Origin: Sphingomonas sp.
GTDB taxonomy: Bacteria; Pseudomonadota; Alphaproteobacteria; Sphingomonadales; Sphingomonadaceae
Length of the DNA: 36,815 nt
Assembly: GCA_019508115.1 (NCBI GenBank)
Contig: JAEKMC010000077.1
Span: forward strand, 1 to 36,815
Direction of reading: 5' to 3'
Every line of letters begins with the position of its first letter. The stretch's first letter is position 1. A program made the translations under genes and the position numbers. Under the pieces are notes generated by a model. The model saw only the letters and a program-made list of their open reading frames with translations, made no database searches and had not been told where the DNA came from. Shown in pieces: positions 1-36,815 of this stretch.

Positions 1-341
1 ATGGCTCGGGCATGTCGAGCTACGACCGCGTCGCCCCGCGCGGCGCGGTGATCTTCCTGCGCTGGGTTGCCGCCCAGCCCTGGGGTGCACAGTGGCGCGC
101 GACGCTTCCCGTCGGCGGCGACCAAGGCACGCTCGGCCGCCGCTTCCGCGGCACCCCGCTGGAGGGCAAGCTCTTCGCCAAAACCGGCACGATCAACCAG
201 AGCAACGCATTGTCCGGCTACATGATCGCGAAGAGCGGGAAGACACTCACCTTCTCATCCTTCGCCAATGACGTGCCCGACGACGTTCACGCCACCCGGG
301 CGGTGGATGAAGCGCTCAACTTGATCGCATCGGAGAACTAA
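1..341 (+). CDS. D-alanyl-D-alanine carboxypeptidase/endopeptidase (PBP4/DacB, peptidase S13), C-terminal part
   Basis: Only the last ~113 codons are inside the window; the first full codon is at position 3 and the TAA is at 339-341. The segment opens with GSGMSSYDR, which matches the conserved DGSG(L/M)S stretch of S13 penicillin-binding proteins, and about 55 residues later has KTGT, the KTG triad motif of the penicillin-binding fold. These periplasmic enzymes trim or cleave peptidoglycan cross-links. The N-terminal SxxK serine lies upstream of the window and cannot be checked. The gene ends 30 bases before a repeat-element end (about 371). Family assignment is fairly sure; carboxypeptidase versus endopeptidase activity cannot be decided. 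Confidence 0.85.
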   Translation, partial: GSGMSSYDRVAPRGAVIFLRWVAAQPWGAQWRATLPVGGDQGTLGRRFRGTPLEGKLFAKTGTINQSNALSGYMIAKSGKTLTFSSFANDVPDDVHATRAVDEALNLIASEN

Positions 342-360
342 TCAGACATCTCGGCGGTGG

Positions 361-414
361 GAATTTCGAAATTTCGGGGACACTATACTTAATTGTGCCT
401 CGATAAGCGATTAC
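361..414. repeat. Solo left end of the 137-bp inverted-repeat element (copy 1)
   Basis: Positions 371-394 match the left terminus of the complete elements at 2795 and 4171 (ATTTCGGGGACACTATACT, with one extra T), and the following bases continue the match (CTCGATAAGCGATTA) to about 413. After that the similarity stops and no right terminus is found before the next gene. A partial repeat of the tip (GAATTTCG, 361-368) stands just before it, as in the other two copies. The TAA of the methyltransferase on the minus strand (411-413) lies inside this element. Confidence 0.7.
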
Positions 415-1337
415 GAGCCGGTATTACGGTGCCAGCGGACGCGGAGCCTTCGCGCGACGGTGAGCTTCAGAACAATGGCCGCAAGCATCGCGCCGCCGAG
501 GAACAGGGACCGCGCGGAGCGATCGATGTTCGCGGCGACCCAGGTGGCCGCTCCGAGATGCGCTGCAACGACAATCAGGCCCACGGCCACGAGGAGAAGC
601 GCGTGCGGCGCCTTTCGACCCCTCCCGGCCTCAGGTTCCGCACGCGGCTGCACGGTCAACTCCCCGTGCGCACCGGCGGGTCCCGGCGCCTGCGCCAGCA
701 CATGATAGAGGTCTTTCATGCCGATCGGCGCCGAGGCGATCACCTTCAGTCCGGCAACGCTCAGCGGCGCCTCGATGTCGGCGGGGCTGGTTGAACCGTG
801 GCTTGAATGGATCCGGCCCACCAGCCCCTTCCGTTTCCTGCCCATCGCGAAATCGACGGCGAGCACCCGACCTCCGGGCTTTAGCACCCGGCGCATCTCT
901 TGGCCGAGCTGCTCGCGGCTCATGTGCGGCAGGTGGTGGAACATCATCGTGCTGAGCACCACGTCGAAGCGCGAATCCGCGAACGACAGCGCCTGCGCGG
1001 GAGCGACCGCGAACCGCACGTCCGCCCCCGCTTTGTGCGCTTTGGCCTGGGCGCGCACGATCATCTCGGGCGACGCGTCGCTGCCGTAGACCTCGCCTGA
1101 TGGCCCCACCTGCTCCTTGGCCATGATCGCGAGGCTACCGGTCCCGCAGCCAACGTCGAGCACGGCTTCGCCGATCCGCAGATGCGCCGGCTCGAGCATT
1201 CCTGCGCGGAAGGCGCGTTCGCGTCCGAGCGTGAACAGCCACACGGTGAGGTCGTACCACCAAGGCGAATGGAGCGTGAGGCCGGCAGCCCGTTTCGGCT
1301 GTTCGAGATGAGTCAAGCGAAGTCTCCGGACGGGCAT
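411..1337 (-). CDS. Class I SAM-dependent methyltransferase with a two-helix membrane tail
   Basis: A 308-residue protein. Residues ~55-170 carry a Rossmann methyltransferase domain: motif I VLDVGCGTG (59-67), an acidic strand end (GSDASPEM), and FDVVLSTMMFHHLP followed by EMRRVLKPGG, as in UbiE/Methyltransf_11 proteins. Residues ~233-290 form two hydrophobic helices (LLLVAVGLIVVAAHLGAATW and LFLGGAMLAAIVLKLTV), so the protein is probably membrane-attached. The substrate is unknown. The start is uncertain: ATG at 1337 has no clear ribosome site, whereas TTG at 1316 follows GGAG by seven bases. The gene is divergent from a TetR regulator with a palindrome between them, so control by that regulator is likely. 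The last residues and the stop lie in a repeat end, so the C-terminus may be altered relative to its ancestor. Confidence 0.8.
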   Translation of the reverse strand: MPVRRLRLTHLEQPKRAAGLTLHSPWWYDLTVWLFTLGRERAFRAGMLEPAHLRIGEAVLDVGCGTGSLAIMAKEQVGPSGEVYGSDASPEMIVRAQAKAHKAGADVRFAVAPAQALSFADSRFDVVLSTMMFHHLPHMSREQLGQEMRRVLKPGGRVLAVDFAMGRKRKGLVGRIHSSHGSTSPADIEAPLSVAGLKVIASAPIGMKDLYHVLAQAPGPAGAHGELTVQPRAEPEAGRGRKAPHALLLVAVGLIVVAAHLGAATWVAANIDRSARSLFLGGAMLAAIVLKLTVARRLRVRWHRNTGS

Positions 1338-1363
1338 CAGGAAGATGGACGTGATGCCCCAAA

Positions 1364-1380
1364 CCGGACATGATGTCCGG
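1364..1380. promoter_or_regulatory. 17-bp palindrome, probable TetR operator
   Basis: CCGGACATGATGTCCGG is a perfect inverted repeat around one central base. It lies in the 98-base divergent gap between the methyltransferase start (1337) and the preferred TetR start (1436). A further half-site ATGTCCGG occurs at 1436-1443, over the regulator's start codon, and CCGGAC occurs at 1326-1331 inside the methyltransferase. Size, symmetry and position are typical of TetR-family autoregulatory operators. Binding is inferred. Confidence 0.6.
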
Positions 1381-1435
1381 CATTGATACTGGAATCATCG
1401 CGCGCCGTGTCTGGTTCGGGACGGAGACCGCCACA

Positions 1436-2032
1436 ATGTCCGGAAAAAGCATGCCCAAGGGAGAGATCGACCGGCGGGTTCGCCGGACCCGGGACGCGTT
1501 GCAGGGAGCGCTGATCTCGCTCATCCTGGAGAAGGGCTATGACGCGCTGACCATCGAGGAAATCTGCGCTGCCGCGAATGTCGGACGGTCGACCTTCTAC
1601 GCGCATTACACCTCCAGGGACGACCTCAAACGGAGCGCGATCGACGAGCATGTCAGGACCTTGTTCCGGCAGCTGGCCGACCCGCATCCGGGCGACGCCG
1701 GGCAGCCGCCGGTCAGCCCAACACTGGCGATTTTCGAGCATGCCCGCGACCACCGCCACTTCTGCAAGGCTGTGGTCCGGGGGAGCGGCGGGACGCTCGC
1801 AATCGATACGATCCAGGCCGCTCTGGCGGACCAGATGAGGCACGAAATAGAGGAACTCGGCCTCCGCGGCCCTGGCGGCGCGTTCCTGCGGGAGTTCAGC
1901 GTGCGATATAGGGTAGGCGCGTTCATGTCGCTCCTCACCTGGTGGATCGAAGGCGGCGCGAAGCACCCTGCCGAAGAGATGGAGCGTCTGTTTCGGAAGC
2001 TCAGCAACCACGGAGCCCTGTCACTCAGCTGA
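1436..2032 (+). CDS. TetR/AcrR-family transcriptional regulator
   Basis: 198 residues from ATG 1436, chosen because GGACGGAG stands about eight bases upstream and because the earlier in-frame ATG (1370) lies inside the palindromic operator. Residues ~15-60 are a TetR DNA-binding domain: RRTRDALQGALISLILEKGY, then TIEEICAAANVGRSTFYAHY with the typical recognition helix and FYxHY ending. The C-terminal ~130 residues are a helical ligand domain without a recognisable ligand signature. It is divergent from the membrane-tailed methyltransferase, its most likely target together with itself. Its 3' end faces the DUF938 gene across 20 bases. Confidence 0.88.
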   Translation: MSGKSMPKGEIDRRVRRTRDALQGALISLILEKGYDALTIEEICAAANVGRSTFYAHYTSRDDLKRSAIDEHVRTLFRQLADPHPGDAGQPPVSPTLAIFEHARDHRHFCKAVVRGSGGTLAIDTIQAALADQMRHEIEELGLRGPGGAFLREFSVRYRVGAFMSLLTWWIEGGAKHPAEEMERLFRKLSNHGALSLS

Positions 2033-2052
2033 CCCTTGGCGGAACGCCGCGG

Positions 2053-2658
2053 TCAGGTTCGCACGAATATGACGGACAGATTGTTCGCCGGCATCGCGAC
2101 GACCCGATCTAACTGCAAGCCCACGGCCTCTGCCTCTCGGGTGACGTCTTCGAGATAGCGGAGTCCCCATGCGGGATTGCGGGCGCGAAGGTCTGCGTCG
2201 AAGGCCGCGTTGCTGGGCGCCAGCGCCTCATCCCCTCGCTGATACGGGCCATATAGGAAAAGAGGGCCTCCGATGGGGAGCAGGATTCCGGCGCGCCGAA
2301 GCAAGCCCAGCGTCGCAGCCCAGGGGCTAATGTGCACCATATTGATGGCGATCATCGCGTCGGCGCGGTCGATCGGCCAGGTTTCGGCGGTGGCGTCCAG
2401 ATCGAGCGGCTGCAGGACATTATTCAGCTTCTCGGCAGCGATCCATGCGCCAATCGACGCGAGCGCCTCGACCGAGGGGTCGGAAGGCTGCCATGTCAGG
2501 GTGGGGAGTGCCGACGCGAAGTGAATGACGTGCTCGCCCGATCCGCTGGCCAACTCGAGGACTATACCGGTTGGCGGCAGCACGGTTCGGAGAACCTCGA
2601 GGATCGGCTGGCGGTTGCGGAGCGCGGCCGGGCTACTGCGGCGAATGTCACTGACCAT
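2053..2658 (-). CDS. DUF938-family SAM-dependent methyltransferase
   Basis: 201 residues, a usual length for DUF938 proteins. It shows the family pattern: an N-terminal PAALRNRQPILEVL, glycine-rich SAM loop LELASGSGEH (residues ~34-43), the segment DAMIAINMVHISPWAATLGLL, then LFLYGPYQRGDE and DADLRARNPAWGLRYLEDV. The ATG at 2658 has AAGG five bases upstream. These are predicted cytoplasmic methyltransferases of unknown substrate. It is convergent with the TetR gene and probably has its own promoter in the gap to the right, which also holds a repeat element. Confidence 0.82.
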   Translation of the reverse strand: MVSDIRRSSPAALRNRQPILEVLRTVLPPTGIVLELASGSGEHVIHFASALPTLTWQPSDPSVEALASIGAWIAAEKLNNVLQPLDLDATAETWPIDRADAMIAINMVHISPWAATLGLLRRAGILLPIGGPLFLYGPYQRGDEALAPSNAAFDADLRARNPAWGLRYLEDVTREAEAVGLQLDRVVAMPANNLSVIFVRT

Positions 2659-3147
2659 TTGACCTTCATGGGCCCGCAGCAGCTTCGGGTCGAGCAGGCT
2701 GATGATCTGATCGAGACGCGAATTTCGGCGACATGGTCATTAGGTGATCGCTTGGTTATTTTGGCGCCTGCTTCATGAATTTGGGGACCCCATGAATTCG
2801 GGGACGCAATACTAATTGCGGCTCGATAAGCGATTATGCCCATCAGGACTTGCGAAAGCTTGTTCCAATGCGGAGAGGGCGTGCCGCTGTTACCAGCGCC
2901 CACTAGCTAATTAGTATTGTGTCCCCGAAATACACCACCGCCAGGGCGCCGGTAACGCCTTCGCATCAAACCGGGGTTGTTGGAGCGGACGTGGCGGCAG
3001 GATCGCTTAAAGACGGACATTGCCGAAACCTCATGAATGGGGTCAGACGTGTTGATCCGAATAGCCCAACGGATTAGCCTTTGAGCGCATATGGGGCGAC
3101 TTCCGCTTCACAAGCGGCTTCTGTGAAGATGATACCGGGAGGCTACG
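2659..3147. other. 489-base gene-free stretch holding repeat copy 2
   Basis: No supportable gene. 2659-2773 is the upstream region of the DUF938 gene; 2774-2931 is the repeat element with its duplicated tip; 2932-3147 leads into the alpha/beta hydrolase and shows no recognisable structure beyond that gene's ribosome site (GGGAGG, 3137-3142). Open frames through the element are not protein-like. Confidence 0.6.
2774..2931. repeat. 137-bp MITE-like element, copy 2 (2795-2931), with tandem tip
   Basis: The left terminus 2795-2817 and right terminus 2909-2931 are 23-base near-perfect inverted repeats (right end AATTAGTATTGTGTCCCCGA...). The unit is 137 bp, exactly the length of the copy at 4171-4307, and the interiors share blocks such as GCGAAAGCT and TGCGGAGAG. 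Just outside the left end, the 17 bases 2774-2790 (CATGAATTTGGGGACCC) repeat in tandem with 2791-2807 (CATGAATTCGGGGACGC). No transposase frame is present, so it would be non-autonomous. Confidence 0.8.
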
Positions 3148-4140
3148 TTGCAGACGTCGGGCGAGCCCATCTTGATTTCTCGAAGGTTGGTTTTGCCACT
3201 CATCGCTAGCGCATTCATGGAGCCCGCGGCCGGCCAGGCGAAATCTTCGAGCGAACGAACTTCAGTCGTTCTTGGTAACGATCAGCGTTCCTTGGAAGCA
3301 CAATTTGACCATGCGATCGATGCACCCAACTCCCAGCAGGTGCTTGGGCGTTGGCGTTCAAATAGCGATGACGTGCGAGCTCGACTGGGGGAACCCTTAC
3401 GGGTGAGTTATGGAACTGCTCCAAGTCAAAGGCTCGACATTTATAAGGCGGCGAACAATCCGGCTCCGATCGAGATTTTTATTCATGGAGGCGAATGGCG
3501 AAGAGGAAGTGCTCGAGCAAGTGCCTATGCAGCAGAGTCGTTTGTGCGAGCAGGTGTTCATTTTATCGCCGTAGATTTCATAGACGCCGACGCAGCGGGC
3601 GGTTCTCTGGACGAGTTGCTGACGCAGCTGAAAGAAGCGGTCGCCTGGGTTTACAGGCATGCTGCAGATTTCGGTGGCGACAAGTCGCGCATTCATTTAG
3701 CCGGGCACTCTTCCGGCGCCAACCTCAGTGCATTGCTCTTGGAAACGGACTGGCTTGCGGAATTTAGCATTCCGCTGAACGTACTCAAGAGCGGCATCTG
3801 TTGCAGCGGACTCTATGATTTGGATTCCGTCAGCCGATCGGGTCGAAACCAATATGTTCACTTCACTCCAGACGTTGTCGCGCGGCTAAGTCCCGCTAGA
3901 CATGCAAACCGCATCCGTTGCCCGCTCGTCTTAGCCTATGCCTCATTGGACTCCGCCGAGTTTCAGCGACAAACGCTGGATTTCGCCGCTCTCCTCAAAA
4001 TAGCCGGAGGCAGCGCTCAAATCCTACGATGTGAGGGCTACAACCACTTCGAAGCGATAGAGACACTTGCCAACCCGTTCGGCGCTCTCGGCCGGGCGGC
4101 GTTGATGTTGATTGGGGTGGAACCGCCATCATCGGCATGA
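3148..4140 (+). CDS. Alpha/beta hydrolase, esterase or kynurenine-formamidase-like
   Basis: 330 residues from TTG 3148, supported by GGGAGG five bases upstream. Residues ~8-32 look like a signal sequence with twin arginines (SRRLVLPLIASAF, then a GQA region), so export is possible. The catalytic fold shows the oxyanion motif HGGEW (~113), nucleophile elbow GHSSGA with Ser188, acid Asp268 in ASLDSAEFQRQ, and His300 in GYNHFE, which is the HGGxW-type hydrolase pattern shared with arylformamidases. The substrate is unproven. Base use differs from the neighbours: 3421-3480 has 29 G/C of 60, against 38 of 60 at 4981-5040. The gene sits between two same-orientation copies of the 137-bp element, suggesting acquisition by transfer. 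Confidence 0.8.
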   Translation: MQTSGEPILISRRLVLPLIASAFMEPAAGQAKSSSERTSVVLGNDQRSLEAQFDHAIDAPNSQQVLGRWRSNSDDVRARLGEPLRVSYGTAPSQRLDIYKAANNPAPIEIFIHGGEWRRGSARASAYAAESFVRAGVHFIAVDFIDADAAGGSLDELLTQLKEAVAWVYRHAADFGGDKSRIHLAGHSSGANLSALLLETDWLAEFSIPLNVLKSGICCSGLYDLDSVSRSGRNQYVHFTPDVVARLSPARHANRIRCPLVLAYASLDSAEFQRQTLDFAALLKIAGGSAQILRCEGYNHFEAIETLANPFGALGRAALMLIGVEPPSSA

Positions 4141-4151
4141 AGATTTCGCCT

Positions 4152-4307
4152 CAATTTCGGGGACACTACAATTTCGGGGACACTATACTAATTGCGTCTT
4201 GATTAGCGATCGTGCCCAGCGGGACCGGCGAAAGCTCGTCCCCGTGCGGAGAGCGCGCGCGGCCAGCACTCGCGGCCATCGGCTAATTAGTATTGTGTCC
4301 CCGAAAT
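4152..4307. repeat. 137-bp MITE-like element, copy 3 (4171-4307), with tandem tip
   Basis: The terminal inverted repeats 4171-4193 and 4285-4307 match at 22 of 23 positions. The 17-base tip CAATTTCGGGGACACTA is duplicated exactly in tandem at 4152-4168 and 4169-4185, the same architecture as copy 2. The interior contains GGCGAAAGCTCGTCCCC and TGCGGAGAGCG, related to copy 2. It lies just after the hydrolase stop and before the end of the AraC gene, and may also form a hairpin at the RNA level. No encoded protein is apparent. Confidence 0.82.
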
Positions 4308-4392
4308 GCGGAGCGGCGCATTGCGGCCGCCAATCTCCGGGGGCAGCCCGCCCGCTCTTGCGATTTGAGGAGCGGGCTGCCGGCGCAGGACG

Positions 4393-5277
4393 CTATTTCA
4401 ACGGCAGAAACAATTCCGCGACTACGATATGCGCCGGAGCGTCCGGCAAGAAGGACAGCCGCCGCTGGCAATATATCGGGAAATCGCGCGCCTCCTCGCC
4501 GCTGGCGGGAAGCCAATCCCGATATAGATAGAGCGCGGCGGGCTCCAGATTGTGGGACGCGCCGTCGACCCGCAGCACTGCGCAGCGTCCGCCGGGAATG
4601 ATACCCGCCTTCATCTGCGCATCATCGGCGGCGACCGGCTGGTCGGTTCCGACACAAATATCCATGCTATAATCAGCCGGGATTGCGGGAGTCCTTTCGG
4701 AACGGAAGACGGTAATGGTCGGGCTTGTCTCGGGCGACAGGCCAGCGGCCTTACGCCAGGCGGTGAAGCGCTGGATCGAGTCCGGGAGTCCTGCCCGGTC
4801 GCCCCGGTGCTCCAGGATAGCCACAGGCATGGCCGGCACATCGCGGATCGTCACGTCGTCAGGGGTGTAGATCGTCTGCATGAGCTTGCTCCTCGCATTT
4901 TCGAGTGGCCCGAAGGCCGCAAGCCACGGCTCCCAGTCGGGAGATTTCCGGAACGACGATGGCGATTGCCCGAACCTTTGCCGAAAGGCGCGGGCGAAGG
5001 CGTCCGGTGCATCATAACCGGCATCCATCGCTATCTCCGTGACGCTTTGGGCGTCGTTCAGGGCCAGCCGGTGCGAAGCGCGCTTCATCCGGGCAAGCTG
5101 GACATAGCGATGCACGGACAGCCCGAAGGTCGCCGCAAACTGCCGATGGAAATGGAATTTCGAGAAGGCCGCCACACGGCTCACCGTTTCCAGATCGAGA
5201 TCGCCATCAAGATGCTGGTCGATATGATCCAGCACCCGCTGCATCCGGGCTTGGTAGTTTTGAACCGCCGCCTTCAT
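4393..5277 (-). CDS. AraC-family regulator with GyrI-like effector domain
   Basis: 294 residues from ATG 5277, which has GGAGGA eight bases upstream; the frame stays open upstream but without another good site. Residues ~8-108 form the AraC DNA-binding domain with two helix-turn-helix units (LETVSRVAAFSKFHFHRQF and VTEIAMDAGYDAPDAFARAF, followed by GQSPSSFR). Residues ~137-294 resemble the GyrI/Rob effector domain (TIRDVPAMPVAILEHRGD at its start; YSMDICVGTD; GGRCAVLRVDG; YLYRDWLPASG; DFPIYCQR). Such proteins, like Rob/SoxS relatives, often sense small hydrophobic or cationic compounds. The order DNA-binding first, GyrI second is usual. Its target is not evident from the neighbourhood. Confidence 0.88.
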   Translation of the reverse strand: MKAAVQNYQARMQRVLDHIDQHLDGDLDLETVSRVAAFSKFHFHRQFAATFGLSVHRYVQLARMKRASHRLALNDAQSVTEIAMDAGYDAPDAFARAFRQRFGQSPSSFRKSPDWEPWLAAFGPLENARSKLMQTIYTPDDVTIRDVPAMPVAILEHRGDRAGLPDSIQRFTAWRKAAGLSPETSPTITVFRSERTPAIPADYSMDICVGTDQPVAADDAQMKAGIIPGGRCAVLRVDGASHNLEPAALYLYRDWLPASGEEARDFPIYCQRRLSFLPDAPAHIVVAELFLPLK

Positions 5278-5378
5278 GGTCCATTCCTCCGTGGCGGTGC
5301 CAGCTAGTCGCTCCTCGCGATATCGCGCTCGACCGATCTTGCGGTTTGGGCGGATCAACCGGTCAAGTCTTGCCCGGC

Positions 5379-6377
5379 TTATTCGGCTCCGCCGATCACC
5401 GCATTCCCGGTCGCCTGACGCAGCTCCATGATCCCCGTCTCGCGATGCCGGGTCGGATGGACGCGGTTGGTGAGCAATGTCCACGCCACCCCACGCTCGA
5501 AATCGACCCACAACCCGGTGCCGGTAAAGCCCGTATGGCCGATCGTCTCGGCCGAGCAGGCATCGCCGCCATGCCAGCCGGCGAATTTCTTCTCCCAGCC
5601 GCAGGTTCGATGCCCATGATAGGCCGTGCGGATCTCACGGATCATGAACGGTGTGGCACCGCTCCCGTCGAGCAGCCCCTGCGCGAAATCGAGCACGCCC
5701 GCGACCGTGCCGAACAGCCCAGCATGGCCCGTCGCCCCGCCCAGCGCGAAGCAATTCTCGTCATGCACTTCGCCCTTCAGCACGCGTCCGCGCCAGCTGC
5801 AGGCTTCGGTCGCGACCGCCGGGCCGGGCGGGGGGCCGTAGCTCAGCCCTTCGCCCAGCGGCCAGTCGCGCATCGAACGGCCGGTCAGCCGCTCGAACGC
5901 GATCCCCAGCAGGATGAAATTGATGTCCGAATAGACCGCCGGCCCCTGCGTCCATTCGCGCTGGAGCACGAAGGCGCGCAGCCGGTCGGGATCGTCGCCA
6001 TAGGTATAGATCGGCGCGACCGCGGGCAGGAAAGTGCGGTGCGCGAGGCAGTCGCGGAACGTCAGCCGGCGCTCGGGCGCATTGGCGACGTCATATTGGC
6101 GCAGGTCCGGGATCGCGTCGGTCAGCGGCCGGTCGAGGTCGAGCCGGCTTTGTTCGGCCAGCGTCAGGATCATATTCGTGGTCGCGATCACCTTGCTCAG
6201 CGATGCAAGGTCGAACCAATGGTCGGCGGTCAGCACCTCCGGCTCGGGCACGAGCGCCGCCATGCCCGCATGGCGCATCTCGCGCCGCCCATCGGCATGG
6301 ACGATACCCAGCGCAGCGCCGGGGATACGCCCGTCCGTGATCGCGACGGTGGCCGAAGCGAATGCCGCGTCGATCAT
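5379..6377 (-). CDS. Beta-lactamase-family serine hydrolase (class C/EstB-like)
   Basis: 332 residues from ATG 6377, whose first bases overlap the TGA of the permease gene upstream (ATGA, 6374-6377), so translation is coupled. Motifs of PF00144 are visible: SxxK as S59-L-S-K62, Tyr motif YSD at ~150 (AVYSDINFILLG), and HTG at ~281-283 replacing the KTG box (IGHTGFTGTG). No signal peptide is seen, so it is probably cytoplasmic. Members include esterases, peptidases and the Bacillus amidase YbbE/AmiE of muropeptide recycling. Coupling to an AmpG-like permease suggests a role on imported peptidoglycan fragments; this is an inference. Confidence 0.85.
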   Translation of the reverse strand: MIDAAFASATVAITDGRIPGAALGIVHADGRREMRHAGMAALVPEPEVLTADHWFDLASLSKVIATTNMILTLAEQSRLDLDRPLTDAIPDLRQYDVANAPERRLTFRDCLAHRTFLPAVAPIYTYGDDPDRLRAFVLQREWTQGPAVYSDINFILLGIAFERLTGRSMRDWPLGEGLSYGPPPGPAVATEACSWRGRVLKGEVHDENCFALGGATGHAGLFGTVAGVLDFAQGLLDGSGATPFMIREIRTAYHGHRTCGWEKKFAGWHGGDACSAETIGHTGFTGTGLWVDFERGVAWTLLTNRVHPTRHRETGIMELRQATGNAVIGGAE

Positions 6378-7885
6378 GCGTCGTCCGTCCTGGGCTTGGC
6401 ATTGGCCATGAATGGCAGGATCAGGATCGCGGCAGCGCTCAATCCGCCCGCCAGCCAAAAGAAGCCGTCATAGCCGATCTGCTTCTGCATCGCCCCGCTC
6501 GCGCCCGCCACCAGCCGCGGCAGCAGGAAGGCGAAACCCGACAGGAAGGCATATTGCGCGACCGGATAGCGCGGGTTCACCAGCATCGATAGATAGACTA
6601 CGAACACCGCGCTCTCCAGCCCATGCGCGAACTGGTCGATGCCGGCCGAGAGGTAGATCACGCTATTGCTCGGCGGCACCTGCCACAGCCACACGAACAC
6701 CCAATTGCCCATCGCCGATCCCAGCGCGCCCACCGTCAGCGCCAGGCCGAGCCGCCAACGCGCTGCCATCCAGCCGCCCAGCGCGACACCCGCCACGCTG
6801 GAGACGATCGCAACCGGCCCGTCGGCGATGGCGATCTGGTTGAGGCTATAGCCGCGCGCGTTCCACATCGGATGCGACAAAGTCAGCGTCATCACGTCGC
6901 CCATGCGATAGATGGCCACGAAGGCGAGCAGCGGCAGCACCGCATAATCGTATCGCCAGAAGACATCGACATAAGGCCCGATCGCCGCCGATCGCCGCGC
7001 GGGCGCGTCCGGCTCCAGGCGTCGGATCCAGGGCAGGGCCAGCGCCAGCACCACGAATGGCAGGATCGCGAGCAAGAGCACGATCGGCGTGATGTTGGTC
7101 TTGCTGGTAATGCCGGCGCGTCCGGCAATCTCCAGCAGCAGCCAGCCGATCGTGGCCGTCACCACCAGCGACAGGAACAGGATCGCCGCGCTCGCGATCA
7201 GCCCGGTCGCGAGTGCCGCGCTGCGGCTCGGCGTCTCAAGCCCCCTCCCGCTTGCGGGAGAAGGCTCGGAAGGCCGCATCGCGCATAAGAGGGGGAAGGG
7301 GAGGAAGGCCAAGGTGGCGATGGCGAGATAGGCCCAGGTCCAGTCGAACTGCCCCGCGACATAGGCGGCGCCGCTCCCCGCGACGACCATCGCGCTGCGA
7401 TAGCCCCACAGATTGGCCGTCACCATCGGGCCTTGTTCAACCTGGGTCGGCGCAAGCTCGATCCGCCAGCCGTCCGCGGCGACCTCCAGCGTGGTGGTCC
7501 AGAAAGCGAGCAGCACCGCGAACAAGGCGGTGACGGGCAGGCTCTTGTCGTCCGACGTGAACGCCATCGCCAGCATCGACAGGAAAATGCCGAGCTGCGA
7601 CAGCATGATCCAGCTCCGGCGGCTGCCCCAGAAACGGCTGAATCCCGGAATCGCGAACCTGTCGAGTAAGGGCGCCCAGGTGAATTTGAATACGGGAAGG
7701 AGCGCGACCCAGGCGAAGAAGCCGATCAGCACGATGTCGACGTCATGCCGCGCCAGCCTGAGCAGCAGGACCGCGTTGAACATGTAGAAAGGCAGGCCCG
7801 CCGAGGAACCGAGCAGCAGATAGAGCGCGAGCCGCTCCAGCGGCGGGCGCGGCGCGGCGGCAGGCTCAGCCAAGGTGGGGTGCAT
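6374..7885 (-). CDS. AmpG-like MFS permease (muropeptide transporter family)
   Basis: 503 residues, close to AmpG (about 490). It is strongly hydrophobic with some 12-14 membrane segments. AmpG-type landmarks are LLGSSAGLPFYMF near the N-terminus, KFTWAPLLDRFAIP, SRRSWIMLSQLGIF, and an EVAADGWRIE segment corresponding to the ATQDIAIDAWRIE region. AmpG imports GlcNAc-anhydroMurNAc peptides for peptidoglycan recycling; that substrate is likely but unproven here. It is first in a two-gene unit with the serine hydrolase (4-base overlap). Residues ~207-216 (SEPSPASGRG) come from a palindromic repeat inserted in frame into a cytoplasmic loop. The ATG at 7885 has no strong ribosome site. Confidence 0.8.
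   Translation of the reverse strand: MHPTLAEPAAAPRPPLERLALYLLLGSSAGLPFYMFNAVLLLRLARHDVDIVLIGFFAWVALLPVFKFTWAPLLDRFAIPGFSRFWGSRRSWIMLSQLGIFLSMLAMAFTSDDKSLPVTALFAVLLAFWTTTLEVAADGWRIELAPTQVEQGPMVTANLWGYRSAMVVAGSGAAYVAGQFDWTWAYLAIATLAFLPFPLLCAMRPSEPSPASGRGLETPSRSAALATGLIASAAILFLSLVVTATIGWLLLEIAGRAGITSKTNITPIVLLLAILPFVVLALALPWIRRLEPDAPARRSAAIGPYVDVFWRYDYAVLPLLAFVAIYRMGDVMTLTLSHPMWNARGYSLNQIAIADGPVAIVSSVAGVALGGWMAARWRLGLALTVGALGSAMGNWVFVWLWQVPPSNSVIYLSAGIDQFAHGLESAVFVVYLSMLVNPRYPVAQYAFLSGFAFLLPRLVAGASGAMQKQIGYDGFFWLAGGLSAAAILILPFMANAKPRTDDA
7241..7264. repeat. Palindromic REP-like repeat inside the permease gene
   Basis: CTCCCGC (7245-7251), TT, GCGGGAG (7254-7260) forms a hairpin. The same core, with longer arms, lies between sucC and etfB (15507-15528). 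Here it is translated in frame as part of SPASGRG in a loop between membrane helices. Confidence 0.65.
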
Positions 7886-8079
7886 TTATAAGAAGCTGAT
7901 CTGCCGTCATTTCAAATACAGGCTCGCCTGACCGCGACGATCCGTCAACCGGGGGTGTTGCGTCGCTGCAACGGAAATGGCCAGGCGATTGAACCGGCTT
8001 CATAATCGCTGGCGCACCCGGAATCGCATGTTAACTTTCCTTTCAGTTCCATGAACGCGTGGACGAAGGGGGCACCCAC
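7886..8079. promoter_or_regulatory. Divergent control region between the permease and the TonB receptor
   Basis: 194 bases that must hold both promoters. One symmetric site is visible, GTTGC-N6-GCAAC at 7957-7972, possibly an operator, though the arms are only five bases. No confident -35/-10 pair can be named. Confidence 0.3.
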
Positions 8080-11013
8080 ATGACCATATCCAAGCTTTCC
8101 CTGATCTCGGGCTCGGCACTGTTCGCGCTGGCAATGGGCATGCCGGCCGCGGCGCAGAATGGTTCGGCCACGCCTCAGGATACCGCTATGCCGACGCCGG
8201 ACCAGGGTGAGCTCGTGATCACGGGGTCCCGCGTTGCCCGCAGCGGTTTTCAGTCACCCACGCCGCTGACGGTGCTGTCGCAGCGCGAGATTCAGAGCGA
8301 GTCTCCGACCAACAACATCGCGGATTTCATCAATCTGCAGCCGGCGCTCGCCGGATCGACACGGCCCTCCAATTCGCGCCTCAATCTCAGCAGCGGGCAG
8401 GCCGGCATCAACGCGCTCAACCTGCGCAACCTGGGTGAGACCCGCACGCTGGTGCTGATCGATGGCCGGCGTTCGGTCGCGTCGACCATCACCGGCCTGG
8501 TGGACGTCAACACGATTCCCCAATCGCTTGTCAAAAGCGTGGAAGTCGTCACGGGCGGCGCCTCGGCCGCCTATGGTTCCGATGCCGTCGCCGGTGTGGT
8601 GAACTTCATCCTCGACAAGAAATATGAAGGGGTGAAGCTCTCGGGCGACAGTGGGATCACCAGTCATGGCGACGGAGGCAATTATTCGTTTGAAGCCACC
8701 GCGGGCAAATCCTTCGCCGGCGGGCGCGGCCATATCCTGCTGAATGCGGAGATCGCGCATCGCGACGGCATTTTCAGCGTCGACCGCGGGTGGAATGCGA
8801 CGGGCTATGTCCGCATCCAGGATCCCAATTGGACGGCGACGAGCACTACCCCGCAATATCTGATCCGCACCCAGATCGGCGCCGCCAACTCGACGCCGGG
8901 CGGTCTCATCACGGCATCCGCCGGCACCGTCGCCAACGCCTTGCGCGGCGTCTATTTCGGCCAAAGCGGGCAGGTGCTTCAATATCAATATGGCGCGCTC
9001 ACCTTTCCAAACCCGACTGGAAGTGCCGCACCCACGCTGACGCAAGGCGGCAGCTGGCAGGTCAACGATTCAGGCCGCCGCATCGGCCTTGATCCGAAGG
9101 ACGACCGCCATGGTTTCTATGGTCGCTTGAGCTACGACGTCGCGGATGGCGTGGAGCTGTTTGGCGAGGCGTCGTACAATCAGCAGCATATTGTGTTCAA
9201 CGCCGGTCCCAACCTGCAGACCGGCATCTCCCTGAAGAGCGACAACGCCTTTCTGATCAACACGCTGGGCGCCGCGCGGCTGGCCGGCGTCACCGGCGTG
9301 ACGCTGGCGACAACGGCCGCCGACCTGCCGACCCGTGGGGTCAACAACAAGCGCAAGGTGCAGCGTTACGTCGTCGGCGCGGATGGCGAGTTCAATCTCT
9401 TCGGCAAGCCGGCGCATTGGGACGCGTTCGGCCAATATGGTCGCGCCGAGCTGTTCGAACAATTGACCAACATCCAGAACATCGCGCGCATCGCCAATGC
9501 TACCGACGCCGTGTTTGCGAAGGCTGGCAATCCCGGCGGCTATGCGGCGGGCTCGATCCAGTGCCGCATCAATGTGGACGCCGTTGCCACCAACGATGAC
9601 AAGGCCTGCGTTCCGCTCAACCGCCTGGGTCTGGGAGTCACCGATCCGGCGGCGATCGCTTACGTGCTCGGCTCGCCCTATCGGAAGGAAATCACCGAAG
9701 AAAAGGACGCGGGCTTCAACGTGTCGCTTACCCCGTTCGCCACTTGGGCCGGGGACGTCAGTGTCGCCGTCGGCGGCGAATGGCGGGAAGAGCGGATACA
9801 CGGCTCGGTTCCGACGCAGTTCCAGCCTGTCGTAGGCCCCACGTCCACCGCCAACGCCTGGTCGGTCGGCAATTATCTGCCGACCAACGGCCGTTATAAT
9901 GTGAAGGAAGCCTATTTCGAGACGGTCGTTCCGCTCGGCCTCGGCGTCGAATTCAACGGTGCCGTCCGCGCTACCGACTATTCCAGCGCGGGTTACGTCA
10001 CCACCTGGAAGGCCGGCGCGACCTGGCAGCCGATCAGCGACATCAGGTTACGTGTCGTACGCTCGCGCGACATCCGGGCGCCCAATCTGAACGAACTGTT
10101 CCAGGCCGGCGCGTCGAACAGCGATTCCGTCCGGAACCCCTTCTACACCAGCGATGGCAAGAATGGGCCGGCGACCTACTCTTATTCGGCCTTCGTCACT
10201 GGCAATCTCAACCTGAAGCCCGAGATCGCGAATCAATGGACCATTGGCGGCGTGTTGACGCCGCGATTCCTGCGCGGGTTCAATCTGTCGGTCGACTATT
10301 TCCGCATCAAGGTAAGGGACGCGATCAGCAGTTTCGGTGCGCAGGACATCATCAATCTCTGCCAATTGGGGAATCAGCAATTCTGTTCCGCCTACAGCAT
10401 CGATCCCACGCGCGGGACGCCGGCACAGCCCTACCTGCTGTTCCGCACGCAGCCGTTCAATGCGGCCAGCCAGCTCGTCCGCGGCATCGATTTCGACGTC
10501 TCCTATCGCCTGGCGGTGGGATCCGGCGACAGCGTGACCCTGCGCGGAACCGCGACCCGGTACATCGACAACATTCTAAATAACGGCGTTCCGGGAGCCG
10601 TGATCGCAAACACCGTCGGGGTGAATGGCGGTCAGTCCAGCACGCCCAAGTGGATTTTCCACAGCAGCCTGGCTTTCGATACGCCGAGCACTTCCGTCAC
10701 GATCGTCGGGCGTGGCGTGAGCGCGGGAAAATATTCGGCGACCGGCATAGAATGCCAGACCAACTGCCCGCTCTCGACGACCAACTATCCGACATATGAG
10801 GTCAATCATGTCAAAGGCCTGTTCTACGTCGACCTCAATGTTGCGCAGAAGATACGTTTCGGTAAGTCCGACGCCCAATTCTTCGTCAACCTGACCGATC
10901 TGTTCAACAAGGGGCCGATGCTGGTGCCGGAAACCGGTCTGGCCGCAAACAGCACATATTCGGACTTGCTTGGCCGCACGTTCCGGGTGGGCGTGCGTTT
11001 CGAGCTGCGCTGA
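8080..11013 (+). CDS. TonB-dependent outer-membrane receptor
   Basis: 977 residues from ATG 8080, preferred over an upstream GTG (8059) because AAGGGGG lies seven bases before it and a signal peptide follows directly (ISGSALFALAMGMPAAAQ, cleavage probably after AAAQ). The plug domain follows (~45-180: ELVITGSRV, PLTVLSQREIQSESPTNN, LRNLGETRTLVLIDGRR, SVEVVTGGASAAYGSDAVAGVVNFIL). The rest is the 22-stranded barrel with the late TonB-receptor segment RDIRAPNLNELFQAG and the C-terminal strand FRVGVRFELR. It takes up a large substrate across the outer membrane using TonB energy; the substrate is unknown. The class is much expanded in sphingomonads. It is convergent with a LytTR two-component pair. 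Confidence 0.92.
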   Translation: MTISKLSLISGSALFALAMGMPAAAQNGSATPQDTAMPTPDQGELVITGSRVARSGFQSPTPLTVLSQREIQSESPTNNIADFINLQPALAGSTRPSNSRLNLSSGQAGINALNLRNLGETRTLVLIDGRRSVASTITGLVDVNTIPQSLVKSVEVVTGGASAAYGSDAVAGVVNFILDKKYEGVKLSGDSGITSHGDGGNYSFEATAGKSFAGGRGHILLNAEIAHRDGIFSVDRGWNATGYVRIQDPNWTATSTTPQYLIRTQIGAANSTPGGLITASAGTVANALRGVYFGQSGQVLQYQYGALTFPNPTGSAAPTLTQGGSWQVNDSGRRIGLDPKDDRHGFYGRLSYDVADGVELFGEASYNQQHIVFNAGPNLQTGISLKSDNAFLINTLGAARLAGVTGVTLATTAADLPTRGVNNKRKVQRYVVGADGEFNLFGKPAHWDAFGQYGRAELFEQLTNIQNIARIANATDAVFAKAGNPGGYAAGSIQCRINVDAVATNDDKACVPLNRLGLGVTDPAAIAYVLGSPYRKEITEEKDAGFNVSLTPFATWAGDVSVAVGGEWREERIHGSVPTQFQPVVGPTSTANAWSVGNYLPTNGRYNVKEAYFETVVPLGLGVEFNGAVRATDYSSAGYVTTWKAGATWQPISDIRLRVVRSRDIRAPNLNELFQAGASNSDSVRNPFYTSDGKNGPATYSYSAFVTGNLNLKPEIANQWTIGGVLTPRFLRGFNLSVDYFRIKVRDAISSFGAQDIINLCQLGNQQFCSAYSIDPTRGTPAQPYLLFRTQPFNAASQLVRGIDFDVSYRLAVGSGDSVTLRGTATRYIDNILNNGVPGAVIANTVGVNGGQSSTPKWIFHSSLAFDTPSTSVTIVGRGVSAGKYSATGIECQTNCPLSTTNYPTYEVNHVKGLFYVDLNVAQKIRFGKSDAQFFVNLTDLFNKGPMLVPETGLAANSTYSDLLGRTFRVGVRFELR

Positions 11014-11024
11014 GTGTTATGCCG

Positions 11025-11043
11025 TCGCCGGCCTTGCCGGCGA
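11025..11043. terminator. Hairpin between convergent genes, possible terminator
   Basis: TCGCCGGC (11025-11032), loop CTT, GCCGGCGA (11036-11043) is a perfect 8-bp stem in the 64-base gap between the receptor and the response-regulator gene. There is no T run on either side, so it may be a weak bidirectional terminator or a REP-like palindrome. Confidence 0.4.
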
Positions 11044-11077
11044 TGGCCGCGCTTCGACGCTTATAAAATTGCTGCGC

Positions 11078-11854
11078 TCAGCCGTGCGCGTGCCGCAGTA
11101 GATCCGCGCGATACAGCCGGCCGAGCGGGATTTCGCTGCCGCCGGTTAGCAACAGGCTGTAGCCGCCTGCGGTCTTGCGGCGGATCTTCGCGATCAAGTC
11201 GAGCCGCACCACATAGGAACGGTGCACGCGCATGAAGCGGTTGGGGTCGAGCCGCGCCGCGATCGACCCGATCGACGCGCGATGCAGGTAGCTCTGGTCG
11301 CGCACGAACAGCCGGACATATTCGCCCTCGGCCTGCACCATCTCGACCGTGTCGAGATCGACGCGCACGCGTTCGGCGCGGCGGTGGACCCAGATTTCGT
11401 TGGCGGGCGCGCCGCTTGTGCCCCCTTCGGAGCGTAGCGCGTCGATCTGGCTGGCAAGCTCGGCTAGGCGGCGGCGCGCGTCGCGCTGCTCGATCACGTC
11501 GCGCAGCCGCGCCACGGCGGTTTCGAGCCGCGCATGGCGCACCGGCTTGATCAGGAAGTCGATCGCGCCTGTATCGAACGCATGCGCCGCGAATTGCGGG
11601 TAGGCGGTCACGAACACGATGAGCGGCGGGCTTGCCTTGGCCGCCGCGGCGAGCGCCTCGACCACGTCGAAGCCGTCGAGCGCGGGCATTTCGATGTCGA
11701 GGAAGATCGCGTCGGGCGCATGAAGGTCGATCAGGTCGAGCGCGTCGCGGCCGTTCTGCGCGCTGCCCTCGATCACGATATCGTCGATCTTCGACAGCAT
11801 CCGCACCAGCCGCTCGACCGCGAGGATCTCGTCGTCGCAGACCACGATTCTCAT
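11078..11854 (-). CDS. LytTR-family response regulator
   Basis: 258 residues. The receiver domain (1-~120) has the acidic pair D7-D8, phospho-acceptor D53 in FLDIEMP, T83 in FVTAYP and K103 in LIKP. A linker helix (~110-145) leads to a LytTR DNA-binding domain (~153-255: IWVHRRAERVRVDLDTVEMV, EGEYVRLFV, FMRVHRSYVVRLDLIAKI, GGSEIPLGRLYRADLL). It acts as a cytoplasmic transcription factor phosphorylated by the partner kinase, whose stop overlaps this gene's ATG by four bases (11851-11854). The targets are unknown; the adjacent receptor gene is one possibility. Confidence 0.92.
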   Translation of the reverse strand: MRIVVCDDEILAVERLVRMLSKIDDIVIEGSAQNGRDALDLIDLHAPDAIFLDIEMPALDGFDVVEALAAAAKASPPLIVFVTAYPQFAAHAFDTGAIDFLIKPVRHARLETAVARLRDVIEQRDARRRLAELASQIDALRSEGGTSGAPANEIWVHRRAERVRVDLDTVEMVQAEGEYVRLFVRDQSYLHRASIGSIAARLDPNRFMRVHRSYVVRLDLIAKIRRKTAGGYSLLLTGGSEIPLGRLYRADLLRHAHG

Positions 11855-12948
11855 ATGCGCGCCTCGTAGATGGCGGGCAGCGTCAGGCGCACGCAGAAGC
11901 CGGCTTCGTCGGCCACCGTGGTGAAGCGGCTCGCGCCCGGATAGCGCATGCTCAGCCGCTCAGCGACGTTGGCGAGGCCGATACCCGGCGGTCCACGTCT
12001 TTGCCCGTTGATATCGCCAAAACTGTTGCGGATGGTGAGCTCCAGCATGTCGCCGTCGCGCCGCGCGGTGATGCGTAGCGAGACTGGCTTGGTGCTCTTG
12101 CGCACCGCATGCTTGATCACATTCTCGACCACGGGCTGGGTGATCAGGCTCGGCACGAGCAAATCCCGCAAATCCTCGGGCACGTCGACCTCGACCTGCA
12201 AACGGTCAGGGAAGCGCGCGGTTTCGATGCTCAGATAGAGTTCCTGCAACTCCAGTTCGCGCGCGAGCGTGATATCGTCCTCGGGATTGAGTTCGAGCGT
12301 GGTGTGGAGGAAATCGGAGAGATTCTCGACCATCGCCTCGGCCTCCTCGGTCTCTTTGCGGCCGACGAGCGAGGCGATCGAATTGAGCGTGTTGAACATG
12401 AAATGCGGGTTGAGCTGGTAGCGGAGCGCCTTGATCTGCGCCGACTGCGCCACCGCGCGCAGATGCGTCAGCCGCCGGTCCCGCTCGCGCAGGTCGGCAT
12501 GGTAATAGATGACCAGCAGCAAGGCGGCGGTGGTGCCATAGGTCCAGAACCAGACCGTCGTCGCCGCGAAATAGGAGGCGACCGTCGCGCGCTGCATCGA
12601 CGCCTCCGACATGAAGAGCGAGAACAGCCCGAAATTGGCGAATGCGTGCAGCACCGACGCAATCACCGATCCCGCCGCCGCCACTGCGATGCGCCGGCCG
12701 AGCGGCGTCGCGTGCATCCGCTTGAGCGCGGATGCGAGGCCGAAGGACAGAATGATGCCGACGAGCGACATGCTGGCGCGCGCGATCAGTTCGGATCGCG
12801 TCATGACCGGCATGCGCATCGCCCGTTCGGCGGCGGCCATCTGCGCGGTCAGCAGCACGAATTGCGTGGTCCAGCACAGCAAGACGGTCAGGATCGCGAC
12901 CCTGTTGGCGGACAGACCGCCGTCATTCTGGGCTGGTTCCGGATCCAT
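11851..12948 (-). CDS. LytS/YehU-type membrane sensor histidine kinase
   Basis: 365 residues. Four hydrophobic segments lie in the first 150 residues (about 16-37, 58-76, 87-110 and 125-148), with no large periplasmic domain. The His_kinase (PF06580) box LNPHFMFNTLNSIASLV contains phospho-acceptor H182, and a HATPase domain follows with VVENVIKHAV (N box) and GPPGIGLANVAERL (G box). It forms a coupled operon with the LytTR regulator downstream (ATGA overlap). The stimulus is unknown; a sensor built only of membrane helices suggests a membrane-borne or envelope signal. The ATG at 12948 has no strong ribosome site. Confidence 0.9.
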   Translation of the reverse strand: MDPEPAQNDGGLSANRVAILTVLLCWTTQFVLLTAQMAAAERAMRMPVMTRSELIARASMSLVGIILSFGLASALKRMHATPLGRRIAVAAAGSVIASVLHAFANFGLFSLFMSEASMQRATVASYFAATTVWFWTYGTTAALLLVIYYHADLRERDRRLTHLRAVAQSAQIKALRYQLNPHFMFNTLNSIASLVGRKETEEAEAMVENLSDFLHTTLELNPEDDITLARELELQELYLSIETARFPDRLQVEVDVPEDLRDLLVPSLITQPVVENVIKHAVRKSTKPVSLRITARRDGDMLELTIRNSFGDINGQRRGPPGIGLANVAERLSMRYPGASRFTTVADEAGFCVRLTLPAIYEARI

Positions 12949-13038
12949 GACGCATTGCTACGGTTTTCGGTGCATCTGCGTAAGTGTCGGATCGTGCCGT
13001 TGGTCGGCGGCGCGTGGCTGTTCGTGCGCTCTCGCCGC

Positions 13039-13587
13039 TCAGGCCGCCGCTTCGCTGCGGTCGAGATCGGCGATGGCCTGGCCCGCGCGCTCCGCCAGCC
13101 TCGCCAATTGCGCCAACGGAAGCGCGCCCTCGCGCGGACGCGTATCCATCGCGAACAAGGTGCCGAGCGGATGGCCGCCGGATCCGCGCACCGCGATGCC
13201 GACGTAGAAGCGCACATTGGGTTCGTTCTGCACGAACGGATTGCCCGCGAAACGCTCGTCGGAAAGTGCGTCCACGATCACCAGCGGCTCGCCAGGATGA
13301 AGAATGGCATGCGCGCAAAAGGAAACCGCGCGCGACGTCGCCGGCATATCGATCCCGATCCGCGCGGCGAACCACGTCCGATCGCGGTCGATGATCGAAA
13401 GCCCGGCCATCGGCACGCCGAACAAGGACGTGGTCTTGGCCGCCAGTTGATACAGCGTAGGGTCGGGCGGCGCTCGCAACACGCCCGACGCGTCGACCGC
13501 ACGCTGACGCGCTCGCTCATCGGCGGGGCACGGTGCGGGCGAGAAGAAGCTCAATGACACGGACCATTTCTTATGATCGCGATGCAT
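13039..13587 (-). CDS. GAF-domain protein
   Basis: 182 residues, one GAF domain over ~40-175: LYQLAAKTTSLFGVPMAGLSIIDRDRTWFAARIG, then VSFCAHAILHPGEPLVIVDALSDERF, FYVGIAVRGSGGHPLGTLFAMD. This is the arrangement of stand-alone GAF proteins and of GAF modules fused to kinases or diguanylate cyclases; no output domain is attached. It lies 90 bases upstream of the LytS gene in the same direction, so co-transcription is possible. The start at 13587 lacks a clear ribosome site and a slightly later GTG could be used. The ligand is unknown. Confidence 0.78.
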   Translation of the reverse strand: MHRDHKKWSVSLSFFSPAPCPADERARQRAVDASGVLRAPPDPTLYQLAAKTTSLFGVPMAGLSIIDRDRTWFAARIGIDMPATSRAVSFCAHAILHPGEPLVIVDALSDERFAGNPFVQNEPNVRFYVGIAVRGSGGHPLGTLFAMDTRPREGALPLAQLARLAERAGQAIADLDRSEAAA

Positions 13588-13646
13588 ACCGCAAGATTAA
13601 CGCGGGCAAGCGGAAATGTCCGATCTGGCGCATGTTCGTCGGACGA

Positions 13647-13685
13647 CATGCGATACCCCAGGGCTCAACCTGGGATGATCGCATG
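13647..13685. repeat. Interrupted 39-base palindrome between the GAF gene and etfA
   Basis: Outer arms CATGCGAT/ATCGCATG (13647-13654, 13678-13685) and inner arms CCCAGG/CCTGGG (13657-13662, 13669-13674) enclose GCTCAA. There is no T run. It lies upstream of the GAF gene and downstream of etfA, both on the minus strand, and could be a REP-type repeat or help end etfBA transcripts. Confidence 0.5.
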
Positions 13686-13711
13686 CCCATCAACACATTG
13701 TATTGTCTGTC

Positions 13712-14644
13712 TTAAAGCTTGGCGGTGAGTTCCGGCACGATCTGGAACAGATCCCCGACCAGGCCGAGGTCCGCCACCTGGAAGATCGGCGCATCCTCGT
13801 CCTTGTTGATCGCGACGATCGTCTTGCTGTCCTTCATCCCCGCGAGATGCTGGATCGCACCCGAAATGCCCACAGCGACATAAAGCTCGGGGGCCACGAT
13901 CTTGCCGGTCTGGCCGACCTGATAGTCGTTGGGGGCATAGCCCGCATCGACCGCGGCCCGGCTCGCGCCGACCGCGGCGCCGAGCTTGTCGGCGAGCGGA
14001 TCGATCACGCGGTGGAAATCCTCCGACGATCCGAGCGCGCGACCACCCGATACAACCACTTTGGCGCTTGTCAGCTCCGGACGCTCGGACTTGCTCGTCT
14101 CGGCGCCGACGAAGCTCGACAGCCCCGCATCGCCCGTGCCTGCAACGGCCTCGACACTCGCGCTGCCGCCGGTCCCGGCCTTGGCGAAGGCGGTGCCGCG
14201 TACGGTCAGTACTTTCTTCGCGTCCGACGATTTGACCGTCGCGATCGCATTGCCGGCATAGATGGGACGCGTGAACGTGTCCGCGCTCTCGATCGACAGC
14301 ACGTCCGAAATCTGCATCACGTCGAGCATCGCGGCAACGCGCGGCGCGACATTCTTGCCGACCGAGGTGGCGTTGAACAGCAATGCGTCATAGCCGCCGG
14401 CAAGCCCCGCCACCAATGGCGCGACATTCTCGGCGAGCATATGCTCATAGCCCGCATCGTCCGCGAGCAGCACCTTGGCGACGCCCGCAATCTTCGCGGT
14501 CGCGTCGGCGGCCTGTTTCGCCTCCGCGCCGGAGCCCGCGACCAGCGCATGGACCTCGCCCAGTTTCTGCGCGGCGGTGATGGTGGAGAGCGAAGCGTCC
14601 CTGGGGACGCCGCTTTCATGCTCGACCAGAACCAGAACGCTCAT
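13712..14644 (-). CDS. etfA: Electron transfer flavoprotein, alpha subunit
   Basis: 310 residues, the normal length. The N-terminal domain begins [12 protein letters not shown]. The C-terminal FAD-binding domain (~190-310) has [55 protein letters not shown] and [22 protein letters not shown], which is the ETF-alpha signature. With EtfB it accepts electrons from acyl-CoA and other dehydrogenases and passes them to ETF:ubiquinone oxidoreductase. Its ATG overlaps the etfB stop by four bases (14641-14644), so the subunits are made in a coupled way. Confidence 0.96.
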
Positions 14645-15390
14645 GCGACCACTCCCAGATCCTTGATCTTGGCGACCAGTTCGTCGACCGACCCCAGCTT
14701 GACGCCCGCCTGGCGCTTGGCCGGCTCCTCGACCTTGAGAATGGTCAGGCGCGGCGCGATGTCGACGCCGTAATCGGCGGGCGACTTGGTCGCCATCGGC
14801 TTGGTCTTGGCCTTCATGATGTTGGGCAGGCTCGCATAACGCGGCTCGTTGAGGCGCAGATCGGTGGTGACGATCGCGGGGAGCGTCAGGCTCACCGTCT
14901 CGAGACCGCCATCCACTTCGCGCGTGACTTCGACCTTGTCGCCCTTGACCTCGACCTTCGACGCGAACGTCCCCTGCGGACGGCCGGAGAGCGCGGCCAG
15001 CATCTGGCCGGTCTGGTTCGAATCGTCGTCGATCGCCTGCTTGCCGAGCAGCACGATGCCGGGCTGCTCCTCGTCCATTACCGCCTTCAGCAGCTTGGCG
15101 ACGCCCAAGGGCTCGACCTCTTGCTCCGACAGGATCAGGATCGCGCGATCGGCGCCCATGGCGAGTGCGGTGCGCAGCGTGTCCTGCGCCTTCTGCGGGC
15201 CGACCGAGACCACGACGATCTCGCTTGCCGCGCCCTTCTCCCTCAGCCGGATCGCCTCCTCGACCGCAATCTCGTCGAACGGATTCATCGACATCTTGAC
15301 GTTGGTCAGGTCGACACCCGTCCCGTCCATCTTCACCCGCGGCTTCACGTTATAGTCGATCACCCGCTTCACAGGCACGAGTATCTTCAT
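14641..15390 (-). CDS. etfB: Electron transfer flavoprotein, beta subunit
   Basis: 249 residues, the usual size. It begins [19 protein letters not shown] and shows [16 protein letters not shown], a nucleotide-site segment [16 protein letters not shown] and the family signature [21 protein letters not shown]. It is the AMP-binding partner of EtfA. The gene precedes etfA with a 4-base overlap. Upstream lies a palindromic repeat and then sucC on the same strand, which may contribute read-through transcription. Confidence 0.96.
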
Positions 15391-15506
15391 CGCATCCTCA
15401 GTTCGAAGTTCGGCGTTACGCGGCCCCTAAACCTTATGGGCGCGGTAGGTCGAGGGAATAGAGATGGCTTCCCTATACGTAAAGCAGGCGTGGATGCTGT
15501 CGCATT

Positions 15507-15528
15507 CCCCTCCCGCAAGCGGGAGGGG
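15507..15528. repeat. REP-like palindrome between sucC and etfB
   Basis: CCCCTCCCGC (15507-15516), AA, GCGGGAGGGG (15519-15528): a perfect 10-bp stem ten bases after the sucC stop. There is no T tract. The CTCCCGC/GCGGGAG core also occurs inside the permease gene at 7245-7260. It may stabilise the sucC 3' end. Confidence 0.65.
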
Positions 15529-15537
15529 AGAAGGGAA

Positions 15538-16737
15538 TCAGGCCGCCTGCTTGACCTGCGCGACGATCTTCTTTGCCGCGTCGCCCAGATCGTCCGCCGC
15601 CACGATCGGCAGGCCCGAATTGGCGAGGATGTCCTTGCCCTGCTGGACGTTGGTGCCTTCGAGACGGACGACCAGGGGAACCGAGAGGTTTACCTCCTTC
15701 GCCGCCGCGACGATGCCGTCGGCGATGATGTCGCAGCGCATGATGCCGCCGAAGATGTTGACCAATATGCCCTTCACCGCCGGATCGCTGAGGATCAGCT
15801 TGAACGCCGCAGTCACTTTCTCCTTGGACGCGCCGCCGCCGACGTCGAGGAAGTTGGCGGGGAAGGCGCCGTTCAGCTTGATGATGTCCATCGTCGCCAT
15901 GGCGAGGCCGGCGCCGTTGACCATGCAGCCGATATTGCCGTCGAGCTTGATGTAGGCGAGGTCGTACTTCGACGCCTCGACCTCGGCCGGATCCTCTTCG
16001 GTCTCGTCGCGCAGCGCGAGCACGTCGGGGTGGCGATAGAGGCTGTTCGAATCGAACGACACCTTGGCGTCGAGCACGAGCAATTTCCCGTCGGTCGTTT
16101 CGACCAGCGGGTTCACTTCCAGCATCGCCATGTCGGTGCCTACGAAGGCATCATAAAGCTGGCCGGTCAGCTTGACCGCCTGCTTGTTGAGATCGCCCGT
16201 CAGCTTGAGCGCGAAGGCGACGGCGCGGCCATGATGCGGCTGGAAGCCTTCGGCCGGGTCGATCGTGATCGTGCGGATCTTCTCGGGCGTGTCGTGCGCG
16301 ACCGTCTCGATGTCCATGCCGCCTTCGGTCGACACGACCATCGCGATCCGACCCGTGCCGCGATCGACCAGCATCGAGAGATAATATTCCTTGGCGATGT
16401 CCGCGCCATCGGTGACGTAGAGGCGGTTGACCTGCTTGCCCGCATCGCCCGTCTGGATCGTCACCAGCGTGTTGCCGAGCATGTCGGTCGCATTCGCGCG
16501 AACCTCGTCGATCGTCTTGGACAGGCGAACCCCGCCCTTGGCGTCGGCCGGCAGTTCCTTGAACTTGCCCTTGCCGCGACCGCCCGCATGGATTTGCGCC
16601 TTCACGACATAGATCGGCCCGGGCAGCTTGCCGGCGGCGGCAACCGCCTCGTCGACGCTCATTGCGGCAAAACCCAGCGGAACGGCGACGCCGAACTTCG
16701 CGAGCAATTCCTTGGCCTGATATTCGTGGATGTTCAT
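15538..16737 (-). CDS. sucC: Succinyl-CoA ligase (ADP-forming), beta subunit
   Basis: 399 residues from ATG 16737, which gives the canonical N-terminus [17 protein letters not shown]; upstream codons are not homologous. The ATP-grasp domain shows [18 protein letters not shown] and EVNPLVET. The C-terminal CoA-ligase part has INMVNGAG-like [17 protein letters not shown] and [15 protein letters not shown], then [20 protein letters not shown]. It works with SucD in the TCA cycle, converting succinyl-CoA to succinate with ATP formation. Unusually for the common sucCD pair, no sucD is adjacent; etfBA follows instead, so SucD must be encoded elsewhere. Confidence 0.96.
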
Positions 16738-16860
16738 GAGGAGGCGATTCCTTGCGGATTCGAAGAGGAGAGGAACGGGGCGTCCTCTACACTCCGAGGC
16801 CCTCAAGGCAAGCGCCGGCGCGTTTCAAAAAACGGACCCGCTATTCGAAAGCGTGAAAGA

Positions 16861-17175
16861 TCATCCCGCGATATAGCATCCCAGCGCGGCGCGCGTCGTT
16901 ACGCGTACGATTTCCGGATCGCCGATCGCCTCCACGGCGCGCAGGATATGTTTCGGCCCGGCCGATTCACCAGGCTCGCGCAGCGCGGCCAGCCGCTTGA
17001 GTTCCTTGAGCTGCTCGATCGAAAGCCTGGAGGCCATGCGCTCGGCCATGCAGTTCGCGACCCGCGGCGGGACGCCCGCCTGGCGAAGCGCGGCATTGAC
17101 GCGCTGCTCGGGCGTGACCGCGCAGCCGGCGAGCGTGAGGGACAGGACGGAAAGCAGGAGGAGCGCGCGTTTCAT
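16861..17175 (-). CDS. Small predicted lipoprotein
   Basis: 104 residues from ATG 17175 (AGGCGAG close upstream). It begins MKRALLLLSVLSLTLAGC, a lipoprotein signal with lipobox LAGC (Cys18). The mature part is helical and basic with two further cysteines (NCMAERM and the C-terminal LGCYIAG) and matches no family I can name. It is presumably a membrane-anchored envelope protein. It lies between LOG (85 bases upstream) and sucC in the same direction. Confidence 0.75.
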   Translation of the reverse strand: MKRALLLLSVLSLTLAGCAVTPEQRVNAALRQAGVPPRVANCMAERMASRLSIEQLKELKRLAALREPGESAGPKHILRAVEAIGDPEIVRVTTRAALGCYIAG

Positions 17176-17260
17176 GCGCTCGCCTAAACACGCCATTCCC
17201 TGACAAATGGCTGAATGGACGCGGCGGGGTCTATCCCGCACGTGCGAGCGCGGTCGAGCG

Positions 17261-17842
17261 TCAAAGCTCCTCGGCGCGCATGCTCGTGATCGGCTTGACC
17301 GGCGCGTGCGCGGCCATGCGCGTCAGCAGGTCGTCGAGCGTGTCGCTCGCGATCAGCAAATCCCGATGCTGCGGCCGCAGGAAACCGACCTCCTGCATCT
17401 GCCGCCAGAAAGCGAGGATGCCGTCATAATAGCCGCCCTCGTTGAGCAGGCCGACCGGCAGGCTGTGATAGCCGAGCTGCGCCCAGCTCAATGCCTCCCA
17501 CAATTCGTCCATCGTGCCGGTGCCGCCGGGCAAGGTCACGAAGCCATCGGACAGATCGGTGAACGCCTTCTTGCGCTCGTGCATCGTCTTGACGACGTGG
17601 AGCTCGGTCAGCCCGCGATGCGCGACCTCCAGGTTGACCAGAGCTTCCGGAATCACCCCGATCACCGCGCCGCCTGCCTCCAGCGCCCCGTCCGCGACTG
17701 CGCCCATCAAGCCCAATCGGCCGCCGCCATAGACCACGCCGATCCCGCGCTCGGCCAGCACGCGGCCGACGGAGCGGGCATTTTCGATGTAACGCGGATC
17801 GGCGGGCGAGGCCGAGCCGCAATAGACGGCGAGACGATTCAC
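17261..17842 (-). CDS. LOG-family protein (predicted nucleoside 5'-monophosphate phosphoribohydrolase)
   Basis: 193 residues, the usual size of the TIGR00730 family. It begins MNRLAVYCGSASPADPRY and contains the nucleotide-binding GGGRLGLMGAVADGAL and the catalytic signature LPGGTGTMDELWE. Family enzymes release the base from cytokinin ribotides or AMP; in bacteria the natural substrate is often unclear. The start is GTG 17842, four to five bases after GGAGG. That GTG overlaps the stop of a small upstream frame (GTGA). The C-terminus PVKPITSMRAEEL is non-conserved. Confidence 0.9.
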   Translation of the reverse strand: MNRLAVYCGSASPADPRYIENARSVGRVLAERGIGVVYGGGRLGLMGAVADGALEAGGAVIGVIPEALVNLEVAHRGLTELHVVKTMHERKKAFTDLSDGFVTLPGGTGTMDELWEALSWAQLGYHSLPVGLLNEGGYYDGILAFWRQMQEVGFLRPQHRDLLIASDTLDDLLTRMAAHAPVKPITSMRAEEL

Positions 17843-18117
17843 ATGTCCTCCAGCATCGAGACAGCGGCCGCCTTAGCCCAACCCATCATGCCGGGAATAG
17901 CCGCTCCCGTGAGCGGCCGTGCCTGCCATTGTCCCGCTGCGATCGGATCGGGCTGCAACCAGCCCTCTATTTCCGCCCACGAGACGGGCGCCGCAGCAGG
18001 GAAAATGTTTCGAGTGCATGTTTTGCAATCATTGGCAACGCCTTTGCATCTTGCAGTGCAAGATATTTCTTGCGGCACTGCACAATTCAAGGCAGTTTCA
18101 CCCTGCCTTTCAGGCAT
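17839..18117 (-). CDS. Hypothetical 92-residue protein, doubtful
   Basis: The frame ends in a GTGA overlap with the LOG gene, which suggests coupling, and the C-terminal half (VSWAEIEGWLQPDPIAAGQW onward) has codon use like real genes nearby. Its N-terminal half is cysteine-rich (five Cys between residues 12 and 34) and is the exact antisense of a well-structured candidate small RNA, so those residues may be an artefact of that RNA. AGGAG lies three bases before the ATG. I do not recognise a family. It may start elsewhere or not be a gene. Confidence 0.35.
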   Translation of the reverse strand: MPERQGETALNCAVPQEISCTARCKGVANDCKTCTRNIFPAAAPVSWAEIEGWLQPDPIAAGQWQARPLTGAAIPGMMGWAKAAAVSMLEDM

Positions 18118-18159
18118 CCTCTCCTAAAACTTCAGGGCCGGTTCGCCGGCCCTTTTTTT
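18050..18159 (+). ncRNA. Candidate small RNA with intrinsic terminator
   Basis: Three stem-loops in a row on the plus strand. Hairpin 1: TGCAGTGC (18052-18059) pairs with GCACTGCA (18075-18082), with an inner AAGA/TCTT stem, TATT loop and GCG bulge. Hairpin 2: AAGGCAG (18089-18095) pairs with CTGCCTT (18103-18109). A linker with CCTCTCCT (18118-18125), resembling an anti-Shine-Dalgarno seed, follows. Hairpin 3 is a UUCG terminator with seven T. No plus-strand gene upstream needs this terminator, because all upstream neighbours are on the minus strand. The 5' end is approximate and no clear promoter was identified. Confidence 0.5.
18134..18159 (+). terminator. Strong intrinsic terminator (UUCG tetraloop)
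   Basis: AGGGCCGG-TTCG-CCGGCCCT followed by a run of seven T (18153-18159). The U tract is only on the plus strand. It ends the candidate small RNA and insulates the EamA gene that begins 72 bases later. Confidence 0.85.
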
Positions 18160-18231
18160 ATGCCCTCGCGGCTGGCGCGGAGGTCGCCCTGAACCGGCGG
18201 GGCTCGACGCCACGACCTATTGGTCTAGACG

Positions 18232-19158
18232 ATGCCTATGCAACACGTCGCTATCCGTCGGTCGGCCGGCCTCGCGATCCCCGCCCTCGTCGTCGCCAAT
18301 ATCGCGCTCGCGATCGGGCCGTGGCTGGTGCGGATCGCGAAAAGCGAAGGCCATGTCGGGCCCGTCGGCGCGGGTTTCTGGCGTCTCGCGCTTGCCCTGC
18401 CGCTGCTGATCTTGTTCGCGCGCGGCGAACGGAACGCGCCGCGCCCGGCCGATAAGACCGCCTTGATTGTTGCCGCGATCGCCTCGGGGCTGTTCTTCGC
18501 GATCGATCTCGGGGCGTGGCATACCGGCATCCTCCACACCCGCCTCGCCAACGCCACCCTGCTCGGCAATTGCACCGCGATCCTGTTTCCGGCTTACGGT
18601 TTCATCGTCGCCCGATCGCTGCCCAGCCGCAAACAGGGGGTGGCGCTGGCGCTCGCAACCTTGGGGGCGGTGCTGTTGCTCGGCCGATCCTACGAATTGT
18701 CCGCGCGCAATCTTGTCGGCGATCTGCTGTGCCTGTTCGCGGGCGTGGCCTATACCGCCTATCTGGTGACCGTCGATCGCGCGCGAGGCGGACTCGCGCC
18801 ATGGACGACACTCGCCTGGTCGGTGGGGGCGGGTATCCCCGTGCTGCTGGCGGTCGCCTTCGCGCTCGGCGATCCGGTCTGGCCGCTTATCTGGTGGCCG
18901 CTGATCGCGATGACGCTCGGCAGCCAGATCATCGGGCAGGGGCTGATCCTCTATGCGGTCAGCCGCGTTTCGGCGCTCGTGGTCGGGCTGATGCTGCTGC
19001 TCCAGCCCGTGGTGGCGGCGACGATCGGCTGGATCGTCTATGGCGAGCGGCTGACCCTGTTCGATTTCGTCGGCGCCATCGCGATCGCCGCGGCTTTATT
19101 GCTCGTGCGCGATTCCGGACGGTCTTTGCCTTCGGATGAGATGAGCCTAGTGTCCTAA
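18232..19158 (+). CDS. EamA/DMT-superfamily permease
   Basis: 308 residues with about ten membrane helices in two EamA repeats. Repeat 1 runs from ALVVANIALAIGPWLVRIA to LALATLGAVLLLG, repeat 2 from NLVGDLLCLFAGVAYTAYLVTVDRA to FDFVGAIAIAAALLLVRD. Typical features are FWRLALALPLL after the first helix and PVVAATIGWIVYGERL near the end. These inner-membrane proteins export metabolites or amino acids; the substrate cannot be read from sequence. ATG 18232 or 18238 could be the start; neither has a strong ribosome site. COQ9 follows three bases after the stop, suggesting an operon. Confidence 0.87.
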   Translation: MPMQHVAIRRSAGLAIPALVVANIALAIGPWLVRIAKSEGHVGPVGAGFWRLALALPLLILFARGERNAPRPADKTALIVAAIASGLFFAIDLGAWHTGILHTRLANATLLGNCTAILFPAYGFIVARSLPSRKQGVALALATLGAVLLLGRSYELSARNLVGDLLCLFAGVAYTAYLVTVDRARGGLAPWTTLAWSVGAGIPVLLAVAFALGDPVWPLIWWPLIAMTLGSQIIGQGLILYAVSRVSALVVGLMLLLQPVVAATIGWIVYGERLTLFDFVGAIAIAAALLLVRDSGRSLPSDEMSLVS

Positions 19159-19161
19159 GCC

Positions 19162-19821
19162 GTGACCGACACCAACGACATGACCCTCGACGAATTGCGT
19201 ATCGCACTGGTTGAGCGCTTGCCCGAAGAAGCCGCGTTCGAGGGGTGGAGCGAGAAGGCGCTCGATGCCGCCGCCGCCACGATCGGCGTGCCGGCCGATC
19301 GCGCTCGGCTCGCTTTCGCTGGAGGCGCGGGGCAGATGGTCGACGCCTGGTTCGCGAGCATCGATCGCCGCATGGCGGAAGCGTTGCCGGCTGAGAAATT
19401 GGCCGGGATGCGCGTGCGTGATCGCATCACCCAGCTCGTGCTCGCGCGCCTCGCCTTGCTCGCGCCGCATCGCGAGGCGCTGCGTCGCGCGCTCGCGGTG
19501 CTGGCCATGCCGCACCATGTCGCGATGGGAACCGCGGTCGGCTGGCGCGCCGCAGAAACGATGTGGCGCCTGGCGGGCGACAATTCGACCGGCTTTGCCC
19601 ATTATACGAAGCGTATGACACTGCTCGGCGTCTACGGCGCGACCCTGCTCGTCTTCATCGACGACGACGGCGAAGATTATGCCGAAACGCGCGCCTTCCT
19701 CGATCGCCGCATCGACGACGTGATGAAATTCGAGAAGTTCAAGGCGCGGATGAAGCCCGATCCTGACCGCCATTTCAGCATTGCGCGCTTTCTGGGCCGG
19801 CTACGGTACCCCACTCACTGA
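19162..19821 (+). CDS. COQ9-family protein (ubiquinone biosynthesis accessory)
   Basis: 219 residues. The N-terminal TetR-like helices contain LVERLPEEAAFEGWSEKALDAAAATIGV, and the C-terminal COQ9 domain contains AMPHHVAMGTAVGWRAAETMWRLAGDNSTGFAHYTKRMTLLGVYGATLLVFIDD, the lipid-binding segment typical of the family. COQ9 presents isoprenoid intermediates to the COQ7 hydroxylase in ubiquinone synthesis; alphaproteobacteria carry homologues. GTG 19162 is the likely start, three bases after the permease stop; an in-frame ATG at 19180 is an alternative. Translation is probably coupled to the permease. Confidence 0.88.
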   Translation: MTDTNDMTLDELRIALVERLPEEAAFEGWSEKALDAAAATIGVPADRARLAFAGGAGQMVDAWFASIDRRMAEALPAEKLAGMRVRDRITQLVLARLALLAPHREALRRALAVLAMPHHVAMGTAVGWRAAETMWRLAGDNSTGFAHYTKRMTLLGVYGATLLVFIDDDGEDYAETRAFLDRRIDDVMKFEKFKARMKPDPDRHFSIARFLGRLRYPTH

Positions 19822-19832
19822 GAAAAACCGTC

Positions 19833-19901
19833 GCCCCAGCGAAAGCTGGGGCCTCAGGAGGCAATCGCTTTACCTCCTGAGATGCCAGCTTTCGCTGGCA
19901 T
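19833..19901. repeat. Triple-hairpin palindromic repeat between convergent genes
   Basis: Three consecutive inverted repeats with almost no spacing: GCCCCAGC-GAAA-GCTGGGGC (19833-19852), CTCAGGAGG/CCTCCTGAG (19853-19861, 19873-19881) and ATGCCAGC-TTTC-GCTGGCAT (19882-19901). It fills the gap between the COQ9 gene and the convergent oxidoreductase gene. The GAAA/TTTC loops recall the long inverted repeat inside glyS at 32142-32205. It probably serves as a REP/BIME-type element and may attenuate transcription in both directions. Confidence 0.75.
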
Positions 19902-19920
19902 GACGACCAGGGTCTGGACT

Positions 19921-21015
19921 CTAACCGAACCGCATCGGCGAATAGCGTGCCGGATCGATCCCCGCGACAGGCTCGGGCAGGGCCTCGCCCAGCAGGATCG
20001 CCGCCGCAAGCATCGCCGCCGCGGGCGCGGTCTGGATGCCGAAGCCGCCTTGCCCCGCAAACCAGAAAAAGCCCGGCGCTCGTCCGTCGAATCCGTAGAC
20101 CGGCAGCCGGTCGGGCGCGAAGCTGCGCAGGCCCGCCCAGGCGCGTTCGCGCCGGATCACGCGCCAGTCGACCACGTGCTCGAACCGGTCGATCGCGATC
20201 GCGACGTCCAGTTCCTCCGGCGCCACGTCATGGGGCTCGACCGGCGTTTCGTCGTGCGGTGACAGCCATAGGCGACCCCCCGCCTCCGGCTTGAAATAGA
20301 AGCGGCCGAGCGCGTCCATCACGAGCGGCATGGCAGAGGCCATCGCCGGATCGGTGGTGAGCTGCGCGATCGTGCGGCGATAGGGCTGGATATCGACTGC
20401 CGAAGCGCCCGCCAAAGCGGCGATCCGATTGGCCCAGGCCCCCGCGGCATTGACCAGGAGCCGGGCCGACACCTGCCCCGCGCGCGTCCCGATCCGCCAG
20501 CCGCCCTCCGTGCGCGCAACGTCGGTGACTTCGGCATCGGTCAGCAGGATCGCACCCGCGCGCCGCGCCCGCGCAAGGAAGTCACCGTGCAGCCCGCTTA
20601 CGTCGATATCGCGGCAGGTGGGCTCGGTCAGACCGGCGGTGAATTCGGGACGCAGGCCCGGAATCGCGCCTTCGAGCGCGGAGCGGTCGAGCCATGCATG
20701 CGCGACGCCGCAGTCCGCCATCTCGGCCGCCAACGCATCCAACGCCGGCTGCCCCTGCGCATCGGCGATATGGATGCAGCCGCGTGGATGGAGGAAGCCG
20801 TGCACGTCCAACCAGGGCTGCGATGCGGTGGTGAGCGGCTGGACCCAAGGTCCGCCATAGCTTTCCGACCAGAAGGCCGCCGAGCGGCCGGTCGCATGAT
20901 AGCCGGGGTGCGATTCGGCCTCGATCAGCACCACGCGCGCCCGGTCGCCGATCATGGCGGCAAGGCTTGCTCCGGCAATGCCGGCTCCGACGATGGCGAT
21001 ATCGGCCTGGGTCAC
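19921..21015 (-). CDS. FAD-dependent oxidoreductase of the DAO family, D-arginine-dehydrogenase (DauA)-like
   Basis: 364 residues from GTG 21015, chosen because the FAD motif then starts near residue 6 (ADIAIVGAGIAGASLAAMIG) as in DauA proteins; an ATG at 21063 adds 16 unlike residues. DauA-like landmarks are ESHPGYHATGRSAAFWSESYG, LVNAAGAWANRIAALAG, RFYFKPEAGGRLWLSPHDETP, AWAGLRSFAPDRLPVYGFD and FFWFAGQGGFGIQTAPAAA. The Pseudomonas enzyme oxidises D-arginine and other D-amino acids to 2-oxo acids. Substrate identity here is inferred from family resemblance and might be another D- or secondary amine. It is single, convergent with COQ9 and divergent from the pilus operon. Confidence 0.84.
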   Translation of the reverse strand: MTQADIAIVGAGIAGASLAAMIGDRARVVLIEAESHPGYHATGRSAAFWSESYGGPWVQPLTTASQPWLDVHGFLHPRGCIHIADAQGQPALDALAAEMADCGVAHAWLDRSALEGAIPGLRPEFTAGLTEPTCRDIDVSGLHGDFLARARRAGAILLTDAEVTDVARTEGGWRIGTRAGQVSARLLVNAAGAWANRIAALAGASAVDIQPYRRTIAQLTTDPAMASAMPLVMDALGRFYFKPEAGGRLWLSPHDETPVEPHDVAPEELDVAIAIDRFEHVVDWRVIRRERAWAGLRSFAPDRLPVYGFDGRAPGFFWFAGQGGFGIQTAPAAAMLAAAILLGEALPEPVAGIDPARYSPMRFG

Positions 21016-21132
21016 GTCATTGTCTCGTTCAGCAAGCTGAACCGGAGCGGGCCGGTGCCGCATCAGCGCAGCTGATCAAAGCTCTACGTCTTGGTTACGG
21101 TTTGGCAAGGCTCAGCCTCTAAAGCCTCGGCC

Positions 21133-21600
21133 ATGTCTGTCTACGCAATCCTGATGCTGGCGTCGCTCGCGGCTTTGCTCGTGACCGCGGCCGTGACCGA
21201 TATCAAATCGCGAATCATCTCCAATCGCCTCAATGCGGTGATCGCGCTGCTTGCGGTTCCGTGGTGGTTCGCGATCCATCTGACCGGTTACGAGATCCTG
21301 TTCCAGGTCGGGGTCGCGCTGGGCGTGTTCACCCTGTTCGCGATCTGCTTCGCGCTGGGCATGATGGGCGGAGGCGACGTCAAGCTGCTCGCCGCGCTCG
21401 GCCTGTGGCTTCCGCTCACCCGGCTGCTCGTCATGATCGAGGTCATGGCGCTTGCCGGCGGGCTGCTAACGGTCGGGATCCTGATCGCGCACAAGCTGCG
21501 TAAGGCACCGGGAAAGCCCGAGATTCCCTATGGAGTCGCGATTGTCGGCGCCGCCCTGCTGATAGTCGCGAACGATATCTTAACCAACACTGTCGCATAG
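21133..21600 (+). CDS. cpaA: Prepilin peptidase CpaA/TadV (A24 family)
   Basis: 155 residues from ATG 21133, six predicted membrane segments. It carries the aspartyl-protease motifs of the TadV subfamily: TDIKSRIISNRLN (first Asp, residue ~23) and MGGGDVKLLAALG (GxGD, second Asp ~81). It cleaves the leader of Flp-type prepilins at the inner membrane. It is the first gene of the pilus operon; cpaB follows after 45 bases. The usual Flp pilin gene upstream is absent here, where a divergent oxidoreductase gene lies instead. Confidence 0.9.
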   Translation: MSVYAILMLASLAALLVTAAVTDIKSRIISNRLNAVIALLAVPWWFAIHLTGYEILFQVGVALGVFTLFAICFALGMMGGGDVKLLAALGLWLPLTRLLVMIEVMALAGGLLTVGILIAHKLRKAPGKPEIPYGVAIVGAALLIVANDILTNTVA

Positions 21601-21645
21601 GCAGGTATGGCCGGATCGGCCGATGACCAGGGGTAATTGATCGCC

Positions 21646-22662
21646 ATGGACGTTCGGAAACTCATGCTGATGGCAGGCGCGCTCGTGTTCGCCGCGATCT
21701 GCGCGATGACTGCCCGCAGCATGTTCAGCGGGTCCGCCGGCCAGCCTGCGCAGGCGGCAGTCGCGCCCGAACCGACCGGTCCGCAAGTGCTGGTCGCGAC
21801 CAAGACGCTGGCGCCGGGCACGATCATCGGCGCGGACGCCGTCCGCTATCAGACCTGGCCCAAGGACCTCGTCGACGGCGCTTATTATATCAAGGGCCAG
21901 CAGGGCGCCGCGGTGCAGGGCACGGTCGTGCGCTACACGATTACCGCCGGCCAGCCCGTCACCCAGGGTGCGCTGATCAAGCCCGGCGATCGCGGCTTCC
22001 TCGCCGCGGCGCTGACGCCCGGCATGCGCGCCGTCTCGATCTCCGTGACCGCGCAGGCGAGCGTCGCTGGCTTCGTCTTCCCGGGTGATCGCGTCGACCT
22101 GCTGCTGACCCAGACCGTCAGCGGCGGCGACCAGCCGCTCAAGGCGACCGAAACGATCATTCGCAACCTGCGCGTGCTCGCCACCGACCAGAAGACCGAC
22201 AAGCCGGCGGACGCGGAAGGCAAGACCCAGGTCACCACTTTCTCCAACGTCACGCTCGAAGCAACGCCCAAGATCGCCGAGAAGATCGCGGTCGCGCAGT
22301 CGGTCGGCACGCTCTCGCTATCGCTGCGCTCGATCGCCGACGACCGCATGGAGCTCGAGCGAGAGATTGCCGCTGGCGAGGTCAATGCGCCCGCCGATGC
22401 CAAGGCCGAAAAGGCGATGCTGATGCAGATCGCGTCGCAGCCGATCGATACCAATCCGACCGTCACCACTGGCGGCGACGTGTCGCGCTACCAGCCCAGC
22501 CATGTCACGCCCAAGACGGAAGCCGTCGCGACGAGCGCGCCCGCATCCGGTCCATCGGCGTCCGCCGCGCCGCGCGGTCCGGCCGTCGTCGTCGCGCGCG
22601 GCTCCAACGTCACCGTGACCCCGCTGTCGGCCGCCGCCGCTGCGGCACCCACCGGGAATTGA
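21646..22662 (+). CDS. cpaB: Flp pilus assembly protein CpaB/RcpC
   Basis: 338 residues from ATG 21646; a TTG nine bases upstream is an alternative start. An N-terminal membrane anchor (KLMLMAGALVFAAICAMTA) is followed by an SAF domain (PQVLVATKTLAPGTIIGADAVRYQTWP) and the RcpC domain (ALTPGMRAVSISVTAQASVAGFVFPGDRVDLLLTQ). The C-terminal ~60 residues are rich in Ala, Pro and Ser and probably disordered. CpaB is a periplasmic partner of the CpaC secretin. The cpaC ATG lies six bases after the stop. Confidence 0.93.
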   Translation: MDVRKLMLMAGALVFAAICAMTARSMFSGSAGQPAQAAVAPEPTGPQVLVATKTLAPGTIIGADAVRYQTWPKDLVDGAYYIKGQQGAAVQGTVVRYTITAGQPVTQGALIKPGDRGFLAAALTPGMRAVSISVTAQASVAGFVFPGDRVDLLLTQTVSGGDQPLKATETIIRNLRVLATDQKTDKPADAEGKTQVTTFSNVTLEATPKIAEKIAVAQSVGTLSLSLRSIADDRMELEREIAAGEVNAPADAKAEKAMLMQIASQPIDTNPTVTTGGDVSRYQPSHVTPKTEAVATSAPASGPSASAAPRGPAVVVARGSNVTVTPLSAAAAAAPTGN

Positions 22663-22667
22663 GCATA

Positions 22668-24080
22668 ATGCCTATCCAAGCTTTCATGCGCCATAGCTGC
22701 GCGCCCGTGATCGTCGCGGCCGTCGCGACCGCGACCTTGCTCAACCCCGGCACCGCGCGCGCCGCCGCCCCTAATGCAACGGCGGAAGCGCCCGCGCGCG
22801 TCATCACCATGTCGGTGGGCTCGGGCCAGCTGATCCGCCTCGCCCGACCGATGACAGGGATGTTCGTCGCCGACGACAAGATCGCTGACGTCCAGGTCAA
22901 GGGCGCGACCAGCCTTTATCTGTTCGGCAAGGCGCCCGGCCAGACCAGCGTCTACGCAACGGACAAATCGGGCGCGGTCATCTGGTCGAGCGACGTACGC
23001 GTTGGCAACAATCTCTCCGGCGTCGGCGCGATGCTGAAAATGGCGATGCCCGAGGCGGATATCGCCGCGACTCCCGTGGGCAACATGATCCTCCTCACCG
23101 GCACCGTCATCGCGCCGCGCGATGTCGAAGAGGCGCAGCATCTGACGGAGGCGTTTACCGGCTCCGGCGTTCAGGTGGTCAACCGCATCCACGCGGCGAC
23201 GCCGCAGCAGGTCAGCCTTCAGGTCAAGATCGTCGAGGTCAGCCGCAGCGTCGCGACCGATATCGGCGTCAACCTCGCCAGTTTCGATAAGGGCAAGTTT
23301 CCGTTGTTGTCGATCGGCCAGGGGGATCCGGGGACGATCAAGTACGAGCCCGGCACCGGCGGGACTCCCGGCACCGAAACGTTCACGTTCAAGAATCTCG
23401 CCGGCACGACGCTTGGCATCGCCGGCCACGCTTTCGGCATGGATATATTGTCGACGCTGCAATTGGCCGAGACCCAGGGCCTCGTCACGACCTTGGCCGA
23501 GCCGACACTCACCGCGCTTTCGGGCGAGACCGCCAGCTTTCTGGCCGGCGGTGAAATCCCGGTGCCCCAAAGCGAGGGACTCGGTGCCGTTTCGGTCACG
23601 TTCAAGCAATATGGCGTGAGCCTGTCCTTCACGCCGTTCGTGCTCGCGAACGGCACGATCTCGATGCGCGTGCGCCCCGAAGTGTCGCAATTGTCGGACG
23701 CGGGTTCGGTCAAGCTCAACGGGTTCACCATCCCAGGGCTGACGACGCGCCGCGCGGAAACCACCGTGGTCCTCGGCTCCGGCCAGAGCTTCGTGATCGG
23801 CGGCCTGCTACAGAATAATCACAACAACAATACCACCAAAGCGCCCTTCCTTGGCGATCTGCCGATCCTGGGCACGTTGTTCCGCTCCAACAGCTTCCGC
23901 AAGGACGAGAGCGAACTCGTGATCGTCGTCACGCCTTATCTGGTGAAGCCGGTCGACGCGAACAAGATTGTCCTGCCGACCGACGGCTATCGTTCGCCGA
24001 CCACCGGCGAACGCGTCCTGCTCGGCAAGATGTATGACGGGCCGCCCGCCGGCGCTCCGCCAGCAAAGGCGCAGCATTGA
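22668..24080 (+). CDS. cpaC: Flp pilus secretin CpaC/RcpA
   Basis: 470 residues with a signal peptide (VIVAAVATATLLNPGTARAAA). Residues ~42-115 form the pilus N-terminal domain (ITMSVGSGQLIRLARPMTGMFVADDKIADV); a BON-like part follows; the secretin domain (~225-450) has TLAEPTLTALSGETASFLAGGEIPVP, RVRPEVSQLSDAGSV, TVVLGSGQSFVIGGLL and APFLGDLPILGTLFRS with ELVIVVTPYLVKP. It forms the outer-membrane pore for Flp/Tad pili. GGGA precedes the ATG by about ten bases. The stop overlaps the next frame. Confidence 0.95.
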   Translation: MPIQAFMRHSCAPVIVAAVATATLLNPGTARAAAPNATAEAPARVITMSVGSGQLIRLARPMTGMFVADDKIADVQVKGATSLYLFGKAPGQTSVYATDKSGAVIWSSDVRVGNNLSGVGAMLKMAMPEADIAATPVGNMILLTGTVIAPRDVEEAQHLTEAFTGSGVQVVNRIHAATPQQVSLQVKIVEVSRSVATDIGVNLASFDKGKFPLLSIGQGDPGTIKYEPGTGGTPGTETFTFKNLAGTTLGIAGHAFGMDILSTLQLAETQGLVTTLAEPTLTALSGETASFLAGGEIPVPQSEGLGAVSVTFKQYGVSLSFTPFVLANGTISMRVRPEVSQLSDAGSVKLNGFTIPGLTTRRAETTVVLGSGQSFVIGGLLQNNHNNNTTKAPFLGDLPILGTLFRSNSFRKDESELVIVVTPYLVKPVDANKIVLPTDGYRSPTTGERVLLGKMYDGPPAGAPPAKAQH

Positions 24081-24109
24081 TGTCCGCCACTTTCACCAGG
24101 GAGAGCGTC

Positions 24110-24472
24110 GTGTCGCTCAAGCCATTCCTTCCATTGCTTGCCGGGCTGGCCTTATCCGGTTGCGCGATCGGTGATCGCAGCCTCCAGACGCCGCACAAGA
24201 TCGAGGTCGCAGGCGACGCCGCGGTCGTTCCCGGCTGCCCCGACTGGGGCGACGCGGAGATCAATTCGGAGGAGGGGCAGGCCAACAATTTCGGCTGCGC
24301 CACCCGGCTCAACCTTGCCGCGATGATCGCCGATCCGGCCGATCTGCTGCATGGCCGGGTCGCCACCGCGACCGACACGGTCGCGACGGTTCGCGCGCTC
24401 AAGGCGTATCGCGAACAGGTCCCGACCGGAACCAAGGAAATCGAAAAAACCAAGGCAGGGGGCAGCCAGTGA
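24110..24472 (+). CDS. cpaD: CpaD-family pilus assembly lipoprotein (short form)
   Basis: 120 residues from GTG 24110, which has AGGGAG six bases upstream and directly gives a lipoprotein signal (SLKPFLPLLAGLALSGC, lipobox LSGC). An ATG at 24080, overlapping the cpaC stop, would add ten residues. It has the CpaD signature VVPGCPDWGD and NNFGCATRLNLAAMIADPADLLHGR. CpaD proteins are often about 200 residues; this one lacks most of the N-terminal half. It is probably an outer-membrane lipoprotein assisting the secretin. The stop overlaps the cpaE start (GTGA). Confidence 0.85.
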   Translation: MSLKPFLPLLAGLALSGCAIGDRSLQTPHKIEVAGDAAVVPGCPDWGDAEINSEEGQANNFGCATRLNLAAMIADPADLLHGRVATATDTVATVRALKAYREQVPTGTKEIEKTKAGGSQ

Positions 24473-25734
24473 ACGCGCCTTTCAATCCCCGCAACGGCAA
24501 TCGCGATCCGTTCAGCGCTTTCATGAGCGATCTCGACGCGGAGGACGTGGTCCGCGCGACCGCGCTTTCCTTCGGCTGGCCGCTCGAGCGCATCCACAAT
24601 GGCGGCGTCAATTATGCGGTGCAGAGCCTGGCCGTCTCGCAAAGCCCAAGCATCCTGCTCGTCGATCTCGGCGAATCGAGCGATCCGCTCGAGGATATCA
24701 ACGGTCTCGCCGAAGTGTGCGAGCCGGGCACGATGGTGATCGCCTGCGGGCGCATCAACGACGTGCGCTTCTACCGCGACCTGATCGGTTCGGGCATCCA
24801 CGATTATCTGCTGAAGCCCTTCACCACGGATCAGCTGCACGATTGCATCGTGCAGGCACAGGCGATCCAGGCGGGCACGCGCGCGGCGGAAGCCGCCGGC
24901 GAGACGCCACACCATATGACCGCGGTGATCGGCGTGCGGGGCGGCGCGGGCTGTTCGACCGTGGCGGTCTCGCTCGCCTGGCTGATGAGCGAGCGTGCGA
25001 AGTCCACCGCCTTGCTCGACCTCGACGTCCATTTCGGCACGGGCGCGCTTGCGCTCGACCTCGAACCCGGCCGCGGGCTCACCGATGCGATCGAGAATCC
25101 CAGCCGCATCGACGGCCTGTTCATCGAGCGCGCTCTGGTCCGCCAGAACGACATGCTCGGCGTGCTCTCGGCCGAAGCGCCGATCAGCCAGCCGCTGACC
25201 GGCGACGGCACCGCTTTCCTGCAATTGCAGGATGAGCTGCGCAGGGCTCTTGCCTGCTCGGTGATCGATCTGCCGCGTCACATGCTTGTCCAGCATCCGG
25301 TTTTGCTGGCCGACGTCGCGACCGCGGTCGTGGTGACGGAGCTCACGCTCGCGGCGACGCGCGACACGATCCGCATCCTGTCTTGGCTCAAGGCCAATGC
25401 ACCCGCCACTCGCGTCGTGCTGGTTGCCAACAAGGTGCCCGCGGCTGGCCATGAAGAGGTGGTCCGCAAGGAATTCGAAAGCTCGGTCGAGCATAAGATC
25501 GACATTGTCATTCCGTTCGATGCCAAGGCCACCTCGCACGCCGCCAAGATCGGCAAGCCCGTCGCGGAAGCCGCCAAAACCGCCCGGATCGGCCTCGCTC
25601 TGGTCGAGCTGGTCGAAGCGGTGCTGGGCGAGGCAGGCGTGCTCAAGAAGAACAAGTCGCTGCTCGGCCGCCTGGTCGATGCAGGCAAGAAGCTGCCGCG
25701 CAAGGCCACCGCGCCCGCCGTCATCGCGGACTGA
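24469..25734 (+). CDS. cpaE: CpaE/TadZ-family pilus-localising ATPase-like protein
   Basis: 421 residues from GTG 24469 (AGGGGG upstream, GTGA overlap with cpaD). Residues ~10-140 form a receiver-like domain (ILLVDLGESSDPLEDI, GSGIHDYLLKPF) and ~150-400 a MinD/ParA-type domain. The P-loop reads GVRGGAGCST, so the Walker A lysine is replaced by Cys, and an Arg stands at the first deviant-lysine place; substitutions there are known in CpaE/TadZ proteins. The partner motif LLDLDVHFGTGALALDL is present. CpaE directs the pilus machine to its cellular site. cpaF would normally come next but does not. Confidence 0.92.
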   Translation: MNAPFNPRNGNRDPFSAFMSDLDAEDVVRATALSFGWPLERIHNGGVNYAVQSLAVSQSPSILLVDLGESSDPLEDINGLAEVCEPGTMVIACGRINDVRFYRDLIGSGIHDYLLKPFTTDQLHDCIVQAQAIQAGTRAAEAAGETPHHMTAVIGVRGGAGCSTVAVSLAWLMSERAKSTALLDLDVHFGTGALALDLEPGRGLTDAIENPSRIDGLFIERALVRQNDMLGVLSAEAPISQPLTGDGTAFLQLQDELRRALACSVIDLPRHMLVQHPVLLADVATAVVVTELTLAATRDTIRILSWLKANAPATRVVLVANKVPAAGHEEVVRKEFESSVEHKIDIVIPFDAKATSHAAKIGKPVAEAAKTARIGLALVELVEAVLGEAGVLKKNKSLLGRLVDAGKKLPRKATAPAVIAD

Positions 25735-25735
25735 C

Positions 25736-26692
25736 GTGCTAACGATCGCCCTCCTGATGCTCGGCGGCCTGCTGCTGCTGGCCGGGCTGGCCTTGGTCGG
25801 CCCGCCCGGCGCGCGGACGCGCAAGCGGCGGTTGGAGTCGGTCAAGGCGCGCCATGTCGGCGGCAACACGGTCGAAACCCAGCTGCGGCGGATCCATGCG
25901 CAGCGCTCGTCCAAGCTCGACGATGCCTTCCATCGCTTCATCCCCAATCCGGAACTGCTGCGCCTTCGGCTCGAGGCGACGGGCAAGAGCTGGACGCTCG
26001 GCCATTATGCGGCGTTGTGCGCGATTTTGTCGGGTGTGTTCTTCCTGCTGCTGATGGTCAAAGGGGTGCCGTTCCTGCTGTCGCTGTTCGCGGGGCTCGT
26101 CGTCGGGATCGGCTTCCCGCACATGATGGTCGGCAAGCTGATCAAGCGTCGCATCAAGAATTTCATCAACAAATTCCCCGACGCGATCGAGCTGCTCGTG
26201 CGCGGTCTGCGCTCTGGTCTTCCCATCTCGGAAACGATCGGCGTGGTCGGTAGCGAAGTGCCCGATCCGGTCGGCTCCGAATTCCGCGGCGTCGCCGATC
26301 GCATGCGCATCGGCCGTACGATGGAGCAGGCGCTGCAGGAGACTGCGGACCGGCTCAACACGCCCGAATTCCAGTTCTTCGTCATCACGCTGGCGATCCA
26401 GCGCGAAACCGGCGGCAATCTTGCCGAGACGCTCGGCAACCTCGCCGACGTGCTGCGCAAGCGCATGCAGATGAAGCTCAAGATCAGCGCGATGTCGTCG
26501 GAATCGAAGGCTTCGGCCTATATCATCGGATCGCTGCCCTTCATCGTGTTCGCCATCATCTATTTCATGAATCCGACGTACATGGGCGGCTTCTTCACCG
26601 ACACGCGCCTGATCATGGCCGCGATCGGCGGGGGCATATGGATGAGCATCGGCGTGTTCATCATGGCCAAGATGATCAATTTCGAGATCTGA
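25736..26692 (+). CDS. tadB: Tad pilus inner-membrane platform protein TadB
   Basis: 318 residues from GTG 25736, one base after the cpaE stop. An N-terminal hydrophobic helix is followed by two more membrane segments (~95-135), the T2SSF domain (FPDAIELLVRGLRSGLPISETIGVV, GRTMEQALQETADRLNTPEFQFFVITLAIQRETGGNLAETLGNLADVLR) and two C-terminal helices. With TadC it forms the platform on which the CpaF ATPase acts. It is a standard TadB by size and order. The next gene begins two bases later. Confidence 0.94.
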   Translation: MLTIALLMLGGLLLLAGLALVGPPGARTRKRRLESVKARHVGGNTVETQLRRIHAQRSSKLDDAFHRFIPNPELLRLRLEATGKSWTLGHYAALCAILSGVFFLLLMVKGVPFLLSLFAGLVVGIGFPHMMVGKLIKRRIKNFINKFPDAIELLVRGLRSGLPISETIGVVGSEVPDPVGSEFRGVADRMRIGRTMEQALQETADRLNTPEFQFFVITLAIQRETGGNLAETLGNLADVLRKRMQMKLKISAMSSESKASAYIIGSLPFIVFAIIYFMNPTYMGGFFTDTRLIMAAIGGGIWMSIGVFIMAKMINFEI

Positions 26693-26693
26693 G

Positions 26694-27683
26694 GTGAGCG
26701 CGCTTCTCAAAACCTATGTCGGAATCGACGCGACCACCATCGCCACCATGATGATGGGGATGGCCCTGGTGGCGCTGATGGTTGCCATGTACGCCGCCAC
26801 CACCGCGCGCGATCCGATGGCGAAGCGCGTCAAGGCGCTCAACGAACGGCGCGAGCAGCTCAAGGCCGGAATCACCGCCTCGACCCGCAAGCGCACGCGG
26901 CTCAATCAGACCAACCGCACGACCGAGCGGATGCGTTCGCTGCTGGGCGGGCTCAAGGTGCTGCAGGACAAGCAGCTCAAGGAGGCCCAGATCAAGCTGA
27001 TGCAGGCGGGCATCCGTTCGAAGGACGCCGCGATCGCGGTCATCTTCGCGCGCATGGTCCTGCCGATCGTGATCGGCGGCACCTTCATCTTCGGCGTCTA
27101 TGTGCTCGACTGGTTCCCGACCTGGGGCGGCTTCAAGCATTATATGCTCGTCGCGGGTTCGCTGCTGCTGAGCTACAAGGCGCCCGATCTGTTCGTGAAC
27201 AACAAGATCTCGAAGCGCACCGCCGCAATCCGCAAGGGCCTGCCCGACGCGCTCGACCTGCTCGTCATCTGCGCCGAGGCGGGACTCACCGTCGACGCGG
27301 CCTTCGGGCGCGTCTCGCGGGAATTGGGCAAGGGCTATCCCGAACTCGGCGACGAAATGGCGCTGACCGCGATCGAGCTGGGCTTCCTCACCGATCGCCG
27401 GACCGCCTTCGAAAACCTGGCCCAGCGCGTGAACCTGGATTCGATCCGTGGCGTCGTCACCACGATGATCCAGACTGAGAAATATGGCACGCCGCTCGCC
27501 TCGGCGCTGCGCGTGCTCTCGGGCGAATTCCGCCATGCGCGCATGATGAAGGCCGAGGAAAAGGCCGCGCGCCTGCCCGCGATCATGACGGTGCCGCTGA
27601 TCCTGTTCATCCTGCCCGTCTTGTTCGTCGTGATCCTGGGGCCGGCCGCCTGCTCGATCAGCGACAACATGTTCAAGAGCTGA
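26694..27683 (+). CDS. tadC: Tad pilus inner-membrane platform protein TadC
   Basis: 329 residues from GTG 26694. An N-terminal helix, a charged linker (~40-85), two central helices and the T2SSF domain (LPDALDLLVICAEAGLTVDAAFGRVSRELGKGYPELGDEMALTAIELGFLTDRRTAFENLAQRV; GVVTTMIQTEKYGTPLASALRVLSGEFR) with AEEKAARLPAIMTVPLILFILPVLFVVILGPA at the end. It is last in the pilus operon; a perfect hairpin follows at 27690-27717. No tadD, tadE or tadG follows in this window. Confidence 0.94.
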   Translation: MSALLKTYVGIDATTIATMMMGMALVALMVAMYAATTARDPMAKRVKALNERREQLKAGITASTRKRTRLNQTNRTTERMRSLLGGLKVLQDKQLKEAQIKLMQAGIRSKDAAIAVIFARMVLPIVIGGTFIFGVYVLDWFPTWGGFKHYMLVAGSLLLSYKAPDLFVNNKISKRTAAIRKGLPDALDLLVICAEAGLTVDAAFGRVSRELGKGYPELGDEMALTAIELGFLTDRRTAFENLAQRVNLDSIRGVVTTMIQTEKYGTPLASALRVLSGEFRHARMMKAEEKAARLPAIMTVPLILFILPVLFVVILGPAACSISDNMFKS

Positions 27684-27689
27684 TGTTCC

Positions 27690-27717
27690 TAGGAAGGCGC
27701 GCGAGAGCGCCTTCCTA
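27690..27717 (+). terminator. Hairpin after tadC, probable operon end
   Basis: TAGGAAGGCGC (27690-27700), loop GCGAGA, GCGCCTTCCTA (27707-27717): a perfect 11-bp stem seven bases after the stop. There is no T run, so it may act as a weak terminator or a 3'-end stabiliser. Confidence 0.5.
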
Positions 27718-27797
27718 ACCGGTTCCGGCTTCTCAAACAGTTGACCGCGAGCGCCTGTCGCGCAATCCTCCGCCAAACAGAGCAGGAGAAGTGCGAC

Positions 27798-28309
27798 GTG
27801 CCCGAATTCACCACCAACCAATGGGCGATCCTGTTCCTGGTTCTCGTTCTGGGATGGCTGCTGGGCTGGGCCTCGCCTCCCGCCCCGGCGGACGCAAGTG
27901 GAAGCGCGCCTATCAGGCCGAACGCGACGCCCGCGCTGACGAACAGGCGGAGCTGGAAGCCGCCCGTGCCCGCGTCGCGGAGCTCGAGGCCGCCCGGTCC
28001 GCTGCTCCAGCCGCGGCGGTAGTCGAGCCGCCGGTGGCTGCGGCGCCGGTCACCACCACTGAAACGCTCGACCTCACCCGCGACGATCTCTCGCTGATCC
28101 GCGGCATCGGCGCCGCCGGCCAGCGCCGCCTCAACGAGGAAGGCATTTACCGCTATTCCGATATTACCGGCCTCACGCCTGCCGAAGAGGCGGAGCTGGA
28201 AAAAAGGCTCGGCGCCGACGATGGCTATATCGAACAGGAACAATGGCGCGAGCAGGCAGCTTTGCTGGAGTCCGGCCAGATCGACCAACACCGCGCCACC
28301 TTCGGCTAG
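27798..28309 (+). pseudogene. Membrane-anchored helix-hairpin-helix protein, frameshifted
   Basis: Two frames make one protein. From GTG 27798 (AGGAGAA about eight bases upstream) the first frame gives PEFTTNQWAILFLVLVLGWLLGW, a membrane anchor. The continuation, GGRKWKRAYQAERDARADEQAELEAARARVAELEAARS, then a Pro/Ala linker and LTRDDLSLIRGIGAAGQRRLNEEGIYRYSDITGLTPAEEAELEKRLG, lies in the -1 frame and ends at 28309. The switch falls in 27865-27895, as if one base were lost. The C-terminal part is the HhH-like domain seen in L21-associated and NADH-dehydrogenase-E-associated tails (RIKGIGPK.. type). Genuine mutation or sequencing error cannot be told apart here. Confidence 0.65.
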
Positions 28310-28330
28310 AGCAAAGCCTCTCTCCCCACG

Positions 28331-28363
28331 AAAAAGCCCCCTTCCGTAGGGGCGGAAGGGGGC
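28331..28363 (-). terminator. Intrinsic terminator for ppdK
   Basis: GCCCCCTTCCG (28336-28346) and CGGAAGGGGGC (28353-28363) form an 11-bp stem with a six-base loop. Read on the minus strand it is followed by TTTTT (28335-28331). It lies about 70 bases after the ppdK stop. On the plus strand only a weak ATTT follows, so it could also help end the helix-hairpin-helix gene. Confidence 0.82.
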
Positions 28364-28431
28364 ATTTCGGGCGGGAGGCTTATGGACCGCCCGTTCCCGC
28401 CCGATAGGTCTCGGGCGAGATTGATTATCTG

Positions 28432-31119
28432 CTATTTCTTCAGCGCGGCTTGCGCGGCGGCGAGCCGCGCGATCGGCACACGATAGGGCGAGGCCGAGAC
28501 GTAATCCAGCCCGGTGCTTTCGCAGAAGGCGATCGACGCCGGATCGCCGCCATGCTCGCCGCAAATGCCAAGCTTGATGCCGGCGCGGGTCGCGCGCCCG
28601 CGTTCCGCCGCGATCTGGATCAGTTCGCCCACGCCCTCGACGTCGAGGCTGACGAACGGATCCTTGGCGTAGATGCCCTGCTCGACATAGGCGCCCAGGA
28701 AGCGGGCCGCATCGTCGCGGCTTACGCCGAGCGCGGTCTGGGTGAGGTCGTTGGTACCGAACGAGAAGAATTCGCCCACTTCAGCGATCTCGCCCGCCTT
28801 CAGCGCCGCGCGCGGCAGCTCGATCATCGTGCCGACCAGATATTCGAGTATCTGATCCTTCTCGGCGAACACCGCCTTGGCGGTGCGGTCGACCAGCGTC
28901 TTGATGATCTCCAGCTCGCGCCGGGTGGCAACCAGAGGTACCATCACCTCGGGAATCGGCGCCTCGCCGGTCAGCCGCGCCACGTCGCATGCCGCTTCGA
29001 AGATCGCGCGCGCCTGCATCTCGTAGATTTCAGGGTAAGTGATGCCCAGCCGGCAGCCGCGATGCCCGAGCATCGGATTGAACTCATGCAATTCGGCCGC
29101 GCGGCGCTTCAGTTTCTCGACCGACACGCCCGATGCCGCCGCGACTTCGGCATATTCCTCTTCCTCGTGCGGCAGGAATTCGTGCAGCGGCGGATCGAGG
29201 AGGCGGATCGTCACGGGCAGGCCCGCCATGATCTCAAAAATCTCGGCGAAATCGCTGCGCTGCTCGGGCAGCAATTTCTCGAGCGCGCGGCGGCGGCCTT
29301 GCTCGTCCTCGGCCAGGATCATCTGGCGCACCGCCGAGATGCGGCCCGCATCGAAGAACATATGTTCGGTGCGGCACAGCCCGATGCCCTCCGCGCCGAA
29401 GCGGCGCGCGGTGCGGCAGTCGAGCGGCGTCTCGGCATTGGCGCGCACCTTGAGGCGGCGCCCCTCGTCCGCCCATTCCATCAGCACGCCGAAGTCGCCC
29501 GCCAATTCGGGCTGCACCGTCGCGACCTTGCCCAGCATCACCTCGCCGGTGGCGCCATCGATCGTCAGGATATCGCCCTCGCGCACCTCCTTGCCGCCAA
29601 CGCGGAACAGCTTGGCCTTGGCATCGATCGCCAGGCTGCCCACGCCCGATACGCACGGCCGGCCCATGCCGCGCGCCACCACCGCGGCGTGGCTGGTCAT
29701 GCCCCCGCGCGCGGTGAGGATGCCCTTGGCGGCATGCATGCCGTGAATGTCCTCGGGGCTGGTCTCGACCCGTACCAGGATCACCGCATCGCCCGCCGCC
29801 GCGCGCTTTTCGGCGGTGTCGGCGTCGAACACCGCCTGGCCCGATGCCGCGCCGGGCGAGGCGGGCAGGCCCTTGGCGATCACGTCGCGATGCGCCTGCG
29901 GGTCGAGCGTCGGGTGGAGCAACTGGTCGAGCGCGGCCGGATCGACGCGCAGCACCGCCTCGTCCTGCGTGATCAGCCCTTCATTTGCCATGTCGACTGC
30001 GATCTTCAGCGCAGCCTTGGCGGTCCGCTTGCCGGTGCGCGTCTGCAGCATCCAGAGCTTGCCCTGCTGCACCGTGAACTCGATGTCCTGCATGTCGCGA
30101 TAATGCGTTTCCAGCAGGTCGAACACGCGGGCGAGCTCGGCATAGGTCTCCGGCAGCGCCTCTTCCATCGACGCCGCCTTGGCCCCGGCGCGCGCGCGCG
30201 CGGCCTTGGTCAGATATTGCGGCGTACGGATGCCCGCGACGACATCCTCGCCCTGCGCATTGATCAGGAACTCGCCATAATAAGCGCGCTCGCCGGTCGA
30301 CGGATCGCGCGTGAAGGCGACGCCAGTGGCGGACGTGTCGCCCATATTGCCGAACACCATCGCCTGGACGTTGACCGCGGTGCCCCAGTCGCCCGGAATG
30401 TCGTGCAGCCGGCGATAGACCTTGGCGCGGTCCGACTGCCACGATCCGAACACCGCTCCGATCGCACCCCACAATTGGTCGTGCACGTCCTGGGGGAAGG
30501 GCTGGTTCCATTGCTCCTCGACCAGGCCCTTATAGGTCTTGACCAGGCTCCTGAGGTCGCCCGCGGTCAGCTCGGTATCCAGGCTGACGCCGCGATCCTC
30601 CTTGGCGATCTCCAGCGCTTCCTCGAACGCGCCATGGTCCAGCTCCAGCACCACGTCGGCATACATCTGGATGAAGCGGCGATAGCTGTCCCACGCGAAG
30701 CGGTCGTCGCCCGAAACCTTGGCCAGTCCCTCGACCGTCGCGTCGTTGAGGCCGAGGTTGAGCACCGTATCCATCATGCCCGGCATCGAGATGCGTGCGC
30801 CCGAACGGACCGAAACGAGCAAGGGATCGGCGGTGTCGCCGAACCTTTTGCCCGTCACCTTTTCGATATGCGCGATACCCTCGGCCACTTCGGCGCGCAG
30901 GCTGTCGGGGAAAGCGCCGCCTTCCTCATAATAACGCGTGCACATCGGCGTGGAGATGGTGAAGCCGGGCGGGACGGGCAGGCCGATCCCCGCCATTCCA
31001 TCAAGGTTCGCGCCCTTGCCGCCGAGCAAATTCTTGTCACCGTTTCCGCCGTCGGAAACGCCCCCGCCGAACCGATAGACGTAACGTTCCTGTTCGACGC
31101 TCATCGGCACACTCGCCAT
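28432..31119 (-). CDS. ppdK: Pyruvate, phosphate dikinase
   Basis: 895 residues from ATG 31119 (GGGAG ten bases upstream; a TTG at 31125 and an ATG at 31104 are alternatives). The N-terminal ATP-grasp domain has YRFGGG, NLLGGKGANLDGMAGIGLPVPPGF and SVRSGARISMPGMMDTVLNLG. The central phosphohistidine domain has the catalytic GGMTSHAAVVARGMGRPCVSG. The PEP/pyruvate barrel has GIGLCRTEHMFF, MLGHRGCRLG, FSFGTNDLTQTALGVSRDD and GICGEHGGDPASI. It interconverts pyruvate + ATP + Pi and PEP + AMP + PPi in the cytoplasm. It follows glyS on the same strand by 129 bases and ends at a strong terminator. Confidence 0.97.
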   Translation of the reverse strand: MASVPMSVEQERYVYRFGGGVSDGGNGDKNLLGGKGANLDGMAGIGLPVPPGFTISTPMCTRYYEEGGAFPDSLRAEVAEGIAHIEKVTGKRFGDTADPLLVSVRSGARISMPGMMDTVLNLGLNDATVEGLAKVSGDDRFAWDSYRRFIQMYADVVLELDHGAFEEALEIAKEDRGVSLDTELTAGDLRSLVKTYKGLVEEQWNQPFPQDVHDQLWGAIGAVFGSWQSDRAKVYRRLHDIPGDWGTAVNVQAMVFGNMGDTSATGVAFTRDPSTGERAYYGEFLINAQGEDVVAGIRTPQYLTKAARARAGAKAASMEEALPETYAELARVFDLLETHYRDMQDIEFTVQQGKLWMLQTRTGKRTAKAALKIAVDMANEGLITQDEAVLRVDPAALDQLLHPTLDPQAHRDVIAKGLPASPGAASGQAVFDADTAEKRAAAGDAVILVRVETSPEDIHGMHAAKGILTARGGMTSHAAVVARGMGRPCVSGVGSLAIDAKAKLFRVGGKEVREGDILTIDGATGEVMLGKVATVQPELAGDFGVLMEWADEGRRLKVRANAETPLDCRTARRFGAEGIGLCRTEHMFFDAGRISAVRQMILAEDEQGRRRALEKLLPEQRSDFAEIFEIMAGLPVTIRLLDPPLHEFLPHEEEEYAEVAAASGVSVEKLKRRAAELHEFNPMLGHRGCRLGITYPEIYEMQARAIFEAACDVARLTGEAPIPEVMVPLVATRRELEIIKTLVDRTAKAVFAEKDQILEYLVGTMIELPRAALKAGEIAEVGEFFSFGTNDLTQTALGVSRDDAARFLGAYVEQGIYAKDPFVSLDVEGVGELIQIAAERGRATRAGIKLGICGEHGGDPASIAFCESTGLDYVSASPYRVPIARLAAAQAALKK

Positions 31120-31248
31120 CTCCAACGCGCTCCCTGAACCGTTTCCACCGTCTCGGTTCGCGAAGCGCTAGGCCTGCAAATATATCCAATCAACCCAGGC
31201 GCGACCGGGGCGAATAGCCCTAATGTGTTCGCCTGCGCAGCGTTAGCG

Positions 31249-33357
31249 CTATCCTTCGATCTTCGAGAAATCGGCCACACGATGCACCGCGCCGCGGATT
31301 CGCGCGAGCAACTCCAGCCGCGCCTCCCGCTTCACGGGATCGGCATCGTTGACGGTAACGCTATCGAAAAACGCATCGATCGGCGCCCGCAACCCCGCGA
31401 GCGCAGCCATCGCCGCCTCGAAATTTTCATCCTTAACGGCAGCGTCGGCAGCGGATTCGGCCGCGTCGAGTGCCGCGATCAACGCCGACTCGGCTGGTTC
31501 GGGCGTGTAGGGCAGGGGCTTAGCCTCGCCGGTTCCGGCCCATTCCTCTTTTCGCAGGATATTCGCCGCCCGCTTGTACCCCGCGAGCAGGTTTGCTCCG
31601 TCCTCGGTCGAGATAAACGCCTGCAACGCCTTCACCCGTGCAAGCAGGCGCACCAGATCATCCTCGCCGCCCAACGCGAACACCGCGTCGATCAGGTCGT
31701 GTCGAACACCGGCCTCGCGTTGCTGGACCTTGAGGCGGTCGGCGAAAAAGTCGAGCAGCTCCGCCGGAATCGCGAGGCGAAGCCCATTTTGAGTCAGTAG
31801 ACGGATAACGCCGAGTGCGGAGCGTCGTAGCGCGAACGGATCTTTTGATCCGGTCGGCGTCTCGTCGATGGCGAAAAACTGCAGAAGTCTGTCGAGCTTG
31901 TCCGCTAGACTCACCGCCACCGTCACCGGCGCCGTCGGCACGTCATCGCCTTGTCCAACCGGCTTATAATGATCCCGGATCGCATCAGCGACTTCATGCG
32001 GCAGCCCTTCGGCATGCGCATAATAGCCGCCCATCACCCCCTGCAGTTCAGGGAATTCACCCACCATGCCGGTGACCAGATCCGCCTTCGCCAGCCGCGC
32101 CGCCTGCTCGGCCATGTCGGCGAGGCGCGTGCGTTCTTCAGTTCCCCGGCGAAAGCCGGGGCCCAGATCTGCGGTGGAAGCTGGGCCCCGGCTTTCGCCG
32201 GGGAACGATCCCGCCGAAGGAACGACGCCTTCCTCGACCAGCCACCGCGCCAGCTTGGCAACCCGATCAACCTTATCCGCAACCGTCCCTAGCTTCTCAT
32301 GGAACACGATCTGATCGAGCTTCTTCGCCTGCTCGGCCAGCGGTACCTTGAGGTCCTGCTCCCAGAAGAATTTCGCGTCCGACAGCCGCGCGGCCAGCAC
32401 CTTGCGGTTGCCGTTCACGATCGCCGCGCCGCCATCTTCCGCCACGATATTGGCGGTGCAGATGAAGCTGGGCGCCAGCTTGCCGTTCGCCTCCACGCAC
32501 GCGAAATATTTCTGGTTGGTGCGCATGGTGAGTTGGATCACCTCGCGCGGCACCTCCAGGAAGGCCGGGTCGAAATCGCCGAGCAACGGCACCGGCCATT
32601 CGGTCAGCCCCGCATTCTCCGCCACCAGCCCCGCATCGGGAATGACGCTCAGGCCGCGCGCTTCGGCCAGCGCGCGCGCGCCGCCCTCGATGATCCCGCG
32701 CCGCTCGGCCGGATCGAGGATCACATGGCAGGCGCGGAGCTTCTCAGCATAATCCTTGACCGATCCGATCGTGATCGGCCCCGGATGATGGAAACGGTGG
32801 CCATAAGTGGTCGCAACGTAAGGAACCTTCTGGTCGCCCCCGAGCTCGATCGCACCGTTCAGGACCTCGTCACCAAAAATGGCGACGATTCCCCGAAGAG
32901 GTCGCACCCATCGCAAGCTCGAACTGGACGACGATGCAGCCCCCCATCGCATCGACTTCGGCCAGGGGAAATTATGGACGATGGCTTGAATGGCGTTGTG
33001 AAGGACGTGCGTGGTCGGCCGGCCCGGCTTCTCAACAATTGCGAACAGGATGCCGTCGCGCTCGATCAGTTGCTCGCGCGTTAGTCCGGTCTTGCGCAGG
33101 AATCCTTCGAGCGCCTGCGGCGGTGCGGAGACCTTCGGACCCTTCGTTTCCTCCGACACGGCTTGGGTCGTGGCGGGCAGCCCGCGCGCGATCAGCGCAA
33201 GCCGGCGCGGCGTCGCGTAGGTCTCGATCGCCTCCGCGGCGAGACCGGCCTTGGCGATCTCGGCCTCGAACAGGCGTTGCAGGTCGGCGGATGCCTTCTC
33301 CTGCATCCGCGCGGGAATTTCCTCGGACAGGAGTTCGAGCAGGAAGTCGGCGCTCAT
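31249..33357 (-). CDS. glyS: Glycyl-tRNA synthetase, beta subunit, with a translated repeat insert
   Basis: 702 residues from ATG 33357, giving the normal N-terminus MSADFLLELLSEEIPARMQ; its ribosome site (GGAGAGGG) is formed by the edge of a REP-like repeat. Family segments include ETYATPRRLAL, KGPKVSAPPQALEGFLRKTG, RWVRPLRGIVAIFGDEV, LTEWPVPLLGDFDPAFLEVP, FISTEDGANLLAGYKRAANIL and a C-terminal anticodon-binding DALR-like helix bundle. With GlyQ it charges tRNA-Gly. Residues ~383-408 (GSFPGESRGPASTADLGPGF and following) have no family counterpart and are encoded by a long perfect inverted repeat, lying between LARWLVEEGV and LADMAEQAARLAKADLVTGM. The frame is kept and the enzyme is presumably functional since the gene is essential. 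Confidence 0.95.
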   Translation of the reverse strand: MSADFLLELLSEEIPARMQEKASADLQRLFEAEIAKAGLAAEAIETYATPRRLALIARGLPATTQAVSEETKGPKVSAPPQALEGFLRKTGLTREQLIERDGILFAIVEKPGRPTTHVLHNAIQAIVHNFPWPKSMRWGAASSSSSSLRWVRPLRGIVAIFGDEVLNGAIELGGDQKVPYVATTYGHRFHHPGPITIGSVKDYAEKLRACHVILDPAERRGIIEGGARALAEARGLSVIPDAGLVAENAGLTEWPVPLLGDFDPAFLEVPREVIQLTMRTNQKYFACVEANGKLAPSFICTANIVAEDGGAAIVNGNRKVLAARLSDAKFFWEQDLKVPLAEQAKKLDQIVFHEKLGTVADKVDRVAKLARWLVEEGVVPSAGSFPGESRGPASTADLGPGFRRGTEERTRLADMAEQAARLAKADLVTGMVGEFPELQGVMGGYYAHAEGLPHEVADAIRDHYKPVGQGDDVPTAPVTVAVSLADKLDRLLQFFAIDETPTGSKDPFALRRSALGVIRLLTQNGLRLAIPAELLDFFADRLKVQQREAGVRHDLIDAVFALGGEDDLVRLLARVKALQAFISTEDGANLLAGYKRAANILRKEEWAGTGEAKPLPYTPEPAESALIAALDAAESAADAAVKDENFEAAMAALAGLRAPIDAFFDSVTVNDADPVKREARLELLARIRGAVHRVADFSKIEG
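32142..32205. repeat. Perfect 25-bp inverted repeat inside glyS
   Basis: Arms 32142-32166 (beginning TTCCCCGGCGAAAGCCGGGG) and 32181-32205 are exact reverse complements, separated by 14 bases. Each arm itself contains a CCCCGGC-GAAA-GCCGGGG hairpin. It is translated in frame within GlyS. The GAAA/TTTC loop style matches the repeat at 19833-19901. Confidence 0.85.
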
Positions 33358-33360
33358 AGC

Positions 33361-33538
33361 CCTCTCCCCCCTTCGACGCCGCCTGCGGCGTCGCTCAGGA
33401 CATGCTTGTGGGAGAGGGTTGGGAGAGGGGCGCGAGCGATAGCGAGCAAGATTTGCCCTCGACGGCATCGAGCCGCCTCGGTCAAACCCCTCTCTCCATC
33501 TCTCTCCCGCAAGGGGAGAGAGGGCAAACTAACCCCCA
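33361..33538. repeat. REP-like palindromes between glyQ and glyS
   Basis: The 181-base gap holds CGACGCCG-CCTG-CGGCGTCG (33374-33393), GGGAGAGGG/CCCTCTCCC-like motifs, and CTCTCCC...GGGAGAG arms at 33502-33508 and 33514-33520. glyQ-glyS gaps are normally short, so this is an insertion. Its left edge provides the Shine-Dalgarno sequence of glyS. Confidence 0.6.
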
Positions 33539-34411
33539 TCACGCGTCCCACCCATTATGCGCCATCCACGCCTCGCACGCGCCCTTCGCCAGCTCGCGCA
33601 CCCGGCCGATATAAGCTTGGCGCTCCGCGACCGAGATCACCCCGCGCGCCTGCAACGTGTTGAAGATGTGGCTCGCCTTGATCGCCTGGTCGTAAGCGGG
33701 GAGGGGGAGCTTGCGTTCGATCAGCGCCTTGGCCTCGTCCGCCGCCATCGTGAATTGCTTGAAGAGCGTGTCCGTGTTCGCCGCCTCGAAATTATAGGCG
33801 CTGAACTGCTTCTCATTCTCCAGAAAGACGTCGCCATAGGTCACGCCCTCGTCGTTGAAAGCGAGGTCGTACACGCGGTCGACGCCCTGGATATACATGG
33901 CCAGCCGCTCGAGCCCGTAGGTGAGCTCGCCCGCGACCGGCTTGCAGTCGAACCCGCCGACCTGCTGGAAGTAAGTGAATTGCGTCACCTCCATCCCGTC
34001 GCACCAGACCTCCCAGCCCAGCCCCCAGGCACCCAATGTCGGGCTCTCCCAATCGTCCTCGACGAAGCGGATGTCGTGGTTCCTGGTGTCGATCCCGATC
34101 CGCTCGAGCGACCCCAGATACAATTCCTGCAAATTGGGCGGGCTCGGCTTCAGGATGACCTGATATTGATAATAATGGCCGAGCCGGTTCGGATTCTCGC
34201 CATAACGCCCGTCGGTCGGCCGCCGCGAGGGCTGGACATAGGCCGCCTTCCACGGCTTCGGGCCGAGCGCGCGTAGCGTCGTCGCCGGGTGAAAGGTGCC
34301 CGCGCCCATCTCCATGTCATAGGGCTGCAGGATGACGCAGCCCTGCGCGCTCCAATAATCATGGAGCGTCAGGATGAGCGCTTGAAAGCTGAGCGGCTTG
34401 GCGTCGGCCAA
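33539..34411 (-). CDS. glyQ: Glycyl-tRNA synthetase, alpha subunit
   Basis: 290 residues from TTG 34411 (CGGAG seven bases upstream); this gives [20 protein letters not shown], the normal start region. Strong family segments are [92 protein letters not shown]-like stretch and [14 protein letters not shown]. It is the class II catalytic subunit, active as alpha2beta2 with GlyS. It is the first gene of a minus-strand unit glyQ-glyS-ppdK. The rare TTG start may lower its translation. Confidence 0.97.
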
Positions 34412-34498
34412 GGAAAACTCCGAAAATCGCGGTTAAATCGAGACTGCGGCGTTTGGCGGACCCTTGCGCGAGGGTCAAGGCGAGGGGATAGGGAATGC

Positions 34499-35383
34499 AT
34501 GCGCCGTCTCCGCCTGCTCGCCCCGCTTCTCCTGCTCGCCGCCGCCCCAGCCCAGCCTTCCCAAAGCGAGCGGGCGCATCCCGCGCTTTGGAAGGTCGCC
34601 GACGCGGACACGACAATCTATCTGTTCGGGACGATCCACATCCTGCCCGCCGGCACGGTCTGGATGGATCCCGCCATCAGGCAGGCTGTGGACAGCGCGC
34701 AGTCGCTGACGCTCGAAGCCGTGCTCGATCAGGATCCAGGCCAGGTCGCGACCGTGCTGATGAAGATCGGCACCGCCAAGGGCCTGCCTCCGCTCGCCGA
34801 GCGCGTCCCGCCCGCCAAGCGCGCGTCGCTCGCCGCGTTGGTCAAGGCGAGCGGCCTGCCGTCCACATTCCTCGACGGGATGAAGAGCTGGGCGGCGGCG
34901 ATCATGCTGACCGGCCCCGCGCTTCAGCAGATCGGGGTCGATGCCGCCGCCAGCCCCGGCGTCGAACCGCAACTCACCGCCTTGTTCCGCTCCGCCAAAA
35001 AGCCGGTCGAGGGGTTTGAGACCGCCGAGATCCAGCTCGGCTATTTCGACAGATTGCCCGAAAGCGCGCAGCGCGCCTTCCTGGTGGCGACGCTCGACGA
35101 TCCCGCCAAGGCCAAGGCCGATTTCGTCAAGATGATCGCCGCGTGGGAGAAAGGCGATCCCGCCGCGATCGAAAAGAGCTTCGCCGACGACCCCGAATTC
35201 ACCCCCGCGCTCCGCGACCTGCTGATCCGCCAGCGCGACCGCAAATGGGCGGACGCGATCACGAAGCGGCTCGATCAGCCCGGCACCGTCTTCGTCGCAG
35301 TCGGGGCGGGGCACCTCGTGGGCCCGGATTCGGTGCAGAGGATGCTCGCCGACAAGGGCTTGAAGGTGACGCGCATTCAATAA
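34499..35383 (+). CDS. TraB/GumN-family protein
   Basis: 294 residues from ATG 34499 (AGGGA five bases upstream). A signal peptide (RLLAPLLLLAAAPAQPSQS) suggests export. Family landmarks are ALWKVADADTTIYLFGTIHILP near the N-terminus (GTIH motif) and the C-terminal VFVAVGAGHLVGPDSVQRMLADKGLKVTRI (GxGHL motif). The TraB/GumN (PF01963) family is related to the Tiki metalloproteases, with the GTIH and GAGH motifs likely contributing to a metal site. The function in this organism is unknown. It is divergent from glyQ with 87 bases between them. A palindromic repeat begins five bases after its stop. Confidence 0.88.
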   Translation: MRRLRLLAPLLLLAAAPAQPSQSERAHPALWKVADADTTIYLFGTIHILPAGTVWMDPAIRQAVDSAQSLTLEAVLDQDPGQVATVLMKIGTAKGLPPLAERVPPAKRASLAALVKASGLPSTFLDGMKSWAAAIMLTGPALQQIGVDAAASPGVEPQLTALFRSAKKPVEGFETAEIQLGYFDRLPESAQRAFLVATLDDPAKAKADFVKMIAAWEKGDPAAIEKSFADDPEFTPALRDLLIRQRDRKWADAITKRLDQPGTVFVAVGAGHLVGPDSVQRMLADKGLKVTRIQ

Positions 35384-35387
35384 TGCG

Positions 35388-35417
35388 CGTCATGCTGAAC
35401 TTGTTTCAGCATCCATC
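35388..35417. repeat. 30-base palindromic repeat, copy A (left of the GIY-YIG gene)
   Basis: Identical over 30 bases to 35765-35794 in the same orientation. The core ATGCTGAA (35392-35399), CTTGT, TTCAGCAT (35405-35412) is a hairpin. The Shine-Dalgarno AGGAGG of the following gene touches its right edge. Confidence 0.88.
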
Positions 35418-35435
35418 AGGAGGCAAACTCCGTCG

Positions 35436-35750
35436 ATGCGGGAGAGGCAACCGTGCGTCTATATCCTGGCCAGCTGACGCATAGGCACGATCTACATTGG
35501 CGTGACGTCAGACCTGATGGCGCGGCTTTATCAGCACAGGAATGGCTCGAATCCCGGTTTCACAAAAACATATGACGTGAAGAAGCTGGTCCGCTTCGAG
35601 ATACTCGACGGTATGCCATCTGCGATTGCCCGCGAAAAGCAGCTCAAGCGTTGGCACCGTGACTGGAAGATCAACCTGATCGAGCAGGATAACCCGCATT
35701 GGGTCGATCTCGCCGTTGGATTAGGCTTCCCGCCTCTTCCCAATCCCTAA
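35436..35750 (+). pseudogene. GIY-YIG nuclease-family protein with in-frame stop
   Basis: A 104-codon frame from ATG 35436 (AGGAGG upstream) reads MRERQPCVYILAS, then TGA at 35475-35477, then RIGTIYIGVTSDLMARLYQH and on to 35750. Without the TGA this is a complete UPF0213/YhbQ-type GIY-YIG domain: VYILAS and IYIGVTSDL correspond to the GIY and YIG strands, and the rest has GFTKTYDVKKLVRFE, AIAREKQLKRWHRDWKINLIEQDNPHW. A GTG at 35502 could start a fragment lacking the first strand, probably inactive. Such proteins may act in DNA processing; the role is unknown. It is flanked by identical palindromic repeats. Confidence 0.85.
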
Positions 35751-35764
35751 CCGTCACCAGCAAC

Positions 35765-35844
35765 CGTCATGCTGAACTTGTTTCAGCATCCATCGGTGAG
35801 GTCAGTGCCTCGCCGCGGAATGGACCCTGAAACAAGTTCAGGGT
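35765..35844. repeat. Palindromic repeat copy B and an inverted relative (BIME-like)
   Basis: Copy B (35765-35794) is identical to copy A. An inverted, related palindrome ACCCTGAA-ACAAG-TTCAGGGT follows at 35824-35844 in opposite orientation. The pair forms a BIME-like unit in the 210-base gap before rplY. The remainder of the gap is the rplY leader, with no other gene. Confidence 0.8.
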
Positions 35845-35960
35845 GACGGGGAACCCGTCAGTTGCCTATCCACACCCTTTCCGCTACAGGCGCGCCTCCC
35901 CGTCAGGTCATCCCTGGAGGCTGGCGGGTCACATTCACTTAAGCGAACTGGAGACACGAT

Positions 35961-36593
35961 ATGAGCGAAGCGCTCACTCTGTCGGCCGAGACGCGCGAAC
36001 GGGCTGGCAAGGGAGCCTCCCGTGCAATGCGTCTTCAAGGCCGCGTCCCCGCCGTGGTTTACGGCAACAAGCAGGAAGCCCTCTCGATCCACGTCGAGGA
36101 GAAGGTCCTGGTCAAGATGCTCAACACCGGCCACTTCATGAACTCGGTCGTGATGATCGAGGGCGCCGGCGGCGAAGTCATCCGCACCCTGCCGAAGGAC
36201 GTCCAGTTCCATCCGGTCAATGACCGTCCGCTCCATGTCGACTTCCTGCGCATCGGCGAGCACACCAGCGTGCACGTCAACGTGCCGGTCGTGTTCACCG
36301 ACGAAGAGCAGAGCCCCGGCATCAAGCGTGGCGGCGTGCTCAACGTCGTGGCGCACGAGCTGGAGCTGATCGTCGACGCCGCCGACATCCCCGACGAGAT
36401 CAGCATCTCGCTGGCGGGGCTCGAGGTCGGTTCGTCGATCCACATCTCGCAGGTCGCGCTTCCGGCCGGTGCCAAGGTCAACCACGCCGAGACCGACTTC
36501 ACCGTCGCGACGATCGTGGCCCCGTCGGCGCTCAAGTCGAGCGAAGGCGATACCGAGACCGAAGCCGCCGAAGGCGAGACGCCCGAAGCTTAA
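35961..36593 (+). CDS. rplY: 50S ribosomal protein L25 (general stress protein Ctc form)
   Basis: 210 residues from ATG 35961 (GGAG eight bases upstream). The N-terminal L25 domain (1-~95) binds 5S r[49 protein letters not shown]. The C-terminal TL5/Ctc domain (~100-190) includes [44 protein letters not shown] and LPAGAK. An acidic tail ([15 protein letters not shown]) follows. It is the long form usual in alphaproteobacteria. It precedes pth, a very common pairing. Confidence 0.96.
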
Positions 36594-36602
36594 GCCCAAA
36601 AG

Positions 36603-36720
36603 CCCTCTCCCCCTCGGGGGAGAGGGTTGGGAGAGGGGGAGTCGGGACTGAAAGGGGAGCGCCATCGCTCCGTCAGTCCCCTCTCCCGAGCCCTCTCCTC
36701 TGAAGGGGAGAGGGGGTCCT
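36603..36720. repeat. Composite palindromic repeat between rplY and pth
   Basis: CCCTCTCCCCC-TC-GGGGGAGAGGG (36603-36626) is a perfect 11-bp stem; GGGACTGA/TCAGTCCC (36644-36651, 36673-36680) encloses an inner GGAGCG/CGCTCC hairpin; a further CCCTCTCC...GGGGAGAGGG pair ends at about 36716. This BIME-like cluster sits between genes usually co-transcribed and may set their relative expression. Confidence 0.75.
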
Positions 36721-36726
36721 CGCATC

Positions 36727-36815
36727 GTGCAGCTCTGGGTCGGCCTCGGCAATCCGGGTGCGGAATATGCGCTCAACCGGCACAATGTCGGCTTCATGGC
36801 CGTGGATTCTATCGC
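36727..36815 (+). CDS. pth: Peptidyl-tRNA hydrolase, N-terminal part
   Basis: GTG 36727 begins [29 protein letters not shown], the diagnostic Pth N-terminus; the NRHNVGF segment contains the conserved catalytic His (residue 19). The window ends after 29 complete codons. The enzyme recycles peptidyl-tRNA. The AGGGGG ending the upstream repeat serves as a distant ribosome site. It lies downstream of rplY. Confidence 0.93.

Follow-up and report, generated by a model that had tools for sequence, protein, structure and literature searches.

A small gene for a GIY-YIG protein lies between two identical palindromic repeats in a contig of Sphingomonas sp., and the question that this locus raises is whether gene and repeat belong together, the one perhaps a nuclease that spreads or maintains the other. 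The locus stands near the right end of the window, by which we mean the whole stretch of DNA that was analysed (36,815 nt). The explanation that we favour, and consider likely to be right, is a lineage-linked pair of GIY-YIG nuclease and CGTC-tagged REP, of which the window holds a decayed copy and whose intact members would probably cut their own REP.

Anatomy of the repeat-bounded unit

The features of the locus are the following.

35388 to 35849, plus strand: whole inserted unit of 462 nt, as delimited by us from the neighbour genes and the gaps of relatives
35388 to 35417, plus strand: left REP, a CGTC-tagged palindrome of core type TGAACTTGTTTCA (repeat search; DNA hairpin z -5.3)
35418 to 35423, plus strand: AGGAGG, a likely Shine-Dalgarno sequence abutting the left REP (sequence reading)
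35436 to 35750, plus strand: GIY-YIG (PF01541) gene of 104 codons with an in-frame TGA at 35475 to 35477, a pseudogene or truncated gene (profile search, 54.2 bits)
35502 to 35750, plus strand: longest ORF remaining in the GIY-YIG frame, 82 aa, GTG start (ORF list)
35765 to 35794, plus strand: second REP, identical to the left copy (repeat search)
35820 to 35848, minus strand: third REP, whose variant stem is ACCCTGAA, lying inverted with respect to the 35765 copy (joint hairpin z -8.3)

The earlier note had claimed two identical 30-base palindromic repeats, and the copies of this 30-nt repeat, CGTCATGCTGAACTTGTTTCAGCATCCATC, at 35388-35417 and 35765-35794 proved to be exact; 0 of 100 shuffled sequences gave two matches to it at 3 or fewer mismatches. 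The Shine-Dalgarno sequence said to abut the left repeat was likewise found, as AGGAGG 12 nt ahead of the ATG at 35436. Each copy folds into a hairpin with an 8-bp stem and a 5-nt loop, the CGTC ahead of it being unpaired, and the left copy contains in full the parts of a CGTC-tagged REP, namely CGTC, the 8-bp stem ATGCTGAA, a 5-nt loop and CCA. The third copy, CGTCACCCTGAACTTGTTTCAGGGTCCAT, which the earlier note does not mention, is a variant of the 30-nt repeat and forms one large hairpin with the 35765 copy, and the CGTC tags of this doublet point outward. The unit is therefore ordered as REP, GIY-YIG gene and REP doublet. It is bordered on one side by a TraB/GumN-like gene (stop at 35383), and on the other by an L25-like gene (start at 35961). 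Past the L25-like gene, at 36601-36714, we observed a pair of 26-nt palindromes rich in C/T and G/A, which are 81% alike and do not resemble the REPs.

A complete GIY-YIG unit of about 400 bp had been proposed here, and in this respect the proposal failed: the TGA is codon 14 of 35436-35750 and falls inside the GIY-YIG motif, dividing its two halves (VYILAS*RIGTIYIGVTS). The read-through scores 54.2 bits against PF01541 with this one TGA inside, and P0001, P0002, the L004 protein and the window fragment all pass the cut-off of 22.6 bits. The 82-aa ORF from the GTG at 35502 contains neither of the motif tyrosines, that of GIY and that of YIG. An intact catalytic motif in a single open frame is thus absent from the window gene and present in most of its relatives. 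Because the TGA parts the two halves of the catalytic motif, the product of the window gene is probably inactive, and the broken gene, taken with the evidence from repeats and homologues, marks the window locus as a decayed copy of a known kind, a repeat-bounded nuclease unit.

The genome that holds the window (G000; 3.27 Mb, 258 contigs, 72% complete) has four GIY-YIG matches, and each of the four genes has hairpin repeats on either side of it, of a type not shared with the other three:

L001: CCCCGGC...GCCGGGG, without a CGTC tag
L002: TTCCCGC...GCGGGAA
L003, the window locus: ATGCTGAA...TTCAGCAT
L004: ATCCCAGC...GCTGGGAT

Eight exact copies of the core TGAACTTGTTTCA occur in G000, three of them at the window locus, and beside six of the eight, at 53-77 nt, stands an oppositely oriented hairpin whose core has at most 2 mismatches. 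The repeat is therefore, as expected of CGTC REPs, repeated in the genome and mostly arranged as inverted dimers.

Hairpin repeats beside GIY-YIG genes in other genomes

Two sets of loci were compiled. The first comprised the best 80 of 552 loci, chosen by protein similarity alone, together with the four loci of G000 (84 in all); its sources were sphingomonads, other Proteobacteria and records titled as Sulfurovum, Planctomycetota, LCP-89 and Moraniibacteriota. For 79 of the 84 loci, five having been dropped for short flanks, we counted the tagged hairpins that lie within 200 nt. They were observed upstream of the GIY-YIG gene in 43 loci, downstream in 47 and on both sides in 35, whereas control ORFs of the same loci had them upstream in 11/254, downstream in 11/254 and on both sides in 0/254; the enrichment around other GIY-YIG genes that a tie to the repeat had led the earlier note to look for is thus present. 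Hairpin density per 250 nt was 0.82 and 0.87 in the bins adjoining the gene, against 0.00-0.14 in other bins. A repeat common to both flanks (score at least 16) was found in 54 of 80 loci, four of the 84 being dropped for short flanks, as against 2 of 278 shifted controls.

The second set held 110 of the 216 GIY matches in genomes of the window's family, 30 taken straight from the search and 80 fetched, mostly the best-scoring; two of its members duplicate loci of the first set (L093 = L002, L101 = L018) and are counted both in the 110 and in the combined 194. Tagged hairpins lay upstream in 64 of these loci, downstream in 63, on both sides in 48 and on either side in 79, and 162 hairpins were counted at 0-250 nt versus 12 at 350-600 nt. 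The association of this type of GIY-YIG gene with hairpin repeats is general.

Over both sets, 85 of 194 loci have tagged hairpins on both sides. In 64 of the 85 the gene is enclosed by an inverted pair, made up of the closest hairpin on each side, whose tags point outward; the remaining orientations are -/- (8), +/+ (7) and -/+ (6), and the window has the less common +/+ layout, its right side carrying a full doublet. Within the 64 inverted pairs the median distance to the match is 58.5 nt from the start of the upstream REP and 25 nt for the downstream REP, and 27 of the pairs consist of identical hairpins. No typed hairpin was found on either side in 62 of the 194 loci, as counted by a detector that is blind to longer, degraded or untagged repeats such as those of L001; several of the 14 untyped loci inspected carry longer or degraded repeats.

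Repeat type and enzyme were found to be paired. Of 77 typed loci, 68 have stems and loops of one type on the two flanks, where shuffling gave a mean of 14.8. For the protein tree, the 194 loci gave 191 distinct sequences of at least 75 aa, 130 of them labelled with a REP type and 129 left after removal of a duplicate; on this tree, which is built on 99 columns and leaves 65 of its 126 inner branches unresolved, the REP type changes 42 times, against a shuffled mean of 78.3, and 0 of 200 shuffles were as low. The types that cluster are A (8 changes vs 35.5 on shuffling), B (16 vs 24.8), D (2 vs 8.8) and E (7 vs 8.8); clustering is weak for types F and C, and none was seen for G, H and I on the protein tree. 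Paralogues with different REP types coexist in single genomes, and host relatedness was controlled for by confining the shuffling of labels to paralogues that share a genome, a set of 51 genes in 20 genomes. We observed 17 changes, against a mean of 30.6 and a minimum of 20, with 0 of 2000 shuffles as low. REP type therefore tracks the enzyme lineage more than the host, with switches, although the rarer types are scattered on the protein tree. The aligned set shares the residues Y (191/192), Y (189/191), R (191/192), H (191/192), E (191/192) and N (190/190), which we take to be the catalytic ones. Stops within the matched stretch were seen in 11 of 191 rows; five lie at an extreme end of it, and six copies are clearly interrupted in frame (L003, L066, L090, L109, L191, L193).

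Repeat number was compared with gene presence in 99 genomes from 90 genera, and the two track each other, as the coupling proposed for this locus anticipated, in counts that take no account of phylogeny and with search patterns narrower than the REP type labels: of the 73 genomes that have a GIY match, 43 contain the A-type core, 40 the B-type pattern and 11 the D-type, against 4, 5 and 0 of the 26 that have no GIY match. Among the GIY-bearing genomes, where one without an analysed locus of a type was scored as lacking that type, the median number of REPs was 13 in the 22 with an analysed A-type gene versus 0 in the 51 others, 7 in the 16 with a B-type gene versus 0 in the 57 others, and 3 in the six with a D-type gene versus 0 in the 67 others. 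Exceptions exist: G066 has 10 A-type cores and G028 has 13 B-type REPs with no GIY gene detected, and G025, G072 and G098 carry D-type REPs with no analysed D-type gene. Among the sites listed, REP doublets of one and the same genome have nearly constant spacing, A-type doublets of about 62 nt in G001, G065 and G090 and B-type doublets of 76-81 nt in G031, as if doublets were copied as units.

Vacant sites, dispersed units and competing explanations

The window's site was compared over 30 L25 loci, one of them the window's own, and within 600 nt upstream of L25 the other 29 had neither a GIY match nor a tagged REP. A TraB-like gene lies beside L25 at a distance of 100-199 nt in 12 of the 29 and of 875-1024 nt in 3, and was not found in 14. 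The corresponding gap in the window is 577 nt, or 115 nt once the 462-nt unit is subtracted. The GIY gene and tagged REPs are missing from all 12 relatives in which the TraB-like gene still adjoins L25, which provides the site without the unit that had been sought in relatives. The gap contains an untagged palindrome in one of the 12 (L125), as it does in L124, which has no TraB neighbour; in the other 11 there is no palindrome with a stem of at least 7 in the 200 nt before L25.

Dispersal was observed in one genome, G067, which contains nine dispersed REP-GIY-REP units, deletion forms included: four of 389 nt, one of 388, two of 342 and two of 252. The 342- and 252-nt forms are missing an internal part of the gene; the former two are identical over 342/342 positions and the latter two over 248/252. 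Since each internally deleted form is present twice, the deletion forms must themselves have been copied. Apart from a few short similarities, which mostly join the right-hand flanks of two full units, the sequences 60 to 560 nt outside the units are unrelated. The genome has 18 D-type cores, of which 17 fall within the nine GIY units or deletion forms, and every unit is adjoined by one of the nine copies of an 18-nt stretch that lies outside the REP. Sequence is conserved beyond the REPs for about 27 nt on the left and 40-50 nt on the right, and the REPs therefore appear to lie near the ends of the unit and not exactly at them. The nine units (L233-L241) have TGTCGGG-like inverted ends, and seven of them share one orientation. 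G018 has three GIY matches, L242-L244, of which one is full-length and two are shorter; each lies near a D-type REP, and G018 is possibly a second genome with deletion forms.

A unit present at unrelated sites, and sites free of the unit, are the marks of a transposable element; both were found, but for different REP types, and the multi-copy evidence comes from the single genome G067. We propose that the family consists of single-domain nucleases of about 100 aa, each lineage being paired with a particular type of CGTC-tagged hairpin. Intact members would recognise their own REP folded as single-stranded DNA and cut there; such cutting would drive the copying of REP-bounded units, and REP doublets would be gene-less derivatives of these. 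From the dispersed copies and deletion forms we infer that the enzyme may spread the repeat. We are less sure of this than of the lineage-linked pairing, and that the enzyme drives the spread of the units is a suggestion we put forward tentatively. Equally tentative is its wider form, in which REP-GIY-REP units would be a distinct class of mobile element, hairpin-ended units mobilised by a single-strand GIY-YIG nuclease and not by a transposase, and the CGTC REPs and doublets of Proteobacteria and beyond would be gene-less derivatives, each kept by the lineage that recognises its stem and loop.

The gene could instead be of homing type, its nuclease cutting existing REP doublets into which the gene is copied by recombination between the REP arms, so that the REPs are the target and not part of what moves. 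The position of the gene between the arms of an inverted pair in 64 of 85 loci would agree with this, as would the difference between left and right hairpins in 37 of the 64, which resembles ordinary heterodimers, the frequency of gene-less doublets, and the untagged palindrome of L125, one of the 12 relatives at the window's site. However, with 17 of 18 D-type cores in G067 inside units or deletion forms, vacant targets are nearly absent from that genome; the 18-nt stretch outside the REP adjoins all nine units and is found nowhere else in it, and 11 of the 12 relatives offer no palindrome of stem 7 or more before L25. We regard homing as unlikely.

It is also improbable, in our view, that the nuclease has a resident function, for example on transforming DNA as reported for Ssn of Neisseria, with REPs accumulating nearby and neither being mobile through the other. 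The conserved residues and the reported transformation phenotype of Ssn would suit such a function, and so would a kept position upstream of pheS: 23 of 194 loci (22 distinct), in many genera, lie there, from which it follows that some copies are stable or that the site has been used repeatedly, a point against mobility alone. (The pheS-adjacent loci include L002, L013, L017, L023, L096, L122 and L155, and those typed have mostly B- or G-type REPs.) Against it stand the dispersed units and copied deletion forms of G067, the unit-free site in relatives and the six of 191 copies interrupted by an in-frame stop. Coincidence, by which REPs common between genes would lie beside a GIY-YIG gene as beside any other, is hardly credible: CGTC REPs are indeed widespread and mostly intergenic according to the accessible part of the 2013 survey (PMC3733652), but chance and general REP abundance are rejected by the control ORFs (both-sided REPs in 0/254 versus 35/79 GIY-YIG genes), the shifted controls and the distance bins, and coincidence is further contradicted by the matching of types and the protein tree.

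A phage origin of the gene was considered and rejected, as none of 50,697 phage records matched P0002 at E 1e-5. Among plasmid records 33 of 72,556 matched; two of these, N. gonorrhoeae records of 2.17 Mb (NZ_CP119140.1, NZ_CP119142.1), look like chromosomes.

Known repeats and nucleases, and the meaning of the pairing

The homologue in N. gonorrhoeae is 64% identical to P0002 over 88 aa, a homology that places the present proteins in the Ssn family, and 16 tagged hairpins of the dRS3 type lie in 3.3 kb around it. It is presumably the published single-strand nuclease Ssn. A Nat Commun study of 2025 reportedly describes Ssn as a Neisseria GIY-YIG single-strand nuclease that acts on the NTS repeat and affects transformation. 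If this is so, the activity of the enzyme and its pairing with a repeat are known in kind, and the suggestion that such a pairing might be undescribed has to be given up. By analogy with this homologue, intact members of the family may cut REP hairpins in single-stranded form. Ssn resembles the unit family in being a small single-domain GIY-YIG protein among hairpins; what would set the present loci apart is that the window copy is broken, that single genomes hold paralogues with differing REP types, and that the units and deletion forms of G067 are dispersed. As for the tie between gene and repeat proposed in the earlier note, it is upheld by the enrichment, the tracking of abundance and the vacant site, and fails on the broken gene of the window.

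GIY-YIG homing endonucleases such as I-TevI have the GIY-YIG catalytic domain and follow a selfish-gene logic. The unit has both in common with them, whereas here PF01541 stands alone, with no second domain found, and the presumed target is the enzyme's own flanking hairpin. A search of solved structures for a close homologue gave three weak matches (best E 0.036), and a search of NCBIfam gave one match, under the cut-off, to a group I intron endonuclease model.

The repeats of the window agree in tag, stem, loop, tail and dimers with published CGTC-tagged REPs, which, in the part of the survey available (Di Nocera 2013, PMC3733652), have a CGTC tag, an 8-9 bp stem beginning with A/T, a 4-5 nt loop and a CCA tail and occur mostly as dimers; dRS3 of Neisseria is its CGTC-1. 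The same part of that text associates these repeats with no transposase gene and seemingly with no dedicated enzyme, and the term GIY-YIG does not occur in it (PMC3733652); here, in contrast, they are paired with a GIY-YIG gene. The RAYT/REPIN system, as described in the portions available of two papers (PMC3116915, PMC3733652), is similar in that an enzyme gene is flanked by a paired repeat family, with repeat-specific copies in one genome and doublets as the dispersed form. It differs in its HUH tyrosine transposase and GTAG tag; with a GIY-YIG protein and a CGTC tag, the window unit was rejected as a member. A word search of titles and abstract openings retrieved no work joining GIY-YIG to REPs. 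As far as their accessible text goes, PMC9465073 has the GIY-YIG and REP words in unrelated places and PMC12306157 does not mention nucleases. The link of the family to CGTC REPs at large, the pairing within genomes and the transposon-like units were not found in the literature searched and are apparently newer.

CGTC REPs are widespread, and the 2013 survey found no dedicated enzyme for them (PMC3733652); the lineage-linked pairing names a candidate. As genes of this GIY-YIG family stand beside matching hairpin repeats in many bacteria, the family is the best candidate for the missing enzyme, using the repeat and possibly spreading it. Dozens of natural pairs of enzyme and repeat are at hand for mapping recognition, and the origin and spread of CGTC REPs become directly testable.
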